NCBI RefSeq assembly: GCF_018729455.1
Contig: NZ_JAHHZF010000006.1
Span: 1-64,000, forward strand
Length of the DNA: 64,000 nt
Direction of reading: 5' to 3'
DNA from: Prosthecodimorpha staleyi
GTDB taxonomy: Bacteria; Pseudomonadota; Alphaproteobacteria; Rhizobiales; Ancalomicrobiaceae
Made by a program: the position numbers and the translations under genes. This document shows, one piece after another, positions 1-64,000 of the stretch (within the stretch, counting starts at the first letter, position 1; each line of letters opens with the position of its first letter). The notes beneath the pieces were generated by a model, which searched no databases, was not told the DNA's origin, and saw nothing but the letters and a program-made list of their open reading frames with translations.

Positions 1-75
1 CTTCCCGTGGTCGACGTGACCGATCGTCCCGATGTTGCAGTGCGGCTTGTCGCGGTTGAATTTCTCTTTGGCCAT
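1..75 (-). CDS. tuf: Elongation factor Tu, N-terminal fragment (cut by window edge)
   Basis: The reverse strand from base 75 reads MAKEKFNRDKPHCNIG, continuing TIGHVDHGK to the window edge. This is the near-invariant EF-Tu N-terminus and includes the start of the G1 GTP-binding loop (GHVDHGK). EF-Tu carries aminoacyl-tRNA to the ribosome. Only 25 of about 396 codons are present, so the reading rests on exact motif match. A purine-rich AGGA-type ribosome site lies 10-20 bases upstream. In the usual str operon tuf follows fusA, but here the sequence upstream is a 240-base gap and then a gene on the other strand. This is therefore probably a separate tuf copy with its own promoter in 76-317. Confidence 0.95.
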   Translation of the reverse strand, partial: MAKEKFNRDKPHCNIGTIGHVDHGK

Positions 76-317
76 CGTCGTCCTGTCCTACACGGGGTCC
101 GGCCGGGCCGGAAACGAACCGGGCAGTCGCTTAGTGGGTTTCGCGCCCGCATTCAAGACCTTTTCCGCGTCGGCGGCGTTCGGAGACGTGGCGGCGGCGG
201 AGCGGGCGACCGGGTCGGAGCCGCTGTCGCGCCCGGAATACCTGTTATCGGTCGAATTGCCGCGACGGCGGCGCTAGCGTCCGTCCTGTCCTGCAAGAAA
301 ATCGGGAGGAAAGCGCC

Positions 318-728
318 ATGTCGGCAGTAGCCGGCCCCTATCCGGGCCCGGACTGGTTGGAGCGATACCGGTCGCGCGTGAATGCCGACCGGGAACTCGG
401 CGTCATCGGTCGCTGGTTCACCGCGACCTTCATGCTCACCTTCGGAGACAACCGCCACGCCGTGAAGGTGGTCGAGGGCCGGATCGCGGAGGTCGTCGTC
501 GCACCGCGATTCGACGTCCGTGCGACCTTCGGCTTCCGCGCGCCGGTCGAGGTCTGGGCGAAGTTCCTGTCGCCCAACCCGCCGCCGCTCTACCACGACT
601 TCTTCGCCATGCTGATGCGGGTGCCGGCCTTCGTGCTGGAGGGCGACAGCCTCGCCGCCATGCAGAATGCCCGGGCGCTGCACCGGATGATGAACATCAT
701 GCGCGAGACGGGGGCGCCCGATGCCTGA
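318..728 (+). CDS. SCP2 sterol-binding-like domain protein
   Basis: A 136-residue soluble protein with no signal peptide or membrane segment. Size and pattern (an amphipathic N-terminus, a beta-rich middle with a GDNRHAVKVVEGR turn, then hydrophobic helices) resemble SCP2-like lipid or acyl-CoA binding domains. I place it there by general resemblance only. GGGAGG at 304-309 sits about 8 bases before the ATG and supports this start. The last codons overlap the start of the downstream alpha/beta hydrolase by 8 bases, so the two are very likely co-translated and act on the same small hydrophobic substrate. Function is otherwise unknown. Confidence 0.7.
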   Translation: MSAVAGPYPGPDWLERYRSRVNADRELGVIGRWFTATFMLTFGDNRHAVKVVEGRIAEVVVAPRFDVRATFGFRAPVEVWAKFLSPNPPPLYHDFFAMLMRVPAFVLEGDSLAAMQNARALHRMMNIMRETGAPDA

Positions 729-1557
729 TTTCGAACCCATTGCCGGGCGCTACCTGACGGTCGCGATCGACGGCGTCGACCACCGCATCTTCCTCGAAGA
801 GGCCGGCCGGGGCCTGCCGCTGCTCTGCCTGCACACGGCCGGGGCCGACAGCCGCCAGTACCGCCATCTCCTGAACGACGCCTGGGTCACCGAGCGCTTC
901 CGGGTGATCGCCTTCGACATGCCCTGGCACGGCCGCTCCAACCCGCCGGACGAATGGTGGCTGACCCGCTACCGGCTGACCACGGCCGGCTATCTGGCGA
1001 CGATCCGGGCCGTCTGGCAGGCGCTCGGCCTCGACCGCCCGGTCGTGCTCGGCTGCTCGATGGGCGGGGCGATCGTGCTCAAGGTCGCGGCCGACTACCA
1101 GGACGAACTGACCGGCATCGTCGGCCTGGAGAGTGCCGCCTATGCGCCCGGCCGCTACAACGAGCTGCTGCACCATCCCGCCATCCACGGCGGCGAGCTC
1201 TGCGCCAGCTACACCTACGGCCTCAACGCACCGACCTCGCCGGAGGCCAGCCGGCGCGAGAACTGGTGGTACTATTCGCAGTCCGGCCCCGGCGTCTACC
1301 AGGGCGACGTGCACTATTACAGCCTCGACTGGGACGCGCGCGAGGACATCAAGACGATCGACACCGCCCGCTGCCGCGTCGCGCTGCTGACAGGCGAATA
1401 CGACTATAGCTGCACGCCCGAACAGACAGAGCAGGCCGCCGCCTCGATCCCGGGCGCCTCGCTGACCATCATGGAGGGCATGGGGCACTTCCCGATGATC
1501 GAAAACTACCGCGACTTCCGCCCCTATCTGCTGGAAGCCCTGAAGCAGATGCTCTGA
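721..1557 (+). CDS. Alpha/beta hydrolase
   Basis: A 278-residue hydrolase with the alpha/beta fold signatures in order. These are an HTAGADS oxyanion-type loop near residue 38, the nucleophile elbow GCSMGG with Ser113, an acid in the GEYDYSC stretch, and the catalytic His in EGMGHFP near the C-terminus. Its length is typical for this family of esterases and C-C hydrolases. It overlaps the SCP2-like gene by 8 bases and ends 60 bases from the convergent acyl-CoA dehydrogenase, with a hairpin between them. The substrate cannot be read from sequence; ester or acyl-CoA-derived compounds fit the neighbours. Confidence 0.85.
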   Translation: MPDFEPIAGRYLTVAIDGVDHRIFLEEAGRGLPLLCLHTAGADSRQYRHLLNDAWVTERFRVIAFDMPWHGRSNPPDEWWLTRYRLTTAGYLATIRAVWQALGLDRPVVLGCSMGGAIVLKVAADYQDELTGIVGLESAAYAPGRYNELLHHPAIHGGELCASYTYGLNAPTSPEASRRENWWYYSQSGPGVYQGDVHYYSLDWDAREDIKTIDTARCRVALLTGEYDYSCTPEQTEQAAASIPGASLTIMEGMGHFPMIENYRDFRPYLLEALKQML

Positions 1558-1566
1558 GCCGCATCG

Positions 1567-1591
1567 GTCCCCGCCGCGCTGCGGCGGGGAC
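1567..1591. terminator. Perfect 11-bp hairpin between convergent genes
   Basis: GTCCCCGCCGC (1567-1577) and GCGGCGGGGAC (1581-1591) pair perfectly around a 3-base loop. It lies between the stop codons of the hydrolase (+) and the acyl-CoA dehydrogenase (-). There is no T-run on either side, so its role as a bidirectional terminator is inferred from position and stem strength. Confidence 0.6.
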
Positions 1592-1617
1592 AGGCCGGGG
1601 GCGACGTCCGGGTCCGC

Positions 1618-2802
1618 TCAATAGCTGCGCGGCATGCCGAGGACGTGTTCGCCGATATAGGCGAGGATCAGGTTGGTGGAGATCGGGGCGACCTGATAGA
1701 GGCGGGTCTCGCGGAACTTGCGCTCCACGTCATATTCCTCGGCGAAGCCGAAGCCGCCATGGCTCTGCAGGCAGGCCTCGGCGGCATGCCACGCGGCTTC
1801 CGAGGCCAGCAGCTTGGCCATGTTGGCCTCCTTGCCGCAAGCCTCGCCGGCATCGTAGCGGCGCGCGCCCTCGTAGACCATCAGCCGGGCCGCCGACATC
1901 TCCGCATAGGCGCGCGCGATCGGGAACTGGACGCCCTGGTTCTGGCCGATCGGGCGGCCGAACACGACCCGCTCGGAGGCATAGGCGGAGGCCTTGTCGA
2001 TGAACCAAGTGGCGTCGCCGATGCACTCGGCGGCGATCAGCAGGCGCTCGGCATTCATGCCGTCGAGCACATACTTGAACCCGCGCCCCTCCTCGCCGAT
2101 CAGATGGTCGGCCGGGACCTCGAGATTCTCGAAGAACACCTCGGTGGTGGCATGGTTCATCATGGTCCGGATCGGCCGGATGGTCATGCCGCGGCCGACC
2201 GCTTCGCGCATGTCGACGACCAGGATCGACAGGCCCTCCGAGCGCTTCCTGACCTCGGCCTGCGGCGTGGTGCGGGCCAGGAGCACCATCAGGTCGGAAT
2301 GCTCCGCCCGCGAGGTCCAGATCTTCTGGCCGTTGACGACATAGCGGTCGCCCCGGCGCACGGCCGTGGTCGCGATCGAGGTCGTGTCGGTGCCGGCGGT
2401 CGGCTCGGTCACACCGAAGGCCTGCAGGCGCAGGTCGCCGCGGGCGATGGCGGGCAGCCAGCGCTGCTTCTGCTCGGCATTGCCGTGGCGCAGGATGATG
2501 CCCATGACATACATCTGCGCGTGGCAGGCGGCGCCGTTGCAGCCCATGCTGTGGACGGTCTCCAGGATGGTCGCCGCCTCGGTGACGCCGAGCCCCGAGC
2601 CGCCGAAAGCCTCGGGGATCAAGGCCGAGAGATAGCCCGCTTCGGTCATGGCGGCGACGAACTCGCCGGGATAGCGTCGTTCGCCGTCGACCTCGCGCCA
2701 ATAGGGGCCGGGAAAGCGCTCGCACAGGGCTTTCACGGCATCGCGGATGTGGTCGCGCAGCGAATCCTGGGGCGTTGAAGTCGGGGTGTCGAGCACGTCC
2801 AT
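1618..2802 (-). CDS. Acyl-CoA dehydrogenase
   Basis: A 394-residue FAD enzyme of the acyl-CoA dehydrogenase family, which forms the alpha-beta double bond of an acyl-CoA. Visible signatures are the flavin/substrate loop AFGVTEPTAGTDT, the WTSRA strand, and the C-terminal QSHGGFGFAEEYDVER signature. The usual late catalytic Glu (YEGT-like) is replaced by YQVAPIST. A Glu in GMNAERLL fits the alternative catalytic position used by isovaleryl-CoA dehydrogenase-type members. I chose the ATG at 2802 (MDVLDT); a second ATG at 2817 is possible. It is divergent from the LysR gene across 132 bases, so that regulator probably controls it. Confidence 0.93.
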   Translation of the reverse strand: MDVLDTPTSTPQDSLRDHIRDAVKALCERFPGPYWREVDGERRYPGEFVAAMTEAGYLSALIPEAFGGSGLGVTEAATILETVHSMGCNGAACHAQMYVMGIILRHGNAEQKQRWLPAIARGDLRLQAFGVTEPTAGTDTTSIATTAVRRGDRYVVNGQKIWTSRAEHSDLMVLLARTTPQAEVRKRSEGLSILVVDMREAVGRGMTIRPIRTMMNHATTEVFFENLEVPADHLIGEEGRGFKYVLDGMNAERLLIAAECIGDATWFIDKASAYASERVVFGRPIGQNQGVQFPIARAYAEMSAARLMVYEGARRYDAGEACGKEANMAKLLASEAAWHAAEACLQSHGGFGFAEEYDVERKFRETRLYQVAPISTNLILAYIGEHVLGMPRSY

Positions 2803-2826
2803 CCTCGTCCGTTGCATGGCCGATGG

Positions 2827-2856
2827 GTTCGGACTGCATGGTACCCGGACCCGAAC
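2827..2856. promoter_or_regulatory. Inverted repeat in the acyl-CoA dehydrogenase / LysR divergent promoter
   Basis: GTTCGG (2827-2832) and CCGAAC (2851-2856) form a 6-bp inverted repeat just upstream of the acyl-CoA dehydrogenase start. A TATATT element follows near 2887-2892 on the LysR side. The spacing is longer than the usual T-N11-A LysR box, so a regulator site is only a possibility. Confidence 0.3.
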
Positions 2857-2934
2857 GCCCGATAAGCTGTCGCGCCGCGCTAGCTGATATATTCGAACGA
2901 TAAGGCGCGGCAACGCTGGGAGGCGGCCCTGACC

Positions 2935-3873
2935 ATGGAGATGAAGCAGCTCAAATATTTCCTGGCCGTGGCGGATCTCGGCAGCTTCTCCAAGGCGGCC
3001 GTGATGCTGGCGGCCGCACAGCCGGTTCTGTCGCGGCAGATCCGCAGCCTGGAAGAAGAACTCGGCATCGAACTGCTCTATCGCAACGGCCGCGGCATCG
3101 TACTGACCGAGGCCGGCACCGCCTTCGTGGCGCGCGCCCGGACCATCCTCGACACGGCCCGGCTGGCGGCCGCCGAGATCGACCAGATGCGCGGCGACCC
3201 GTCCGGCAAGATCGTGATCGGCCTGCCGCCGACCGCCGGAGCGGTGCTGACCGTGCCGCTGATCCAGCGCTTCCGCAAGGAACTGCCGCGGGTCCGCCTC
3301 AAGGTCCAGGAGGGCTACAGCGGCCATGTGCTCGAATGGCTGTCGACCGGCCGCATCGACGTGGCCGTGCTCTACAATGCACCGAAGACCTCGACCCTGC
3401 TGACCCAGCCGCTGATCGAGGAGGAATTGCTGCTGATCGGCCCGCCCGCCACGCCATCCGCGCTGCGCGCCGGCCCGGTCACCGGCAAGGACCTCGCCGG
3501 GCTGCCGATGATCCTGCCGTCGCATCCGCACGGCCTGCGCGTCCTGCTGGAAAACCTGCTGGCGGCGCATCAGGTCGAGCTCAATGTCGAATACGAGATC
3601 GACAGCTTCCAGGCCTGTCTCGGCCTCGTCGAGGAAGGGCTCGGCTATACGGTTCTGCCCTATGCCGGCGTCCACCGGCAGGTCGCCTCCGGCCAGCTCG
3701 TCGCCACCCCGATCGTCGAGCCGCGCCTGGCGCGCCAGCTGGTGCTCGCCACCTCGACCCAGCGCCCGATGACCCAGACCACCCGCGCGCTGGCCCGCAC
3801 CGTCACCCAGCTGGTCCGCGACCTGGTCCACGACGGCATCTGGATGCCGAAATCCAACCGCCCGGATGCCTGA
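2935..3873 (+). CDS. LysR-family transcriptional regulator
   Basis: A 312-residue LysR regulator. The N-terminal winged helix-turn-helix starts with MKQLKYFLAVADLGSFSKAA and continues through QPVLSRQIRSLEEELG (residues 1-62). A periplasmic-binding-protein-like effector domain follows to the end. GGGAGG at 2918-2923 precedes the ATG at 2935; an internal ATG at 2941 is an alternative start. Divergent placement from the acyl-CoA dehydrogenase is the classic LysR arrangement. After its stop comes a 650-base non-coding stretch with long direct repeats. The effector is unknown. Confidence 0.93.
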   Translation: MEMKQLKYFLAVADLGSFSKAAVMLAAAQPVLSRQIRSLEEELGIELLYRNGRGIVLTEAGTAFVARARTILDTARLAAAEIDQMRGDPSGKIVIGLPPTAGAVLTVPLIQRFRKELPRVRLKVQEGYSGHVLEWLSTGRIDVAVLYNAPKTSTLLTQPLIEEELLLIGPPATPSALRAGPVTGKDLAGLPMILPSHPHGLRVLLENLLAAHQVELNVEYEIDSFQACLGLVEEGLGYTVLPYAGVHRQVASGQLVATPIVEPRLARQLVLATSTQRPMTQTTRALARTVTQLVRDLVHDGIWMPKSNRPDA

Positions 3874-3927
3874 ACGGAACATTCCGGGCGCGCCGACGGC
3901 AGAAATGGAACGGGCGCCCCCTTCTCC

Positions 3928-4080
3928 AAACCGCAATCCCGGACAAGGCCCGAAGGGCCGCCGATCCGGGACCCACTCGCACCGCAGCGGCGTCAAGATC
4001 ACGCGCCAACGGAGTGCCGTGCGGCAAGTCGGGATGAGAGTGGGCCCCGGCTCTCCGCTGACGCTCCGGCCGGGGATGCG
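3928..4080. repeat. Long intergenic direct repeat, copy 1
   Basis: About 153 bases that recur, mostly identical, 246 bases downstream (4174-4326). Each copy holds two palindromic modules. The first pairs TCCCGGA with TCCGGGA around an inner GGCCC/GGGCC hairpin. The second pairs CCCCGG and CCGGGG arms around CTCTCCGCT. The whole gap 3874-4527 contains only these two copies, the spacer between them and the leader of the next gene; no coding frame there looks real. It resembles the dispersed GC-rich palindromic repeats common in rhizobial genomes. Confidence 0.85.
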
Positions 4081-4173
4081 CCGCAAGATCGTCAATCCTC
4101 TCGAGGTATCGCGGCGAAGCGCCGCGAGATGCGGGGCCGGCCCGCGGCATCCCGTTCCTCGCCATCCCCCCTG

Positions 4174-4326
4174 AAACCGCAATCCCGGACAAGGCCCGCA
4201 GGGCCGCCGATCCGGGACCCAATCGCCTCGCAGCGGCGTCAAAATCACGAGTCGACGCAGTGCCGTGCGGCAAGTCGCGATGGGAGTAGGCCCCGGCTCT
4301 CCGCTGGCGCTCCGGCCGGGGATGCG
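4174..4326. repeat. Long intergenic direct repeat, copy 2
   Basis: Second copy of the 153-base element at 3928-4080, offset by exactly 246 bases and differing by scattered substitutions, with both palindromic modules kept. The 93-base spacer between copies is unrelated. Preservation of the palindromes despite point changes suggests a structured repeat family rather than a recent simple duplication. Confidence 0.85.
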
Positions 4327-4527
4327 TTGGGAGATCGGGGAGCGTTCCACCAGACTCTTCGCCATCCGCCGCCCGGGACAAGACCGGCCCACCCCGCCCC
4401 GGCCCACCCTCCCCTATAGCTGCTATACCGGCGGACGGCCGATGCGGCCGTTGTCCGCGCCGGCGACTTGCCCAACACTCGCGACCGGGAACGACCCGGC
4501 CGCAGATGCCGGGCAGGGAGACCGCTC

Positions 4528-5496
4528 GTGGATTTCGTCGATTCGCATGCGCATATCTGGGGCGCAGGCTTCGTGCCGCCGGCCTTCTTCACGCGGGCGG
4601 CGGAGGGCTGGGCCGCCAAGGCGCCCGACCGTCAGCCGGACATGATCCTGCCGAAGCTGCTCTCCGGCATCGTCGACCCGGACGGCGACCAGTTCGTCGC
4701 CAACATGGATGCAGCCGGGGTCGCCACCTCGCTGATCATGATGATCGATGTCGGCGCGCCGGTCTTCGGCGAGGAGCCGGAGACCGGCGTCGAGGCGCAG
4801 ATCGACTACTATGCCGCGCTGCAGAAGCGCCATCCCGGCCGGCTCTATTGCCATGTCGGCGTCGATCACCGCCGCCCGGGCCATCTCGACATCGTCCGTC
4901 GCGCGATCCGCGACGGCGGCCTGGTCGGCATCGGCGAGATCACACCGGACGGCTTCTCGGTCGCCGACGACGCGTTCCGCCCGCTGATGCGGCTCGCCGC
5001 CGACCTCGGCGTGCCGGTGCAGATCCACACCCGCACCGGGGTCTGGACCGAATTCGCCGGCGTCGACTTCTCGGAGGCCAATCCGGTCCATCCGGTCCAT
5101 GTCGCGCGGCTGGCGCGCGAACTGCCGGACCTGAAGATCGTGCTCTGCCATGCGGGCTTTCCGCATTGGTGGCAGCGCGCCGCCGAGCTGATCGCCGACC
5201 TGCCGAACTGCGTCCTCGACATCTCCAACTGGAACGAGACGCTCGGCCATGACGAGGCCGAGTTCGTCGCCCGGCTCGCCACCTGGCGCGGGCTGGTCGG
5301 CATCGAGCGCATCCTGTTCGCCTCCGACCAGGCCTCCGGCGCCCGCTTCACCGGCGAGCGCTCGGAACTGCGGCATTGGACCGGCTTCATCCGCGACCTG
5401 CCGGCCCGGGCCGCCCGCTGGGGCACCCGCTTCACGCCCGCCGAGGCGGCCGCCATCGCCGGGGCCAATGCCCGCCGCTTCTATTCGCTCGCCTGA
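4528..5496 (+). CDS. Amidohydrolase family 2 (TIM-barrel metal-dependent hydrolase)
   Basis: A 322-residue protein starting VDFVDSHAHIWG. It carries the HxH metal-binding pair of the amidohydrolase-2 / ACMSD-like superfamily right at the start. Later come IHTRTG, the ILCHAGFPHWW-like strand with a conserved His, and FASDQASG with the final metal Asp. Members hydrolyse or decarboxylate cyclic or aromatic carboxylates. I chose the GTG at 4528 because AGGGAG at 4515-4520 lies 7 bases before it and the protein then begins at the usual first strand. The next gene starts 10 bases after the stop, so the two form an operon with the CoA ligase. Confidence 0.88.
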   Translation: MDFVDSHAHIWGAGFVPPAFFTRAAEGWAAKAPDRQPDMILPKLLSGIVDPDGDQFVANMDAAGVATSLIMMIDVGAPVFGEEPETGVEAQIDYYAALQKRHPGRLYCHVGVDHRRPGHLDIVRRAIRDGGLVGIGEITPDGFSVADDAFRPLMRLAADLGVPVQIHTRTGVWTEFAGVDFSEANPVHPVHVARLARELPDLKIVLCHAGFPHWWQRAAELIADLPNCVLDISNWNETLGHDEAEFVARLATWRGLVGIERILFASDQASGARFTGERSELRHWTGFIRDLPARAARWGTRFTPAEAAAIAGANARRFYSLA

Positions 5497-5506
5497 GGAC
5501 GCCCCG

Positions 5507-7102
5507 ATGCCCATGCCTTCGAGCCGCACCGTGCCGGCCCTGCTCGCCGAACAGGCCGCCCGCTATCCCGACCACGAGGCGCTCGTCGCCGGCCCGGTCC
5601 GCCACACCTACGCGACGTTGCGCGACGAGGTCCGCGCCTTCGCCAAGGGCCTGATCGCGCTCGGCTTCGGCAAGGGCAGCCGGATCGCCATCCTGATGGG
5701 CAACAAGCCCGAATGGGTCGTCGCCGACCTCGCCATCTGCTCGATCGGCGGCATCATGGTGGCGGTCAACACCTGGGTGACGACGCGCGAACTGCACTAC
5801 ATCCTGAAGCATTCCGATGCCGACGGGCTGGTCGTCGCCGACCGGTTCCTCAAATACGACTATGTCGCCATGCTGGCCGAGATGGAGCCGCATGCCGAGA
5901 GCCTGCCTTGCCTGAAGACCATCATCCATGTCGGCGCGGCCGGGCCGAAGGGCTCGATCGCCTATGCGGACATCTTCGAGCGCGGCCGCGTGGTACCCGA
6001 CGCTGTGCTGGCGGCGGCCGAGGCGGCAGTGGCGCCGGAGGACGTGACCTATCTCCTCTACACCTCCGGCTCGACCTCAACCCCGAAAGGCGTCCAGATC
6101 CAGCATTTCGGCCTGATCGAGAACATGTGGAACATCGGCGAGCGGATGCACGTCACCGATCAGGACCGCCTCTGGCTGGTGGTCTCGCTCTATTGGGGCC
6201 TCGGCTGCGAGAACGCGCTCTTCAACATGCTGACCCACGGCGCCTGCACGGTGCTGCAGGAGCATTTCGACGCCGGCGAGGCGCTCGCCATTCTGGAGCG
6301 CGAGCGCTGCACGCTCTTCTACGGCACGCCGAATATCGCCCAGGCGCTCGACGAGCATCCCGACCGGCCGAAATACGATCTGTCGCTTCTGCGCTCGGGC
6401 GGATCGACCGGTTCGCCGGAGCAGTTCCAACGGCTGATCAAGCTCGGCGTCACGGAGGTCTGCCACATCTACGGGCTGACCGAGACCTACGGCAATTGCA
6501 CCGTCTCCGACGGCCGGCTCGACCCGCCGGAGAAGCGCTACGCCTCGGTCGGCCGGCCGCTGCCGGGCGTCGACCTGCGCATCGTCGATCCGGAGACCTT
6601 CGAACCGCGCGGCGTCGGCGAGCCGGGCGAGGTGCAGATGAAGGGCTACGTCACCATCGGCTACTACAAGGACGAGGACAAGAACCGCGCCTCCTTCACG
6701 CCGGACGGCTATTTCCGCACCGGCGATCTCGGCTTCCTGGACGAGGACGGCTACCTGTTCTTCCGCGGGCGGCTGAAGGAGATGATCAAGACCGGCGGCA
6801 TCAATGTCGCCCCCGCCGAGGTCGAGGAGATCCTGATGGCCGAGCCGGCCGTCAAGGTCGCCTATGTGGTCGGCGTGCCGGACGCGGTGCGCGACGAGAT
6901 CATCGGCGCGGTTGTGGTCGCCGAGCCGGGAACCGACATCTCCGAGGCCCAGTTGATGGATCGCTGCCGGCGCAATCTCGCCGCCTACAAGCTGCCGCGC
7001 GCCTTCCGCTTCGTGAAGGAGGCCGACCTGCCGCTGACCACGACCGGCAAGGTGCAGAAGAACCGGCTGGCCGAGTTCTTCCAGCCGGCCGCGGCCGGCT
7101 GA
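5507..7102 (+). CDS. AMP-forming acyl-CoA synthetase
   Basis: A 531-residue ANL-superfamily ligase that activates a carboxylic acid with ATP and CoA. The A3 P-loop is YTSGSTSTPKG (about residues 183-195), slightly variant from TSGTTGxPKG. A5 is YGLTETYG (about 321), A7 is YFRTGDLG (about 401), and the C-terminal A10 TTGKVQK carries the catalytic Lys (about 513). TGAGGA at 5494-5499 lies 7 bases before the ATG at 5507, and a second ATG sits two codons on. It is co-transcribed with the upstream amidohydrolase and probably the downstream SDR. The acid substrate is not readable. Confidence 0.92.
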   Translation: MPMPSSRTVPALLAEQAARYPDHEALVAGPVRHTYATLRDEVRAFAKGLIALGFGKGSRIAILMGNKPEWVVADLAICSIGGIMVAVNTWVTTRELHYILKHSDADGLVVADRFLKYDYVAMLAEMEPHAESLPCLKTIIHVGAAGPKGSIAYADIFERGRVVPDAVLAAAEAAVAPEDVTYLLYTSGSTSTPKGVQIQHFGLIENMWNIGERMHVTDQDRLWLVVSLYWGLGCENALFNMLTHGACTVLQEHFDAGEALAILERERCTLFYGTPNIAQALDEHPDRPKYDLSLLRSGGSTGSPEQFQRLIKLGVTEVCHIYGLTETYGNCTVSDGRLDPPEKRYASVGRPLPGVDLRIVDPETFEPRGVGEPGEVQMKGYVTIGYYKDEDKNRASFTPDGYFRTGDLGFLDEDGYLFFRGRLKEMIKTGGINVAPAEVEEILMAEPAVKVAYVVGVPDAVRDEIIGAVVVAEPGTDISEAQLMDRCRRNLAAYKLPRAFRFVKEADLPLTTTGKVQKNRLAEFFQPAAAG

Positions 7103-7119
7103 CGGGCGGGCGACACCCG

Positions 7120-7140
7120 ATGACCGACGTGAACCCATGA
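7120..7140 (+). other. Six-codon minicistron ahead of the SDR, made by a 17-bp tandem duplication
   Basis: ATGACCGACGTGAACCC at 7120-7136 is repeated almost exactly at 7137, where it forms the start of the SDR. The first copy reads MTDVNP and stops at TGA 7138-7140, which overlaps the SDR start codon as ATGA. A GGGCGGG stretch (7104-7110) lies before the first ATG, while the second has no ribosome site of its own. Translational coupling through the minicistron is inferred. Confidence 0.5.
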
Positions 7141-7904
7141 CCGACGTGACGCCGATCGGCTTCGGCGGCGAACTGGCCGGCCGGGTCGCCCTCGTGACCG
7201 GCGCCTCCGCCAATATCGGCCGGGCGATCGCACTCGCTCTGGCCGATGCCGGCGCGGCGGTGGTGGCGCATGCGCGCAGCGCCGAGGCGGAGGCGGCGGA
7301 GACCGCCCGGCTGATCCGGGTCGCCGGCGGCCGGGCGACTTTCGCGCTCGGCGACCTCGCCCGGCCCGAGACGGCAGGCGACCTGGTCCGTGCGGCCGTC
7401 GGCGCCTTCGGCCGGCTCGACATCGTCGTCCACAATGCGGCCCTGCGCGGTGCCGCGCGGCTCGCCGACCTGGAGCCGGCCGACTGGCGGCAGGTGATGG
7501 CGGTCGATCTCGATGCCGCCTTCTGGCTCGCCCGCGCCGCCGCGCCGCTGCTCGCCAGCTCGGACGGCGCCGCGATCGTCGTCATCGGCGGCATGTCGGG
7601 CCATGCCGGGGCGGCCGGGCGCGCCCATGTGGTCGCCGCCAAGGCCGGCCTGTCCGGCCTCGCCCGCGCGCTGGCGCACGACCTCGCGGCCCAGGGCACC
7701 ACCGTCAACTGCGTCGTCCCGGGCGTGATTGAGACCCGCCGCGGCCCGAGCGCCGGCGTCGCGCCCACCCAGGCGATGCCGCTGGTCGGCCGCCCGGGCC
7801 GGCCCAACGAGGTCGCCGCCATGGTGCGCGTGCTCGCCGGACCCGCCGGCCGCTACGTCACCGGCCAGACCCTGCACGTCAACGGCGGGGCCTATCTCGG
7901 CTGA
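7137..7904 (+). CDS. Short-chain dehydrogenase/reductase lacking the catalytic tyrosine
   Basis: A 255-residue SDR-fold protein. The cofactor loop reads TGASANIGRA, with Asn where most SDRs have Gly. NNAG is replaced by HNAA, and the usual Y-x-x-x-K site reads HVVAAKAG, so the catalytic Tyr is Val while the Lys is kept. The downstream NCVVPG and the C-terminal GQTLHVNGGAYLG are typical. It may belong to a divergent SDR subfamily that binds NAD(P) but uses different chemistry or none. It follows the acyl-CoA synthetase by 34 bases through an overlapping minicistron and converges on the ThDP enzyme 22 bases away. Confidence 0.88.
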   Translation: MTDVTPIGFGGELAGRVALVTGASANIGRAIALALADAGAAVVAHARSAEAEAAETARLIRVAGGRATFALGDLARPETAGDLVRAAVGAFGRLDIVVHNAALRGAARLADLEPADWRQVMAVDLDAAFWLARAAAPLLASSDGAAIVVIGGMSGHAGAAGRAHVVAAKAGLSGLARALAHDLAAQGTTVNCVVPGVIETRRGPSAGVAPTQAMPLVGRPGRPNEVAAMVRVLAGPAGRYVTGQTLHVNGGAYLG

Positions 7905-7926
7905 TAGGCCACCGCAGGACCTCACC

Positions 7927-9606
7927 TCACCGGCTGGCCAGGGCCTTGGCGCGGATGGCGGTCAGCGTGGTGCCCGGCAGGATGGCGTCGGGCGAGATCT
8001 TCAGATGCACGATCGCCGGCAGGCCGGAGGCTTCCGCGGCCCGGAAGGCGGCCGGGAAATCCTCGGTCCGCTCGACCGTGGCGCCGAAGCCGCCGAAGGC
8101 GCGGGCATAGGCGGCGAAATCGGGGTTGACCAGCTCGGTCGCCGAGACGCGGCCGGGATAGTCGCGCTCCTGGTGCATGCGGATGGTGCCGTATTGGCCG
8201 TTGTCGGCGATCACCACCACGATCGGCAGCCGGTACTGCACCGCGGCGGCGAATTCCTGGCCGCTCATCAGGAAGTCGCCGTCGCCGTTGACCGAGATGA
8301 CCGGGCGGTCGGGATAGAGCCGCTTCATGGCGACCGCCGCCGGCATGCCGTAGCCCATCGAGGCCGAGGCCGGGGCGACATGGGTCATGTAGCGGCGGAA
8401 ACGGTAGAAGCGGTGGATCCAGGAGGCGTAGTTGCCGGCCCCGTTGCACAGGATGGTGTCGTCGGGGAGGTTCTCGCGCAGCCAGATCATCACGTCGCCG
8501 AGATTGACCGCACCGGGCTGCGGCGTCGCCGTGCCGCTCCAGGCCAGATAGTCGGCATGGGCGGCCTCGGCCTCCGCGCGCCAGGCTGGCTTCGGCGTCA
8601 CGGCGAGGCGCGCGAGCGCCGGCACGAAACGGGTCGGCGCGGCATGGATGGCGAGCGTCGGGCGATAGACCCGGCCGAGTTCTTCGGCACCCGGATGGAC
8701 GTGGACCAGCTTCGTCTGCGGCGACGGCAGATCGAGGAGCGTGTAGCCCTGCGACGGGATCTCGCCGAGCCGGCCGCCGACCAGCACGATCAGATCCGCC
8801 GCCTTGGCACGCGCGATCAGCTTCGGGTTGGGGCCAAGCCCGAGATCGCCGGCGAAGACCGGCGACAGCGGATCGAACAGGGTCGCGCGGCGGTAGGAAT
8901 TGGCGACCGGCAGCCCCCAGGCCTCGGCCAGTTCATGCATTTCCGCCCGCGTCGCCTCCGTCCAGCGGCTGCCGCCGACCACGAAGAGCGGCCGCTCGGC
9001 GCCGGCCAGCAGCCCGGCGAGTTCGGCCATTTCCTCAGCCCCCGGCGCGGTCTCGACCGGCGCGCAGGCGGGCACGTCGGGGGCGCTGCAGCGTTCCTTC
9101 AGCACGTCCTTGGGCAGCGCGATCACGACCGGGCCGGGCCGGCCGGCGGTGGCGGTGTAGAAGGCGCGGCTGACGATCTCCGGCGTCCGGTCGGGGTCGT
9201 CGAGCTCGGTCGTCCACTTGGTCATGCTGCCGAAGACGGCGCGATAGTCCATCTCCTGGAAGGCCTCGCGCTCGCGGAAGGCGCGCTCGATCTGGCCGAC
9301 GAACAGGATCATCGGCGTGGAATCCTGCTGGGCGACATGGACGCCGGCGGAGGCGTTGGTGGCGCCGGGGCCGCGCGTCACGAAGCAGATGCCGGGCCGC
9401 CCGGTCACCTTGCCGACCGCCTCGGCCATCATCGCCGCCCCGCCCTCGTGGCGGCAGACCGTGACCGTGATGCCGCTGTCGACCAGGGCATCGAGCACGG
9501 CCAGATAGCTCTCGCCCGGCACGCAGAAGACATGGCGGACGCCGTTGACGACCAGTTGCGCGACCAGGGCCTCGGCGGCGGTGCGGGTCTGAAGCGGGGC
9601 ATGCAT
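7927..9606 (-). CDS. Thiamine diphosphate-dependent enzyme (acetolactate synthase-like)
   Basis: A 559-residue ThDP enzyme with the three-domain acetohydroxyacid synthase/decarboxylase layout. An N-terminal PYR domain has the cofactor-activating Glu in RHEGGAAMMA (about Glu54) followed by TRGPGATN. A central domain follows, then a C-terminal PP domain with the NGDGDFLMSGQEF metal-ThDP motif ending in IADN (about 430-465). It could be a carboligase or decarboxylase; no regulatory subunit gene is nearby, so branched-chain amino acid synthesis is unlikely. I chose the ATG at 9606 with GGGAGA upstream. It lies 77 bases downstream of the acyltransferase gene on the same strand and is probably co-transcribed with it. 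Confidence 0.88.
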   Translation of the reverse strand: MHAPLQTRTAAEALVAQLVVNGVRHVFCVPGESYLAVLDALVDSGITVTVCRHEGGAAMMAEAVGKVTGRPGICFVTRGPGATNASAGVHVAQQDSTPMILFVGQIERAFREREAFQEMDYRAVFGSMTKWTTELDDPDRTPEIVSRAFYTATAGRPGPVVIALPKDVLKERCSAPDVPACAPVETAPGAEEMAELAGLLAGAERPLFVVGGSRWTEATRAEMHELAEAWGLPVANSYRRATLFDPLSPVFAGDLGLGPNPKLIARAKAADLIVLVGGRLGEIPSQGYTLLDLPSPQTKLVHVHPGAEELGRVYRPTLAIHAAPTRFVPALARLAVTPKPAWRAEAEAAHADYLAWSGTATPQPGAVNLGDVMIWLRENLPDDTILCNGAGNYASWIHRFYRFRRYMTHVAPASASMGYGMPAAVAMKRLYPDRPVISVNGDGDFLMSGQEFAAAVQYRLPIVVVIADNGQYGTIRMHQERDYPGRVSATELVNPDFAAYARAFGGFGATVERTEDFPAAFRAAEASGLPAIVHLKISPDAILPGTTLTAIRAKALASR

Positions 9607-9683
9607 GGATCGGTCTCCCGGTCGGCAGGTCGTGGGGCGGCCATGGGGGCAGGTCGTGGGGCGGATCGGCGGGGCCGGATCGG

Positions 9684-10568
9684 TCACGGCCCGAAGAGCA
9701 CCAGTTCGGTATCGGTCAGGTCGGCGAGACGCGCCTCGCCCGGCCCCTTTACGTATTTGCGGCCGCGCCGCTCGGTGTAGAACCCGGCGAGCCCGGGCAC
9801 CGGGCCGAGCGCGTCGATCAGCACGGCGAACCGGCCACGCCGCGCCAGCGCCCGCCCAAGCGGGGCGGCGGCGGCGACGAAATCCTCGACGCTTCGGCAA
9901 TAGGCGAGCTGCATCACCGGCAGCGGAATGCGGCCGCTGCGCATGCGGAACGGCAGGAACACGAAGGGCGACGGTCCCGGCGCGCCGCGCACCACCAGGC
10001 TCAGGCAGCCATAGCCGGCGTGGTCGCCGAGGAGCCGCGCCTCGGCCTCGTCGAGCCCGTCGACCGCCGCCGCCCCCGGGGCGACCGTCTCGACGCGCCG
10101 GCCGGCCCCGTTCGTCGACAGCAACGGCACGGCCGCGAACAGCCCGCTGCAATAGCGCCGGTAGCCCTGCGCCTCCAGGATCGGCCAGGTGCTCGGCGCG
10201 GGCGTGACGTTCAGATAGGTCGCCTGCTTGTTGCGCAGCGCCATCGAGGACAGCATCGCCGCATGGCCGCGATAGGGCGGATCGACATACCAGCTGGCGA
10301 TGTTGCAGCGCGGACCGGCCTCGCCGGACCGCCCGGTGAAGATCAGCAGCACGGCGCCGACCGGAACCCCGCCGGTCTCCAGCAGGTAGCCGTAGCGCGG
10401 CAGGCCGTCCGGCACCGCCCGGCTGCCCTGTCGCCGGAGCCCATCGAGGAAATAGGCCCGCGGCCGGGGCGCAAAGCCGCGCGCGAGCAGATCGGCGACC
10501 GCCTCGATGTCGGCATCTCCGATCGGCCGGCAGCGGACCCGAGTATCCGTAGTGCTTTGCTTTTCCAT
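9684..10568 (-). CDS. GNAT-like acyltransferase
   Basis: A 294-residue protein whose first half looks like a GNAT acetyl/acyltransferase. It has an opening strand RCRPIGDADIEAVADLL, the acceptor strand, and VDPPYRGHAAML as the pyrophosphate-binding loop near residues 95-110. The second half (about 150-294) is a further alpha/beta domain with no motif I recognise. It is divergent from the carrier-protein operon across a 77-base AT-rich gap, so the two units probably share a regulatory region. Transfer of a carrier-bound acyl group to an acceptor is an attractive inference but unproven. Confidence 0.7.
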   Translation of the reverse strand: MEKQSTTDTRVRCRPIGDADIEAVADLLARGFAPRPRAYFLDGLRRQGSRAVPDGLPRYGYLLETGGVPVGAVLLIFTGRSGEAGPRCNIASWYVDPPYRGHAAMLSSMALRNKQATYLNVTPAPSTWPILEAQGYRRYCSGLFAAVPLLSTNGAGRRVETVAPGAAAVDGLDEAEARLLGDHAGYGCLSLVVRGAPGPSPFVFLPFRMRSGRIPLPVMQLAYCRSVEDFVAAAAPLGRALARRGRFAVLIDALGPVPGLAGFYTERRGRKYVKGPGEARLADLTDTELVLFGP

Positions 10569-10645
10569 CGGCCCAAAGTCACTTCAAATTTAGGATTTCA
10601 ACCTATCGTCCAGTCGTATTCGAACCGCCAACGGGGGTGCAGGAA

Positions 10646-10894
10646 ATGTCGTCACGGTTAACGATTACCAACCTGATCGAAGAGATCGCGGCGGACCACA
10701 AGAAGACTCTGAAGCCCTTGTCTGACGACTTGGTTCTCCTGGAATCCGGCCTGGATTCTCTGTGCTTTGCGATCCTGGTCGCGCGGCTGGAGGACAAGCT
10801 CGGCATCGATCCCTTCTCGGCATCCGAGGAGGCCTATTTCCCCGTCACCCTCGGCGACTTCATCCGGTCCTACGACCATGCCGTCGCAGCCTGA
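10646..10894 (+). CDS. Acyl carrier protein
   Basis: An 82-residue acidic four-helix carrier protein. The phosphopantetheine attachment motif ESGLDSLCF places the modified Ser at residue 38, followed by the typical recognition helix ARLEDKLGIDPF. I chose the ATG at 10646; a GTG at 10637 is in frame, but GGGG at 10633-10637 fits as the ribosome site for the ATG. The gene overlaps the acyl-AMP ligase by 17 bases, so ligase and carrier are made together and the ligase presumably loads this carrier. It is not the fatty-acid-synthesis AcpP by context: no fab genes are nearby. Confidence 0.92.
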   Translation: MSSRLTITNLIEEIAADHKKTLKPLSDDLVLLESGLDSLCFAILVARLEDKLGIDPFSASEEAYFPVTLGDFIRSYDHAVAA

Positions 10895-12266
10895 CCCGCG
10901 GCCGCTGGTCGCCCGCCTCGGCCAGCGGCTCGCCGAGCGCAGCCTGTCGGACGCGTCGCGGACGGTGACGCTCGCCGCCATGGCCGGCGGCACCGTCCTG
11001 GGCGGCCGGGCCGATGACCTCGCCGGCCGCGCGGTGCTGATCGCGACCGCGACGCAGCTCGGCGCCGCCATGGCGCTGGTCGAACTGGACGGGCTCGTCC
11101 GCCGCCTCCTGCTGGCGCCGCCCGATCTCGCCGTCGAGCACCGCGCCGCGGTGATCGAGGATGCCGGCATCGACGCCGTCGTCACCGACGATCCCGAAGC
11201 CTGGCAGGCGCTGGGCGTCGGCACGGTCATCGCCCCGGACATCTCGCCGGTTCCCGCGCCGCGGCCGGACCGCGCCTCGGTCGCCACCGAATGGCTGATG
11301 CTGACCTCCGGCACCACCGGCCGGCCGAAGATCGTCGCCCACACGCTCGACGCGCTGACCGGCGCCATCGGCGGCGACGCGCCCTCGGCCGCGGCCGCGC
11401 CTGTCTGGGCGACCTTCTACGACATCCGCCGCTATGGCGGCCTGCAGATCCTGCTGCGCGCGCTGATCGCCGGCGGTTCGCTGGTGCTGTCCGCGCCCGG
11501 CGAGGATCTTGCTGCGCATATCGCGCGGCTGGTCCGTTGCGGCGTCACCCACATCTCGGGCACGCCGTCGCACTGGCGCAAGGCGCTGATGAGCTCGGCG
11601 ATCGGGTCCTTCCGGCCCGGCTATGTCCGCCTCTCCGGCGAGATCGCCGACCAGGCGGTGCTCGACGGCCTGCGCCAGACCTTCCCCGAAGCCTCGATCG
11701 GCCACGCCTATGCGTCGACCGAGGCCGGCGTCGGCTTCGCGGTCGACGACGGGCTGGAGGGCTTTCCGGCCCACTATGTCGGCCGGCCCGGCCCGGTCGA
11801 GATGAAGGTGGTCTACGGCGTCCTGCATATCCGCTCCCGCCGGGCGGCGCTCGGCTATGTCGGCGACGGGGCGAGCGCCCTGATGGATGCGGACGGCTTC
11901 GTCGACACCGGCGACATGGTCGAGCGGCGCGGCGACCGGTACCACTTCGTCGGCCGGCGCGGCGGCATCATCAATGTCGGCGGCCTGAAGGTGCACCCGG
12001 AAGAGGTCGAGGCGGCGATCAACCGCCATCCGCTGGTGCGCATGTCGCGCGTCAAGGCGCGCAAGAGCCCGATCACCGGCTCGATCGTCGTGGCCGACGT
12101 GGTGCTGACCCGGCCGGCGGACCCGACTGAGACCGCCGCGATCAAGGCGGAGATCCTGGCCGGCTGTCGGGACACCCTCCCGGGCCACAAGATTCCGGCC
12201 ATGATCGCCATCGTTCCCGCGATCGAGGTCTCTCCCTCCGGCAAGCTGGTGCGCAACGTTGCGTAA
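10878..12266 (+). CDS. Acyl-AMP ligase that likely loads the adjacent ACP
   Basis: A 462-residue ANL-superfamily enzyme, compact compared with the 500-560 residues of CoA ligases. A3 is LTSGTTGRPK (about 140), A5 YASTEAG (about 277), A7 DTGDMV (about 342), and the C-terminal A10 PSGKLVRN keeps the catalytic Lys. The ATG at 10878 lies inside the end of the ACP gene (17-base overlap), and its own end overlaps the SDR by 8 bases. This tight ACP-ligase-reductase coupling suggests adenylation of an acid and transfer to the ACP, as in stand-alone adenylation domains, rather than CoA ester formation. Confidence 0.85.
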   Translation: MPSQPDPRPLVARLGQRLAERSLSDASRTVTLAAMAGGTVLGGRADDLAGRAVLIATATQLGAAMALVELDGLVRRLLLAPPDLAVEHRAAVIEDAGIDAVVTDDPEAWQALGVGTVIAPDISPVPAPRPDRASVATEWLMLTSGTTGRPKIVAHTLDALTGAIGGDAPSAAAAPVWATFYDIRRYGGLQILLRALIAGGSLVLSAPGEDLAAHIARLVRCGVTHISGTPSHWRKALMSSAIGSFRPGYVRLSGEIADQAVLDGLRQTFPEASIGHAYASTEAGVGFAVDDGLEGFPAHYVGRPGPVEMKVVYGVLHIRSRRAALGYVGDGASALMDADGFVDTGDMVERRGDRYHFVGRRGGIINVGGLKVHPEEVEAAINRHPLVRMSRVKARKSPITGSIVVADVVLTRPADPTETAAIKAEILAGCRDTLPGHKIPAMIAIVPAIEVSPSGKLVRNVA

Positions 12267-12993
12267 TGTCCTGGTCACCGGCGGCAGCCGCGGCATCGGC
12301 CTGGCGATCGTGCGCCGCCTCTCGGCGGCGGGCTACGGCGTCGTCGCCACGGCGCGGCGCGAGAGCGACGAGCTCGCCGCCGCGATTGCGGCCGCAGAGG
12401 TCGCCGGCGCGGGGCCGATCCGGTTCCGTGCCCTCGACATGAACGAGATCGCCGCCATCCCGGCCTTCGTGCGCGACCTGCGCAAAGAGGTCGGCGCGCT
12501 CTACGGCCTCGTCAACAATGCCGGCATCGGCACGGAGGGCGTGCTGGCGACCATGTATGAGAGCCAGATCGCCGAGCTCCTCAGGGTCAATGTCGAGGCG
12601 CCGATCGTGCTGACCAAATATGTCGTCCGCCACATGCTGGCGGCCGGCGAAGGCCGCATCGTCAATATGGGCTCGATCATCGGCTCGACCGGCTATCACG
12701 CCCTCTCGGTCTACGGTGCCACCAAGGCGGCGCTCGAAGGCTTCAGCCGCTCGCTGTCGCGCGAAGTCGGCCGGATGGGCATCACCGTCAACGTCGTCGC
12801 GCCCGGCTTCGTCGAGACCGAACTGACGCGCGGCCTGGGCGAGGACGGCCGCGCCAAGATCGCCGGCCGCAGCGCGCTGCGGCGCCTGCCGGAACCCGAC
12901 GACATCGCCCGCACCGTCGAATTCCTGCTCGGCGACGGCGGCCGCAACATCACCGGCACGGTGCTGACCGTGGATGCCGGCAACACCGCCTGA
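12259..12993 (+). CDS. FabG-like 3-oxoacyl reductase (SDR)
   Basis: A 244-residue classical SDR with TGGSRGIG for the cofactor, NNAG in the LVNNAGIG stretch, and the SVYGATKAAL active site with Tyr and Lys. The C-terminal GTVLTVDAGNTA is typical of FabG relatives. The start is a TTG at 12259 that overlaps the ligase stop by 8 bases. The nearby ATG at 12266 is out of frame and no other in-frame start lies close, so initiation by coupling is likely. In this operon it would reduce a keto group on an ACP-bound acyl chain. Confidence 0.88.
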   Translation: MRNVLVTGGSRGIGLAIVRRLSAAGYGVVATARRESDELAAAIAAAEVAGAGPIRFRALDMNEIAAIPAFVRDLRKEVGALYGLVNNAGIGTEGVLATMYESQIAELLRVNVEAPIVLTKYVVRHMLAAGEGRIVNMGSIIGSTGYHALSVYGATKAALEGFSRSLSREVGRMGITVNVVAPGFVETELTRGLGEDGRAKIAGRSALRRLPEPDDIARTVEFLLGDGGRNITGTVLTVDAGNTA

Positions 12994-13071
12994 CCAGGCG
13001 GATACCGATCGACCCCGGCCCGGGCGTATGCCGGAAAACGGGCGCCCCGCCGCCGATGCGCGTCCGTCCTG

Positions 13072-13089
13072 CCGGCCGGATCCGGCCGG
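13072..13089. terminator. 18-bp perfect palindrome between convergent genes
   Basis: CCGGCCGGATCCGGCCGG is a perfect palindrome lying between the ends of the FabG-like gene (+) and the enolase-superfamily gene (-). It sits inside a short run of GGCCGGATCC repeats. A bidirectional terminator role is inferred from position; no T-run follows. Confidence 0.4.
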
Positions 13090-13109
13090 ATCCGGCCGGG
13101 CCGGACGCC

Positions 13110-14294
13110 TCACGACAGCGGCAGGCGGCGGAACCGGTCGGGGCGGTCGGGGTCGTGGAACTTGTTGAAGGGGCCGTTGTCGACGAAATGGCGGTGGCAG
13201 AAGGCCAGCCGATCCGGCGACAGCGTCACGCCGATGCCGGGGCCGGTCGGCACTGGGACCTGATTGTTGCGCGGGCGCAGCGGGCCCTCCTCGATCACGT
13301 CGAAGGGCTGCATGTGGAACAGCGACTGCGACGGCTCGCGGATATGCTCGAAGGCGGCGGCGAGATGCAGGTAGACGCTGCTGGCGATGCCGGAATCGCC
13401 CGAATAGCACCAGAAATCGAGGCCCATCTGCTCGCAGGCGGCGATGAATTTCAGCGTCCGGCCGATGCCGCCATGGACATTCACGTCGGTGCAGAAGGCG
13501 TCGGGCACGCCGAGCGCCACGGCGCGGCGCAGGTCCGGCGTGTGCACCGAGAAGGGGATCGCGGTGTGGCGGCGGAGTTTCGCCATGTCTTCGAAGGTGG
13601 CGACCGGATCCTCCCAGGAGCGGATGCCGAGCGGCTCGATCGCCTGCGCGATGCGCGTCGCGGTCGCCAATGAATAGGCCTTGTTGGAATCGACCCGCAA
13701 CACCGCCTCCGGGCCGAGGCCGTCGCGCAGCAGCGCCAGCGTCTCGATGGACGGCTTCGGGTCGGCGGTGGAGAGCTTGCCCTCGAACATCGTGGTGCCG
13801 AAGCGCTCCTTCTGGCCGAGGCAGTAGTCGAGCACCGCCTGCGGATCGCTCTCGCCGCCGACGCCGTCCTTGGCCTCGCGGAAGGCGAAATAGTCCGTGA
13901 ACGTGATGGCATCGCGCACGCGGCCGCCGAAAAGGTCCGAAAGCGGCCGGCCCCAGGCCTTGCCGCGCAGATCCCAGAGCGCCATCTCGATCGCCCCGAA
14001 GGCGCGGATGCCGGCGAAGTCGACATCCGTATAGACGCCGCGCCAGGACGGCAGGCACAGCGCCTCGCAGGCCTGGATGTCGATCGGATCGCGACCGATC
14101 AGGCGCGGCGCAAAGCTGTTGGCGATCAGCGCCGCATTGGCAGGCGACGGCCCCTCGCCGAGCCCGACCAGCCCATCGCTGGTCTCGACCTCGACGATGG
14201 TCTTCGAGAAGCCCGCCAGCGAGCCGTAGGACCAGAGATAGGGCGCCTCGAGCGGGATGTTGACCGGCGTGGCGCGGATGGCTGTGATCTTCAT
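13110..14294 (-). CDS. Enolase-superfamily protein (mandelate racemase / muconate lactonizing type)
   Basis: A 394-residue protein with the enolase N-terminal cap (MKITAIRATPVNIPL onward) and a barrel domain. Barrel residues visible are the base Lys in FEGKLST, the first metal Asp in RVDSNKAY and the second metal Glu in SWEDPV. The third-ligand region reads FSVHTPDLR, not the common DE pair, so the exact subclass is uncertain. Such enzymes dehydrate or epimerise sugar acids or racemise alpha-hydroxy acids. Its start overlaps the Ldh_2 gene by four bases (ATGA), so the two act in one pathway, probably on a hydroxy acid. Confidence 0.88.
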   Translation of the reverse strand: MKITAIRATPVNIPLEAPYLWSYGSLAGFSKTIVEVETSDGLVGLGEGPSPANAALIANSFAPRLIGRDPIDIQACEALCLPSWRGVYTDVDFAGIRAFGAIEMALWDLRGKAWGRPLSDLFGGRVRDAITFTDYFAFREAKDGVGGESDPQAVLDYCLGQKERFGTTMFEGKLSTADPKPSIETLALLRDGLGPEAVLRVDSNKAYSLATATRIAQAIEPLGIRSWEDPVATFEDMAKLRRHTAIPFSVHTPDLRRAVALGVPDAFCTDVNVHGGIGRTLKFIAACEQMGLDFWCYSGDSGIASSVYLHLAAAFEHIREPSQSLFHMQPFDVIEEGPLRPRNNQVPVPTGPGIGVTLSPDRLAFCHRHFVDNGPFNKFHDPDRPDRFRRLPLS

Positions 14295-15289
14295 GAGGCC
14301 TGGATCGTCCTGATCTGTGCGAGAAGCGCGTCGTCGACATCGACGCCGTCCGTCTCGGCCCGCTGGCGGGCCTCCAGGCGGCGGTCTCCGGGCAGGCGCG
14401 TGCCCGGCTGGGCGACGATGGACGCCACCAGGGCCTCCAGCCGCGCCTCGAATCCGGGCTCATAGGCGGCGGGATCGAAGGCGACGAAGCACTGCCCGAC
14501 ACCCGGCGGCGGCCCGTCGGATTTCGCGTAGGGCGAGGCATCCTGCGAGAAATTCGCGCCCGTCAGGCCCGCCGCCAGGATCTCGACGATCAGCGCCAGC
14601 GCCGCGCCCTTGGCGCCGCCCATCGGCGCCATCGACCCTCCAAGGCCGGCGACCGGATCCGTGGTCGGCTGCCCCTGCGCGTCGAAGGCCCAGTCCGGCG
14701 GGATGGTCCGGCCGGCCCGGGCGGCCGCGCTCAGCGTCACCTTGGTGACCTGGCTGGTCGCCATGTCGATCACCAGGGGCTCGCGGCCGGCCCTCGGGAC
14801 AGCGAAGGCCAGCGGATTGGTGCCGAAGAGCGGCTTGCGGCCGCCCCAGGGCGCGACATTGGGCGGCGAATTGCTGAAGGCCAGCGCGATCAGCCCGTTC
14901 TGCGCCAGGTCCTCGACCGGATGGCCGAGCACGCCGATCGAATAGGACCGCCGGATCGCCAGCGTGGCGCAGCCGTTGGCCCGCGCCGCCGCCGCCAGCA
15001 GCGGGCGCGCAAGGTCGAAGGCCGGATGGGCGAAGCCGTGACCGGCATCGGCGAGAACCGCCCCCGCCCGCGGCGTGGTCACCACCGGCACGGCGCGGCC
15101 GTCGACCTTGCCGGTCTTGAGATGGCCGAGATAGGTGCCGAGATAGCCGAGGCCGACGCTGCCGATGCCGTCCGCCTCAGCCCGGCGGATCGACCGCGCG
15201 ACGGCGGCGGCGGCGGTCCCGTCGGCCCCGCAGGCGACGAGCGCATCGAGCGCCAGGGTTTCGATGTGCTCAAGGCTGAGCCGGGCCAT
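14291..15289 (-). CDS. Malate/L-lactate dehydrogenase (Ldh_2) family oxidoreductase
   Basis: A 332-residue protein of the NAD(P)-dependent Ldh_2 family, structurally unrelated to classical lactate dehydrogenase. Members oxidise 2-hydroxy acids such as malate, sulfolactate or ureidoglycolate, or reduce cyclic imino acids. Diagnostic stretches are the N-terminal helix with ARSIRRAEADGIGSVG, NPLAFAVPR, and MGGAKGAALALIVEIL. It is the first gene of a two-gene unit with the enolase-superfamily enzyme (ATGA overlap). The upstream gap leads to the oppositely ending aminoacyl-carrier locus. The substrate is not determined. Confidence 0.9.
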   Translation of the reverse strand: MARLSLEHIETLALDALVACGADGTAAAAVARSIRRAEADGIGSVGLGYLGTYLGHLKTGKVDGRAVPVVTTPRAGAVLADAGHGFAHPAFDLARPLLAAAARANGCATLAIRRSYSIGVLGHPVEDLAQNGLIALAFSNSPPNVAPWGGRKPLFGTNPLAFAVPRAGREPLVIDMATSQVTKVTLSAAARAGRTIPPDWAFDAQGQPTTDPVAGLGGSMAPMGGAKGAALALIVEILAAGLTGANFSQDASPYAKSDGPPPGVGQCFVAFDPAAYEPGFEARLEALVASIVAQPGTRLPGDRRLEARQRAETDGVDVDDALLAQIRTIQAS

Positions 15290-15670
15290 CAGGCGGCCTC
15301 GCGGTTGGCGATCAGCGGCGCCCGCCGAGCCGACCTGCGCCCGGTCGGGGCTCCGGCTGCGCCGCGACGCGGATCCTTCCCCACGCGGTGTATCACCACG
15401 CGGTCGCCCGGACCGGCAGGCTGTCGGGTCGCTCGAGGGTCGGGAGGCTGGCCACGTCCGGACAGGCAGGTCATTGCCGCAAGGGTCGACCGATCATGAA
15501 CTTGCAGGATCGACCTGCATCCCGGGATGCCTCGCGCACCCCTCGATCGCGGCCGAGTTTGGACCGGATGATCCCGCCAGATCAAGCGCGCAGGCCGTCC
15601 CGGCGGCATCGCGCGCGCCGGAGGCAGGGGCGCGCGGACCCGGCCGCTCAGGTCCGGTCGTGCAGACAGC

Positions 15671-15705
15671 AAAACGCGGGCCCGGCCACCTGGCCTGACC
15701 CGCGT
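15671..15705 (-). terminator. Rho-independent terminator of the aminoacyl-carrier ligase operon
   Basis: Read on the minus strand, ACGCGGG (15705-15699) and CCCGCGT (15680-15674) close a stem with further GGCC pairing inside, followed directly by TTTT. It lies about 210 bases after the stop of the amino acid:[carrier protein] ligase and would end that transcript. Confidence 0.6.
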
Positions 15706-15793
15706 CCTTGGTCGTCTCGAACCGGGTCGCCGCGACCCTCAGAGGGTCGCCGAAAGCGCGTCGCAACGCGATCGGAAGCGGGCCATTCGAACG

Positions 15794-15882
15794 CTGTCAT
15801 CCCCGGGCTTGTCCCGGGGATCCAGACTTTTCAAGGACTTGACCTTCACACTGGATCCCCGGGACAAGCCCGGGGATGACAG
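15794..15882. repeat. 32-bp perfect inverted repeat
   Basis: The arms 15794-15825 and 15851-15882 are exact reverse complements over all 32 bases, separated by 25 bases. Each arm holds the core CCCGGGCTTGTCCCGGGGAT. Cores of this kind are, from general knowledge, a frequent dispersed intergenic repeat in Hyphomicrobiales. It carries no open frame and would fold into a very stable cruciform or hairpin. It differs from the 3.9-4.3 kb repeat. Confidence 0.9.
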
Positions 15883-15915
15883 AATGGTGGGTTCGGCATG
15901 CTTCCCGGCAGCCTG

Positions 15916-16845
15916 TCAGAGGGCGAGCAGCGACCGCACGCTCGCCGGCCAGCGGGCGAGATCGGTGCCGTGGGTGTGGAACAGGGCGACCGCGAGGCGG
16001 TCCATGCCGAAGGCGACGCAGCCGGTATGGGCCGGCTCGCCATTGGCGTCCTTGATGTCCCAGGTCACGCCGAAATGCTCGCGATGATAGTTGAAGCTCA
16101 TGCAGGCGGTCGGGCTTTCCTCCGAGCGCAGCGGCACGAGCAGTTCGAATTTCAGCGCCTGCTGCACCTGGCTGACCGCCTTGATCTGGCCGACGCGGCC
16201 GAAGAAGGGGTCGGAGGCGGTGTCGACCCGGAAGGTCAGGCCGAGATCGCGGGCGATGCCCTGCGCCCGCTCCATCCAGCGCTCGCGGAAGGCGGCGACA
16301 TCGTCCGGGGCGCCGATCATGACATATTCGCGCATCCGGAAGGACTGCAGCCGGTCGAGATGCTTCGACGGCTCGTGGCGGAAGCAGTCGGCCGCCACGT
16401 CGAAGACCAGGCCGCCGGCCGGCAGCGGACCGCGCTCGGCGACGATCGGATAAACCGGGTAGCAGGCCGCCGGCGACAGGACGAGGTCGGCCGGCGAAAG
16501 CGCGTCGGTCCAGGTCCCGCCGCGGTCGAAGCGGGTGACCGCGTCGAGGATCTCGCGCTCGGTGCCATGCAGGGCGCAGACGCAGCCGAGCAGGTTCGGG
16601 AAGCTCTTCAGATAGCCGGACTTCTCCAGCTGGCTGCGGCTCATCACCGGCGGGAAGCGGAACACCTCGGTGCCCTCCTCCCGATGGCCGGAGATCAGCG
16701 CCGCCAGCTTGTCGACGATGCCCTCGTAGAGCGCGGTGCGGGCATAGACGCCCTCCGCGCCCATCTTGTGGAACAGCACCTCGGCGAGCGGATCGAGCGG
16801 ATCGGCGGGCGTGCAGGCGAACCCCTTGGGGGCGATCATGTTCAT
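15916..16845 (-). CDS. Amino acid:[carrier protein] ligase (seryl-tRNA-synthetase-like)
   Basis: A 309-residue class II aminoacyl-tRNA-synthetase catalytic core without any tRNA-binding arm. Motif 2 is CFRHEPSKHLDRLQSF (residues 154-169) and motif 3 is FGMDRLAVAL. Cys128, Glu173 and Cys276 match the Cys-Glu-Cys zinc triad of the Bradyrhizobium amino acid:[carrier protein] ligases, with the same spacing as I recall for that family. Those enzymes activate glycine or alanine and load it onto the phosphopantetheine of a small carrier, not tRNA. A suitable carrier gene lies at 18465. I chose the ATG at 16845. The upstream flavoprotein gene, 53 bases away, is probably in the same operon. Confidence 0.92.
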   Translation of the reverse strand: MNMIAPKGFACTPADPLDPLAEVLFHKMGAEGVYARTALYEGIVDKLAALISGHREEGTEVFRFPPVMSRSQLEKSGYLKSFPNLLGCVCALHGTEREILDAVTRFDRGGTWTDALSPADLVLSPAACYPVYPIVAERGPLPAGGLVFDVAADCFRHEPSKHLDRLQSFRMREYVMIGAPDDVAAFRERWMERAQGIARDLGLTFRVDTASDPFFGRVGQIKAVSQVQQALKFELLVPLRSEESPTACMSFNYHREHFGVTWDIKDANGEPAHTGCVAFGMDRLAVALFHTHGTDLARWPASVRSLLAL

Positions 16846-16898
16846 CGGACGGAACCCTCGGCGGTCGGGAGGCGGATCGGACGAGCGGGCATCCGGGG

Positions 16899-18137
16899 TC
16901 AGGCCCGGAGGCTCGGCGCGACTTCGGCCATCAGGTTGGCGGTGGCCATGTTGGCGGCGACGCGGTCGTTGTGGATCATGATCGGCGCGGAGAGCACGTC
17001 GCGCAGATGGCGCGAGACGCTGAACTCGCCGTCGTTGCGATAGCCCGACAGGCCGTTGGCCCGGAGCGAAGCCATCACGGTCTCGACAGCCAGATCCGAG
17101 ACATCGACCTTCAGGCCCGCGATGGCCGACTGGAACTCGAGCGAGCCGAGCGCGCGCTCGTCCTCGTAGATGCCGGCATAGCGATCGGCATTGGCGGCGA
17201 GCAGCGCCCGCGCCCGGGCGAGCGAGGCCCTGGCGAGGCCGAAATGGCGGGCGCCGGGCGGCATCTGCCCGCCATTGCTGCGCGCGACCTTGCGCAGGAA
17301 CTTCTGCGTCCGCTCCACCGCCGCGGCGGCGACGCCGGTCCAGGCGGAGCCCCAGGTCAGATGCGCGAAGGGCACCATGGTCTGGGTATGGACCCGGTCG
17401 TAGGGCTCGGCGACGATCTGCTCGGCGGAGCCGGATGCCTCCAGCTTGAAGCCGATGCTGCGCGTGCCGCGCATACCCATCACGTCCCAGCCCTGGGTCG
17501 GGGTGAGCGCATAGTCCTCCTTGGCGATCACGACCAGCACCTGGTCGGAGCCGGCCGCATCGGCCGCGCGGCGTGCGGTGGTGACGATACCGTCGCATTC
17601 CGCGCCGTAGGAGATGACCGAGGCGTCACGCACGAGGTGGAAGCGGCCGTCGGCAACCTCGGCCGGCGCGGCGCTGGAGCGGACATTGCCGCCATTGTTG
17701 CCCTCGGTGGTCGAGGAGCCCATCAGCATCTGGTCGCGGGCGATGCGACGCATCATGCCTTCCATCCAGGCATGGCCGCGGCCATGGCGCACGATGCAGG
17801 CGACCTTGACATGGTGCATGGCGACGATCATCGCCGTGGACGAACAGGCGCGGCCGAGCGTGTAGCACATCTCCATCACGTCATGGATGGACGCGCCCTC
17901 GCCGCCGAGTTCGCGCGGCACCAGGACGCCGAGCAGTCGCTGTTCGCGCGCGGCCGCCATGGCGGCCGCCGGATAGCTCGCCTCGCGATCCACCGCATCG
18001 GCATGCGCCGCGGCGATCGCCGCCACCTCGGCGGTCCGTCGCACCAGGTCAGCCTTCGCATCGGCGAAGCCGGCTGCGGCCGGGCCGACCGGCATGTGAC
18101 TGCGGGTTTCCGCCTCGCGGACATTGATGATCGTCAT
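16899..18137 (-). CDS. Acyl-CoA dehydrogenase-fold flavoprotein, probably acting on carrier-bound substrate
   Basis: A 412-residue acyl-CoA dehydrogenase-superfamily protein. It has an N-terminal helical domain with GVLVPRELGGEGASI, a middle beta domain with MGSSTTEGNNGGN in the flavin loop, and a C-terminal four-helix domain ending RDVLSAPIMIHNDR. Neither usual catalytic Glu position seems occupied: the late site reads APIMIHND and helix G lacks an ER pair. That suggests monooxygenase or other flavin chemistry. GGAGG about 10 bases before the ATG at 18137 sets the start. Its place between the aminoacyl-carrier ligase and the divergent carrier gene suggests that it oxidises the aminoacyl-S-carrier, as PltE-type enzymes do with prolyl-carrier; this is inference. 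Confidence 0.85.
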   Translation of the reverse strand: MTIINVREAETRSHMPVGPAAAGFADAKADLVRRTAEVAAIAAAHADAVDREASYPAAAMAAAREQRLLGVLVPRELGGEGASIHDVMEMCYTLGRACSSTAMIVAMHHVKVACIVRHGRGHAWMEGMMRRIARDQMLMGSSTTEGNNGGNVRSSAAPAEVADGRFHLVRDASVISYGAECDGIVTTARRAADAAGSDQVLVVIAKEDYALTPTQGWDVMGMRGTRSIGFKLEASGSAEQIVAEPYDRVHTQTMVPFAHLTWGSAWTGVAAAAVERTQKFLRKVARSNGGQMPPGARHFGLARASLARARALLAANADRYAGIYEDERALGSLEFQSAIAGLKVDVSDLAVETVMASLRANGLSGYRNDGEFSVSRHLRDVLSAPIMIHNDRVAANMATANLMAEVAPSLRA

Positions 18138-18464
18138 ATTCTCGCTCCTCCCGGTCGTTCGGAGGATCGACCGGTTCACGTTCCCACTTCGCTTTTGACG
18201 CGCAGGCACTGTCGACCAAAGGCATTTCCAAAATCTGATGAAATGCTCGAATGCCGATATCACGATTTGCCTTGGTTAACGGTCCTATTCTGTAAAAATC
18301 GTGAGGATTTGGTAAGTCGTTAAGATTAATTTCTAGAAACGTCCGGAATTTCCTGCGCAGGCAACAGCTTTGAAACCCGGGAGACGTCAACTGAGGCTAT
18401 CTTAAAGGCTCAGGATCAGTCCCGGCGCGCCGCGGCGGCCGGCCGGGCTGCGCAGGAGGCATGA
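18138..18464. promoter_or_regulatory. AT-rich divergent promoter region of the aminoacyl-carrier locus
   Basis: A 327-base gap between the flavoprotein (-) and the carrier protein (+), clearly richer in A and T than the flanking genes. It holds a 9-bp inverted repeat, TCACGATTT (18260-18268) with AAATCGTGA (18296-18304), and a direct AGGCT repeat near 18392-18410. The inverted repeat is a candidate operator. No open frame here looks real. Confidence 0.5.
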
Positions 18465-18752
18465 ATGCCGCAGTTTTCGAGAGAGCAGATCCGCGACGAG
18501 GTGACGGCGCTGGTCGGGTCCATCCTGACCGCCTCCGGCCGCAATCCGGCGATCGATCCGGATGTCGCGCTGGTCGATGCCGGCCTGGCATCGGTCGACA
18601 TGGTCAATCTGATGCTCGGCGTCGAGGCGAGCTTCGACCTGATGATCCCGCGCGAGGATCTGACGCCGGAGAATTTCCGCTCGGTCGCCAGCGTCGAGGC
18701 CATGGTGGCCCGCCTCATCGGCCTGGACCGGCCGCTGTCCAAGGTCGCCTGA
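18465..18752 (+). CDS. Stand-alone carrier protein, partner of the amino acid ligase
   Basis: A 95-residue acidic four-helix carrier. The motif DAGLASVDM puts the phosphopantetheinylated Ser at residue 43, followed by MLGVEASFDLMIPRED. CAGGAGG at 18453-18459 lies 5 bases before this ATG; an overlapping ATG at 18461 in another frame is too close to the ribosome site. Being divergent from the aminoacyl ligase and flavoprotein, it is the natural acceptor of the activated amino acid. It is a different protein from the ACP at 10646 and has its own terminator, so it is probably transcribed alone. Confidence 0.9.
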   Translation: MPQFSREQIRDEVTALVGSILTASGRNPAIDPDVALVDAGLASVDMVNLMLGVEASFDLMIPREDLTPENFRSVASVEAMVARLIGLDRPLSKVA

Positions 18753-18804
18753 CCCCCGGCGGCCCGACCTGCAGTCGCCTGGGCTGCAAGTCCCCGACAT
18801 GAAA

Positions 18805-18838
18805 GAAGCCGCCGCGGAGACCCCTCCCGGCGGCTTTC
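18805..18838 (+). terminator. Terminator after the carrier protein gene
   Basis: AGCCGCCG (18807-18814) pairs with CGGCGGCT (18828-18835) around a 13-base loop, followed by TTTC. It ends about 50 bases after the carrier protein stop and before the convergent flippase gene. Confidence 0.65.
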
Positions 18839-18897
18839 GTGTGTGCCGTGTTGCATCGAGCGGATCCGCCAGCGACGGCCTGACGCCGCCGCCCGCT

Positions 18898-20244
18898 TCA
18901 CTCCGCCGGCGCCTCGCGCACCGCCCCGCACACTGGGGCGACGGCTGCCCTCGGCCGGTTCAGGAACAGAGCGACCACGTCCGTGCGCATCTCGCCGAGG
19001 CGGCGGACCGCGACGGCGGTGGCGACGATCCAGCCGGTATAGCTGATCACCACCGCCCAGGCGGCGCCCGCCGGACCGAAGCGCGGCCCGAGCACCCAAT
19101 TGGCGGCGAAGAGCGCCACCAGGGCGCCGGTGCACAGCGCGGCGTTGAGGCGCTGGGCGCCGGTCAGGGTCAGGAGATGCGCGCTCGGTCCGGCCATGGC
19201 GCGGACGACCTGCGTCGCCACCATGATGACCAGCACGTCGCGCGCCGTACCGAACTCGGCCCCGAACAGACCGAGGACCTGCCGGCCCAACACGAAGCAG
19301 CCGAGCACCGCTGCACTGGTGAAGGCGAGCGGCAACAGGATGGAGCGTCGGGCGGCGCGGCGCATGCCGGCCTGATCGCCCTTGCCGCGCGCATCGGCCA
19401 GATCGGGAATCGCGATCTGCTGGGCGATCTGCACGAAATAGCCGACCAGCAGCGAGAGTTTGAGGCAGACGCCGAAGACGGCGATGTCGGATTGGCTGAG
19501 GAACGGCGTCGCGAACAGGATCGCCACATCCGCGAAGGTGTTGGTGTAGAGCGACAGCAGCACCAGCGGCAGCGCCTCGCGCCGCCAGCGCTGACCGAGC
19601 CGCCGTTCTTCCGGGCGCGGCATCTCGATGGCCGGCAGATGCGGCTGCAGCGCCCGGAAGACGACCAGGGCGGTAACCGTGACCAGCGTCGAGAAGAGGA
19701 TCATCACCTCGCCGCCGGTCGGCCGGCGCACGAACGCCTCCAGGGCGACGATCAGCCCCAGAAAGATGATCGGACGGACCAGGCCATCGGGGACGTAACA
19801 CCAGCCGAAGAAGCGCATCGCCCCGGCCAGGTTGGTGTTCAGCACCAGCGAGGCGGCCGGAACGATGGTCGCGCCGGCGACCGCATAGACGACGCGGGTG
19901 GTCGGGTCGAGATCGGGCACCAGCAGGCAGGCGAGCACGACCAGGAACGCGGCGGCGACCGAGCAGGCCAGCCCGTCGAACATGGCGCGCGACACGAAGG
20001 CCTTGAACAGTCGCGCCTTCGAGGCGTCGCGGTAGCGCGCGGAGAAGCGGTAGGCGATCTGCGAATAGCCGATCGACGTGACGAAACCGGCGACGGTCGC
20101 CAGCGAGGTCGCCGAATAGAAGATGCCCAGATCATGGCTGCCGAGGGTCTTCGCCAGCATGATCTGGGTGAGGAAACCCACGCCGGCGCCGGAAATGCGC
20201 ATGGCGAACAAGCCGGCCGAGCCCGTGAGGAGGGATTTGATCAA
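18898..20244 (-). CDS. Polysaccharide/lipid-linked flippase (MATE/Wzx-like)
   Basis: A 448-residue integral membrane protein with about 12 hydrophobic segments. It begins MIKSLLTGSAGLFAMRISGAG, the usual opening of Wzx/RfbX-type flippases, and continues through repeated Leu/Val/Ala-rich helices with short charged loops. The family moves lipid-linked glycans or peptidoglycan precursors across the inner membrane. No glycosyltransferase gene is in the window, which makes a classical polysaccharide operon unlikely. It converges on the carrier protein gene and is divergent from the cupin across an AT-rich 199-base gap. Confidence 0.85.
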   Translation of the reverse strand: MIKSLLTGSAGLFAMRISGAGVGFLTQIMLAKTLGSHDLGIFYSATSLATVAGFVTSIGYSQIAYRFSARYRDASKARLFKAFVSRAMFDGLACSVAAAFLVVLACLLVPDLDPTTRVVYAVAGATIVPAASLVLNTNLAGAMRFFGWCYVPDGLVRPIIFLGLIVALEAFVRRPTGGEVMILFSTLVTVTALVVFRALQPHLPAIEMPRPEERRLGQRWRREALPLVLLSLYTNTFADVAILFATPFLSQSDIAVFGVCLKLSLLVGYFVQIAQQIAIPDLADARGKGDQAGMRRAARRSILLPLAFTSAAVLGCFVLGRQVLGLFGAEFGTARDVLVIMVATQVVRAMAGPSAHLLTLTGAQRLNAALCTGALVALFAANWVLGPRFGPAGAAWAVVISYTGWIVATAVAVRRLGEMRTDVVALFLNRPRAAVAPVCGAVREAPAE

Positions 20245-20443
20245 GGAGGCACCCAGGGAGTAGACGTTCAGGCCAACTTAGCGGCCGCGCATTAAGATTT
20301 CAGCCCAGGCGGCGGGACCATTACACTTGGACAAGATACAGAACTAAGAATTAACCTTTACGCCACGATCAGCATTCCCGCTCATTCGGCCTTAAGGCGC
20401 AGGCGCGCAGACCTTGTCCGTTCAGCCTTCTGAGGACATCGCG

Positions 20444-20896
20444 ATGAGCAACCCGTTGATTGTCGTTTCCCGAACCGACGGACCGCTGCGGCCCTCTCCG
20501 ATCGAGCCGTCCTGGATCCATGAAGGCAATCCGGTCGCCTCGAACGCCATCCTGTCGACCAGTGCCGACGGCACCGCCTCGACGATCGTGTGGGAATGCA
20601 CCGAGGGCAAGTTCGAGTGGCACTACGATGTCGACGAGACCATCCATTTCCTGGAGGGCTCGGTGGTCATCGAGGCCGACGGCATGGCGCCGCAGCGGCT
20701 CGGCGCCGGCGACGTGATCTTCTTCAAGCGCGGCGCTGTCGCCCGCTGGCATGTCGAGAAGAAGGTGCGCAAGCTCGCCTTCTTCCGCCGGACCGTCCCG
20801 GGCTTCGTCGGCTTCGCGATCAAGGTGGCCGGCAAGCTGCGCCGCATGATCGGCGGCGCCGGGACCCCGAGCGGTTCCCTGCAGGAAGCCCGCTGA
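20444..20896 (+). CDS. Cupin-domain protein
   Basis: A 150-residue single-domain cupin of the DUF861-like kind. The metal-binding motif 1 region is EWHYDVDETIHFLEGSV and motif 2 is GAGDVIFFKRGAVARWHV. A basic C-terminal tail of about 30 residues follows (KVAGKLRRMIGG), longer than in minimal cupins. GAGGA at 20432-20436 lies 7 bases before the ATG at 20444. It has no signal peptide. It may be a small metalloenzyme or a sensor; the substrate is unknown. A strong terminator follows, so it is a single-gene transcript divergent from the flippase. Confidence 0.82.
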   Translation: MSNPLIVVSRTDGPLRPSPIEPSWIHEGNPVASNAILSTSADGTASTIVWECTEGKFEWHYDVDETIHFLEGSVVIEADGMAPQRLGAGDVIFFKRGAVARWHVEKKVRKLAFFRRTVPGFVGFAIKVAGKLRRMIGGAGTPSGSLQEAR

Positions 20897-20936
20897 CGAC
20901 CCGTCCGCCGGCCGGGCGAACGATCGATCGATAGGA

Positions 20937-20974
20937 CGGCCGGATGGGTCTCCCCATCCGGCCGCTCTGCTTTT
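20937..20974 (+). terminator. Strong Rho-independent terminator after the cupin gene
   Basis: CGGCCGGATGGG (20937-20948) pairs perfectly with CCCATCCGGCCG (20953-20964) around a TCTC loop, and TTTT follows at 20971. Confidence 0.85.
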
Positions 20975-21051
20975 GGGTTGCCGCGCGGCTGCGGGCGAGG
21001 GTTCAGGGCGCGGCCGACGCCCGGGAGCGGCGCAACCCGCCGGCAGTCCGC

Positions 21052-21081
21052 CGGCCGCCGGACGAGAGGGTCCGGCTGCCG
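21052..21081 (-). terminator. Hairpin after the DUF1501 gene
   Basis: On the minus strand the 12-base arms 21081-21070 and 21063-21052 pair at 11 of 12 positions, starting 13 bases after the DUF1501 stop. There is no T-run, so terminator function is inferred. Confidence 0.45.
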
Positions 21082-21093
21082 GTTCGCTCCCCC

Positions 21094-22545
21094 TCAGGCC
21101 TCGGGGAATGCCTGGCGATACTTGGCGATACCGCCGAGGTTGCGGCGGCCCGCGGCGGATTTGGCGTCGACCGGCCGGGTCGGCGCCGACCAGCCCGCCT
21201 GCATCTTGCCACGCAGGGCCTTGGTCTTCGCCGTCGCGGTCACCAGGGAGCTCTTGGCGATCTGGTCGGCGGAGACCGGCGAGCGGATCAGGTTCTGCAG
21301 CACCGGCACCGAGGCGCTCGACGGGAAGATGGTTTCGTCGAGAAGGGTCTTCGGCACACCGAGATGGTCCTGCAACACGCCCTTGAAGATCGAGCGCAGG
21401 TCGGTGGTCGGGTTGAGGTCGCTCTGCTCGTAGAGATTCTGCGGCGCGAGGCCGGGCCAGTCGGTGAAGACATTGCCGCCGTTGACCGCGCCGCCGGCGA
21501 GCAGCGCGACGGTGCCGACGCCGTGATCGGTGCCGAGATTGCCGTTGACGGCGGCGGTGCGGCCGAATTCGGTCACACAGACGACGACCGTCTGCGCCCA
21601 GGCCTCGGCCATCTCGGTGCGGTAGTCGGCAATGCCGCCGTCGAGTTCGGCGAGCCGGGTCGCGAGCTGCCCGGTCGCGCCGCCCTGGTCGACATGGGTG
21701 TCGAAGCCCTCGACCGAGAGGACCGCGATGCGCGGCCCGGTATCGACCCGCATCATCCGCGCCGCGCCCCGAAAGGCCTTGCGCAACTGGCTGATATCCT
21801 CGCTGCCGCCATTGGGATCGACCGCCTCGGCGAGCGCGTCGGCGGTCAGACCGCGGCGCAGATAACCGGCCATGCCCGGATCGACCGCATCGTAGACCCC
21901 GAGCAGGTTGTTGGTCGTGATCTGGTTGACATGCGAGAACCAGGTCGGCGACCAGCCGAGCACCGGGGCCGGCCCGCGCAGCACCACGGGGGCCTCGCCG
22001 ACCTGCACCGCGCCGCCGACGCGGATCGGGTCGCCGCTCGGCAGCGCGGTCAAGAGCCGGTTCAACCAGCCGGTGGCGTTGGTGGTGTTGCCGTCGGCCG
22101 GCAGGCCGGTCTCCAGATTGTCCTGCGCATCGAAATGCGACCGGTTGCGCTTCGGCGTGCAGGTGGCATGGACCACGGCGGCCTGGCCGGCGCCGTAGAG
22201 GCTGCCGAGCGCGGTCAGCGAGGGATGCATGCCGAAGAACGAGTTGAGCTGGATGGTGCTCGCTGCCGGCATGGCGATGCCGCCGCGCAGGCCGGCGTAG
22301 TTCGGATCGCCGAACGGCACCACGGTGTTGAGCCCGTCCATGCCGCCGCGGATGATGACCAGCAGCAGCCGCGGATCGGTCGACGATCCGGCGACCGCGA
22401 ATTTCGGCGCGAAGGCCCAGGCGAAGAAGCCCGCCGAGACGCCGAGCATGTGGCGCCGGTTCATCAGGATGCGGGATTCCGTGCAGCCCTCGGCGGCGGC
22501 CCGAAGAATGCGCGGATCGACGGCGGGGAAATGATCATCCGACAT
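21094..22545 (-). CDS. DUF1501 protein with twin-arginine signal
   Basis: A 483-residue DUF1501-family protein, related in fold to sulfatase/alkaline phosphatase-like proteins but of unknown activity. About 28 residues in, NRRHMLGVSAGFFAWAF forms a twin-arginine motif and hydrophobic stretch, so it is probably exported folded by Tat. Family marks are LLVIIRGGMDGLN, HFDAQDNLETG, and EFGRTAAVNGNLGTDHG near the C-terminal half. It begins 3 bases after the DUF1800 stop, the common paired arrangement of these two families. The pair lies next to the flippase/cupin region but on its own transcript. Confidence 0.9.
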   Translation of the reverse strand: MSDDHFPAVDPRILRAAAEGCTESRILMNRRHMLGVSAGFFAWAFAPKFAVAGSSTDPRLLLVIIRGGMDGLNTVVPFGDPNYAGLRGGIAMPAASTIQLNSFFGMHPSLTALGSLYGAGQAAVVHATCTPKRNRSHFDAQDNLETGLPADGNTTNATGWLNRLLTALPSGDPIRVGGAVQVGEAPVVLRGPAPVLGWSPTWFSHVNQITTNNLLGVYDAVDPGMAGYLRRGLTADALAEAVDPNGGSEDISQLRKAFRGAARMMRVDTGPRIAVLSVEGFDTHVDQGGATGQLATRLAELDGGIADYRTEMAEAWAQTVVVCVTEFGRTAAVNGNLGTDHGVGTVALLAGGAVNGGNVFTDWPGLAPQNLYEQSDLNPTTDLRSIFKGVLQDHLGVPKTLLDETIFPSSASVPVLQNLIRSPVSADQIAKSSLVTATAKTKALRGKMQAGWSAPTRPVDAKSAAGRRNLGGIAKYRQAFPEA

Positions 22546-22548
22546 GGG

Positions 22549-23898
22549 TCACCTGCGCTGGAATTCGGGGAGCATGAGAAGGCTGGTCAGGCCGTTGCGC
22601 TTGTCGGTCGTCTGGGCGAGCAGCGCCTTCGACTGGGCCGACAGGGCGACATCGAACAGTTGCGCGCCGAGCGTCGCCGGCACCGGGGCCGTCTTCCACC
22701 AGAACACGTCGTAGAAGAGCTGCGCCGTATCGAGTCTTATGGTCATGGCGTCCGGGTTCAGCCACCAGGCCGTCTCGTCCGGATAGCCGTCCGGCGTCTG
22801 GCGCTCGAAGGGCATGTGGTTCAGCGCGCGCAGCGGCTCGCTCACCGCCCATTCGCGGTCACCCCAGGTGGTCACCTTCGAGGCGCGGAACTGGGCGACG
22901 GCAAGCTCGTAGGGCGTGCGGATCTTGGTCGGCGTGCCGGTCAGGGCGGCCGGCAGCTTGATCAGGGCGAGCGCGGTCGATTTCAGATTGCCGCCGGAAT
23001 TCAGGAAGGCGGTCTTGACCGGGTTGACCATCTCGGGCGTCGGGCTGTCCGAGATGAAGTGCAGCACCAGCTTGTAGGCGATGTGCTCGGCGGTCTTCGG
23101 ATGGATCGCCAGATCGCGCAGCACGGTCAGGCCCTGGTTGATGCCGGACTGGGTGTAGCTCTTGCCGAGAACCGTGATCGCGCCCGGCTCGTGCCAATCG
23201 GGGCGGAAGATGAACTGGCCGCGGTTCTGCTGGTTGCCGCCGTTCCATTTGTTGTCGGCTTCCCAGCCGCGCACATAGGACCATCCGGTGATGATCTTGG
23301 CGAGATTGGTCACGTCGAGCTCGGTATAGCCGGCGCCGACGCCGAGCGTGTGCAGTTCCAGGATCTCGCGGGCGAGATTCTCGTTGTAGCCCATGCCCCA
23401 GGACAGGCCGATCGGCGAGTTCGGCCCCATCGAATTCTCGTTGTCCAGGAAGGCGATCATGGCCGGATGGCGCATGGTACCGATCAGCATGTCCGAGAAC
23501 TTGCCGAGCACGTTCTTGCGCACGACGTCCCGCTCCCACTGCCCGATCGTCCCCAACACCGTGTTGGACTTCCAGGCCGACATGGAGAAGTGGTTCGACC
23601 AGAACAGGACGAGCCGTTCCAGGAAGCCGACTTCCGGCTCGAGCTGTTTGGAGAAGCGGGCCTGGCACTCCTTCTGGAAATACGCATAGGCCTCTTCGAA
23701 CGAGTTCTGCCCGGCCACGGCCGCCTGGGCATAGGTCGGCAGGCCCGAGGTCGAGATTGCGGCACTGCCGTTGAGATCGTTCTGGAGCGCCTTGAGCGGG
23801 TCCTTGCCGATCCGGCCGATTCCCCCCGGCTTCGGTCCGAGACCGAAGCGCTGCATCGCGAGTAGAGCCTTGGCGGCGGCTGCGGCCGTGAGTGCCAT
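22549..23898 (-). CDS. DUF1800 protein
   Basis: A 449-residue DUF1800-family protein. Recognisable stretches are RFGLGPKPG near the N-terminus, LVLFWSNHFSMSA, NENLAREILELHTLGV and KAAFLNSGGN-like segments with LPAALTGTPTKIRTPYEL. The family is always near DUF1501 and has no settled function. An Ala-rich start (MALTAAAAAKALLAMQ) shows no clear signal sequence, so it may be carried out with its Tat-exported partner or stay in the cell. GGGGGGAA about 8 bases before the ATG at 23898 supports the start. Confidence 0.9.
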   Translation of the reverse strand: MALTAAAAAKALLAMQRFGLGPKPGGIGRIGKDPLKALQNDLNGSAAISTSGLPTYAQAAVAGQNSFEEAYAYFQKECQARFSKQLEPEVGFLERLVLFWSNHFSMSAWKSNTVLGTIGQWERDVVRKNVLGKFSDMLIGTMRHPAMIAFLDNENSMGPNSPIGLSWGMGYNENLAREILELHTLGVGAGYTELDVTNLAKIITGWSYVRGWEADNKWNGGNQQNRGQFIFRPDWHEPGAITVLGKSYTQSGINQGLTVLRDLAIHPKTAEHIAYKLVLHFISDSPTPEMVNPVKTAFLNSGGNLKSTALALIKLPAALTGTPTKIRTPYELAVAQFRASKVTTWGDREWAVSEPLRALNHMPFERQTPDGYPDETAWWLNPDAMTIRLDTAQLFYDVFWWKTAPVPATLGAQLFDVALSAQSKALLAQTTDKRNGLTSLLMLPEFQRR

Positions 23899-24144
23899 GG
23901 GATGATTCCCCCCCTGACCATGGAGCCATCATTCCCGCAGCGTCACCTTAACCAAACGTAAATTGGAAACATTTGGAGACGGCCGGTGCCGGAATCCGTT
24001 AACGAATGGCGCCGACCTTGGCTCGCATTTTGCGCAAGATCCGATGACACCGGGCGGCGCCCCGCCGGCCGGGTCCGGACTTCTTCAGGCTTTCGGGGCC
24101 GCGCGGGGCGACCTATGGTCGGCGCGATCGAGAGAGGACCTGCC

Positions 24145-24564
24145 ATGGACAAGGGACCCGCCACCGGGGCGGACAGCGAGGCGGACCGCACCACGCCCTA
24201 TGCGCGGATCGGCGGCGCGGCCGGCGTCGCGGCCTTCGTCGAGCGCTTCTACGGCCTGATGGACACCCTGCCGGAGGCCGCCGCCTGCCGCGCGATCCAT
24301 CCGCCGAGCCTCGCCGGCAGCGCCGAAAAGCTGACCTGGTATCTGACCGGCTGGCTCGGCGGCCCGCCGCTGTTCGTCGAACGGCGCGGCGCGCCGATGC
24401 TGCGCCGCCGGCATTTCGTCGCCGCGATCGGTGCGGAGGAGCGCGACGGCTGGCTCCTCTGCTTCCATCGCGCCTGGGCCGAGACGGTCGCCGATCCGGA
24501 GCTGACCGCGCTGATCGTGCCGCAGGTGGAAAGCCTCGCCCATCACATGGTCAACCGCGAATAG
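24145..24564 (+). CDS. Group II truncated haemoglobin
   Basis: A 139-residue 2-on-2 globin. Marks of group II are the B-helix RFYGLMD with Tyr36 at B10, the WYLTGWLGGPPLF segment, proximal His90 in MLRRRH, and EERDGWLLC with Trp103 at G8. Such proteins bind oxygen or nitric oxide and are often linked to nitrosative stress. AGAGGA ends 6 bases before the ATG at 24145; longer frames upstream lack a ribosome site. Its 3' end overlaps the convergent LysR gene by 14 bases. Confidence 0.9.
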   Translation: MDKGPATGADSEADRTTPYARIGGAAGVAAFVERFYGLMDTLPEAAACRAIHPPSLAGSAEKLTWYLTGWLGGPPLFVERRGAPMLRRRHFVAAIGAEERDGWLLCFHRAWAETVADPELTALIVPQVESLAHHMVNRE

Positions 24565-25537
24565 GCTCCAGGCCCGCAGCCTGCACGGTCCGTGCGGTCT
24601 CGGCCGCCTCGGCCGCGCAGCATTCGGCGATCGCCTCGTCGAGATGGGCGGCCACGTCGGCGATCTGCTCGCGCAGCCATTGTTGCGCCGGGTCGCGATG
24701 GGTGCGTGGGTGCCAGGCGGCGACTGCCGTGAAGCCGGCCAGATCGACCGGCGGTTCCAGGGCGGCAAAGCCCGGGCCGAAGGCGTGCAGCACCCGGCTC
24801 GGCACGGTCGCGATCAAGTCCGTGCAGGCGAGCAGCGGCGGCGCGACCAGGAAATCCTGGATCGAGACGGTCACGCGCCGGCTGCGCCCGATTGCGGCGA
24901 GTGCATCGTCGACGACGCCGGTGAAGCCGCCGCCGACCGGCGAGACGAGCAGGTGGTCGAGCGCGCAGAAGGTGTCGAGGTCGAGCGGCGCGCGCGCGGC
25001 CGGATGATCCGCCCGTACGACGCAGACGAAGCGCTCCTCCAGGATCGGGCGCGTCTGCCAGTCGCTCTCGATCCACTTGCCGGGCGTGATCAGGACGTCG
25101 ATCTCGCCCTCTGCCATCTGGCGGGCGATGGTCGCGGCGATCGGACGGATCAGCGCGACGCGGGTGCGCGGGGCCGTCTCGGCGATGCGGGCGAGCAGGA
25201 TCACGCCGAACACCGCCTGCATGGAATCCGACGCCGCGATCCGGAAGGTCTCCTCGGCGGTTTCGGGCGCGAAGCCGGTCCGCAAGGCCAGGAGATCGGC
25301 AAGCCCGGCCAGCCGCTCCGTCAGCGGTTCCTGCAGGGCGAGCGCGCGCGCCGACGGGATCATGCCGCGCGGACCGGCGATCAGCAGCGGATCGTCGAAC
25401 ATCTCGCGCAGCCGCGCCAGTTGACCGGACAGGGCCGGCTGGCTGAGCCCGAGCCGGCGGGCGGCGCGGGTGACGTTGCGCTCGGCCAGCAGGGCCTCCA
25501 GCGACACGAGCAGATTCAGATCGAGATTGCGCAGCAC
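24551..25537 (-). CDS. LysR-family regulator (NodD-like subgroup), likely of the molybdenum hydroxylase
   Basis: A 328-residue LysR regulator with the N-terminal helix-turn-helix RNLDLNLLVSLEALLAERNV followed by AARRLGLSQPALSGQLARLR. This Leu-rich opening is typical of the NodD/NahR-like branch that senses aromatic ligands. The effector domain continues to the end. It is divergent from the two-subunit molybdenum hydroxylase across 310 bases and overlaps the globin gene at its 3' end by 14 bases. Control of the hydroxylase by an aromatic or N-heterocyclic substrate is inferred from this layout. Confidence 0.9.
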   Translation of the reverse strand: MLRNLDLNLLVSLEALLAERNVTRAARRLGLSQPALSGQLARLREMFDDPLLIAGPRGMIPSARALALQEPLTERLAGLADLLALRTGFAPETAEETFRIAASDSMQAVFGVILLARIAETAPRTRVALIRPIAATIARQMAEGEIDVLITPGKWIESDWQTRPILEERFVCVVRADHPAARAPLDLDTFCALDHLLVSPVGGGFTGVVDDALAAIGRSRRVTVSIQDFLVAPPLLACTDLIATVPSRVLHAFGPGFAALEPPVDLAGFTAVAAWHPRTHRDPAQQWLREQIADVAAHLDEAIAECCAAEAAETARTVQAAGLEPIRG

Positions 25538-25847
25538 GTCCGCTATCCATCCAACCGATACGAGCTATAGGGACAATCGATTTCCATTATGTCGTAGAAT
25601 TTCGTAGGGTCCAACCTGCAGCGCTGGCGATTTGAATCCAGACCGTCGACGCGCGACCCGACGCGTTTCCCAGATCGGACCCCGGACCGGGGTCCCGGTC
25701 GCAACGCCATATCGGAACCTGCCGGAGCGATGACGCCATGCGCGCGCTCCGGGCGACGGTCGCGCCGCCGCTTTTCTTTCCGGCCGGATCCGGACCGCCT
25801 GCGCGCGGACGGCCCGGCATTCGACACCGCATCATCCGGAGGCGATC
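25538..25847. promoter_or_regulatory. Divergent promoter region, LysR / molybdenum hydroxylase
   Basis: A 310-base non-coding stretch between the LysR gene and the iron-sulfur subunit gene. The part next to LysR (25540-25610) is AT-rich and carries the likely promoter and LysR sites; the rest is GC-rich. I see no clean T-N11-A palindrome. GGAGG at 25838-25842 is the ribosome site of the hydroxylase gene. Confidence 0.4.
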
Positions 25848-26306
25848 ATGCAAGTCCTCACCATCAACGGGCAACGCCGGGAACTCGACGTCGATCCCGA
25901 CATGCCCCTGCTCTGGGCCATCCGCGACGTTCTCGAACTGACCGGCACCAAGTTCGGCTGCGGCCAGGCGCTGTGCGGCGCCTGCACCGTCATGGTCGAC
26001 GGCATGCCGACCCGCTCCTGCCAGACCAGCGTCGGCGACGCGGCCGGCAAGCCGGTCGTGACCATCGAGGGCGTCGACGGCAAGGTCGCCGCCGCCGTGC
26101 AGGCCGCCTGGGTCAAGCTCGACGTGCCGCAATGCGGCTACTGCCAGTCTGGCCAGATCATCTCGGCGGTCGGCCTGCTCAGCCAGAACCGCAAGCCGAA
26201 CGATGACGACATCGACGCGGCCATGTCGGGCAATCTCTGCCGCTGTGCCACCTATCACCGCATTCGTGGCGCGATCCACGAAGCCGCCCGCATGCTGGAG
26301 GCCTGA
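25848..26306 (+). CDS. Molybdenum hydroxylase, [2Fe-2S] subunit (IorA-like)
   Basis: A 152-residue iron-sulfur subunit of the xanthine oxidase family. The N-terminal plant-ferredoxin-type domain carries [10 protein letters not shown] plus a later Cys for the first cluster. The C-terminal four-helix domain carries CGYCQSGQI and CRCATY for the second. It passes electrons from the molybdenum site. GGAGG is well placed before the ATG. The stop lies 2 bases before the large subunit, and no FAD subunit gene follows, which matches two-subunit isoquinoline-1-oxidoreductase or aldehyde-dehydrogenase-type enzymes that give electrons to a cytochrome or quinone chain. Confidence 0.93.
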
Positions 26307-26308
26307 TC

Positions 26309-28552
26309 ATGCTGTTCGATCGACTGGGCTCGGCCCCTCGCCTCCTCGACCATGCCACGACCGATGCCGCCGGACCTGGTGTCCCGGACCTGTCGCGCCG
26401 GCGCTTCCTGCTCGCCGCGGCCGCGATCGGCGGCGGTCTCGCCGTCGGCTTCCGGGTGGCGCCCGCCGACGCCGCCGCCACGGCGGCCCCGGCCGCACCG
26501 GCCACCAATCCCTTCGCGGCCTATCTGCGGATTGCGCCGGACAACACGGTGACGGTGTTGTCCGCCCACATGGACATGGGCCAGGGCATCTATCACGGCA
26601 CGGCGACGCTGGTCGCCGAGGAACTCGGTGCGGCCTGGGAGCAGATGCGCGCCGAGGGCGGCTGGGGCGATCCCAAGCTCTACGGCAACCTCGCCTGGGG
26701 CGGGGCGATGCAGGGCACCGGCGGATCGAGCGGCACCTTCTCGTCCTTTGACCGCTACCGGCAGGCGGGTGCTGCGGCGCGCGTGATGCTGGTCGCGGCC
26801 GCCGCCAAGGCCTGGTCGGTTCCCGCCAGCGAGATCAAGGTCGACAAGGGCGTCGTCAGCCACGGCTCCGGCCGCAAGGCGAGCTTCGGCGAACTGGCCG
26901 CAGCCGCCGCCGCGATGCCGGTGCCCGCCGACGTGATCCTGAAGGCGCCGGACGCCTGGACGCTGATCGGCAACGAGACGCTGCCGCGCATCGACAGCCG
27001 CGAGAAGTCGACCGGCCGGCAGGACTTCACCATCGACGTGAAGCTTCCGGGCCTCCTGACCGCCGTGATGATCCACCCGCCACTGTTCGGCGCCAAGGTG
27101 AAGAGCTTCGACGCCGCCAAGGCCAAGGCCATCAAGGGCGTCGTCGACGTGGTCGCGATCCATCGCGGCGTGGCCGTCGTCGCCGACACGATGTGGTCGG
27201 CGCTGAAGGGCCGCGAGGCGGTGACGGTGGTCTGGGACGAGACCGGCGCGGAGACGCGCTCCACCGCCGAGATCATGGCGACCTATCGCGAGCTCGCCGC
27301 CAAGCCGGGCGCGACCGTGGCCGAGAACCACGGCGATATCGACGGCGCCTTCGCGGGTGCCGCCCAGGTGATCGAGGCGCGCTACGAGTTCCCGTATCTC
27401 GCCCATGCCGCGCTCGAACCGCTCAACGCGGTCGCCCGCCGCAATGCCGACGGCACCATCGAGATCTGGGGCGGCCACCAGATGCCCGACCTCTACCAGA
27501 TGATCGCCGCCAAGGTCGCCGACACCACCCCCGACAAGATCGTGCTGCATGTCATGAAGACCGGCGGCGGCTTCGGCCGGCGCGCGGTGTTCGATGCCGA
27601 CGTGGTCTCTGAAGCGGTGGCGGTCGGCCGGGCGATCGGCTGGAAGGCGCCGGTCAAGGTGCAGTGGACGCGCGAGGACGACATGCGCGGCGGGCGCTAC
27701 CGCCCGGCCTATGTCCATGCGCTGAAGGCCGGCCTCGACAAGGACGGGCGCATCGTCGCCTGGACGAACCGTGTCGTCGGCCAGTCGATCATGAAGGGCA
27801 CGGCCTTCGAGGCCATGGTCACCAACGGCGTCGACCCGACCTCGGTCGAGGGCTCGGCGCACCTGCCCTATGCGATGCCCAACCGGCGCGTGGAGCTGAC
27901 CACCACGGATGTCGGCGTGCCGGTGCTGTGGTGGCGCGCGGTCGGCTCGACCCACACCGCCTACGCGGTCGAGACCTTCCTCGACGAATTGGCGGCCGCC
28001 GCCGGCCGGGATCCGGTCGAATTCCGGCTCGACATGCTGCAGGGCAGCCCGCGCCATGCCGCGGTCCTGAAGATGGCGGCCGAGAAGGCCGGCTGGGGCG
28101 CGCGCCTCCCGGCGGGCCGCTTCCGCGGCGTCGCGGTCGCCGAGAGCTTCGGCACGGTGGTCGCGCAGGTGGCGGAACTGAGCCTCGGCAAGGCCGGCGC
28201 GATCAAGGTCGAGCGGGTCGTCTGCGCCGTCGATTGCGGCACGGCCGTCAACCCGGACATGATCCGCGCCCAGATGGAGGGCGGCATCGGCTTCGGCCTC
28301 GGCGCGATCCTGAAGTCGAAGCTGACCCTCGACAAGGGCCGGGTCGTCGAAGGCAATTTCGACGGCTACGAGGTGCTGCGCATCGAGGACATGCCGAAGG
28401 TCGAGGTCCATATCCTCGCCTCGAACGCCAAGCCGACCGGCGTCGGCGAGCCCGGCGTGCCGCCGATCGGCCCGGCGGTCGCCAATGCCTACGCCAAGGC
28501 GACCGGCAAGCGCATCCGCGCCCTGCCCTTCGCCCAGAGCCTGAACACATGA
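26309..28552 (+). CDS. Molybdenum hydroxylase, molybdopterin-binding subunit (IorB-like)
   Basis: A 747-residue catalytic subunit. [16 protein letters not shown] near residues 30-45 is a twin-arginine signal, so the complex probably works in the periplasm, a feature of the IorB/CoxL-like aldehyde and isoquinoline group. Active-site stretches are [26 protein letters not shown], and [18 protein letters not shown] near the C-terminus with the conserved catalytic Glu (about residue 714). It hydroxylates N-heterocycles or aldehydes using water. It follows the iron-sulfur subunit by 2 bases. A near-perfect hairpin ends the unit. Confidence 0.93.
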
Positions 28553-28557
28553 TCGAA

Positions 28558-28596
28558 GCCTGCGGGGGCGGGCGGCACATGCCCGCTCCCGCAGGC
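28558..28596 (+). terminator. Hairpin ending the molybdenum hydroxylase operon
   Basis: Two 16-base arms (28558-28573 and 28581-28596) pair at 15 positions around a GGCACAT loop, 5 bases after the stop codon. There is no T-run; the strength and position make a terminator likely. Confidence 0.65.
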
Positions 28597-28706
28597 CCGC
28601 CGAAGCGAACGGCTCGCCTCATTCCGATCCCACGTCCCGCGCGACCACCGGGCGTGGGATCGTCTTCGAGCGACGGGGCCGACGGCTGAAGGGTTGACCG
28701 AATCGT

Positions 28707-29459
28707 TTAGGCGGCCGCGATCTGGTCGACCAGAAATTCGGAATAATAGTTGAGCAGGGCATCGGCGAATTCGCGGTCGGTCACACGCCGGCGCTGGCGC
28801 GTGAACGGCAACGCGGCTTCCATCTCGGCCGCGGAGGAATAGCGGGCATAGTCCTGGTCGACGATGACGTGAAATTCGGTCGGCTGGCCGAGCGCGAAGA
28901 CATAGCCGTCCTCGATCTGGAACACCGTGCCGGCCGCGACCTGCGCAACCGCCTCCTCCACCGAGGCGAGCGGGGTCTCGGCGCAGATCTTCATGACAAT
29001 CAGGGGCAGCATGCCGCGGTCGTTGACCGCCAGATAGTCGCGCGCGAGGCGGTCCAATGCCGGTTGGCCGTAGGGGCGCACCTGCTCGTAAGCCTCCTGC
29101 ACCTCCGGGTCATATTCGAGCAGGACCTGCCATTTCCGTCGGTCGTAATCGGCCTGGTCGGTCGCCTCCGGCGAAGTCGTGCGCGCGGCCGCACCCGACA
29201 ATTCGACGAATTCCTCGCGGAAAAGCACGTAGACGGCCCAAGCCGCCGTCACCACCCAGACGACCACGATGGCAACAATACCACCGAACAGCGAGCCGAC
29301 ACTCAAGGCGAGGCAAACAACACCGCTGGCAATCTTGCCGCGCAGCATCAAAGCCAGCCACGGCAAAATAATTGCCAGTACTATCATTGCGCCGACCCCA
29401 CCCATCAATGGCGGTTTATAAAAATAACGAAAATTTAAGTCAATCAAGAAGGATCGCAT
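28707..29459 (-). CDS. Membrane protein of unknown function
   Basis: A 250-residue protein I do not recognise. The first 80 residues hold two long hydrophobic segments (about 20-40 and 45-75, the latter SLFGGIVAIVVVWVVTAAW). The remaining 170 form an acidic soluble domain with DYDRRKWQVLLEYDPEVQ and FADALLNYYSEFL. This fits an inner-membrane anchor with a cytoplasmic domain. The 5' end and the promoter are markedly AT-rich compared with all neighbours, a possible sign of separate origin. It stands alone between the molybdenum hydroxylase and the KdpE gene. Confidence 0.7.
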   Translation of the reverse strand: MRSFLIDLNFRYFYKPPLMGGVGAMIVLAIILPWLALMLRGKIASGVVCLALSVGSLFGGIVAIVVVWVVTAAWAVYVLFREEFVELSGAAARTTSPEATDQADYDRRKWQVLLEYDPEVQEAYEQVRPYGQPALDRLARDYLAVNDRGMLPLIVMKICAETPLASVEEAVAQVAAGTVFQIEDGYVFALGQPTEFHVIVDQDYARYSSAAEMEAALPFTRQRRRVTDREFADALLNYYSEFLVDQIAAA

Positions 29460-29470
29460 TAAGGATTTCG

Positions 29471-29502
29471 TAATTTCAGGTTTCCATAATTATCTGAAAT
29501 TA
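29471..29502. promoter_or_regulatory. 9-bp inverted repeat in an AT-rich promoter
   Basis: TAATTTCAG (29471-29479) and CTGAAATTA (29494-29502) are exact reverse complements 14 bases apart. They lie just upstream of the unknown membrane protein in a 130-base AT-rich patch that also contains a TATAAT sequence on the minus strand. It is a candidate operator or promoter element. Confidence 0.45.
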
Positions 29503-29590
29503 TAGTTTATTTCCGTTTTGCATTTTAGACATTGACCAATGCTCGTCGACGCCCCCTCCCAGAATCTTCGGCCGCCGCCGCGAAGCCGCG

Positions 29591-30292
29591 TCAGCCCTCC
29601 TCCGTGTCGGCCAGACGGTAGCCGACACCCGGTTCGGTCAGGATCAGGGTCGGCATCGCCGGATCTGCCTCCAGCTTCGCGCGAAGCTGCCCGACGAAGA
29701 CCCTGAGATACTGGGTATCTTCGCCGTGGCCCGGCCCCCAGACCCTGGTCAGGATGGTCCGGTGCGGCAGGACGCGGCCGGCATGGGCGGCGAGCAGGGC
29801 CAGAAGGTCGAATTCCTTCGGGGTCAGCTTCACCGGCTCCCCGGCCAGGCTCACGCGATGCGCCGGCCCGTCGATCACCAGGGCACCGACCCGCAGGACA
29901 TCCGGCGCCGCCGCATCGCGCCGCCGCCCGCGCAGGGCGGCGCGGACGCGCGCCAGCAGTTCGCCGATGCCGAACGGCTTCGCGACATAGTCGTCGGCCC
30001 CGAGATCCAATGCCGCGATCTTCTCCGCCTCGATATCGCGCGCCGAGAGCACGATGACCGGCACGTCCGAGCGACGGCGCAGGTCGGCGATCAGCACCTT
30101 GCCGTCACGATCGGGCAGCCCGAGATCGAGCACGATCAGGTCGGGATCGATGGCGGCAGCCAGCTTCTCGGCCTCCGCGACGCTGCCGGCCTCGTCGACC
30201 CGATAGCCGGCCGCCGTCAGACCGAGCCGCAAGAAGCGGCGGATCTGCGGCTCGTCGTCGACGATCAGGATGCGGGCGGTCGGAGTGGTCAT
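29591..30292 (-). CDS. kdpE: Response regulator, KdpE-like
   Basis: A 233-residue OmpR-class regulator. The receiver has acidic residues in VDDEP, the phosphorylated Asp56 in VLDLGLPD, SARD and the switch Lys in AKPFG. A winged-helix DNA-binding domain follows, with LTPKEFDLLALLAAHAGRV and GYRL at the end. The sequence pattern throughout is that of KdpE, which controls potassium uptake genes. It overlaps the kinase gene by four bases (ATGA). No kdpFABC lies in the window, and the divergent neighbour is the Kup transporter, so its targets may differ from the classical ones. Confidence 0.88.
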   Translation of the reverse strand: MTTPTARILIVDDEPQIRRFLRLGLTAAGYRVDEAGSVAEAEKLAAAIDPDLIVLDLGLPDRDGKVLIADLRRRSDVPVIVLSARDIEAEKIAALDLGADDYVAKPFGIGELLARVRAALRGRRRDAAAPDVLRVGALVIDGPAHRVSLAGEPVKLTPKEFDLLALLAAHAGRVLPHRTILTRVWGPGHGEDTQYLRVFVGQLRAKLEADPAMPTLILTEPGVGYRLADTEEG

Positions 30293-31782
30293 GGCTTGGC
30301 TCCTTCCACCGGAAGCATCACGCTCAGGCGCGCCCCGCCACCCGGGGCCTCGCCGGCGACGATCGTTCCGCCGAGCGCGGTGACGATGCCGCGGCAGACG
30401 GCGAGGCCGAGCCCGGTGCCGGACCCCGCGGTACCGGACGAAACCCGGAACGGCTCGAAGATCCGCTCCCGGTCCGCCGCCGGGATGCCCGGCCCCCGGT
30501 CGCACACCGCCATCTCGACGCCCTCCGGCCGGGCCGCGAGCTCGACCGCGATCGGCGCCGCCGGCGGCGAGAACTTGACGGCATTCTCGATCAGGTTGAA
30601 CAGCACCTGTTCCAGCAGCGCCGGATCGGCGGAGACGAGCGGGACGCCGGACGCCGGCAGGATCAGGCGGAAATCTCCGCCGGGGAAGCTGCGCCGCGCC
30701 CGATGCACCACGCTGGCCGCGAGATCGGCGAGATCGACCGGCTCGCGGCGCGGCTCCAGTCCCGCCTCGATGCGGGTCATGTCGAGCAGGTTGGCGACGA
30801 AGCGGGCGAGCCGCCGCGTCTCCGCCTCGATCGCCTCCAGAAGCTCGTCGCGCGCCTGCGGCGGCATCCGGTCGCCGAGTTCGCGCAGCGACGTGACCGC
30901 GCCGAGGATCGAGGCGAGCGGCGTGCGCAGGTCGTGGGAGATCGAGGAGACCAGCGCCGCCCGGAAGCGCTCGCGCTCCGCGGTCGCCCGCGCCTCGGCA
31001 GCGGCGGCCTCGGAGTGCAGGCGGTCGAGCGCGCCAGCCGCCTGGGCGAGCACCGCGGCGGCGACCCGCGCCCCCTCCTCGGCGATCGGACGGCCGGCCG
31101 GTCCGGCGAAGCCCACCGCAAGACGTTCCTCGCCGGTCTCGAACGGCCGGAACTCGAACCGCGCGCCGGGCCAGCCGGCAGCCGGACGGGGCGCCTCGGC
31201 GCCGAGCCGGATGACGCGTTCGGCGGCGGCCTCGTCCTCCGGATCCGGCCGGATCGCCGCCGGTGCCGCAGCGACCGTCGTCAGGCCCTGCCCGCGCCGG
31301 GCCAGCACCAGGGCGGAGCCTTCCAGCGAGCCGGCGAGCGTATCGGCCATGGCCGCCAGCACGTCGTCCGGCCCGTCGGCCCGGCCGAGGCGGTTCGAGA
31401 AGGCGGCCAGCGCCTCCAGGACCGCCGCGCGCCGTCGCGCCGCCTCGGCCTCCTCCTTCAATCGCCCGGCGAGGCTCCCGGTCAGCAGGCCGGCGAAGAG
31501 CAGCAGCGCCAGGGTCAGCGTGTCGCGGCCTTCCGCCACGGAGAAGGTGAAGCGCGGCTCGACGAAGACGAAGTTGAAGGCCAGGAAGCCGAGGATGGCG
31601 GCGACCAGTCCGGCCATGACGCCGGACAGGACCGCGGCGATCAGGACCGCGACCGTGAACAGTAGCAGCAGCGTCGCCTCGGGCAGCACCGTCCGCAGCG
31701 CCAGCCCGGCCAGCACGGCGCCGGCGACCGCCGCGACGGCGATCGGCGCGGTTCCGGCAATCGGGCGCAGTCCTCTGGCCAT
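30289..31782 (-). CDS. KdpD-like sensor kinase lacking the N-terminal KdpD and USP domains
   Basis: A 497-residue histidine kinase. The first 110 residues contain four hydrophobic helices including FLAFNFVFVEPRFTFSV, the DUF4118 membrane module of KdpD. A GAF-like region follows, then the HisKA site SISHDLRTPLASIL (His about 280). The ATPase domain carries NLIENAVKFSPP, DRGPGIP and GTGLGLAVCRG. Full KdpD is about 890 residues with an ATP-binding KdpD domain and a universal-stress domain before DUF4118; both are missing here and no trace lies upstream. The start at ATG 31782 fits directly before the first helix. Confidence 0.88.
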   Translation of the reverse strand: MARGLRPIAGTAPIAVAAVAGAVLAGLALRTVLPEATLLLLFTVAVLIAAVLSGVMAGLVAAILGFLAFNFVFVEPRFTFSVAEGRDTLTLALLLFAGLLTGSLAGRLKEEAEAARRRAAVLEALAAFSNRLGRADGPDDVLAAMADTLAGSLEGSALVLARRGQGLTTVAAAPAAIRPDPEDEAAAERVIRLGAEAPRPAAGWPGARFEFRPFETGEERLAVGFAGPAGRPIAEEGARVAAAVLAQAAGALDRLHSEAAAAEARATAERERFRAALVSSISHDLRTPLASILGAVTSLRELGDRMPPQARDELLEAIEAETRRLARFVANLLDMTRIEAGLEPRREPVDLADLAASVVHRARRSFPGGDFRLILPASGVPLVSADPALLEQVLFNLIENAVKFSPPAAPIAVELAARPEGVEMAVCDRGPGIPAADRERIFEPFRVSSGTAGSGTGLGLAVCRGIVTALGGTIVAGEAPGGGARLSVMLPVEGAKP

Positions 31783-31975
31783 GGTGCTCCTGAAGGGTTC
31801 GTCCCTCTCGTCTAAAGATTTTCCGGGTCGAGCGGAAGGCGCAGCGCCCGCCGTGCCGCGCCGGCGCACGGCGACGGTCGCCGCGTGCGCGCCCGGCCAT
31901 CGCTCGAGGGGCGGACGGAAAGCCGGGCACGCCCGTCGGGAGCGATGCGATCGCGCCGGCCCCGATCTTTACGGG

Positions 31976-32017
31976 TTCCTTATGCCCGCAGACCCGAACC
32001 CGCATCGCTTCCTTATG
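31976..32017. promoter_or_regulatory. Phased direct repeat upstream of kup
   Basis: TTCCTTATG occurs at 31976-31984 and again at 32009-32017, 33 bases apart, about three helical turns. A TTTAC lies just before the first copy. The repeats sit 47-88 bases before the kup start, in the divergent region shared with the kinase. A response-regulator binding site is a reasonable guess. Confidence 0.4.
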
Positions 32018-32063
32018 GCCCGTAGCGCATCTCCGGATGGATCATCGATCCAGGACCGCATCC

Positions 32064-33992
32064 ATGTCGACCACGGAAAACAATCAGTCCCAGCCGGCGA
32101 CGGTGCCCGACGCCCCAGCCGCGGAGGCCCACGCCCATCCGGGCTTCCTCGCGCTGATGCTCGGCTCGATCGGCGTCGTCTACGGCGACATCGGCACCAG
32201 CCCGCTCTATGCCCTGCGCGAGGCGGTGGTTGCCGGCTCGGCCGGCGGCGCGCCGGTGCGCGACACCGTGCTGGGGATCCTGTCGCTGATCATCTGGGCG
32301 CTGACCATCGTGGTGACGCTCAAATATGTCGTCATCCTGCTTCGGGCCGACAACGAGGGCGAAGGCGGCACGCTCTCGCTGCTGGCGCTCGCCCAGCGCG
32401 CCATGGGCAAGCCGAGCCGGCTGGTACTGGCCTTCGGCATCGTCGGCGCCGGCCTCTTCTTCGGCGACGCGCTGATCACCCCGGCCATCTCGGTGCTCTC
32501 CGCCGTGGAGGGGCTGAAGCTGGTCACCGCGGCCTTCGACCCCTATGTCCTGCCGCTGACCATCGCGATCATCATCGCCCTGTTCCTGATCCAGAGCCGC
32601 GGCACGGCGGCGGTGGCCGGCTGGTTCGGCCCGATCACGCTGGTCTGGTTCGTCCTGCTGGCGGTCGGCGGCGCGCGGCACATCGCCGACGATCCCGGCA
32701 TCCTGGCCGCCTTCGATCCGCGCCGCGCGGTCGCCTACCTGATCCATGGCGGCGCGACCGGCTTCTATGTGCTCGGCGCGGTCTTCCTGGCCGTCACCGG
32801 CGCGGAGGCGCTCTATGCCGATCTCGGCCATTTCGGCCGCCGGCCGATCCAGACCGCCTGGATCGTGGTCGCCTTCCCGTGTCTGGCGCTGAACTATCTC
32901 GGTCAGGGCGCGCTGATCCTGGCCGAGCCCGATGCGCTCGAGAACCCGTTCTTCCGGCTCTATCCGGACTGGGCGCTGATCCCGGTCGTGATCCTGGCGA
33001 CCGCGGCAACCATCATTGCCTCGCAGGCGGTGATCACCGGCGCCTTCTCGCTGACCCGGCAGGCGATCCAGCTGAAGCTCTTGCCGCGCATGGAGGTGCT
33101 GCACACCTCCGAATCCCATGCTGGCCAGATCTACCTGCCGCAGGTCAACGCCTTCCTGCTGGTCGGCGTGATCGTGCTCTGCCTGCTGTTCGGCTCGTCG
33201 AGCCGGCTCGCCACCGCCTATGGCATCGCCGTGACCGGCACCATGGTGGTGACCGCCTCGCTCGCCATCGTGGTCGCCTGGAAGCACTGGCGCTGGCCGC
33301 TCGCCGCTGCTGTCCTGCTGATGGCTCCGTTCCTGGCGATCGACTTCATCTTCATGGCCGCCAACCTGCTGAAGGTGGTCGAGGGCGGCTACGTCTCGCT
33401 GACCGTGGCGGCGATCATGTTCGCCGTCATGGCCACCTGGGTGCGCGGCACCGACATCATCGCCGCCAAGGCGCGGCGCGACGACGTGCCGCTCGACCTG
33501 CTGCTCGGCCAGCTCGACCGCAAGACGACCATGCCGATCGTGCCCGGCACCGCGGTCTTCTTGACCGCCGAGAAGGACCTCGCCCCGGTCTCGCTGCTGC
33601 ACAGCCTGAAGCATTACAAGGCGCTGCACGAGAAGAACGTCATCCTGACGATCGCGGTCGCCGGCAAGCCGCGCGTGCCGGAGAGCGAGCGCGTGCGCCT
33701 GGAACCGCTCGTCGGCCGCTTCAGCCGGGTCACGATGACGTTCGGCTATATGGAGGAGCCGAACGTCCCCGCCGCGCTGGCGCTCTGCCGCAAGGCGGGC
33801 TGGAAGCCGGACATCATGGCGACCTCGTTCTTCCTGTCGCGCCGCTCGATCCGGCCGGCCGCACGCAGCGAGATGCCGCGCTGGCAGGACCATCTCTTCA
33901 TCCTGCTCGCCCGCAACGCCGCCAATGCGACCGACTATTTCCGCATCCCGACCGGCCGCGTCGTCGAGATCGGCACGCAGGTGCTGATCTGA
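32064..33992 (+). CDS. kup: Low-affinity potassium transporter Kup
   Basis: A 642-residue potassium uptake protein of the KUP/HAK/KT family. It has about 12 transmembrane helices in the first 460 residues and a soluble C-terminal domain. The hallmark [18 protein letters not shown] occurs near residues 34-52, with [14 protein letters not shown] and [19 protein letters not shown] after it. It brings potassium in with protons. I chose the ATG at 32064, where the hydrophilic N-terminus leads into helix 1. It is divergent from the KdpD/KdpE-like pair across 281 bases and ends at a convergent hairpin. Confidence 0.95.
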
Positions 33993-34001
33993 CGGTACGC
34001 A

Positions 34002-34026
34002 CCCGCGCGGCGGCAGGCCGCGCGGG
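34002..34026. terminator. Convergent hairpin between kup and the monooxygenase gene
   Basis: CCCGCGCGGC (34002-34011) pairs perfectly with GCCGCGCGGG (34017-34026) around a 5-base loop between two convergent stop codons. No T-run is seen. Confidence 0.6.
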
Positions 34027-34044
34027 CGCCCGGCCCCAGTGCTC

Positions 34045-35844
34045 TCAGCCCTTGTGGTAGCTCGGCTGCAGCCCGTAGACGGGCGTCGGGATGCCCTCCA
34101 TCCGGGCCTTCAGCTGCAGCGACAGGAACTGCGAATAGTGGCGCGACTGGTGCAGGTTGCCGCCATGGAACCACAGCGCCTCCTGCTGGGTCGGCTTCCA
34201 CATGTTGCGCTGTTCGCCCTCCCACGGGCCCGGGTCCTTCGGCGTGTCGGAGCCGAGGCCCCAGCACTTGCCGACCTTGTCGGCAGTCGCCTGGTCGACC
34301 AGGTCGGCGACCCAGCCGTTCATCGAGCCGTAGCCGGTCGCGTAGACGATCACGTCGGCCGGGATCTCGGTGCCGTTGTCGAGCCTGACGCCGGTCTCGG
34401 TGATCTCCTCGACCTGGCCGCCGACCAGCTTGATCTTGCCGTCGATGATCAGCTGCGAGGCGCCGATGTCGATATAGTAGCCCGAGCCGCGGCGCAGGTA
34501 TTTCATGAACAGACCGGAGCCGTCGGCGCCCCAGTCGAGCTTGAAGCCCGCCTTTTCGAGGCCGGCATAGAAGTCCTTGTCCAGTTCCTTGATCTTGTCA
34601 TAGACCGGGATCTGGAAGGTGTGCAGGATCCGGTAGGGCAGCGAGGCGAAGATCAGGTCCGCCTTGGCGGTGGTCATGCCGGACTTGACCGCCCGCTCGG
34701 AATAGAGATCGCCGAGGCCGATCTCCATCAGCGGGTCGGACCGGACGATGTGGGTCGAGGACCGCTGCACCATGGTCACGTCGACGCCGTTCTCGTAGAG
34801 CGCGGCGCAGATGTCATGGGCCGAATTGTTCGAGCCGATGACGACGACCTTCTTGCCCTTGTAGCCGTCCGGGCCGGGATGCTGCGAGGAATGGTGCTGC
34901 TCGCCCTTGAAGCGTTCCATGCCCTTGAATTTCGGCATGTTGGCCTTGCCGGACATGCCGGTGGCGAAGACCAGCTGCTTCGGGCGCAGCACGATCTCCT
35001 GCCCGCCCCGCTCGACCACGACGGTCCATTCCTTCTTGGCCTCATCGTAGCTGGCATGCTTGGCGGTGGTGCTGGACCAGTAGTTCAGCTCCATCACCTT
35101 GGTGTAGAATTCCAGCCAGTCGCCGATCTTGTCCTTCGGCGCGAAGACCGGCCAGTTCTTCGGGAAGTCGATATAGGGCAGATGGTCGTACCAGACCGGA
35201 TCGTGCAGGCAGAGCGACTTGTAGCGCTTGCGCCAGCTGTCGCCGGGCCGCTCGTTCTTCTCGACGATGATGGTCGGCACATTGAGCTGGCGCAGCCGCG
35301 CGCCGAGCGCGATGCCGCCCTGGCCGCCGCCGAGGATGACCACATAGGGCTGCGTTTCGAAGCCGAGCGTGCGGGCCTCGTCCTCGCGTTCCTCCTTCCA
35401 GGACTTGGCGCCCGGATTGATGCCGTGCTTGGCGCCAAGCGGACGGGTGAAGCCGGCCTTCTCCTCGAAGCCCTTGAGCTCGACCATGGTGGTCAGGAGC
35501 GTCCAGATCTGGCCGTCGCGCAGGCGGATCAGGCCGTAGCCGCGCGCCACCTCGGTCTCGAAGGAGATCCAGGCCTCCAGGATGCCGCCGCCCTCGCTCG
35601 CCTCGGTCTCCTCGGCGATGCGCCAGCCGCGCGGTTTGGTCGTGGCGAGCGTCTGGGTGAGCAGGTCGCGCACCTGATCGCGACCCTCGACGGTCTTGAT
35701 GTTCCAGGTGAAGGCGACGAGGTCGCGCCAGTAGCATTCGGTGCCGAACAGGTCGACGGCGGCATCGATGTCGCCGGCCTGCAGCGCGGCGTCGAGGCGA
35801 CCGAGAAAGGCTTCGACGCGGGCGCGCGGGGTGGTGTCGAGCAT
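34045..35844 (-). CDS. NTF2/SnoaL domain fused to a flavin-containing monooxygenase
   Basis: A 599-residue protein in two parts. Residues 1-130 have the NTF2/SnoaL-like pattern (ARVEAFLGRLDAALQAGDID, then YWRDLVAFTWNIKTVEG). From about 165 an FMO-type enzyme begins, with the FAD loop ILGGGQGGIALGARL, the NADP loop VVVIGSNNSAHD and ATGYGSM near the end. FMO enzymes use NADPH, oxygen and FAD to oxidise soft nucleophiles or ketones. The added NTF2 domain may shape or cap the active site. It is a single-gene transcript convergent with kup. Confidence 0.9.
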   Translation of the reverse strand: MLDTTPRARVEAFLGRLDAALQAGDIDAAVDLFGTECYWRDLVAFTWNIKTVEGRDQVRDLLTQTLATTKPRGWRIAEETEASEGGGILEAWISFETEVARGYGLIRLRDGQIWTLLTTMVELKGFEEKAGFTRPLGAKHGINPGAKSWKEEREDEARTLGFETQPYVVILGGGQGGIALGARLRQLNVPTIIVEKNERPGDSWRKRYKSLCLHDPVWYDHLPYIDFPKNWPVFAPKDKIGDWLEFYTKVMELNYWSSTTAKHASYDEAKKEWTVVVERGGQEIVLRPKQLVFATGMSGKANMPKFKGMERFKGEQHHSSQHPGPDGYKGKKVVVIGSNNSAHDICAALYENGVDVTMVQRSSTHIVRSDPLMEIGLGDLYSERAVKSGMTTAKADLIFASLPYRILHTFQIPVYDKIKELDKDFYAGLEKAGFKLDWGADGSGLFMKYLRRGSGYYIDIGASQLIIDGKIKLVGGQVEEITETGVRLDNGTEIPADVIVYATGYGSMNGWVADLVDQATADKVGKCWGLGSDTPKDPGPWEGEQRNMWKPTQQEALWFHGGNLHQSRHYSQFLSLQLKARMEGIPTPVYGLQPSYHKG

Positions 35845-36145
35845 TCAGTTTCCTCCAGGATGGACCCTATGGCGCGGGTTCGTCACCGTCCCGCGCTCGG
35901 CCCTATCCTGGGCAATCGCCGTGCCAGCCGCGGCCAGGCCGGCCGCCCTTGACGGAAAAGGACATTGCGCCCGCAGCGCCTTCGGATTGCCAGCCCGGAC
36001 CGTGGCGGACGCCACAGCTGCGGCGCCTCACCTGTGGTCCGCCGCCACAGGATCACCGAGCGTCACGGCCGCGATCGGGCGCCGGTCCAGGCTGGCCGTT
36101 GGCCTCCGGGCCGGCAACCGGGCCCCGACCGGCCACCGGCCCCCA
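35845..36145. other. 301-base non-coding stretch between two minus-strand genes
   Basis: It holds the promoter side of the monooxygenase gene and the end of the mutarotase unit. Two small hairpins are visible: GTGGC/GCCAC at 36002-36015 and CCTGTGG (36031-36037) with CCACAGG (36045-36051). Either could end the mutarotase transcript. I see no gene. Confidence 0.5.
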
Positions 36146-37039
36146 TCAGGCGCCAGCGATCGACACCATCGCGATGGTCATCGAAACCGCCCAGGACTCC
36201 CCCGGCGCCAGGACCCGCAAGGGCGTGACCGCGCGGGCGGCGGCCTCGCTTGGGGCGCCGATGGCGTGGGTCTGCGGCTCGAGGCAGACGAAGTCGGCGT
36301 CCGGCGGCGCCCAAAGCAGCGGCGCCGACAGGTCCGGATCGGCGCTGATACGGATCGCGAAGCCGCGGGCCGGATAGTCGAGGCGCGCCGTGCCGTCCCA
36401 GCCGGTATAGCTCGCCACCAGTTCGCGACCGCGATGGACGCGGGCGCCGGAGCCGAAATCGAGCTCCCCCGGGACCGGGCCATGGCCGGTGGCGCGATAG
36501 CCGGGGCCGAGGATCAGCGCACCGCCGGCGCGCAGCGTCAGCCGGGTGTCCGGATCGCGGGGAAACCAGGGATGCAGGCCGAGCCCGAAGGGCAGCGGCC
36601 TCGCGCCCGTGTTGACGACCGAGAGGTCGACCCGCAACCCGGCCTCCGACAGCGTGAAGCGCTGCTGCGCGACATAGCGGTAGGGATCCGGCCCATCGTC
36701 GCGCCGGTGTTCGAGCAGGACATGGGCCGGCCCGGCCTCGATCGTCCGCCAATTCGCCTGCCAGCCGAAGCCGTGGATCGCCGCGCCGCCGCCGGGATCG
36801 TTGAGCGCCACCTGGAAGGCGATCCCATCCGCTTCGACGCGGCCGCCGAAGGCCCGGTTGGCGAAAGGAACCAGCGGCCACAGGCCGAACAGGTTCGGGC
36901 TTGCGGTCGACGGCTCGGCGCCGGCCGGCGCATGCACCAGGTCGACCACGCCGCCGCCATGCTCGACGGTCAGCCGGTGCAGCAACCCGCCGGCCTCTGG
37001 CCGGATCTCCGCCGCATAGGCGCCTGCCTGAATCCGCAT
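36146..37039 (-). CDS. Aldose 1-epimerase / galactose mutarotase-like protein
   Basis: A 297-residue beta-sandwich protein of the mutarotase superfamily. It interconverts alpha and beta anomers of sugars or related sugar phosphates. The two active-site His lie in AIHGFGWQANW and FGLGLHPWFPRD, and the base Glu in VCLEPQTHAIG near the C-terminus. NLFGLWPLVPFANR is the other typical stretch. I chose the ATG at 37039 because a GGGGGAGGG run precedes it closely. It is divergent from the CBS-BON gene, with the FNR-type box between them about 130 bases away. Confidence 0.88.
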   Translation of the reverse strand: MRIQAGAYAAEIRPEAGGLLHRLTVEHGGGVVDLVHAPAGAEPSTASPNLFGLWPLVPFANRAFGGRVEADGIAFQVALNDPGGGAAIHGFGWQANWRTIEAGPAHVLLEHRRDDGPDPYRYVAQQRFTLSEAGLRVDLSVVNTGARPLPFGLGLHPWFPRDPDTRLTLRAGGALILGPGYRATGHGPVPGELDFGSGARVHRGRELVASYTGWDGTARLDYPARGFAIRISADPDLSAPLLWAPPDADFVCLEPQTHAIGAPSEAAARAVTPLRVLAPGESWAVSMTIAMVSIAGA

Positions 37040-37164
37040 GCCCTCCCCCTCGATCGCCCTCGCCGCCGGCGCAACCCCGCCGCCCCACCGCGGGTAGCGC
37101 CCGCCCCGAGGGACCTGCCCCACCCCGGCGCTTCGGGCAAGCCCCTGATCGGAGACATCCGGCG

Positions 37165-37178
37165 TTGATCGGGATCAA
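37165..37178. promoter_or_regulatory. Perfect FNR/FixK-type box
   Basis: TTGATCGGGATCAA matches the FNR/FixK consensus TTGAT-N4-ATCAA at every fixed position, and the palindrome extends to GCGTTGAT / ATCAACGC. Its centre lies about 82 bases before the CBS-BON start. This is a good distance for activation under low oxygen, and it is also between two divergent genes. Confidence 0.8.
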
Positions 37179-37253
37179 CGCCGAAAGCTCCAGGTATGTC
37201 AGATTCCAGTCACCTCCGGCGGGGGCGCCGGAGACGGACGGAGGAGGAAGCCC

Positions 37254-37925
37254 ATGAGGGCCAAGGATATCATGACCACGGGCGTGATCACGGTCACGCC
37301 GGAAACCACCATCGACGCGATTGCGGGCCTGCTGCTCGACCGGCGCATCAGCGCGGTCCCGGTGGTCGATCCGGACGGCACGCTGGTCGGCATCGTCAGC
37401 GAGGGCGACCTGATTCGCCGCGTCGAGACCGGCACGGAGCCGCGTCCGTCCTGGTGGCTCGAACTTCTGCGCACCACCGAGGACCGCGCGCTCGACTATG
37501 TCCGCAGCCACGGCCGGCGCGCCGCCGAGATCATGAGCACGAGCCTGATCACCGTCGCGGAGGACACCGAACTGCGCGAGATCGCGCGCCTCCTGGAAGA
37601 CAACAGGATCAAGCGCGTGCCGGTCGTCCGCGACGGCCGTCTGGTCGGCATCGTCAGCCGGGCCGACCTGCTGCGCGGCCTGATCACCGCGCGCCCCGCT
37701 GCGCCGCCGGCCGGCGACGACGCGCAGATCCGCACCGAGGCGCTGAAGCGGGTGCATGACAGCGGCATCTCCGACACGCTGCTGAACGTCACGGTCGCCG
37801 ACGGCACCGCCCATCTGTGGGGCTCGGTGACCACCGAGGCCGAGCGCCTTGCCGCGCGGGTCGCGGTCGAAAACACGCCCGGGGTCGGCGAACTGGTCGA
37901 TCATCTGCGCGTGCTGCGGCCCTGA
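37254..37925 (+). CDS. CBS-pair and BON domain protein
   Basis: A 223-residue cytoplasmic protein with two CBS motifs and one BON domain. CBS1 starts MRAKDIMTTGVITVTPETT (about 1-60) and has SEGDL. CBS2 starts at AAEIMSTSLITVAEDTEL (about 90-145) and has SRADLLRG. The BON domain covers about 155-222 with NVTVADGTAHLWGSV. CBS pairs bind adenine nucleotides and BON domains bind membranes or ligands. In alphaproteobacteria such proteins are often under oxygen or FixK control, which the perfect box upstream supports. GGAGGAGGA precedes the ATG. PfkB follows 97 bases later on the same strand. Confidence 0.92.
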   Translation: MRAKDIMTTGVITVTPETTIDAIAGLLLDRRISAVPVVDPDGTLVGIVSEGDLIRRVETGTEPRPSWWLELLRTTEDRALDYVRSHGRRAAEIMSTSLITVAEDTELREIARLLEDNRIKRVPVVRDGRLVGIVSRADLLRGLITARPAAPPAGDDAQIRTEALKRVHDSGISDTLLNVTVADGTAHLWGSVTTEAERLAARVAVENTPGVGELVDHLRVLRP

Positions 37926-38022
37926 TCGGGGCGATTGGCGGACGCGGACCGAATCCGTCTAGTCTCGACGCCGGAAGGACCGGCGGCCCGTCGCCGCCGG
38001 CCCGTTTCGGCACGGAGACCCG

Positions 38023-38967
38023 ATGACCACCGTCACCCTGACCCTTAATCCGGCCATCGATCTGTGGAGCGAGACCGAGCAGATCCGGCCGAACCACAAG
38101 GTCAGGACGGTCAACGACCGCTACGATCCGGGCGGCGGCGGCATCAATGTCGCCCGCGTCCTGCACAATTTCGGCGCGCCGGTCGTCGCCGTGGCGCTGG
38201 CCGGCGGGGTCACCGGCAACCTGCTCGGCGAACTCCTGGACCAGGAGGGCGTGCCGCACCGGCTGGTCGAGATCGCCGGGCGCACGCGCATCAATCATGT
38301 CGTGTTCGAGCGCCGCACCGGCCACGAGTTCCGCTTCGTGCTGGCCGGCCCGCCGGTCTCGCCCGCCGAGATCGACGAAGCCTTGGCTCTGCTCGACGAC
38401 ATCCCGGCGACCCGCCTCGTCATCAGCGGCAGCCTGCCGCCGGGCCTGCCCGGTTCGGTGATGGGCGATATCGGCCGCCGGGCGGTGGCGCGCGGGATCA
38501 AGGTCGCGGTCGACACCTCCGGCGAGGCGCTGCCGGCGGCCGTCGCCAGCGGCACCGTCGACCTCCTCAAGGTCAGCCTCTCGGAACTGGAGAGCCTGGC
38601 CGGCCGCGATCTCGCCGATCCGGCCGACCAGGAGCGGGTCGCCGGCGCGCTGATCGCGCAAGGCAAGGTCCGCCGGGTCGCGGTCTCGCTCGGCGGCGAC
38701 GGCGCCGTGCTGATCGGGGCGGACGGCACCTGGCGCCGGGCCGCGCCGCCGGTCCAGGCGATTTCCACGGTCGGCGCCGGCGACAGCTTCCTGGCCGCGC
38801 TGGTCTGGTCGCTCGATCGCGGCGACCCGCCCGGCGAGGCGCTGGCCTGGGGCGTGGCTGCGGGGGCGGCCGCCGTGTCGAAACCGGGCACCCGGCTCTG
38901 CCAGTTCGCCGATGTCGAGCGCATCCACGGCCCCGCCCCCGCGGGACTTGGCCGCAGCCCGGCCTGA
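38023..38967 (+). CDS. PfkB-family sugar kinase (1-phosphofructokinase / phosphofructokinase II type)
   Basis: A 314-residue ribokinase-fold kinase. LTLNPAIDLWSETEQI opens the protein, PGGGGINVARVL (about 36-48) is the first PfkB signature, and STVGAGDSFLAALVWSL (about 246-262) holds the catalytic Asp and anion hole. Members phosphorylate fructose 1- or 6-phosphate or tagatose phosphate. As the second gene behind the FNR-type box it may feed glycolysis when oxygen is low. That shared control is inferred from spacing (97 bases) and the absence of a terminator between the genes. Confidence 0.9.
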   Translation: MTTVTLTLNPAIDLWSETEQIRPNHKVRTVNDRYDPGGGGINVARVLHNFGAPVVAVALAGGVTGNLLGELLDQEGVPHRLVEIAGRTRINHVVFERRTGHEFRFVLAGPPVSPAEIDEALALLDDIPATRLVISGSLPPGLPGSVMGDIGRRAVARGIKVAVDTSGEALPAAVASGTVDLLKVSLSELESLAGRDLADPADQERVAGALIAQGKVRRVAVSLGGDGAVLIGADGTWRRAAPPVQAISTVGAGDSFLAALVWSLDRGDPPGEALAWGVAAGAAAVSKPGTRLCQFADVERIHGPAPAGLGRSPA

Positions 38968-38993
38968 CGGCTGGATTTGTCAGCTAGCCGTCA
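38965..38993 (+). terminator. Hairpin at the pfkB stop codon
   Basis: TGACGGCT (38965-38972), which includes the stop codon, pairs with AGCCGTCA (38986-38993). The 13-base loop and lack of a T-run make it a weak terminator candidate. Confidence 0.35.
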
Positions 38994-39032
38994 TCATGCC
39001 ATCATGCCGGCTGGCCATCGGATCCCGAGCCC

Positions 39033-39134
39033 ATGGATTTCGCCCTCGACCCCGCCATTGCCCTGCGCTTCCTCACGGTGCTGTTTGCCTGGGGCGTGGT
39101 GGAATTCGTCATCCGGGTCGACCCGATCGATTGA
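39033..39134 (+). CDS. Possible 33-residue single-pass membrane peptide
   Basis: The frame ATG 39033 to TGA 39132 reads MDFALDPAIALRFLTVLF and ends in EFVIRVDPID. It is a short acidic start, one hydrophobic helix of about 18 residues, and an acidic tail. This is the shape of small membrane proteins that attach to larger transporters or complexes. It lies in the 216-base gap between pfkB and the convergent liv operon. There is no clear ribosome site, so it may not be translated; a chance open frame is the alternative. Confidence 0.3.
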   Translation: MDFALDPAIALRFLTVLFAWGVVEFVIRVDPID

Positions 39135-39183
39135 TCGGCGCGATCGCCGACCGCCCGGTCGAAGGATCGGCCCGATCGGCCGA

Positions 39184-40245
39184 TCAGCCCTGCCCCGCCT
39201 TGCGGAAGCGGCCGACGATGCCGGTCGGGAAGAAATAGACGCTGGCGACGAACAGGATGCCGAGCCAGAGCAGCCAGCGGTCCGGATGGATCAGGTGCGG
39301 CAGCAGCGGGATGCCCTCGGTCGCGGCGGCGCCGACGGCCATCAGCTTCTGCAGGTAGTTCTGCGCGACGATGAACAGCGTGGCGCCGATCACCGCGCCG
39401 TAGAGCGTGCCCATGCCGCCGATCACCACCATCAGCAGGATGTCGAGCATGATGGCGAAGGACAGCGTGGTATCCGGGCCGGTATAGCGCAGCCAGAGCG
39501 CGTTGAGACCGCCGGCCGTCACCGCCATGGCGGCGGCGAGGCAGTTGACCTTGGTGCGGAACACGACGGTGCGGTAGCCGAGCGCCTCGGTGCGGAAGTC
39601 GTTCTCGCGGATCGCCTTCAGGACGCTGCCGAAGGGCGAGTTGACGACCCTCAGCGCCAGCAGGAACAGGACCAGCGCCGAGCCGAACAGGATGTAGTAG
39701 GTCAGCACCTTGCCGGTGATGTCGAGGCCGAGCACGGGCTCCTCGAACAGCTTGAAGGCCGGTCGCAACTCCGGCGGCACCCGGAAGGAGCGGCCGTCCT
39801 CGCCGCCGGTGAAGCCCGACAGCTGCGAGGCGAGGATCGCGAAGGCGGAGGCGACCGCGAGCGTGATCATGGCGAAGAAGATCGCCCGCACCCTGAGCGA
39901 GAACAGGCCGATCGCCAGCGCCAGCACGATGCCGAGCCCGAGCGCCAGGGCGAGGCCGCCGAAGACCGAGGCCCAGGTCGCGCCCCAGCTGTAGAGGGCG
40001 AGGCCGACCCCGTAGCCGCCGATGCCGTAGAACATGGTGTGGGCGAAGGAGACGATGCCGGCATAGCCGATCAGCAGATCGTAGCTCGCCACCAGGATCA
40101 CGAAGACGCAGATCTTGGCCGCCGTGTTGAGCGCCTGCGCGCCCGGAAAGACGAAGGGCGCCGCGGCGAGCCCGACCAGGATGGCGAGGATCAGCGCCGA
40201 GAGCACCGCCGAGCGCGGCCGGTCGCCGGAGAGAAGCGAGATCAT
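39184..40245 (-). CDS. Branched-chain-amino-acid-type ABC permease, LivM-like (system 1)
   Basis: A 353-residue inner-membrane permease with about 10 hydrophobic helices. LivM marks are SYDLLIGYAGIVSFAHTMFYGIG-like sequence after helix 2 and NSPFGSVLKAIRENDFRTEALGY, the cytoplasmic loop that contacts the ATPases. I chose the ATG at 40245 with GGAGA upstream; a longer frame from 40275 would overlap the LivH gene. It is the last gene of the five-gene minus-strand operon SBP-LivG-LivF-LivH-LivM. The transported compound need not be an amino acid; these systems often move aromatic or fatty acids. Confidence 0.92.
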   Translation of the reverse strand: MISLLSGDRPRSAVLSALILAILVGLAAAPFVFPGAQALNTAAKICVFVILVASYDLLIGYAGIVSFAHTMFYGIGGYGVGLALYSWGATWASVFGGLALALGLGIVLALAIGLFSLRVRAIFFAMITLAVASAFAILASQLSGFTGGEDGRSFRVPPELRPAFKLFEEPVLGLDITGKVLTYYILFGSALVLFLLALRVVNSPFGSVLKAIRENDFRTEALGYRTVVFRTKVNCLAAAMAVTAGGLNALWLRYTGPDTTLSFAIMLDILLMVVIGGMGTLYGAVIGATLFIVAQNYLQKLMAVGAAATEGIPLLPHLIHPDRWLLWLGILFVASVYFFPTGIVGRFRKAGQG

Positions 40246-40261
40246 CGATGCCGTCTCCAGC

Positions 40262-41308
40262 TTACCGTTTCGCAACCGGATAGAGCCCGCTCGGCCGCCA
40301 CAGCAGGATGCCGGCCATCAGCAGGATGTTGGAGGCGAGCGCGATCTTCGGCGCCAGGAAGCCGACATAGTTGGCGGTCAGCGCGACCAGGAGCGCGCCG
40401 AGGAAGCAGCCGCCGACCGAGCCGAGCCCGCCGATGATGATGACGATGAAGACCATCACCATCACCTCCGAGCCGAGCGCCGCCGTCATGGTCTCCCGGT
40501 AGAAGGCCCACAGCGTGCCGCCGAGCCCGGCCAGCGCCGAGCCGGCCGCGAAGACCATCACGAACAGCCGCTTGACCCGGTAGCCGAGCGCCTCGACCAT
40601 CTCGACATTCTCAACGCCGGCCCGGATCAGGAGCCCGAGGCGGGTGCGGTTCAAGACCAGCACCATGCCGAGGAAGACGACCAGGCCGACGCCGACCGCG
40701 ACCAGGCGGAACTTCTCGACCGCCACGTCGCCGAACAGAACCGCGCCGCGCAGGCCGGCCGGCAGCGCCATCGACTTCTGCTCGCCGCCCCAGACGACAT
40801 GGATCATCTGCTCGGCGATGATCAGCCCGCCCATGGTGACCAGGATCTGCTTCAGGTGCTGGCCGTAGACCGGCATCACGATGACCCGCTCGAAGGCGTA
40901 GCCGAGCGCCGCCGTACCCGCCATGGCGACGCCGGCGGCGAGCCCGAGCGCGGCGAGATTGAGCGCCAGATTGTCGACCTGGACCCAGCCGGCGAGCGGG
41001 ATCAGCGCCGTCATGGCCAGATAGGCGCCGATCGAGATGAAGGCGCCGTGGCCGAAATTGAGCACATCCATCAGGCCGAAGACCAGCGTCAGCCCGGAGG
41101 CTATGACGAAGATCATCATCCCCATGGCGAGGCCGGCAAGCGTCAGCGTGATCCAGGTGGTCGGATCGCCGATCAGCAGGAAGGAGACGGCGGCGATCAC
41201 CGGCAGGATCAGGAGCGGCAGCCGGTCGTGCGGCAGGCGCGGGATCGGCTCGGCGGGCGCGGAGGACGCCGGTGCGGCGGCGGTCGGGTCGGACAGGGTT
41301 TCGCTCAT
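40262..41308 (-). CDS. Branched-chain-amino-acid-type ABC permease, LivH-like (system 1)
   Basis: A 348-residue permease with a hydrophilic 35-residue N-terminal extension (MSETLSDPTAAAPASSAPAE). About 9 membrane helices follow. LivH marks are ASGLTLVFGLMDVLNFGHGAF-like sequence in the first half and IIIGGLGSVGGCFLGALLV in the second. It pairs with the LivM protein to form the channel. It starts 10 bases after the LivF stop and ends 16 bases before the LivM start. The extension is longer than in system 2, where LivH begins directly at the first helix. Confidence 0.92.
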   Translation of the reverse strand: MSETLSDPTAAAPASSAPAEPIPRLPHDRLPLLILPVIAAVSFLLIGDPTTWITLTLAGLAMGMMIFVIASGLTLVFGLMDVLNFGHGAFISIGAYLAMTALIPLAGWVQVDNLALNLAALGLAAGVAMAGTAALGYAFERVIVMPVYGQHLKQILVTMGGLIIAEQMIHVVWGGEQKSMALPAGLRGAVLFGDVAVEKFRLVAVGVGLVVFLGMVLVLNRTRLGLLIRAGVENVEMVEALGYRVKRLFVMVFAAGSALAGLGGTLWAFYRETMTAALGSEVMVMVFIVIIIGGLGSVGGCFLGALLVALTANYVGFLAPKIALASNILLMAGILLWRPSGLYPVAKR

Positions 41309-41318
41309 CGGGCCGGCC

Positions 41319-42044
41319 TCACTGGTGCTGGTCGAGCGAGAGGCCGAGCAGCCGCGTCTGCAGCGCGGCGTCGGCGGCGAGATCGGCCATCCGGCCGGCA
41401 TGGACGATGCGGCCGTCGTCCATCACGGCGACGCCGTCGCCCAGGCTGGCGGCGAAGCGGAAATTCTGCTCGACCAGCAGGATCGTGGTGCCGCCGCGCT
41501 TCAGCTCGCGGAAGGCGCCGATCATGGCCTCGATGATCGCCGGGGCGATGCCCTTGGTCGGCTCGTCGACCAGGATCAGGTCGCGCGGCTCGATCACCGA
41601 CCGGGCGATCGAGAGCATTTGCTTCTGCCCGCCGGAGAGCACGCCTGCGGGGAAGTCCCAGAACTTCCGGAGCGCCGGGAAGAAGCCGAAGATCCAGTCG
41701 AGCCGCCGGGGGTCGGGCCGTCCCGCGCGGGCGGCAAGCTGCATGTTCTCGGCGACCGTCAGATCGGCGAAGATGCCCATGCTTTCGGGCACATAGGCGA
41801 TGCCGAGGCGGGCGATGTCGGGCGTCGCCCAGCCGCCGATCTCGCGCCCACGCCAGGTCAGCCGGCCGGCGCTCGGCTGCCACAGGCCCATGATCGTTCT
41901 GAGACAGGTGGTCTTGCCGGCACCGTTGCGGCCGAGCAGCACGGTCAGTTCGCCCTCCGGCACGGCAAGGTCGACGCCCTGCAGGATGTGATACTGGCCG
42001 ATATGGGTGTGGACCCCCTCGAGCCGGACCAGGTCGGCGGTCAT
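41319..42044 (-). CDS. ABC ATPase, LivF-like (system 1)
   Basis: A 241-residue ATPase. Walker A is GRNGAGKT (38-45), the signature is LSGGQKQML, and Walker B is LILVDEPTKGIAP. The KGIAP-type D-loop and the QNFRFA stretch after LVE are LivF hallmarks. It powers transport as a heterodimer with LivG. Its start overlaps the end of the LivG gene by four bases (ATGA). The signature LSGGQKQ is complete, unlike the shortened one in LivG, as is usual for this pair. Confidence 0.93.
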   Translation of the reverse strand: MTADLVRLEGVHTHIGQYHILQGVDLAVPEGELTVLLGRNGAGKTTCLRTIMGLWQPSAGRLTWRGREIGGWATPDIARLGIAYVPESMGIFADLTVAENMQLAARAGRPDPRRLDWIFGFFPALRKFWDFPAGVLSGGQKQMLSIARSVIEPRDLILVDEPTKGIAPAIIEAMIGAFRELKRGGTTILLVEQNFRFAASLGDGVAVMDDGRIVHAGRMADLAADAALQTRLLGLSLDQHQ

Positions 42045-42856
42045 CGGGCGGCCTCCCTGCCGGCAGCAGCGGTCGGGGCGGCCGGGGGTGCGGCGGATGC
42101 GGCAGGGGCGGCGGCCATGCCCAGATAGGCCTCCTGCACGATCGGCGAGGCGATCACCGCGCCGGGTTCGCCATCGGCGACCAGGCGACCCTGATGCAGC
42201 ACGACGATGCGGTCGGCGAGCGAGCGGACCACGTCCATCTTGTGCTCGACCAGCAGGATGGTCTTGTCGCGGCGTTCCTTCAGGCGGCGGATCAGGTCGA
42301 GCACCACCGGCACCTCGTCGACCGACATGCCGGCGGTCGGCTCGTCGAACATGTAGACCATCGGCTCCAGGGCCATCATGATCGCGACCTCCAGCTTGCG
42401 CTTGTCGCCATGGCTGAGCGCGGCGGCGGGCTGCGCGGCGGCCGCGTCCAGATGCACCTCGGCCAGGATCAAGTCGGCCTTGGCGATCCAGTCGCGGTGG
42501 CCGGAGGCGAGCGACAGCATCGAGCCGCCGCCGCCCGCATGGGCCTGCACGGCGAGGCGGACATTCTCGCGCACGCTGAGATTGGGAAAGAGGTTGGTCA
42601 GCTGGAAGGCGCGGCCGAGCCCGGCCCGCGCGCGCGCCGCCGTCCCGGCGCCGGAGAGATCGCGGCCGTTGAGCACGACGCGGCCGGCGCTTGCCCGGAT
42701 CTGGCCGGAGATCAGGTTGAAATAGGTCGTCTTGCCGGCCCCGTTCGGCCCCACGATCGCGGTCAGCGTGCCGGCCTCGAAGGCCGCCGTCACCCCGTCG
42801 ACGGCGACATGGCCGCCGAAGCGCACGGTCAGGTCATGGGTTTCGAGGACGGGCAT
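42041..42856 (-). CDS. ABC ATPase, LivG-like (system 1)
   Basis: A 271-residue ATPase. Walker A is GPNGAGKT (36-43), the signature region is LSHGDKRKLEVAI, and Walker B is MVYMFDEPTAGMS. The long insertion with FQLTNLFPNLSVREN is typical of LivG. The last 30 residues are an Ala/Pro-rich tail (AAPAASAAPPAAPTAAAG) not needed for the fold and absent from the system 2 copy. I took the ATG at 42856; a start 22 codons upstream is possible. A hairpin separates it from the preceding substrate-binding-protein gene. Confidence 0.92.
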   Translation of the reverse strand: MPVLETHDLTVRFGGHVAVDGVTAAFEAGTLTAIVGPNGAGKTTYFNLISGQIRASAGRVVLNGRDLSGAGTAARARAGLGRAFQLTNLFPNLSVRENVRLAVQAHAGGGGSMLSLASGHRDWIAKADLILAEVHLDAAAAQPAAALSHGDKRKLEVAIMMALEPMVYMFDEPTAGMSVDEVPVVLDLIRRLKERRDKTILLVEHKMDVVRSLADRIVVLHQGRLVADGEPGAVIASPIVQEAYLGMAAAPAASAAPPAAPTAAAGREAAR

Positions 42857-42996
42857 CGAGAACCGATCGGGGTTGGGAGGCAAGGGTCGAAGAGGCATCG
42901 CGCCATCACCGCCGGCGGCCGGCCCCGGCCGCGTCACCGGCTCTCGGGCGCGACCGCGACGGGCTCCATCGGCAAGGCGCGGCATCGGCTACCGAG

Positions 42997-43024
42997 CCGG
43001 GTGTGATCACGCGATCGCACCCGG
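42997..43024 (-). promoter_or_regulatory. Intercistronic hairpin after the system 1 substrate-binding-protein gene
   Basis: Arms 42997-43008 and 43013-43024 (12 bases, 11 paired) with a 4-base loop begin 11 bases after the substrate-binding-protein stop and precede LivG. Such stem-loops often protect the 5' message or reduce read-through, so that binding protein is made in excess over the membrane parts. Confidence 0.6.
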
Positions 43025-43034
43025 CGATGGCAAC

Positions 43035-44270
43035 TCAGCGCTTGTTCTTGATCGGGACCGGCAGGTCCTTGGCCGGGATGGTGGCGACCCATTCGAGCAG
43101 GTCGGTATCGGTGGCGCCGGCCTTGATGCGCCAGTGATACATGTCCTGCATCGCCTGATGGTCCTCCTTGCGGAAGGTCATCGTGCCCTTCGGGGTCTCG
43201 AAGGAGAGCCCCTCCATGGCGGCGATCAGCTTCTCGCTGTCGGTCGATCCGGCCTTGGTCAGGCCGGCCACCAGGGCCGCGGCGGCCGAGAAGCCGCCGG
43301 CGACGAAGAAGTCCGGCGGAGCGTTGAAACGCTTCTGGTATTCGGTCTTCAGCCAGTCGTTCTGCGGGTTCTTGGGGAAGCCGTAGTAGTAGTAGATGCC
43401 GCCCTCGGTGCCCGCGAAGGCCTTCCAGGCCGCCATGGCCGGCAGGATGTTGCCGCCCGGCGCCAGCGCGATGCCGAAGCGCTCGGGCTTCATGTCGACG
43501 AACTTGGCGAGCGGATGCGCGCCGGCCCAGATGAAGGCGATGACGCGCTTGCCGGGCTTCTCCTTCAGTGCGCCGAACAGGCGCTCGGCGGAGGGCGCGA
43601 AGTCGGCCGTGTTGCCGGCGGCATATTCCTCCGAGACGATCCTGGCCTTCGGGCGGATCGCGGCGAGCGCCTCCTTGAAGGCGGCGACGCCGTCGCGGCC
43701 GAAGGCCGTGTCGAGCGCCATCATGCCGATCGAGACCTCCTCGCCGGCGGGGATCGCGGCTGCGGCCGCATAGGCGTCCTGCGTGGAGGACCGGCCGGTG
43801 CGAAACACGTAGCGGTTCCACTTCTCGCCGGTGATCGAATCGGCGACCGCCGGCTCGACGATCAGCACCTTCTTGAACTCCTCGGCAACCGGCAGCATGG
43901 CCAGCGCGATCGGGGAGCCGGTGGTGCCGACCGCCACGTCGGCCTTGTCGTCGCCGTAGCATTCCTCCAAGAGCGACTTGCCGCGGTCGGGCTTCAGCTG
44001 GTCGTCCTTGACCAGGACGGTCAGCTTGTCGGCGCCGACCTGCATCGTGCCCTTGGTCAGGAATTCCAGCCCCATCATGAAGCCGTTCTCGGTCTGCTTG
44101 GCATAGGCCTCCAGCGCGCCGGTCTTGCCGGCGATCAGGCAGACCTTGATCTCCTTGGCGGTCGCCGGCGCGGCGAAGACGGCGGCCGAGCCCAGCAGGG
44201 CAGCGGCGACGGCCGCGCCGAGCGGCGCGGTCCTGGCGGGAATGCGGATTGCGGACCAGCGAGCGGACAT
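43035..44270 (-). CDS. Periplasmic substrate-binding protein, LivK-like (system 1)
   Basis: A 411-residue periplasmic-binding protein of the Leu/Ile/Val family. A Sec signal covers residues 1-40 (ALLGSAAVFAAPATA, cut before KEIKV). The mature part opens with the first strand IKVCLIAGKTGALEAYAKQ. No lipobox Cys is present. GGGAGG before the ATG at 44270 sets the start. It is first in the liv operon and divergent from the TetR-led acyl-CoA operon. The likely cargo is therefore the acid that operon degrades. It is clearly different in sequence from the system 2 binding protein, so the two take different substrates. Confidence 0.9.
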   Translation of the reverse strand: MSARWSAIRIPARTAPLGAAVAAALLGSAAVFAAPATAKEIKVCLIAGKTGALEAYAKQTENGFMMGLEFLTKGTMQVGADKLTVLVKDDQLKPDRGKSLLEECYGDDKADVAVGTTGSPIALAMLPVAEEFKKVLIVEPAVADSITGEKWNRYVFRTGRSSTQDAYAAAAAIPAGEEVSIGMMALDTAFGRDGVAAFKEALAAIRPKARIVSEEYAAGNTADFAPSAERLFGALKEKPGKRVIAFIWAGAHPLAKFVDMKPERFGIALAPGGNILPAMAAWKAFAGTEGGIYYYYGFPKNPQNDWLKTEYQKRFNAPPDFFVAGGFSAAAALVAGLTKAGSTDSEKLIAAMEGLSFETPKGTMTFRKEDHQAMQDMYHWRIKAGATDTDLLEWVATIPAKDLPVPIKNKR

Positions 44271-44390
44271 TTTCACCTCCCGGATCGAACCGCCGGCCCA
44301 AGGCCCTGTTGCGGCTCGCATTTCCTCGGTTCGGACTCGTGCCGTTGCGGCTTTCGCGTCGCCTCGGGTCGATCAAAGTCGGACCAGATT

Positions 44391-44404
44391 TGACACTTGA
44401 GTCA
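44391..44404. promoter_or_regulatory. Candidate TetR operator between liv system 1 and the acyl-CoA operon
   Basis: TGACACTTGAGTCA is a near-perfect 14-bp palindrome (six of seven pairs match) overlapping a TTGACA element. It lies midway between the divergent substrate-binding-protein and TetR starts, where a regulator could control both directions. Confidence 0.45.
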
Positions 44405-44497
44405 TGTTTCAGGTGAAGCTATCGTTACCCCGTTCGGCCGTCAAGGTCGGGCGCGCCGAAGGGTCCGGGAGAGACCGCCGGCAGGGAGAGACGACAG

Positions 44498-45127
44498 ATG
44501 CAGGAGCGCGCAAGCGAAGCGCCGCTGCCGAGGCCAAAGACCTCGCGCGGCGAAGCGACCCGGCAGAAGCTGATCGACGCGGCCATCCGCGAGATCGGCC
44601 GGCGCGGCTTCGCGGACGCCTCGGTGGCCGGCATCACCCAGGAGGCGGGCGTCGCGCAGGGCACCTTCTACGTCTACTTCCGCTCCAAGGAGGAGGTCTT
44701 ACGCGAACTCGTGCTGCGCATGGGCCGGCGGCTGCGCCACTTCCTGACCCAGGCGACGACCGGCGCGGCCGACCGGCTGGAGGCCGAACGGCTCGGCCTC
44801 GTCGCCTTCCTGCGCTTCGTGCGCGACAATCCGGACCTCTACCGGATCGTCGCCGAGGCCCAGTTCGTCGATTTCGAGGCCTACCGGCGCTATTACGACG
44901 ATTTCGCCGCGGCCTACGAGGAAGTCCTGAAGGCCGCCGTCGGGCGCGGCGAGATCAGCCCCGGCCATTCCGGCGTGCGGGCCTGGGCCCTGATGGGCAT
45001 CGCCGACATGGTCGGCCAGCGCTACGCGCTGTGGGACGATCAGGCCTCGCTCGAGGAGATCGCCGCAGCCGGTTACGACCTGATCGCCCACGGACTGTCG
45101 CCGAAGCCGGCGGGAGACGCCCGATGA
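44498..45127 (+). CDS. TetR-family regulator of the acyl-CoA operon
   Basis: A 209-residue TetR regulator. The N-terminal helix-turn-helix region runs TRQKLIDAAIREIGRRGF through VAGITQEAGVAQGTFYVYF (about 20-65), with the TFYVYF end-motif of the family. A helical ligand-binding domain follows. It is first in a six-gene operon, overlapping the PaaG-like gene by four bases (ATGA). Relatives in this position usually sense acyl-CoA thioesters and repress the operon until substrate appears; that role is inferred. Confidence 0.93.
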   Translation: MQERASEAPLPRPKTSRGEATRQKLIDAAIREIGRRGFADASVAGITQEAGVAQGTFYVYFRSKEEVLRELVLRMGRRLRHFLTQATTGAADRLEAERLGLVAFLRFVRDNPDLYRIVAEAQFVDFEAYRRYYDDFAAAYEEVLKAAVGRGEISPGHSGVRAWALMGIADMVGQRYALWDDQASLEEIAAAGYDLIAHGLSPKPAGDAR

Positions 45128-45942
45128 GCGCGAGCGATGTTGTCCATCTAAGCGCGAGCGATCTCGTCCGCCTCGACGTGACCGGCGCCGTGGCGCGCCT
45201 CACGCTCGCCCGCCCGGCCCGCCACAATGCCCTGGTGCCGGAACTGGTCGAGGGTCTCGTTGCCGCGCTCGATCGCATCGCCGGCGCCTCGCTCGACGCG
45301 CTCGTGCTGGCCGCGGAGGGCCGCAGCTTCTCGACCGGTGGCGACCTTGCCGGCTTTGCCGCCGTGCCGCGCGGCCAGCGCCGCGCCTATGCGGACCGGC
45401 TCGTCGGCGGGCTCAACCGGGCCATCCTGGCGCTGATCGAGCTGCCCTTCCCGACCATCGCGCGCGTCCAGGGGCCGGTCACCGGCGGCGCGCTCGGTCT
45501 GGTGCTCGCCTGCGATCTCGCCGCCATGAGCCGGGCCGCCTTCCTGGCGCCCTACTATGTCGCGGTCGGCTTCGCCCCGGACGGCGGCTGGACGGCCCTG
45601 CTGCCCGACCGGATCGGCGTCGCACAGGCCCGTGCGATCCAGCTTCTCAACCGCCATGTCGACGCCGACGAGGCCGCCGGGCTCGGCATCGTCACCGCGG
45701 CGGTCGATCCGGAGGCGCTGGATGAGACCGTCGACGGCTGGCTGGCGACGCTGGCCGGCCACGATGCCGGCGCCATCCTGGCGACGCGCGAACTCCTGAT
45801 GCCGGCCGAGGCGACCGCCGCGCTCGCCGCCCGGCTCGCCGCCGAGAAGGCCCGCTTCCTGGAGATGGTCGACGACGACGCCGTCGATGCCGGCCTTGCC
45901 CGCTTCCTCGACGCCCCCCGCATCCGGAAGGTCGAGCCATGA
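45124..45942 (+). CDS. Enoyl-CoA hydratase/isomerase, PaaG-like
   Basis: A 272-residue crotonase-fold enzyme. FSTGGDLAGF and GPVTGGALGLVLACD form the oxyanion hole. The two Glu of classical enoyl-CoA hydratase look replaced (GLVLACD where CELAMMCD is usual, and APYYVAVG). Instead an Asp stands in FAPDGGWTALLP, the catalytic pattern of PaaG-type isomerases. It may shift a double bond rather than hydrate it. The N-terminus contains a 24-base tandem duplication (SASDVVHL then SASDLVRL) ahead of the fold. ATGA overlaps link it to both neighbours. Confidence 0.88.
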   Translation: MSASDVVHLSASDLVRLDVTGAVARLTLARPARHNALVPELVEGLVAALDRIAGASLDALVLAAEGRSFSTGGDLAGFAAVPRGQRRAYADRLVGGLNRAILALIELPFPTIARVQGPVTGGALGLVLACDLAAMSRAAFLAPYYVAVGFAPDGGWTALLPDRIGVAQARAIQLLNRHVDADEAAGLGIVTAAVDPEALDETVDGWLATLAGHDAGAILATRELLMPAEATAALAARLAAEKARFLEMVDDDAVDAGLARFLDAPRIRKVEP

Positions 45943-47447
45943 CGCCGATCCCCGATTTCGCCCGCCGCCGTGCCGAACTGACCCCCGACCGCCTCGCCTT
46001 CGAGGAGATCGCGACGGGCCGCCGCGCCACCTTCGCCGAGGTCGACGCGGCCACGACCCGCATCGCCGCGGTCCTGCGCGCCCGCGGCCTCGCCGACGGC
46101 GCCCGGGTCGCGGTGCTGTGCCTCAACACCGCGCGCTTCTTCGAGATCCTGTTCGCCGCCGCCCGCACGGGCGCCATCCTGGTGCCGCTCAACTGGCGCC
46201 AGACCCCGGCCGAACTGATCCCGATCCTCGATGATTGTGGCGCCGGCCTCCTGATCCACGACGCCGCGACGGCCGAGCTCGCCGCGGCCCTCGGCCCGGT
46301 CGCGCGTCTGTCCTTCACCGAGTTGGAGGTCGAGATGGCCGCCGCGGCGCCGGAGGCCCCGACCGGCGCTCTACCCGGCTGGCCGGCCGACCGGGTCTGG
46401 TACCTGCTCTACACCTCCGGCACGACCGGAAAGCCCAAGGCCGTGATCCAGACCGCCGGCATGGCACTCGCCAATGCGGTCAACATTGCCCAGGCGACGC
46501 AGCTGCGCGAGACCGATGTCACGCTGAACGTCCTGCCGCTGTTCCACACCGCCGGCATCAACCTGCACGCCCTGCCGGTCTTCCTGTGGGGCGCCGCCAG
46601 CCTGGTCATGCCGCGCTTCGATGTCGATGCGACGGTCCGGCTGATCGCGGACGGGCGGTTGACGCTGTTCTTCGGCGTCCCGGCGCTCTACCAGGCGATC
46701 GCGCTGCACGCCGATTTCGACCGGCTCGACGTGTCGCGCCTGCGCCACTGGGGCTGCGGCGGCGCGCCCCTGCCCGAGCCGCTGATCCGGTTGTTCCTCG
46801 ACCGCGGCGCCCGGGTCTGCAACGGCATGGGCATGACCGAGACCGGCCCGACCGTGTTCCTGATGGACCCGGAGCAGGCACCGAACAGGATCGGCTCGGT
46901 CGGCAAGCCGCAGGTGCTGGCCGAGGTCCGCATCGTCGGGCCGGACGGCGCCGACCTGCCGGACGGCAGCGTCGGCGAACTCCTGTTCCGCGGCCCGGCC
47001 GTGACGCCCGGCTATTTCGGCAACCAGCCAGCCACCGAGGCCGCCTTCGCGCCCGGCGGCTGGCTGCGCTCGGGCGATGTGGGCCGTCGCGATGCCGACG
47101 GCTATTACTATATCGTGAGCCGGATCAAGGAGATGTACATCTCCGGCGGCGAGAACGTCTATCCGGCCGAGGTCGAGGCGGTGCTCGACGCCCACCCGGC
47201 CGTTCTGGAGGCCGCGGTCGTCGGCGTGCCGGATGCACGCTGGGGCGAGGTCGGCCATGCCGTCATCCGGCTCAGGCCCGGCGCCAGCCTGGATGCCGAG
47301 GCCCTGCGCGCCCATGCCCGCGCCCGCCTCGCCGCCTACAAGGTGCCGAAATACGTGACCGTCGTCGAAGACTATCCGCGCACCGCCGCCGGCAAGGTGC
47401 AGAAGCACCTGCTCGCCCGCAGCCTGGCCCCGGAGACCGCACCATGA
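45939..47447 (+). CDS. AMP-forming acyl-CoA ligase
   Basis: A 502-residue ANL enzyme. A3 is LLYTSGTTGKPKA (about 156-168), A5 NGMGMTETGP (about 293), A7 RSGDVG (about 377), and A10 TAAGKVQKHL has the catalytic Lys (about 483). GGENVYPAEVE is the typical hinge. It would activate the acid taken up by the neighbouring transporter. It overlaps the genes on both sides by four bases. It differs from the ligases at 5507 and 10878 and has the standard length for a CoA ligase. Confidence 0.92.
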   Translation: MTPIPDFARRRAELTPDRLAFEEIATGRRATFAEVDAATTRIAAVLRARGLADGARVAVLCLNTARFFEILFAAARTGAILVPLNWRQTPAELIPILDDCGAGLLIHDAATAELAAALGPVARLSFTELEVEMAAAAPEAPTGALPGWPADRVWYLLYTSGTTGKPKAVIQTAGMALANAVNIAQATQLRETDVTLNVLPLFHTAGINLHALPVFLWGAASLVMPRFDVDATVRLIADGRLTLFFGVPALYQAIALHADFDRLDVSRLRHWGCGGAPLPEPLIRLFLDRGARVCNGMGMTETGPTVFLMDPEQAPNRIGSVGKPQVLAEVRIVGPDGADLPDGSVGELLFRGPAVTPGYFGNQPATEAAFAPGGWLRSGDVGRRDADGYYYIVSRIKEMYISGGENVYPAEVEAVLDAHPAVLEAAVVGVPDARWGEVGHAVIRLRPGASLDAEALRAHARARLAAYKVPKYVTVVEDYPRTAAGKVQKHLLARSLAPETAP

Positions 47448-47833
47448 CCGGCCCCGCCGCCTTCACGCTGGACTGGACGCCGACCCAGGCGGAGTTCGAC
47501 GCCTTCGCGAAGGTGTCCGGCGACGACAACCCGATCCATGTCGACCCCGCCTTTTCGGCCCGCACCCGCTTCGGCCGGACCGTGTCGCACGGCATGCTGA
47601 TCTACGCCAAGGTCTGGGGGCTGATCCGCAGCCGGCTGCCGGTCGGCCCGCAGGTCGCCCAGACGCTGGTCTTCGCCCATCCGACCTATGCCGGCGAGAC
47701 GGTCCGCATCGAGGTCGCCGAGATCGGGCGCGACGCGGCCGGCATCCGCCTCGCGGTCGCGGCGCGGCGCATCGAAGACGGTGCCAGCGGCCTGGAGGGC
47801 GAGGCGCTGTTCGCCTGGGAGGCAGCACGATGA
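47444..47833 (+). CDS. MaoC-like (R)-specific enoyl-CoA hydratase
   Basis: A 129-residue hotdog-fold protein. FAKVSGDDNPIHVDPAFSA is a full hydratase-2 motif with the catalytic Asp and His, followed by FGRTVSHGMLIYAK on the central helix. The family adds water to trans-2-enoyl-CoA. Its four-base overlaps with the ligase before and the second hotdog gene after suggest that the two hotdog proteins are subunits of one enzyme, as in other MaoC heterodimers. Confidence 0.9.
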   Translation: MTGPAAFTLDWTPTQAEFDAFAKVSGDDNPIHVDPAFSARTRFGRTVSHGMLIYAKVWGLIRSRLPVGPQVAQTLVFAHPTYAGETVRIEVAEIGRDAAGIRLAVAARRIEDGASGLEGEALFAWEAAR

Positions 47834-48222
47834 GGATCGGCGCCCGCGTCTCCGTCTCGCGCGTCTTCGAGCCGGCCGAGATCGCCGCCTTCCACAGCCT
47901 CGCCGGGGCGCCGGAGGCCGATGCGTCGACGGTCCCTGAGCCGCTCGTCGCCGGCATGATCTCCTACCTGCTCGGCGTCGAACTGCCCGGCCGCGGCACC
48001 AACTATCTGAAGCAGTCGCTCGATTTCCATCATGCCGCCCCGGCGTCGCGCACGCTGGTGGCGAGCGTCGAGATCACGCGGCTGCGGCCCGAGAAGCATC
48101 TCTGCGACCTCGCCACCACGATCGTCGACGCCGACGGCCGATTGATCGCGACCGGGCGGGCGCTGGTCTATGTCGAGGATGTCGCCGCCGGCGACTCGGC
48201 CGTCGACCGGGAGGCCTCGTGA
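47830..48222 (+). CDS. Second hotdog-fold protein without the hydratase motif
   Basis: A 130-residue hotdog protein. The overall pattern (VSRVFEPAEIAAFHSLAG, VAGMISYLLGVELPGRGT, then YLKQSLDFHHAAP) matches MaoC relatives, but the Asp-His motif GDxNPxH is replaced by APEADAST. It is therefore probably the non-catalytic partner that completes the substrate tunnel of the preceding hydratase. Such split catalytic/structural MaoC pairs are known in actinobacteria. Overlaps of four bases on each side support equal synthesis. Confidence 0.85.
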   Translation: MRIGARVSVSRVFEPAEIAAFHSLAGAPEADASTVPEPLVAGMISYLLGVELPGRGTNYLKQSLDFHHAAPASRTLVASVEITRLRPEKHLCDLATTIVDADGRLIATGRALVYVEDVAAGDSAVDREAS

Positions 48223-49070
48223 CCGCGGCCGCCCTCTCCGCCCCGATCCCGCCGCTGCGGGCCGTCGCGCATTTCGATCGCGGCGCCGGCCGGCCGGTCG
48301 TCTTCCTGCACGGCTGGGCGACCCATGGCGGGTTCTTCCGGTTCCAGGAGCCCCTGGCGGGGCCCGACCGGCGCCTGATCGCGCTCGATCTGCCGGGTCA
48401 CGGCGCCGCCCGCGCCGAAGGCCGCCCGGTCGTCTTCGCCGATCTGGCACCGGCGGTCGCGGACTGGCTCGAGGGCGCCGGGCTCGACGGCGTCGTGCTG
48501 GTTGGCTGGTCGATGGGGGCAAGCGTCGCCTTCGACCTGATCGCCCGCTTCGGCTTGGACCGGATCGCCGGCCTCGTCGTGATCGACATGACCGCCCGCA
48601 TCCTCGATGCGCCGGGCTGGACCCACGGCCTCGCCGGCGGCCTGACACCGGCCCAGGTCGAGCGGGCCAGTGCCGCCATGCGGGCGAATTGGCCGCGCCA
48701 GGCCGAGCGCGTGGTCGAGCGCCTGTTCGCGCCCGGCCGGCGCACCGACACGGCCGACCTCGCCGGCTTCATCGAGGCGATCGAAGCCGCCGACGGGGCC
48801 GCCATGGCGTCGCTGTGGTCGACGCTCGCGACGACCGACTTCCGCAGCCTGCTGCCGCGGATCGACCGGCCCGCGCTGGTCGTGACCGGCGCCGAGAGCC
48901 GCCTCTATCGGCCGGATGTCGGCGTCGCCATGGCGCAGGCGCTGGCCCGGGGCCGCCATGTCGCGATCGAGGGCGCCGGCCACGCGCCGCAGATCGAAGC
49001 ACCCGCCGCCTTCAACCGCGTGCTGGCAGATTTCATCGCGAGCCTGAACGATCAGGATCAGCAGCCATGA
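48219..49070 (+). CDS. Alpha/beta hydrolase, last gene of the acyl-CoA operon
   Basis: A 283-residue hydrolase starting at a GTG that overlaps the previous stop (GTGA). LHGWATHGGFF is the oxyanion strand, GWSMGASVAF holds the nucleophile Ser, the acid lies in VTGAESRLYRPD, and EGAGHAPQIE holds the His. The length and lid region (about 130-190) resemble BioH-type and thioesterase-like members. Release of a product acid from CoA or ring-product hydrolysis are both possible. No hairpin is visible after its stop; the next 281 bases lead to the second liv operon. Confidence 0.88.
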   Translation: MTAAALSAPIPPLRAVAHFDRGAGRPVVFLHGWATHGGFFRFQEPLAGPDRRLIALDLPGHGAARAEGRPVVFADLAPAVADWLEGAGLDGVVLVGWSMGASVAFDLIARFGLDRIAGLVVIDMTARILDAPGWTHGLAGGLTPAQVERASAAMRANWPRQAERVVERLFAPGRRTDTADLAGFIEAIEAADGAAMASLWSTLATTDFRSLLPRIDRPALVVTGAESRLYRPDVGVAMAQALARGRHVAIEGAGHAPQIEAPAAFNRVLADFIASLNDQDQQP

Positions 49071-49351
49071 CGGACCAGAGCTATGCGTCGATCGCATCAT
49101 ACCGCATTGCAGCAGAGACAATTCGGAGAGGCATAGTGTTGGATCCTCGGACAACAGAGCGGGCGTGCGCGGCGGGTGCCGAACCCGTGCCGAACATTTG
49201 CGCGCCCACAATCGCCTTTCCGCTTTACCGGTTTGGGCGGGATCGCTAGTTTCCGCCACAACATCTTCATCGGCCTGGACTTTCCGTCACAAGTCCAGGG
49301 CCCAAGCGGGCCTCAGACCCGCACCGAGGAAACGGTTCCCCGAGGAGCGCC

Positions 49352-50108
49352 ATGGCTGCAGCCGACGCCGTCCCCATTCTCGTAGCGGAAGGTCTGACCA
49401 AGACCTTCGCCGGCTTCACCGCCGTCAACAATGTCAACCTCTCGGTCCGGCGCGGGACCATCCACGCGCTGATCGGCCCGAACGGCGCCGGCAAGACGAC
49501 CTGCTTCAACCTGCTGACCAAGTTCCTCACCCCGTCCGGCGGGCGCATCCTCTACAAGGGCGAGGACATCACGGGCCTGAAGCCGGCCGATGTGGCGCGC
49601 CTCGGGCTGATCCGCTCGTTCCAGATCTCGGCGGTCTTCCCGCACCTGACCGCGCTCGAAAACGTCCGCGTCGCCCTGCAGCGCCAGCGCGGCAATTCGT
49701 TCGACTTCTGGCGCTCCAAGTCGGTGCTCGGCGTCTACGACGCGCGCGCGGCCGAACTCCTGGAGGATGTCGGCCTGGCCGAGTTCATCCATTCCCGCGC
49801 GGTCGAGCTCTCCTACGGCCGCAAGCGCGCCCTGGAGATCGCCACCACGCTGGCGCTCGACCCGGAAATGATGCTGCTCGACGAACCGATGGCCGGCATG
49901 GGCCACGAGGACATCGAGCGGATCACGGCGCTGATCCGCCGCGTCGCCGCCAACCGGACCGTGCTGATGGTCGAGCACAATCTGAGCGTCGTCGCCGAAC
50001 TCTCGGACACCATTACGGTCCTGACCCGCGGCCAGGTGCTGGCGGAGGGCGACTACGCGACCGTGTCGACCAATCCGGCGGTGCAGCAGGCCTATATGGG
50101 GGATGCCG

Positions 50109-50116
<8 letters not shown>
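49352..50116 (+). CDS. ABC ATPase, LivG-like (system 2)
   Basis: A 254-residue ATPase with GPNGAGKT as Walker A, LSYGRKRALEIA as the shortened signature and MLLDEPMAGMG as Walker B. FQISAVFPHLTALEN is the LivG insertion. GAGGAG before the ATG at 49352 sets the start. It is first in the plus-strand operon LivG-LivF-SBP-LivH-LivM. This gene order differs from system 1, where the binding protein comes first, so the two are not a simple recent duplication. Confidence 0.93.
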
Positions 50117-50825
<709 letters not shown>

Positions 50826-50852
50826 TCGGCCGAGCAAGAGAGGAAAGAGCCC

Positions 50853-52076
50853 ATGCAGTCTCGCACCATCACCGCGCTGCTCGCCGCCGTTGCGGCGACC
50901 GCGCTGACCGTCGGTTCCGCGGCGGCGCAGGACAACAAGACCGTCCGCATCGGCAACCTGTCCGACCAGTCCGGCCTCTATGCCGATCTCGGCGGCCCGG
51001 GTTCGACGCTGGCCGCCCAGATGGCGATCGAGGATTCCGGCCTCCTCGCCAAGGGCTGGAAGATCGACGTGATCGCCGGCGACCACCAGAACAAGCCCGA
51101 CGTGGGCACCAACATCGCCCGCCAGTGGTACGACGTCGACAAGGTCGACGTGATCGTCGACACGCCGAATTCCGGCGTCGCGCTCGCCGTCAACCAGGTC
51201 ACCCGCGAAAAGAACAAGGCGTTCCTGAATTCCGGCGCCGCCACCTCGGACCTGTCCGGCAAGGCCTGCTCGCCCAACACCGTCCACTGGACCTACGACA
51301 CCTGGATGCTGGCGCACGGCACCGGCGAGGCGGTGGTGAAGTCGGGCGGCGACAGCTGGTTCTTCCTGACCGCCGACTATGCCTTCGGCCACGCACTTGA
51401 GCGCGACACGACCGAAGTCGTCAAGGCCAACAAGGGCACCGTCACGGGCGCCGTCCGCCATCCGCTCAACACCGCCGACTTCTCGTCCTTCCTGCTGCAG
51501 GCGCAGTCGTCCAAGGCCAAGATCATCGGCCTCGCCAATGCCGGCGGCGACACCACCAACTCGATCAAGCAGGCCTCGGAATTCGGCATCACCGCCGGCG
51601 GCCAGAAGCTCGCCGCGCTGCTCCTGTTCCTGCCCGACGTGCACGCCCTCGGCCTGCAGGTCGCCCAGGGCCTGACCTTCACCGAGACTTTCTACTGGGA
51701 CCTGAACGACCAGACCCGGGCCTTCTCCAAGCGCTTCTCCGAGCGCATGAAGAACAAGATGATGCCGTCGATGGTCCATGCCGGCGTCTATTCGGCCGTG
51801 CTGCACTATCTGAAGGCGATGGAGACCTTCGGCGGCAATCCCGGCGACGGCGCCAAGGTGGTCGCCAAGATGAAGGAGATGCCGACCGACGACGCGCTGT
51901 TCGGCAAGGGCACGATCCGCGCCGACGGCCGCAAGCTGCACCCGGCCTATCTGTTCGAAGTCAAGAAGCCGGCCGAGTCGAAGGGTCCCTGGGACTACTA
52001 CAAGCTGGTCGCCACCATCCCGGCCGACAAGGCCTTCCGGCCGACCGCCGAGGGCGGCTGCCCGCTCGTGAAGTGA
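50853..52076 (+). CDS. Periplasmic substrate-binding protein, LivK-like (system 2)
   Basis: A 407-residue binding protein. Residues 1-25 form a Sec signal (MQSRTITALLAAVAATAL, cut after GSAAA before QDNKT). VRIGNLSDQSGLYADLGGPG opens the mature part. The sequence after SGAATSDLSGKACSPNTVHW resembles the Liv-type proteins that bind aromatic or other carboxylates rather than leucine, but the ligand cannot be fixed. GAGAGGA lies 8-14 bases before the ATG. A hairpin follows the stop before LivH. Confidence 0.92.
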   Translation: MQSRTITALLAAVAATALTVGSAAAQDNKTVRIGNLSDQSGLYADLGGPGSTLAAQMAIEDSGLLAKGWKIDVIAGDHQNKPDVGTNIARQWYDVDKVDVIVDTPNSGVALAVNQVTREKNKAFLNSGAATSDLSGKACSPNTVHWTYDTWMLAHGTGEAVVKSGGDSWFFLTADYAFGHALERDTTEVVKANKGTVTGAVRHPLNTADFSSFLLQAQSSKAKIIGLANAGGDTTNSIKQASEFGITAGGQKLAALLLFLPDVHALGLQVAQGLTFTETFYWDLNDQTRAFSKRFSERMKNKMMPSMVHAGVYSAVLHYLKAMETFGGNPGDGAKVVAKMKEMPTDDALFGKGTIRADGRKLHPAYLFEVKKPAESKGPWDYYKLVATIPADKAFRPTAEGGCPLVK

Positions 52077-52096
52077 TCGCGCGCACGATCTGATCC

Positions 52097-52131
52097 CGGC
52101 TGCGGGGCCGGTCCGCCGAGCCCCGCCGCCG
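52097..52131 (+). promoter_or_regulatory. Intercistronic hairpin after the system 2 substrate-binding-protein gene
   Basis: Arms 52097-52108 and 52120-52131 pair at 11 of 12 positions and start 21 bases after the binding-protein stop. It occupies the same place as the hairpin in system 1, supporting a shared role in keeping binding-protein mRNA more abundant. Confidence 0.55.
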
Positions 52132-52219
52132 TCCGGTCTCGGCCGGCCCGCCTCCCGCGGGACCGGCCGGTCCGCCCGCCGTTTCAGCGACATCCCGGAA
52201 CCCGGTGCCCGGAGCCGCC

Positions 52220-53083
52220 ATGCAAGCCCTCTACGGACAGCTCGTCGTCGGACTGATCAACGGGTCCTTCTACGCCCTCTTGAGCCTCGGGCTCGCCGTC
52301 ATTTTCGGCATGCTCAACATCATCAACTTCGCCCATGGCGCCTTCTACATGATGGGCGCCTTCGCGGCCTATTTCCTGCTCAACTGGGCGGGGCTCGGCT
52401 ACTGGTGGGCGCTCGTCCTGGCGCCCCTGATGGTCGGCGCGGTCGGCGTGCTGGTCGAGCGCACCATGCTGCAGTGGCTGACCGGGCTCGACCATCTCTA
52501 CGGGCTCTTGCTGACCTTCGGGCTCGCGCTGGTCATCCAGGGCGTGTTCCAGAACGAGTTCGGCTCGTCCGGCCTGCCCTATGCGATCCCGGCCGAACTG
52601 CGCGGCGCGCAGAATCTCGGCTTCATGTTCCTGCCCAACTACCGCGCCTGGGTGATCGTCTTCTCCCTCGTCGTCTGCCTGGCGACCTGGTTCGTGATCG
52701 AGCGCACCAAGCTCGGCGCCTATCTGCGCGCCGCCACCGAGCGCCCGGAACTGGTCCGCGCCTTCGGCATCGACGTGCCGCGCATGATCACGCTGACCTA
52801 CGGCTTCGGCGTCGCGCTGGCCGCGCTCGCCGGCGTGCTCGCCGCCCCGATCAACCAGGTCCGGCCGCTGATGGGCGCGGATTTCATCATCGTGGTCTTC
52901 GCCGTGGTGGTGATCGGCGGCATGGGCTCGATCATGGGCTCGATCGTGACCGGCTTCGCGCTCGGCCTGATCGAGGGCCTGACCAAGTATTTCTATCCCG
53001 AGGCTTCCAGCACGGTCGTGTTCGTCATCATGGCGATCGTCCTGCTGGTCAAGCCGAACGGCCTGTTCGGAAGGACCGCCTGA
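52220..53083 (+). CDS. Branched-chain-amino-acid-type ABC permease, LivH-like (system 2)
   Basis: A 287-residue permease with about 8 helices. LSLGLAVIFGMLNIINFAHG is the LivH signature and VVVIGGMGSIMGSIVTGFAL its later partner. It starts at ATG 52220 with CGGAG 5 bases before; an ATG-like start five codons upstream has no ribosome site. It lacks the long N-terminal extension of the system 1 LivH. LivM follows after one base, so both permeases are made together. Confidence 0.93.
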   Translation: MQALYGQLVVGLINGSFYALLSLGLAVIFGMLNIINFAHGAFYMMGAFAAYFLLNWAGLGYWWALVLAPLMVGAVGVLVERTMLQWLTGLDHLYGLLLTFGLALVIQGVFQNEFGSSGLPYAIPAELRGAQNLGFMFLPNYRAWVIVFSLVVCLATWFVIERTKLGAYLRAATERPELVRAFGIDVPRMITLTYGFGVALAALAGVLAAPINQVRPLMGADFIIVVFAVVVIGGMGSIMGSIVTGFALGLIEGLTKYFYPEASSTVVFVIMAIVLLVKPNGLFGRTA

Positions 53084-53084
53084 C

Positions 53085-54089
53085 ATGACCGGCGCGACCC
53101 ATGCCGCCCCCGCTGCCGCCTCCGGCGCCGCTCCCTCCGGCCCTCTCGCCGCGCGCGCCGAGATCCTTGCCTTCCTGGTCATGGCCGGCCTGCTCGCCGC
53201 CCTGCCGCTGACCGGGCTGATCTATCCCTATTTCCTGATGCAGGCGCTGTGCTTCGCGATCTTCGCCTGCGCCTTCAACCTGCTGATCGGCTATGTCGGC
53301 CTGCTCTCCTTCGGCCATGCCATGTTCCTCGGCACCGGCGGCTACATCGCCGCCCATACCGCCAAGGTCTGGGGCTTTCCGCCGGAACTGGCCATCCTGG
53401 CCGGCCTTGCCGCGGCCGGGGCGATCGGCGCCGTGGTCGGCCTGCTCGCCATCCGCCGCCAGGGCATCTATTTCGCCATGACCACGCTGGCGCTGTCGCA
53501 GATGGTCTATTTCGTCTACCTGCAGGCGCCCTTCACCCATGGCGAGGACGGCATCCAGAGCGTGCCGCAGGGCCGGCTGTTCGGCCTCTTCGACCTCTCC
53601 CAGCAGCAGACCTTCTACTATGTCGTGCTGGCGGTGTTCCTGATCGCCTTCCTGCTGATCCGGCGCATCGTCAACTCGCCCTTCGGCGACATCCTGAAGG
53701 CGATCCGCGAGAACGAGCCGCGCGCCATCTCGCTCGGCTACCGCACCGAGCGCTACAAGCTGATGGCCTTCGTGCTGTCGGCGACGCTGGCCGGCCTCGC
53801 CGGCTCGGTCAAGGCGCTGGTCGCGCAGAACGCCTCGCTGACCGACGTGCACTGGACCATGTCGGGCGAGGTCGTGCTGATGTGCCTGGTCGGCGGGCTG
53901 GGCACCATCTTCGGGCCGGTGATCGGCGCCGTGGTGATCATCGCCATGCAGCAGTATCTGGCTGGCTTCGGCCAGTGGGTGCTGGTCATCCAGGGCGTGA
54001 TCTTCATCGCCTGCGTGCTCGCCTTCCGCCGCGGCATCGTCGGCGAGATCATCGCCTTCGCCCAGTGGCGCAGCGCCGAGAAGCGCTGA
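53085..54089 (+). CDS. Branched-chain-amino-acid-type ABC permease, LivM-like (system 2)
   Basis: A 334-residue permease with about 10 helices after a 24-residue Ala/Pro-rich start. FNLLIGYVGLLSFGHAMFLG is the LivM signature, and SPFGDILKAIRENEPRAISLGY is the ATPase-contacting loop. It is the last gene of the second Liv operon. The following 235 bases are GC-rich with several imperfect hairpins (one long CCCTGCG/CGCAGGG pairing) that may end the transcript before the MFS gene. Confidence 0.93.
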   Translation: MTGATHAAPAAASGAAPSGPLAARAEILAFLVMAGLLAALPLTGLIYPYFLMQALCFAIFACAFNLLIGYVGLLSFGHAMFLGTGGYIAAHTAKVWGFPPELAILAGLAAAGAIGAVVGLLAIRRQGIYFAMTTLALSQMVYFVYLQAPFTHGEDGIQSVPQGRLFGLFDLSQQQTFYYVVLAVFLIAFLLIRRIVNSPFGDILKAIRENEPRAISLGYRTERYKLMAFVLSATLAGLAGSVKALVAQNASLTDVHWTMSGEVVLMCLVGGLGTIFGPVIGAVVIIAMQQYLAGFGQWVLVIQGVIFIACVLAFRRGIVGEIIAFAQWRSAEKR

Positions 54090-54292
54090 CCGCTGCCGAA
54101 CCGGACCGGTCCCTGCGCACGGGGCCGGCCCCGGCCGGATCGCCGCCGGGCGGTTCCGTCCGCAGGGGCCGGGCCGGCAGAGCCCCTCGCGTCGGCTGGC
54201 GACGGACATGCGGCCGCCCACCGTCGCAAAGGGCGTGGATCCCGGCCATGCGGATCGCCGCCTACCGCGCGCGGGCGTTCCCGGCTATCCAG

Positions 54293-54309
54293 TCTGTCCG
54301 GCGGACAGA
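54293..54309. promoter_or_regulatory. Palindromic operator candidate before the MFS gene
   Basis: TCTGTCC-GGC-GGACAGA is a perfect 7-bp inverted repeat with a 3-base centre, 15 bases before the GTG of the MFS gene. Spacing and symmetry fit a GntR-type site, and a GntR gene is the convergent neighbour. Confidence 0.5.
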
Positions 54310-54324
54310 TATGAGGCTTTGCGG

Positions 54325-55581
54325 GTGACCACGACGGAGATCGACGACAGGGGCGGCGCCGGGACGCCCGGGCGGGCCTGGCTGGCACCGCTCCTCTTGA
54401 CGCTGACCGTGCAGTCGGTCGCTTCCTTTCTGCTGCGCCTGCCGCCGACGGTCGGTCCGATCCTGACGGCGGAACGCGGCGTCTCGCCGGCCGCGGTCGG
54501 CTACCTGTCGGGCGCCGCCATGATCGGCTCGATGCTGTTCCTGCTCGCCGGCGCGCCGCTGATGGAACGGGTCGGCTCGGTGCGGACGCTGCAGATCGGC
54601 CTCGTCGCCGGTGCCGTCGGGGTCGCCCTGATGGCGCTGCCGTCGGGCGCGGTGCTGATCGCCGCCGTGGTCCTGATGGGGCTCGGCTACGGCCCCTCGA
54701 CGCCCGCCGGCAGCGACATCCTGCACCGCTTCGTGCCGCCGCACCGGCAGGCCTTGGTCTTCTCGATCAAGCAGGCCGGCGTGCCGATCGGCGGCGTCCT
54801 GGCCGGGCTGATCCTGCCGCCGCTGGTCGAGCATGGCGGCTTGACGGCGGCGCTCGCGGTCTCCGCGCTGATCGCGCTGGCGACCGTCTTCGCCGTCCAG
54901 CCGGTCCGCCGCCGGGTCGATCCGGCCGGGCCGGAAGGCCCGCCGCTGACGCTCGCCCGTATCCTCTCGCCCGACAACCTGCTGACCCCGATCCTGGTCC
55001 TGCGCTCGACGCCAGGCCTCGTCCGCCTCGCCCTGTCGGGCCTGATGCTCGCCGTCAGCCAGGGCGTCTGGATCGCCTTCCTGGTGACCATCCTGGTCGA
55101 CCGCTTCGGGCTCGGCCTGATCGCCGCCGGCGGGCTGTTCGCGATCATGCAGACAGCAGGCATCGTCGGCCGCATCGGGCTCGGCTGGATCGCCGACCGG
55201 ATCGGCTCCGGCACACTGACGCTGAGGGTGGCGGCCGGGTTGTCCGCCGCCTGCACGTTGGCCCTGGCGCTCTTGCCGGCCACGACGCCGATCCCGCTGG
55301 TCGCCGTCCTGTGCACACTGGCCGGGGCGACCGTGACCGGGTGGAACGGCGTCCAGATCGCCGAGGTCGCGCGCATCTCGCCGCGCGGGCGGGTGCGCGA
55401 GACCGCGGCCGGCGCAACGCTCTTGCTGTTTACCGGCTACGTGCTCGGGCCGATGATCTTCGCCCTCGCCGTCTCGGGCACCGGAGGCTATGCCGGCCCG
55501 CTTCTGGCGGTCGCACTCCTGACCGCCGTCTCGGCCCTGGTGCCGCGCGGCGCGACCGGCGCGGACATCAATCGGCCTTGA
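54325..55581 (+). CDS. Major facilitator superfamily transporter
   Basis: A 418-residue membrane carrier with about 12 helices. Marks are the loop GAPLMERVGSVRTLQ after helix 2, GYGPSTPAGSDIL in helix 4, and the repeated motif GLGWIADRIGSG after helix 8. I chose the GTG at 54325 with GAGG about 8 bases before it; upstream ATG codons lie in a Pro/Arg-rich stretch that does not look coding. The 3' end overlaps the GntR gene by 14 bases. It probably imports or exports the compound sensed by that regulator. Confidence 0.88.
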   Translation: MTTTEIDDRGGAGTPGRAWLAPLLLTLTVQSVASFLLRLPPTVGPILTAERGVSPAAVGYLSGAAMIGSMLFLLAGAPLMERVGSVRTLQIGLVAGAVGVALMALPSGAVLIAAVVLMGLGYGPSTPAGSDILHRFVPPHRQALVFSIKQAGVPIGGVLAGLILPPLVEHGGLTAALAVSALIALATVFAVQPVRRRVDPAGPEGPPLTLARILSPDNLLTPILVLRSTPGLVRLALSGLMLAVSQGVWIAFLVTILVDRFGLGLIAAGGLFAIMQTAGIVGRIGLGWIADRIGSGTLTLRVAAGLSAACTLALALLPATTPIPLVAVLCTLAGATVTGWNGVQIAEVARISPRGRVRETAAGATLLLFTGYVLGPMIFALAVSGTGGYAGPLLAVALLTAVSALVPRGATGADINRP

Positions 55582-56347
55582 GCAGATAGGCCTCCAGCGC
55601 CGCCAGGGCGTTGATGTGGTTGGAGCGGATCAGCGCGGCGGCGAGCTGCGGGTCGCCGTCCTCATAGGCCTTGATCAGGCGGGCATGGTCGTCGAAGGAG
55701 CGCGCCATGCGGCCGGGCTGCGACAGGCTGAGCCGGCGCAGGCGCGCGGTGCGCAGCAGAAGCGAATCCAGGATTCGCTTGACGGTGCGGTTGTTGGCGA
55801 GCTGCGTGTTCAACTCGTAGAAATCGACATTGGCCCACACGAAGCCGTTCAGGTCGCCCTCGCGGTGGGCTGCTTCCATCGCGGCGAAATGCTCGCGCAG
55901 CGCCTGCAGCCCCTCGGGGGTGATCGCCGCGGCGACATCGGCCGCGATCATCTCGAACAGCACCGCACGGGCGCGATAGATCTCGCGGATTTCGGCCAGC
56001 GCCGGCGAGGCGACACGCGGCCGCTTGCGCGGCGGCACGTCGACCAGCCCCTCCTTCTCCAGCAGCATCAGCGCCTCGCGGATCGGCGTGCGGCTGGTGC
56101 GGTAGCGTTTCGACAGCTCGACCGAGTTCAGGTCGTCGCCCGGCCGGCGGATGCCCTCGATGATCTCCGCGCCGGTCTCCGACGCGATCCGCGCGACCAG
56201 GGACGGCCGGTCGTGCCGCTCGGCCACGATCCGGGTGACAAGGGCCTGGGCGCGGGCGAGCGACTTGAGGTCGGGGTCGCGCGCCGCGGCTCCCCCGGTC
56301 GTCGCCTCGATCGGCCCTTCGCTATCGGCGCGCATTTCGATCTTCAC
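55568..56347 (-). CDS. GntR-family regulator, FCD type (first copy)
   Basis: A 259-residue regulator. The winged helix-turn-helix covers about 60-120 (SVELSKRYRTSRTPIREALMLLEKEGLV). It follows an unusually long 50-residue N-terminal lead. The FCD ligand domain follows, with ARAVLFEMIAADVAA and the metal-binding HARLIKAYEDGD segment. FCD regulators respond to small organic acids. It converges on the MFS gene (14-base overlap) and is divergent from the M29/NicX-like gene across 201 AT-rich bases that hold TGTCGACA at 56499-56506. Confidence 0.92.
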   Translation of the reverse strand: MKIEMRADSEGPIEATTGGAAARDPDLKSLARAQALVTRIVAERHDRPSLVARIASETGAEIIEGIRRPGDDLNSVELSKRYRTSRTPIREALMLLEKEGLVDVPPRKRPRVASPALAEIREIYRARAVLFEMIAADVAAAITPEGLQALREHFAAMEAAHREGDLNGFVWANVDFYELNTQLANNRTVKRILDSLLLRTARLRRLSLSQPGRMARSFDDHARLIKAYEDGDPQLAAALIRSNHINALAALEAYLLKAD

Positions 56348-56548
56348 CCCTCAGAACGTCCCGGAATCTACCAAGACGCCGCGGCTCCCGCCAGACCCTG
56401 CCGCCGCGGCATCGACGCCCGTCGGGTGGCTGAATGTCCACACTTAATGCCAACATAGATGATATGCCTTCCAAATTGTCCGCCTCTGTGCATCATAGTG
56501 TCGACATATTGAAGATCGACCCCAACAAGAGCGAGGGAGCGAGACGCC

Positions 56549-57598
56549 ATGGTCGGTGGAGCATTGTTGACGGGAAACATGGAACACCTGCGCCGCCCGC
56601 TGGTGCGCAACGTGAAGAAGGGGCAGCGCGCGCTGGTTCTCAGCGACACGGCGCACGACCCCCGCGTCTGGCAGGCGGTGATGAGCATCCTGCAGGAGAT
56701 CGGGGCGGACGTGACCGTGACCCTGTTTGAGCGCCGCCCGGCCGACTACTACGATCCGCCGGCCGCCGTGTGCGAGGCGATGCTGAAGTCGGACGTGAAC
56801 GTGCTGATCGCCTCGACCGGCATGCTGCATTGCGCGGCGAGCCTGCGCTCGATGGAGGCCGGCATCCCGTCGATCTGCCTCGACGGCGGCATGCAGCTCG
56901 AATGGATGCAGTCGGGCGCGATCACCGAGGACATGCGCCAGGTCGCGGTGCGCAAGCACTATGTCGGCGCGCGCATCTTCGGTGCCGATGCCAAGATGTG
57001 CCGCGTCACGTCGCGCTATGGAACCGATTTCACCTATAGCGTCGAGAACAAGATCTGGGTGCCGCCGCTGCCCGGCCCGGACTACGACGCCTACAAGATC
57101 GTCAACTTCCAGAAGGACGAGAACCGTCCGGCCGGCAAGCTCTACTACTATCTGTACCCGACCGGCGAATTCAATGTCGCGCCGAACGAATATACCGCCA
57201 ACGGCAAGCTGGTCATCGACCTGACCATGCACCATCTCGGCCGCCTGTCGAGCCCGATCGAGCTGACGGTCGAGGCCGGCAAGGTGATCAAGATCGACGG
57301 CGGCGCGGATGCCCGCATCCTGCGCGACTTCCTGGCCACCTATGGCGACGAGAACGCCTATATGTGCCCGGCGGAAGCCTCGGTCGGCGTCAACGCCAAG
57401 GCGGTCATCCGCGGCATCCAGCGCGAAGACAAGAACATCATGGGCACGATGCATTTCGGCCTCGGCACCAATGTCGATGTCGGCGGCTCGATCTTCTCCA
57501 AGATCCACATGGACGGCGTGATCCTGCACCCGACCCTCTATGTCGACGGCGTCAAGCGCATCGAGGACGGCAACTTCCTGGTCGACATCGAGGGGTAG
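56549..57598 (+). CDS. M29 aminopeptidase / NicX-like metalloenzyme
   Basis: A 349-residue protein of the fold shared by M29 aminopeptidases and 2,5-dihydroxypyridine dioxygenase (NicX). The C-terminal metal region has a Glu in CPAEASVG, His302 in MHFGLGTNVD and His320-x-Asp322 in KIHMDGV. The His-x-Asp pair is the feature shared with NicX, though the spacing between the two His is shorter than I recall for NicX. An aromatic-ring or N-heterocycle dioxygenase is thus possible, a peptidase equally so. GAGGGAG lies upstream of the ATG. The Gfo/Idh gene follows 28 bases on. Confidence 0.75.
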   Translation: MVGGALLTGNMEHLRRPLVRNVKKGQRALVLSDTAHDPRVWQAVMSILQEIGADVTVTLFERRPADYYDPPAAVCEAMLKSDVNVLIASTGMLHCAASLRSMEAGIPSICLDGGMQLEWMQSGAITEDMRQVAVRKHYVGARIFGADAKMCRVTSRYGTDFTYSVENKIWVPPLPGPDYDAYKIVNFQKDENRPAGKLYYYLYPTGEFNVAPNEYTANGKLVIDLTMHHLGRLSSPIELTVEAGKVIKIDGGADARILRDFLATYGDENAYMCPAEASVGVNAKAVIRGIQREDKNIMGTMHFGLGTNVDVGGSIFSKIHMDGVILHPTLYVDGVKRIEDGNFLVDIEG

Positions 57599-57626
57599 CC
57601 GCACAAATCCAACGGGAGGAACCGTC

Positions 57627-58619
57627 GTGCGCGTCGCATTCGCCGGGGCCTCCCATTGGCATCTGCCGCTCTATCTGGAACCGCTGCGGCGGCTCGACGG
57701 CATCGACCTCGTCGGCATGGCCGATCCCGACCCGGACTGGGCCGCGGCCTGCCGGGAGCGCCACGGCTGCCCGGGCGAGACCGATCTCGGCACTCTCCTC
57801 GCCCGCACCCGTCCGGATTTCGTCTTCGCGCTCGGCCAGCATGCCGACATGGCGCGGCAGGCCGCCATCCTGATCGAAGCCGGCATTCCCTTCGCCCTGG
57901 AGAAGCCCTGCGGCCTCGATGCCCGTGAGGTGTCCGGCATCGCCCGACAGGCAGAAGCGCGTGGCAGCTTCGCGGCCGTGCCGCTGGTGCTGCGCAATGG
58001 CGGCTTCCTTCCGCACATGAACCATCGGCTGGCGGACGATCCGCTGCATTACGCCAGCTTCCGCTTCGTCGCAGGCCCGCCGCAGCGGTATCGCGATACC
58101 GGCTGCGCCTGGATGCTCGACCCGGCCCGGGCGGGCGGCGGCGCGCTGATCAATCTCGGCGTCCATTTCATGGATATCGCGCGCTGCTGGCTGCCCGGCG
58201 CGCAGACCCGCGTCATCGCGTCTGTGATGGGCAATGCAGCCGCCGGCCTGCCGATCGAGGACTATGCCGCCGTGACCGTTTCCGACGGCCGGCGCACCGT
58301 GACGGTGGAGACCGGCTACCTGACGCCGGCCGCCACCCACCAGTTCGACATGCACTATGCCGTCGATATGGCAGGCGGCTACGTCACCGTTGCCGGACCC
58401 GGCGCGGTCGACATCGCCGACCGGTCGGGCGGCCGCGAGACCCTCGCCATGCCGACCACCAACGTGCCGCTCTACGAGGTCTTCGTCGCCGACGTGCTCG
58501 ACCGCGCCCGGTCAGGGCGCCCGCCCCTCGCCGGTCTCGACGCCATGGCAGAGGCTTTCGGGCTGATCGACCAGGCCTATGCGATGGCCGCGCCGTTCCG
58601 GGTCGCCCGGCCGGCGTGA
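57627..58619 (+). CDS. Gfo/Idh/MocA-family oxidoreductase
   Basis: A 330-residue NAD(P)-dependent oxidoreductase. The N-terminal Rossmann domain opens VAFAGASHWHLPLYLEPL, where the usual GxGxxG is reduced to GASHWH. The catalytic Lys motif reads ALEKPCGLD (about 92-100). The C-terminal domain carries INLGVHFMDIARCW with the conserved His. The start is a GTG at 57627 with GGGAGGA 6 bases before it. It ends 4 bases from the convergent D-2-hydroxyacid dehydrogenase. The substrate, a cyclic polyol or sugar-like compound, is unknown. Confidence 0.88.
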   Translation: MRVAFAGASHWHLPLYLEPLRRLDGIDLVGMADPDPDWAAACRERHGCPGETDLGTLLARTRPDFVFALGQHADMARQAAILIEAGIPFALEKPCGLDAREVSGIARQAEARGSFAAVPLVLRNGGFLPHMNHRLADDPLHYASFRFVAGPPQRYRDTGCAWMLDPARAGGGALINLGVHFMDIARCWLPGAQTRVIASVMGNAAAGLPIEDYAAVTVSDGRRTVTVETGYLTPAATHQFDMHYAVDMAGGYVTVAGPGAVDIADRSGGRETLAMPTTNVPLYEVFVADVLDRARSGRPPLAGLDAMAEAFGLIDQAYAMAAPFRVARPA

Positions 58620-58623
58620 GCCG

Positions 58624-59586
58624 TCAGGCGCCCCGCGGCGCATTCAACGGGCGGACCGGGGTGCCGGCCTGGAAGCCCTCCACGGCTTCGATGGTATCGG
58701 CATAGATCAGCCGGTAGTTCTCCTCGACGACATAGCCGAGATGCGGCAGCAGGACGGCGTTGTCGAGGCTGCGCAGCGGGTGGTCGGCCGGCAGCGGCTC
58801 CAGATCGAAGACGTCGAGGCCGGCGCCGGCGATGCGGCCGGCCTGCAGGTGGGCGACCAGCGCGGCCTCGTCGACGATCGGTCCGCGCGAGGTGTTGATC
58901 AGATAGGCGGTCGGCTTCATCAGACCGAGTTCGCGCGCGCCGATCAGGCCGCGGCTGCGCTCGGACAGGCGCAGGTGGATGGAGACCACGTCGGCGGCGG
59001 CGAGGAGGTCCTCCTTGTCGACACGGATCGCCCCTGCGGCGGCGGCCTTCTCGTCGGTCAGGTTGGCGCTCCAGGCGATCACCTTCATGCCCAGCACCTG
59101 CCCGAAAGCCGCCATCCGGCTGCCGATGGTACCGAGGCCGATCAGCCCCAAGGTGCGGCCGTGGAGGCCGACACCGACGGTCTCCTGCCAGCGCCCGGTG
59201 CGCATGCCGAGCGCCTCGCGCGGGATGTGGCGGACGAGCGCGAGCATCAGGCCGAGGGTCAGTTCCGGCGTCGCATGCGGCCAGCTGCGGGTGCCGCAGA
59301 CCTGGACGCCATGCGCGGCGGCGGCCTCCAGGTCGATCGCCGCATTGGCCATGCCGGCGGTGACCAGCAGGCGGAGCCGGGGCAGCCGGGCGAACAGGGC
59401 GGCGGGAAAGGGTGTCCGCTCGCGCATCGCCAGGATGGCGTCGTAAGGGGCGAGCCGTTCGGCCACCCGGTCGATGTCGCCGATCGGCCCGTCGAGCGCG
59501 TCGACGGTCACGGCCGGCGCCAGCCGCTGCCAGTCGCCGAGGGACAGGGCGACCCCCTGGTAGTCATCGAGAAGGGCGAGACGCAC
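58624..59586 (-). CDS. D-2-hydroxyacid dehydrogenase
   Basis: A 320-residue NAD-dependent enzyme. The cofactor fold is GLIGLGTIGSRMAAF (about 145-160). The active site has Arg in NTSRGPIVDEAAL, Glu in FDLEPLP and His in LLPHLGYV. It converts 2-keto acids and D-2-hydroxy acids, as in glyoxylate/hydroxypyruvate or phosphoglycerate-type members. The start is a GTG at 59586 with GGAGG about 10 bases before it. It converges on the Gfo/Idh gene and lies divergent from the second GntR gene across 514 bases. Confidence 0.9.
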   Translation of the reverse strand: MRLALLDDYQGVALSLGDWQRLAPAVTVDALDGPIGDIDRVAERLAPYDAILAMRERTPFPAALFARLPRLRLLVTAGMANAAIDLEAAAAHGVQVCGTRSWPHATPELTLGLMLALVRHIPREALGMRTGRWQETVGVGLHGRTLGLIGLGTIGSRMAAFGQVLGMKVIAWSANLTDEKAAAAGAIRVDKEDLLAAADVVSIHLRLSERSRGLIGARELGLMKPTAYLINTSRGPIVDEAALVAHLQAGRIAGAGLDVFDLEPLPADHPLRSLDNAVLLPHLGYVVEENYRLIYADTIEAVEGFQAGTPVRPLNAPRGA

Positions 59587-60100
59587 GGAACGCAATCCTC
59601 CGGAGGGCGAACGAATTCGGTCGGACAGGGACGCAAGTCGTCCCCGGGACGGGCAGCCGGACACGCGACGCGGCACCCGGCCGCACGATCCCATGCGGAC
59701 GGACCGCAAACGGATTCGAAACGCGTGCAAAAGCCGCGCATCAGCCCGGCTAGGACTTGCAGGGCGTTGCACGGATTGCAATGGCCTGCACGGTGTATCC
59801 GGGCCGCGTCGATCGCGCATCCAAGCCGGAGACGGGGACGGCAATGGACCCGGCACCCGCGCCGGATGCCCGACCCGGGATCAGCCCGAACCTCCGGCCC
59901 CGGTTCGGGATGGGTAGCGGACGACGGGCCGCAGCCTCCCGACGGCCGGGCCGGCAAGCCGCCAACGGGTGGCGGCCGACGGGTGGCGGCCGACTGGGCG
60001 CCCGATGCGACCCTGCGTCAATGCGCTTGCGTTCGCAAGCCCGATCGTCGACCATAAAGAATGCATTGTCCATCGGCCGCAGGGCCCATCGCGGATCGTC
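59587..60100. other. 514-base non-coding gap between divergent genes
   Basis: The left part is promoter for the hydroxyacid dehydrogenase. The middle is GC-rich with repeated CCGGG and GGCGGCC words but no structure I trust. The right end, 60050-60100, is AT-rich and holds AGAATGCATTGT (60058-60069) upstream of the GntR gene. No open frame here looks like a gene. Confidence 0.55.
60058..60069. promoter_or_regulatory. AGAATGCATT-type palindrome before the GntR gene
   Basis: AGAATGCATTGT differs at one base from the perfect palindrome AGAATGCATTCT at 61822-61833. It lies about 31 bases before the GntR start, where it could mediate autoregulation. Confidence 0.55.
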
Positions 60101-60763
60101 ATGGCAGCCATCACCAAGCAGGACTGGGTCGCGCAGGTGCTGCGCGAGCGGATCATTGCCGGCCAGTATGCCCGCGGCGACAAGCTGAAGCAGGCCGAAC
60201 TGGCCGCCGAACTCGGCGTCTCGATCACTCCGGTGCGCGAGGCGCTGCTGACCTTGCAGGCCGAGGGCTATGTCGGCGGCAACCCGCACAAGGGCCTGAT
60301 CGTGCCTCATCTGGTCGCCGGCCAGGTGCGCGAGATCTACGACCTGCGCCTGATGCTGGAGCGCGAGCTGACCGCGATCGCGGTGGCGCGGATCACGCCC
60401 GGCCGGTTCCAGGAACTGCAGGACCTGCAGCGCGACGTGGTCCGCGCCATCGAGGCCGGCGACCTGCTCGCCGTGCGCACCGCCAATGTTCGCTTCCATT
60501 TCGGGCTCTATGCCATGGCCGAGCGGCCGCAGACGCTGCATTTCGTGCGCGTGCTGTGGTCGAAATATCCCTTCACGGCCCAGGACACCCGGCACGACCG
60601 GCCGAACCGGATGCGCCACGAGCATGACGACATTCTGGCCCGCATCGCCGACGACGACCCTTCCGGCGCGGTGGAGGCCATGGTGGCCCATATCCGCAGC
60701 GGCTGGCGCGAAGGCCGCCACGGCCTCGCCGCCGTCCCGGCGACCGGCGCCGTGACGGCGTGA
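60101..60763 (+). CDS. GntR-family regulator, FCD type (second copy)
   Basis: A 220-residue FCD-type regulator. The winged helix-turn-helix runs WVAQVLRERIIAGQYARG through ELGVSITPVREALLTLQAEG (about 8-65), and the C-terminal FCD domain has EIYDLRLMLERELTA and the HEHDDILARIADDD metal site. The ATG at 60101 is the first with a normal protein start; no strong ribosome site is seen. It is about 30 residues shorter than the GntR protein at 55568 and not a close copy. It heads the run toward the hydrolase and the two CoA-transferases. Confidence 0.9.
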   Translation: MAAITKQDWVAQVLRERIIAGQYARGDKLKQAELAAELGVSITPVREALLTLQAEGYVGGNPHKGLIVPHLVAGQVREIYDLRLMLERELTAIAVARITPGRFQELQDLQRDVVRAIEAGDLLAVRTANVRFHFGLYAMAERPQTLHFVRVLWSKYPFTAQDTRHDRPNRMRHEHDDILARIADDDPSGAVEAMVAHIRSGWREGRHGLAAVPATGAVTA

Positions 60764-60810
60764 CGGGCATCGAACTGCCCTCGCCGTCCCACGCCGCGGC
60801 GGCCGCCGTC

Positions 60811-60857
60811 CCGCCCGCCCCACTCCCCGCCCGCCCCACTCCCCGCCCGTCCCCTCC
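60811..60857. repeat. Short tandem repeat of about 16 bases, three units
   Basis: CCGCCCGCCCCACTCC occurs at 60811-60826 and 60827-60842, followed by a shortened unit at 60843-60857. It fills most of the gap between the GntR and hydrolase genes. It looks like a slippage product and has no evident function. Confidence 0.8.
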
Positions 60858-60878
60858 CCGACCGGATACCGACCGACC

Positions 60879-61760
60879 ATGAGTTCTGCCGAAAATCCGC
60901 CGTGTGCCGCCGCGATCCCCGCCGCGACATCCACCACGGTGCCCGCCCCGATCGCCGCCCTGGACGCCACCGCCGAGCGGATCGCGACGCCGTGCGGGGC
61001 CGGGGCGATGGTCTGGCGCGCCTGGGGCGCGGGGCGGCCTGTCGTCCTGCTGCATGGCGGCTACGGCTCATGGCAGCACTGGGTGCGCAACATTCCGGCG
61101 CTCGCCGCCCGGCGGCGGGTCTATGCGGCCGACATGCCGGGGCTGGGCGATTCGGCCGATGCGCCGGAGCCGGTCGTGCCGGAGACGATCGCCGCGATCC
61201 TCGCCCGCGGGCTCGACGCGATCGGGCTCGCGGCTGCCGAGACGGACCTGGTCGGCTTCTCCTTCGGCGCGCTGATCGGCAGCCATCTGGCGGCGCTGCG
61301 GCCGGGCCACCGCTCGCTGACGCTGGTCGGGGCCGGGGCAATCGGCGCGGCGCGGCGCGCGATCACGCTGGAGCGGACCGATCTCGACCTGTCGCCGGCC
61401 GACCTCGCCGCCGCCCAGCGGCGCAACCTGAACCGGCTGATGATCGCCGATCCGGCCCGCATCGACGATCTCGCCGTCGCCATCCAGACCGACAACGTCG
61501 CCCGCGCCCGGGTCAAGAGCCGCCGCTTTGCCGCCTCCGCGTCGATCCTGGAAGCGCTCCGGCGCGCCAAGATTGGGCAGTTGCATGTCGTCTGGGGCGA
61601 GCATGACGCGATCGCGGCCGGCAATTTTCCGGAGCGCGAACGCCTGCTCCGGGCCATCCGCCCCGACCTGACCTTCGACCTCCTGTCCGATGCCGGCCAC
61701 TGGGCCGCCTACGAGCAGCCCGAGGCCTTCGACGCCCTGCTCGAACGTCGGATCGGCTGA
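60879..61760 (+). CDS. Alpha/beta hydrolase
   Basis: A 293-residue hydrolase. LLHGGYGSWQHWVRN is the oxyanion strand, GFSFGALIGS the nucleophile elbow, the acid lies in VWGEHDAIAA, and LSDAGHWAAYEQPE carries the catalytic His. A 45-residue Ala/Pro-rich lead precedes the fold. The sequence around HWVRN and GHWAAYEQ resembles meta-cleavage-product and carboxylesterase-like members used in aromatic degradation. It is on the same strand as GntR and the CoA-transferases and probably belongs to the same pathway. Confidence 0.88.
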   Translation: MSSAENPPCAAAIPAATSTTVPAPIAALDATAERIATPCGAGAMVWRAWGAGRPVVLLHGGYGSWQHWVRNIPALAARRRVYAADMPGLGDSADAPEPVVPETIAAILARGLDAIGLAAAETDLVGFSFGALIGSHLAALRPGHRSLTLVGAGAIGAARRAITLERTDLDLSPADLAAAQRRNLNRLMIADPARIDDLAVAIQTDNVARARVKSRRFAASASILEALRRAKIGQLHVVWGEHDAIAAGNFPERERLLRAIRPDLTFDLLSDAGHWAAYEQPEAFDALLERRIG

Positions 61761-61821
61761 CACCCCCTCCATTGCAGGCAAATCCGCTATGCCGGCCACG
61801 TCGGTTGCCGCACGATTTTAT

Positions 61822-61833
61822 AGAATGCATTCT
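61822..61833. promoter_or_regulatory. Perfect AGAATGCATTCT palindrome before the CoA-transferase pair
   Basis: A 12-bp perfect palindrome preceded by the AT-rich word TTTTATAG, about 75 bases before the first CoA-transferase. The related site at 60058 suggests that one regulator, probably the GntR protein between them, binds both. Confidence 0.6.
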
Positions 61834-61907
61834 TCCTCGGCGAGACGGGCCGCAGACCTCCTGAAGGGGTCGGCTACAAGACCCCGCCGCCCGAGGAGGC
61901 CGAATTG

Positions 61908-63200
61908 ATGCAGGACGACGCGGCGCGATCGGCCGGAGACGGACCCGAACGGCCCCATGCGGGCTCACGTCCGGATGCCGGCGCGGGCCCCCGCCCCTAT
62001 GCGGGCACACGGGTGCTCGATCTGACCCGCCTGTTCGGCGCCTACGCCACCCGGCTGTTCGCCGATCTCGGCGCCGAGGTGATCCGGGTCGAACCGCCCG
62101 GCGGCGCCTCCGACCGGCGCCTGCCGCCCGCCGGCGCCGGCGCACTGACGGCCGGACATGGCGGCGTGCCCTTCGCGTTTCTGGCCCTCAACAAGAAGAG
62201 CGTCGTGGTCGATCTGGCCGCGCCGGAGGGCCGCGACATCCTCAGGGCCCTGGTGGCGACCGCGTCCGTGGTGGTGGTCGAGCCGGAGGCCGATGACGGG
62301 CTCCTCGCCGACATCCTGGCGGTGCCGGGCGTGCGCGTCGTCACCGTCATCACCCCGTTCGGCCTGACCGGCCCCTATGCGGGCTTCGCCGCCTCCGACC
62401 TGGTCGTGCAGGCGCTCGGCGGCATCGTCTGGCTGTCGGGCGAGCCGGGCAAGCCACCACTCAAGATCGCCGGCGAGCAGAGCCTGTTCGTCGCCTCGCT
62501 CTATGCCGCGGCCGCCACCGCCATCGCTCTCTGGGACGCGGAGACGCGCGGCGCCGGCCATGTCGTCGATGTCTCGGCGCAGGAATGCATCGCCCACTCG
62601 CTGCAGAACGCCGTGCAGGTCTACGACCTCGAAGGCCGCGTCTCCACGCGCGGCGGCGAGGGCACCCGGGACGCGACCGAAAGCGCCTTTGCGTGCCAGG
62701 ACGGATGGGTCTTCCTGGCCGCGCCGCTCGCCCTGCAGGCCTCCTGGGCCGGCCTTCTCGCCTGGATGAAGGAGGAAGGTTTCGACGGCCATGCCGTGCT
62801 GACCGGCGCCCCCTGGCAGGACCGGCCGCGCCGAACGACGGCGGCCATGAAGGCGGAGTTCAAGGTGCTGATCGAGCGCTTCCTGGCCGACAAGACCCGG
62901 GCGCGCTGCGCCGCCGAGGCGCTGAAGCGCAAGATCGTGATGGCCCCGGTCGCCTCGATCGCCGAACTCGGCCAGGACCCCCAGCTCCTGTTCCGCCGCT
63001 TCTTCCAGACCGTCGCGATGCCGGGCATCGGATCGGACGTGACCATCCCGGGCGCGCCCTACCGCCTGTCCGAACCGGTCTGGGCGATCGACCGCCCCGC
63101 CCCGCGGCTCGGCGAGCATGACGGCGAGGTGCTCGGCCTCCATCGCCATGATCAGGACCATCCGGGCCGCGCCGATCCGGCCGGCCGGGCGAGCGCGTGA
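61908..63200 (+). CDS. Class III CoA-transferase (CaiB/BaiF family), first subunit
   Basis: A 430-residue class III CoA-transferase. It has a Pro/Gly-rich lead, then YAGTRVLDLTRLFGAYATRL, the usual first strand and helix, LFADLGAEVIRVEPPGG, LNKKSVVVDL, and the acidic nucleophile stretch GHVVDVSAQE. The family moves CoA between carboxylic acids without ATP. I chose the ATG at 61908 (GGAGG at 61895-61899); a TTG just before is in frame. The second transferase starts 10 bases after its stop, so a heteromeric enzyme such as the benzylsuccinate CoA-transferase type is likely. Confidence 0.92.
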   Translation: MQDDAARSAGDGPERPHAGSRPDAGAGPRPYAGTRVLDLTRLFGAYATRLFADLGAEVIRVEPPGGASDRRLPPAGAGALTAGHGGVPFAFLALNKKSVVVDLAAPEGRDILRALVATASVVVVEPEADDGLLADILAVPGVRVVTVITPFGLTGPYAGFAASDLVVQALGGIVWLSGEPGKPPLKIAGEQSLFVASLYAAAATAIALWDAETRGAGHVVDVSAQECIAHSLQNAVQVYDLEGRVSTRGGEGTRDATESAFACQDGWVFLAAPLALQASWAGLLAWMKEEGFDGHAVLTGAPWQDRPRRTTAAMKAEFKVLIERFLADKTRARCAAEALKRKIVMAPVASIAELGQDPQLLFRRFFQTVAMPGIGSDVTIPGAPYRLSEPVWAIDRPAPRLGEHDGEVLGLHRHDQDHPGRADPAGRASA

Positions 63201-63210
63201 GGAGACGGCG

Positions 63211-64000
63211 ATGACCCCCGATTTTCTGGCCGGCATCCGTTTCGCCGACTTCACCTGGGCCGGCGCCGGCCCCTTCTCGACCAAGCTTTTTTCGGATTTC
63301 GGCGCCGAGGTCCTGAAGATCGAAGGCGTCGCACGGCCCGATCCGGTCCGCGTCGGCGGACCGTTCAAGGACGGCGTCTTCGGCATCAACCGCAGCGGCT
63401 ACTTCGCCTCGCGCAATACCGGCAAGAAGAGCGTCGCGATCAACATGAAGAACCCGGACAGCCGGGCGACGCTCTACGAGATCATCCGGCAGTCCGACAT
63501 CGTCAGCAACAATTTCGGACCCGGCGCCATGGAACGGCTGGGGCTCGGCTATGACGACCTCGTTCGGATCAAGCCGGACCTGATCTATCTGTCGATGCCG
63601 ATGTATGGCGAGGACGGGCCGCTCGCCGGCATGACCGGCGTCGGCATGACCATCAGCGCCGTCACCGGGCTGATGGCGGCGACCGGCTACGAGGGCGAGG
63701 GCCCGCTCGGCCCCGGCACCCATTTTCCCGACCATGCCGCCAATCCCTACCACGCCGCCTTCGCGGTGATGGCCGCCCTGCGCCACCGGCGGGCGACCGG
63801 CCGGGGCATGAAGATCGACCTGTCGCAGGTGGAATCGACCATCAACTGCATGGGGTTGGCGGTGGTCGAGACGGCCGCGACGGGTCGCGAGCAGCCCCGG
63901 CTCGGCAACCGCTCGCTGCACCATGCGCCGCACGGCGTCTTCGCCTGCGCCGGCGAGGACAGCTGGTGCGCGATCACGGTGCTCGACGACCGGCACTGGC
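63211..64000 (+). CDS. Class III CoA-transferase, second subunit (cut by window edge)
   Basis: The frame from ATG 63211 is open to the window end (263 codons). It reads MTPDFLAGIRFADFTWAGAG, then KLFSDFGAEVLKIEG, NTGKKSVAINMKN, FGPGAMERLGLGYDDL and GMKIDLSQVEST with the acidic nucleophile, all typical of class III CoA-transferases. GGAGA at 63201-63205 sets the start. The C-terminal third lies beyond the window. It has no glycine-rich lead, unlike its neighbour. Together the two probably form one CoA-transferase. Confidence 0.9.
   Translation, partial: MTPDFLAGIRFADFTWAGAGPFSTKLFSDFGAEVLKIEGVARPDPVRVGGPFKDGVFGINRSGYFASRNTGKKSVAINMKNPDSRATLYEIIRQSDIVSNNFGPGAMERLGLGYDDLVRIKPDLIYLSMPMYGEDGPLAGMTGVGMTISAVTGLMAATGYEGEGPLGPGTHFPDHAANPYHAAFAVMAALRHRRATGRGMKIDLSQVESTINCMGLAVVETAATGREQPRLGNRSLHHAPHGVFACAGEDSWCAITVLDDRHW

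What the first reader, a model, noticed from the sequence alone, without database searches (positions are those of the whole stretch)
15916..18752. Amino acid:[carrier protein] ligase, flavoprotein and carrier protein in one divergent locus
Seen: a tRNA-synthetase-like enzyme with no tRNA-binding arm and a Cys128-Glu173-Cys276 zinc triad, an acyl-CoA-dehydrogenase-fold protein on the same transcript, and a stand-alone phosphopantetheine carrier (Ser43) divergent from them. Known: Bradyrhizobium homologues load glycine or alanine onto such carriers, but the pathway product is, to my knowledge, not settled. Inference: the flavoprotein oxidises the aminoacyl-S-carrier and the product is passed on, making a small amino-acid-derived metabolite or modification.
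Basis: partly seen in the sequence, partly recalled or inferred. Interest (0 to 1): 0.78.

Follow-up and report, generated by a model that had tools for sequence, protein, structure and literature searches.

The report
Carrier-bound amino acid oxidation gene cluster
A bacterium carries a conserved gene set that probably hooks a small amino acid onto a carrier protein, oxidises it there with a flavin enzyme, and hands it to an acyltransferase, most likely on the way to an unknown small molecule or a decoration of the cell surface.

Summary
The three genes are real and in place. The ligase is a clear member of the known amino acid:[carrier protein] ligases; its zinc triad is unchanged in 86 of 86 sequences aligned. 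In 249 genomes of the order, ligase and flavoprotein occur in exactly the same 48, always side by side. The flavoprotein lacks the catalytic glutamate of acyl-CoA dehydrogenases; its model matches flavin monooxygenases first, its sequence profile matches dehydrogenases first. On-carrier oxygenation, perhaps of nitrogen, is likelier than dehydrogenation, but unproven. In three remote loci an AurF-type N-oxygenase gene accompanies the ligase instead. GNAT and adenylating ligase mark the same 13 genomes: all 12 with this ligase branch plus one without a ligase. Whether the GNAT's acceptor is the second carrier's product or a surface sugar is open; in one genome it lies among polysaccharide genes. 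A 2010 note (PMC2922099) already linked Agrobacterium-type relatives to monooxygenation and surface sugars. The two-carrier, GNAT-containing version was not met in my ten paper searches. Substrate, chemistry and product are untested.

The parts
15916..16845 (-). amino acid:[carrier protein] ligase (class II aaRS homologue, 309 aa; Cys128, Glu173, Cys276)
   Evidence: NF005479 470 bits over cut-off 357; 3mey Bll0957 E 3.9e-171; triad unchanged in 86 of 86
16899..18137 (-). acyl-CoA-dehydrogenase-fold flavoprotein without the dehydrogenase catalytic Glu; proposed oxygenase of the carrier-bound aminoacyl group
   Evidence: model pLDDT 89.4; Foldseek first hits TdsC/DszC monooxygenases, also ACADs, KijD3, DnmZ; profile first hits ACADs; Ile388 at the Glu position
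18465..18752 (+). aminoacyl carrier protein, Ser43
   Evidence: PP-binding 21.1 bits over cut-off 20.8; 4h2s_C E 4e-18
9684..10568 (-).
   Evidence: within 8 kb of the trio in 79 of 80 named loci; Foldseek best hit a GNAT, 2ozg, E 8.7e-9; Pfam Acetyltransf_1 19.0 bits, below cut-off 20.7; no PDB sequence hit at E<=1 with its profile
10637..10894 (+). second carrier protein (ACP2, motif GLDSL; start uncertain, 10637 or 10649)
   Evidence: PP-binding 22.2 bits over cut-off 20.8; conserved beside the adenylating ligase
10878..12266 (+). AMP-forming adenylating ligase, proposed loader of ACP2
   Evidence: AMP-binding 71.7 bits; only solved relative at E<=1e-15 is the NRPS protein 4gr5; in 15 of 15 clade A genomes searched
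12259..12993 (+). FabG-like short-chain reductase of the second module
   Evidence: adh_short 172.5 bits; beside the adenylating ligase in the loci read
7930..9606 (-). thiamine diphosphate enzyme, acetolactate-synthase-like; frequent neighbour, less specific
   Evidence: NF006052 872 bits; near the GNAT in several clade A loci; homologues in 16 of 16 genomes at various places
20414..20896 (+). cupin (EutQ-like), frequent neighbour of the carrier gene
   Evidence: Cupin_3 74.3 bits; in 8 of 80 named loci and 4 of 14 distant clade A loci
18898..20244 (-). Wzx/MATE-like flippase, possible accessory
   Evidence: Polysacc_synt 31.8 bits; a gene of the same family at the same place in L127; otherwise only in the close relative L005 of 80 named loci

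Best explanation
The ligase activates a small amino acid (glycine, by analogy with the Bradyrhizobium enzymes; inferred) and loads it on carrier Ser43. The flavoprotein then oxygenates the carrier-bound aminoacyl group, most likely at the amino nitrogen. An acyltransferase takes the group onward: in this lineage (clade A) the GNAT enzyme, in the Agrobacterium-type lineage (clade B) the papain-fold DUF1839 protein. In clade A a second carrier, loaded by the adenylating ligase and modified by the short-chain reductase, supplies another building block of the same pathway. Shown: gene content, conservation, co-occurrence, missing dehydrogenase Glu, folds. Inferred: amino acid, oxygenation, its site, role and acceptor of the GNAT, product.
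For: Ligase and flavoprotein share exactly the same 48 of 249 genomes, on the same contig and within 1.3 kb in 48 of 48. GNAT (168 bits or more) and adenylating ligase (E<=1e-90) mark the same 13 of 249: the 12 clade A ligase genomes plus G165 (Fisher p 1.4e-19, not corrected for kinship). The GNAT sits with the trio in Bradyrhizobium, with the second module in G147, G042 and G218, and with both in the window. The catalytic Glu is replaced by Ile or Val in 43 of 43; Foldseek's first hits are FMN monooxygenases, with the sugar N-oxygenase KijD3 and nitrososynthase DnmZ further down. In L151, L152 and L164 an AurF N-oxygenase gene lies directly before a small carrier-like gene and the ligase; in L164 a thioester-reductase-like protein and a phosphopantetheinyl transferase follow. 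The fragin pathway oxidises carrier-bound valine with the AurF homologue HamC and has a reductase domain (passages of PMC5878181 and PMC11659414).
Against: By sequence profile the flavoprotein is nearer to acyl-CoA dehydrogenases (7p98 E 6.7e-27) than to DnmZ (8.4e-19) or DszC (about 4e-16). No flavin reductase was among the genes annotated round the trio. The carriers of the three AurF loci are recognised only by eye: none reached PP-binding (L151 and L164) and the best family hit is 14.9 bits; the tree join of these three ligases is flagged as a possible long-branch artefact. G165 has GNAT, second carrier and adenylating ligase but no ligase trio, so the GNAT may act without it. In G196 the GNAT lies on another contig than trio and module, among polysaccharide genes (L171), and G238 has a second GNAT apart from both (L172). 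Clade A loci L129 and L130 show no carrier match. Two clade B ligases (L132, L135) have no flavoprotein near.
Confidence: 0.42

Rival explanations
1. One reading: the flavoprotein is a dehydrogenase that makes an imino- or dehydroaminoacyl thioester (as prolyl-carrier dehydrogenases do), which is passed on.
For: Acyl-CoA_dh_N over cut-off; profile closest to acyl-CoA dehydrogenases among solved structures, and prolyl-ACP dehydrogenase 4irn is among the hits (E 1.1e-13).
Against: No Glu at the usual position (Ile 42, Val 1 of 43) and no column from 249 to 271 acidic in more than 20%; column 248 is acidic in 67% but Arg in the window protein. RedW model only 16 bits against 650.
Confidence: 0.2
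2. Surface-sugar aminoacylation, as proposed in 2010 for the Agrobacterium-type loci: the (modified) aminoacyl group is moved from the carrier to an amino sugar of a cell-surface polysaccharide. Compatible with an oxygenation step; it differs from a small-molecule pathway in the acceptor.
For: PMC2922099 note added in proof (passage). Clade B loci hold DUF1839 in 46 of 48, a GH2-like protein in 45 of 48 and a WcaJ-type sugar transferase in 11 of 48, and L096 an O-antigen-ligase-like gene. PMC9790009 describes a glycan cluster with Atu2577-2592 (passage); PMC10318531 suggests DUF1839 acts on cell-wall glycans (passage). In clade A: Wzx-like flippases beside the carrier in the window and L127, and in G196 the GNAT lies beside a flippase-like, a GT2, a GH10 and an O-antigen-ligase-like gene (L171). 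The GNAT model also resembles a glucosamine N-acetyltransferase (5kf1).
Against: No DUF1839, GH2-like or WcaJ match in 14 of 14 distant clade A loci; the second carrier module has no obvious place in this scheme; the flippase is not general in clade A.
Confidence: 0.32
3. The flavoprotein oxidises the alpha carbon, giving a hydroxyglycyl or glyoxylyl thioester that the thiamine diphosphate enzyme uses as acceptor in a carbon-carbon bond formation.
For: An acetolactate-synthase-like enzyme is a repeated neighbour (window, L014, L018, L035, L052, L125, L128, L134).
Against: Homologues of that enzyme occur at unlinked places and in two copies in several genomes, so the link is weaker; purely chemical reasoning.
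Confidence: 0.06

Closest known systems
Amino acid:[carrier protein] ligases of Bradyrhizobium (Bll0957 with its carrier, PDB 3mey and 4h2s)
   Same: Ligase and carrier are homologues of these structures; bll0957 and the acyl-CoA dehydrogenase gene bll0958 are both listed as raised in a phaR mutant (one table passage of PMC10888616).
   Different: The window organism keeps GNAT, second carrier, adenylating ligase and reductase together with the trio; in the four genomes of the Bradyrhizobium-like genus searched the adenylating ligase lies elsewhere.
Agrobacterium-type loci (carrier, flavoprotein, ligase, DUF1839, GH2-like; clade B here)
   Same: Homologous trio; flavoprotein 38-46% identical.
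   Different: Carrier co-directional, DUF1839 instead of GNAT at the locus, polysaccharide genes near in some; no match to GNAT, second carrier or adenylating ligase within the stretch in 48 of 48. Weak GNAT relatives lie elsewhere in nine such genomes.
Fragin/valdiazen (ham) pathway
   Same: Amino acid loaded on a carrier and N-oxygenated there, acyl group added later; the cluster includes a cupin and an aminotransferase (passages of PMC5878181 and PMC11659414).
   Different: NRPS adenylation domain instead of an aaRS-like ligase; AurF-type enzyme instead of an ACAD-fold flavoprotein.
Group D flavin monooxygenases and nitrososynthases (DszC/TdsC, KijD3, DnmZ)
   Same: Fold; group D includes N-hydroxylases, and some members act on carrier-bound substrates (passages of PMC6165268).
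   Different: 18-20% identity in the structural alignments; active-site residues not matched one by one; no reductase partner seen among the genes annotated.

Membership tests
Amino acid:[carrier protein] ligase (NF005479) | Profile score above the curated cut-off | tested here: met
   470.4 bits against 357
Amino acid:[carrier protein] ligase (NF005479) | Zinc ligands Cys, Glu, Cys | tested here: met
   Cys128, Glu173, Cys276 unchanged in 86 of 86 sequences; the metal itself is not shown
Amino acid:[carrier protein] ligase (NF005479) | No N-terminal tRNA-binding domain | tested here: met
   309 aa; match to serine--tRNA ligase only at profile positions 304-503 of 518
Amino acid:[carrier protein] ligase (NF005479) | Loads Gly/Ala on a carrier, not on tRNA | not testable with these tools
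   Described for relatives in PMC9437257 and PMC2922099 (passages)
Acyl-CoA dehydrogenase | Catalytic glutamate | tested here: not met
   Ile388 aligned with the Glu of IYEGT in 8i4p; Ile 42, Val 1 of 43; no column 249-271 acidic in more than 20%. The place of the alternative Glu in this helix is recalled, not taken from a call
Acyl-CoA dehydrogenase | Three-domain flavin-binding fold | tested here: met
   Foldseek hits to ACADs with TM up to 0.83 by target length
Group D flavin monooxygenase | ACAD-like fold with closest match to members | tested here: inconclusive
   TdsC/DszC rank 1-3 by Foldseek, but ACADs rank first by profile
Group D flavin monooxygenase | Oxygen and reduced flavin dependent activity | not testable with these tools
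   none
GNAT acyltransferase | GNAT fold | tested here: met
   Foldseek best hit 2ozg E 8.7e-9, TM 0.56 by query length; Pfam 19.0 bits, under the cut-off of 20.7; no PDB sequence hit
ham-type (fragin) pathway | AurF N-oxygenase in the locus | tested here: not met
   No AurF among the window genes put to Pfam; present only in the remote L151, L152, L164

The most novel reading that the evidence does not exclude
A hydroxamate-type assembly line without NRPS: the flavoprotein N-hydroxylates glycyl-S-carrier, and the GNAT transfers an acyl group from the second carrier onto that hydroxylamine, giving a carrier-bound N-acyl-N-hydroxyglycine that is released as a new metal-binding or signalling metabolite. 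An aaRS-derived ligase and a single GNAT would thus replace adenylation and condensation domains.
Probability: 0.14. Interest if true: 0.82.

Novelty: new variant of a known kind. Interest (0 to 1): 0.6.

Why it matters
What the aaRS-like ligases do in the cell has, to my knowledge, not been shown since the 2010 biochemistry. The work here gives a concrete, testable partner list (GNAT, second carrier, adenylating ligase, reductase) for the Bradyrhizobium-type branch, a reason to expect oxygenation rather than dehydrogenation, and a remote branch in which a recognised type of N-oxygenase accompanies the ligase in place of the flavoprotein. If right, it would define a compact route to N-oxygenated amino acid products that genome-mining rules based on NRPS domains would be expected to miss.

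Tried and rejected
Considered and set aside: (a) plain NRPS or peptide formation: no condensation domain was seen among the families checked. (b) Lactate-dehydrogenase-like and enolase-like genes (13110-15289) as members: matched in 1 of 80 named loci, L005, a close relative of the window, so left out. (c) MetA/MetY-type genes beside several clade A trios: suggestive of homoserine chemistry, but they may be ordinary methionine genes. (d) Thiamine diphosphate enzyme as a core member: too widespread. (e) Position-by-position comparison of the active site with DszC and nitrososynthases: not done; residues recalled from memory were not used as evidence. (f) The second-look structural aligner was not available.

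G173 has a ligase over the cut-off but its region was not fetched; its genus-mates G146 and G195 are clade B. Neighbourhood order uses my own simple gene caller, which picked no ligase in 14 of 90 loci; tblastn counts were used for totals. In one search the L124 'AMPlig' hit (34% over 126 aa) is a different enzyme and I count 7 of 14, not 8. Of the 18 clade C loci, neighbours of 11 were put to Pfam in part (L147, L148, L150-L153, L155, L159, L161, L162, L164). The GNAT of G803 outside its stretch was not searched.
Full report
What is there. The window's nearest named relative in the scan is Prosthecomicrobium hirschii strain 16 (ligase 98% identical, L005); its assembly has 6.19 Mb in 47 contigs. 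The three genes of the finding are present at the stated coordinates: ligase 15916-16845 minus, flavoprotein 16899-18137 minus, carrier 18465-18752 plus. The ligase is a clear member of NF005479 (470 bits, cut-off 357) and matches Bll0957 of Bradyrhizobium (3mey) with E 3.9e-171. Cys128, Glu173 and Cys276 are unchanged in 86 of 86 ligases aligned (window, the 80 distant loci L085-L164, and 5 of the 80 named loci). The carrier's nearest solved relative is 'Aminoacyl carrier protein 1', 4h2s_C (E 4e-18). The genome has one such ligase.

The unit is real. In the 80 named loci returned by one scan (the best 80 of 548, mostly Bradyrhizobium) the flavoprotein and a divergent carrier are present in 80 of 80. 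In 249 genomes of the order, 48 have a ligase over the cut-off and 48 have the flavoprotein at E 1e-80 or better; the two sets are identical, and in 48 of 48 the genes lie on one contig with starts of the matches at most 1,258 bases apart (Fisher p 1.5e-52; kinship makes this figure too small). One genome of the same genus, G210, has neither.

Three branches. From three searches I took 80 stretches round ligases. A tree of 86 ligases gives supported groups: A, 20 rows, 96/85, with the window and Bradyrhizobium; B, 48 rows, 99/97; C, 18 rows, all below the family cut-off, 100/100, with long branches that the tool warns about. Of the distant loci, 14 are A, 48 B, 18 C. In clade B the usual order is carrier, flavoprotein, ligase, DUF1839, GH2-like protein on one strand; flavoprotein matches in 46 of 48, DUF1839 in 46 of 48, GH2-like in 45 of 48, and a WcaJ-type sugar transferase within the stretch in 11 of 48. 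L132 and L135 lack flavoprotein, DUF1839 and GH2-like protein.

The missed partners. Window 9684-12993 holds a GNAT (294 aa, minus), a small second carrier (ACP2, plus), an adenylating ligase and a FabG-like reductase. The GNAT lies within 8 kb of the trio in 79 of 80 named loci; the exception, L006, is a 4.1-kb contig that ends 140 bases after the ligase. Second carrier, adenylating ligase and reductase lie by the trio in 7 of 80 named loci (L005 and six Rhodopseudomonas) and in 7 of 14 distant clade A loci (L123, L125, L126, L127, L128, L134, L146), in several different orders. The adenylating ligase is in 15 of 15 clade A genomes searched, so where it is not by the trio it is elsewhere. In the order sample, 13 of 249 genomes have the GNAT at 168 bits or more and 13 of 249 the adenylating ligase at E 1e-90 or better: the same 13, namely the 12 clade A ligase genomes plus G165 (Fisher p 1.4e-19). 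Weaker GNAT relatives occur in nine genomes of one genus, all with a ligase over the cut-off (109-136 bits), and in six more at 27-48 bits. In G147, G042 and G218 the GNAT sits with the second-carrier module away from the trio. In four genomes of the Bradyrhizobium-like genus it sits with the trio and the adenylating ligase is elsewhere, in the three read beside a long-chain acyl-CoA synthetase-like gene that has good matches in 16 of 16 genomes searched. The GNAT thus often sits at the seam of two modules.

Against a simple bridge: G165 has module and GNAT without the trio; in G196 trio and adenylating ligase are together but the GNAT is on another contig, beside a flippase-like, a GH10, a GT2 and an O-antigen-ligase-like gene (L171); G238 has a second GNAT away from the locus (L172). 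The G196 case, and the Wzx-like flippases next to the carrier in the window and in L127, speak for a surface-sugar acceptor.

The flavoprotein. Acyl-CoA_dh_N passes its cut-off, the middle domain does not. A model from 43 sequences has pLDDT 89.4. Foldseek's first three hits are the FMN monooxygenases TdsC and DszC (E 4e-18 to 1e-17, TM 0.76-0.77 by query length); acyl-CoA dehydrogenases start at rank 4, and KijD3 and DnmZ are within the first 50. By sequence profile the order is reversed: 7p98, an acyl-CoA dehydrogenase, leads (E 6.7e-27), DnmZ follows at 8.4e-19, DszC at about 4e-16. In the alignment with 8i4p the Glu of IYEGT (the catalytic residue, recalled) faces Ile388; that column is Ile in 42 and Val in 1 of 43. 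No column from 249 to 271 is acidic in more than 20%; column 248 is acidic in 67% but Arg in the window protein. A canonical dehydrogenase is therefore unlikely; oxygenation is favoured, not proven.

An independent hint. In clade C, L151 and L152 (one genus, two genomes) and L164 (another family) join with support 99/94, but the tool lists them among long branches whose join may be false. In each an AurF-type gene (PF11583, 102, 104 and 136 bits) precedes a small gene of 84-87 codons and the ligase. The small protein looks like a carrier by eye (DSL in L151 and L152), but no family model supports it beyond 14.9 bits. In L164 a thioester-reductase-like protein (NAD_binding_4 115 bits; TIGR01746 86 bits, below its cut-off) and a phosphopantetheinyl transferase follow; in L151 a protein of the NMO/FabK kind follows. 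That is 3 of 18 clade C loci, of which 11 had neighbours annotated in part. Passages of PMC11659414 and PMC5878181 say that valine loaded on HamD is oxidised by the AurF homologue HamC and that HamD contains a reductase domain. Loading followed by N-oxygenation on the carrier is thus a known logic. Five other clade C loci hold an MBOAT gene (clusters; Pfam for L147 and L150), which recalls D-alanylation systems (recalled, not tested).

What was already in print. PMC2922099 (passages only) predicts, in a note added in proof, that the paralogous SerRS with its carrier ligates an amino acid to an amino group of a cell-surface sugar derivative, that Atu2574 is the amide-forming enzyme, and that the redox enzyme modifies the aminoacyl group probably by monooxygenation. 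That Atu2574 is a DUF1839 protein is my inference. PMC10318531 (passages) puts DUF1839 in the papain-like fold and suggests glycan processing at the cell wall. PMC9790009 (passage) describes genes between Atu2577 and Atu2592 as part of a cluster for an uncharacterised glycan. PMC10888616 (one table passage) lists bll0957 and bll0958 among genes raised in a phaR mutant. PMC9437257 (passages) reviews the ligases. The original PNAS paper was not held, the Structure paper was not looked up; both are cited from these. Ten paper searches were answered; in their listings and the passages read I saw neither the GNAT and second-carrier partnership nor the AurF association. The library lacks most subscription journals, so this is a weak negative.

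Verdict. I file the ligase as a member of a known family, the flavoprotein as ACAD-fold but failing the dehydrogenase test, and the whole as a new variant: a two-carrier, GNAT-containing set in which a carrier-bound amino acid is probably oxygenated.

Noticed in passing
L151:8172-11583, L152:8371-11671, L164:8213-12008: Remote aaRS-like ligases in apparent operons with an AurF-type N-oxygenase; L164 adds a thioester-reductase-like protein and a phosphopantetheinyl transferase, L152 an O-methyltransferase.
   Followed up: partly
L147:7714-10799, L148:5692-8728, L149:7664-10717, L150, L155: Remote ligases beside an MBOAT acyltransferase gene; in L147-L149 MBOAT, ligase and a small carrier-like gene are consecutive. 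It looks like an alanylation-type system with an aaRS-derived loader.
   Followed up: partly
L127:2751-5090, L130:7196-9509, also L020, L061, L079, L128, L134: O-acetylhomoserine sulfhydrylase-like genes, some beside a MetA-like homoserine acyltransferase gene, close to clade A trios; Bradyrhizobium loci such as L008 have PNP_UDP_1 and IF-2B genes (methionine-salvage-like) on the other side. Meaning unknown.
   Followed up: partly
L171:4093-11361 (G196): GNAT homologue beside flippase-like, GH10, GT2 and O-antigen-ligase-like genes, apart from the trio of that genome.
   Followed up: partly
window 15798-15885: Inverted repeat (about tccccgggcttgtcccgggga and its complement) just downstream of the ligase, like an intergenic palindromic element; seen by eye.
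   Followed up: no
window 13110-15289: Enolase-superfamily and LDH2-type dehydrogenase genes between the two modules, matched in 1 of 80 named loci (the close relative L005).
   Followed up: partly
L060: A record titled Frankia sp. RB7 carries a locus with a ligase 83% identical to the window's and the arrangement of the Bradyrhizobium loci; the record may be mislabelled or contaminated.
   Followed up: no
L165:8796-13808 (G165): Second carrier, adenylating ligase, reductase, GNAT and acyl-CoA synthetase-like gene in a row in a genome of the same family that lacks the ligase trio.
   Followed up: partly
L073 and L076: Two copies of the trio region in one Bradyrhizobium japonicum record (NZ_JAFCKS010000003.1).
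   Followed up: no
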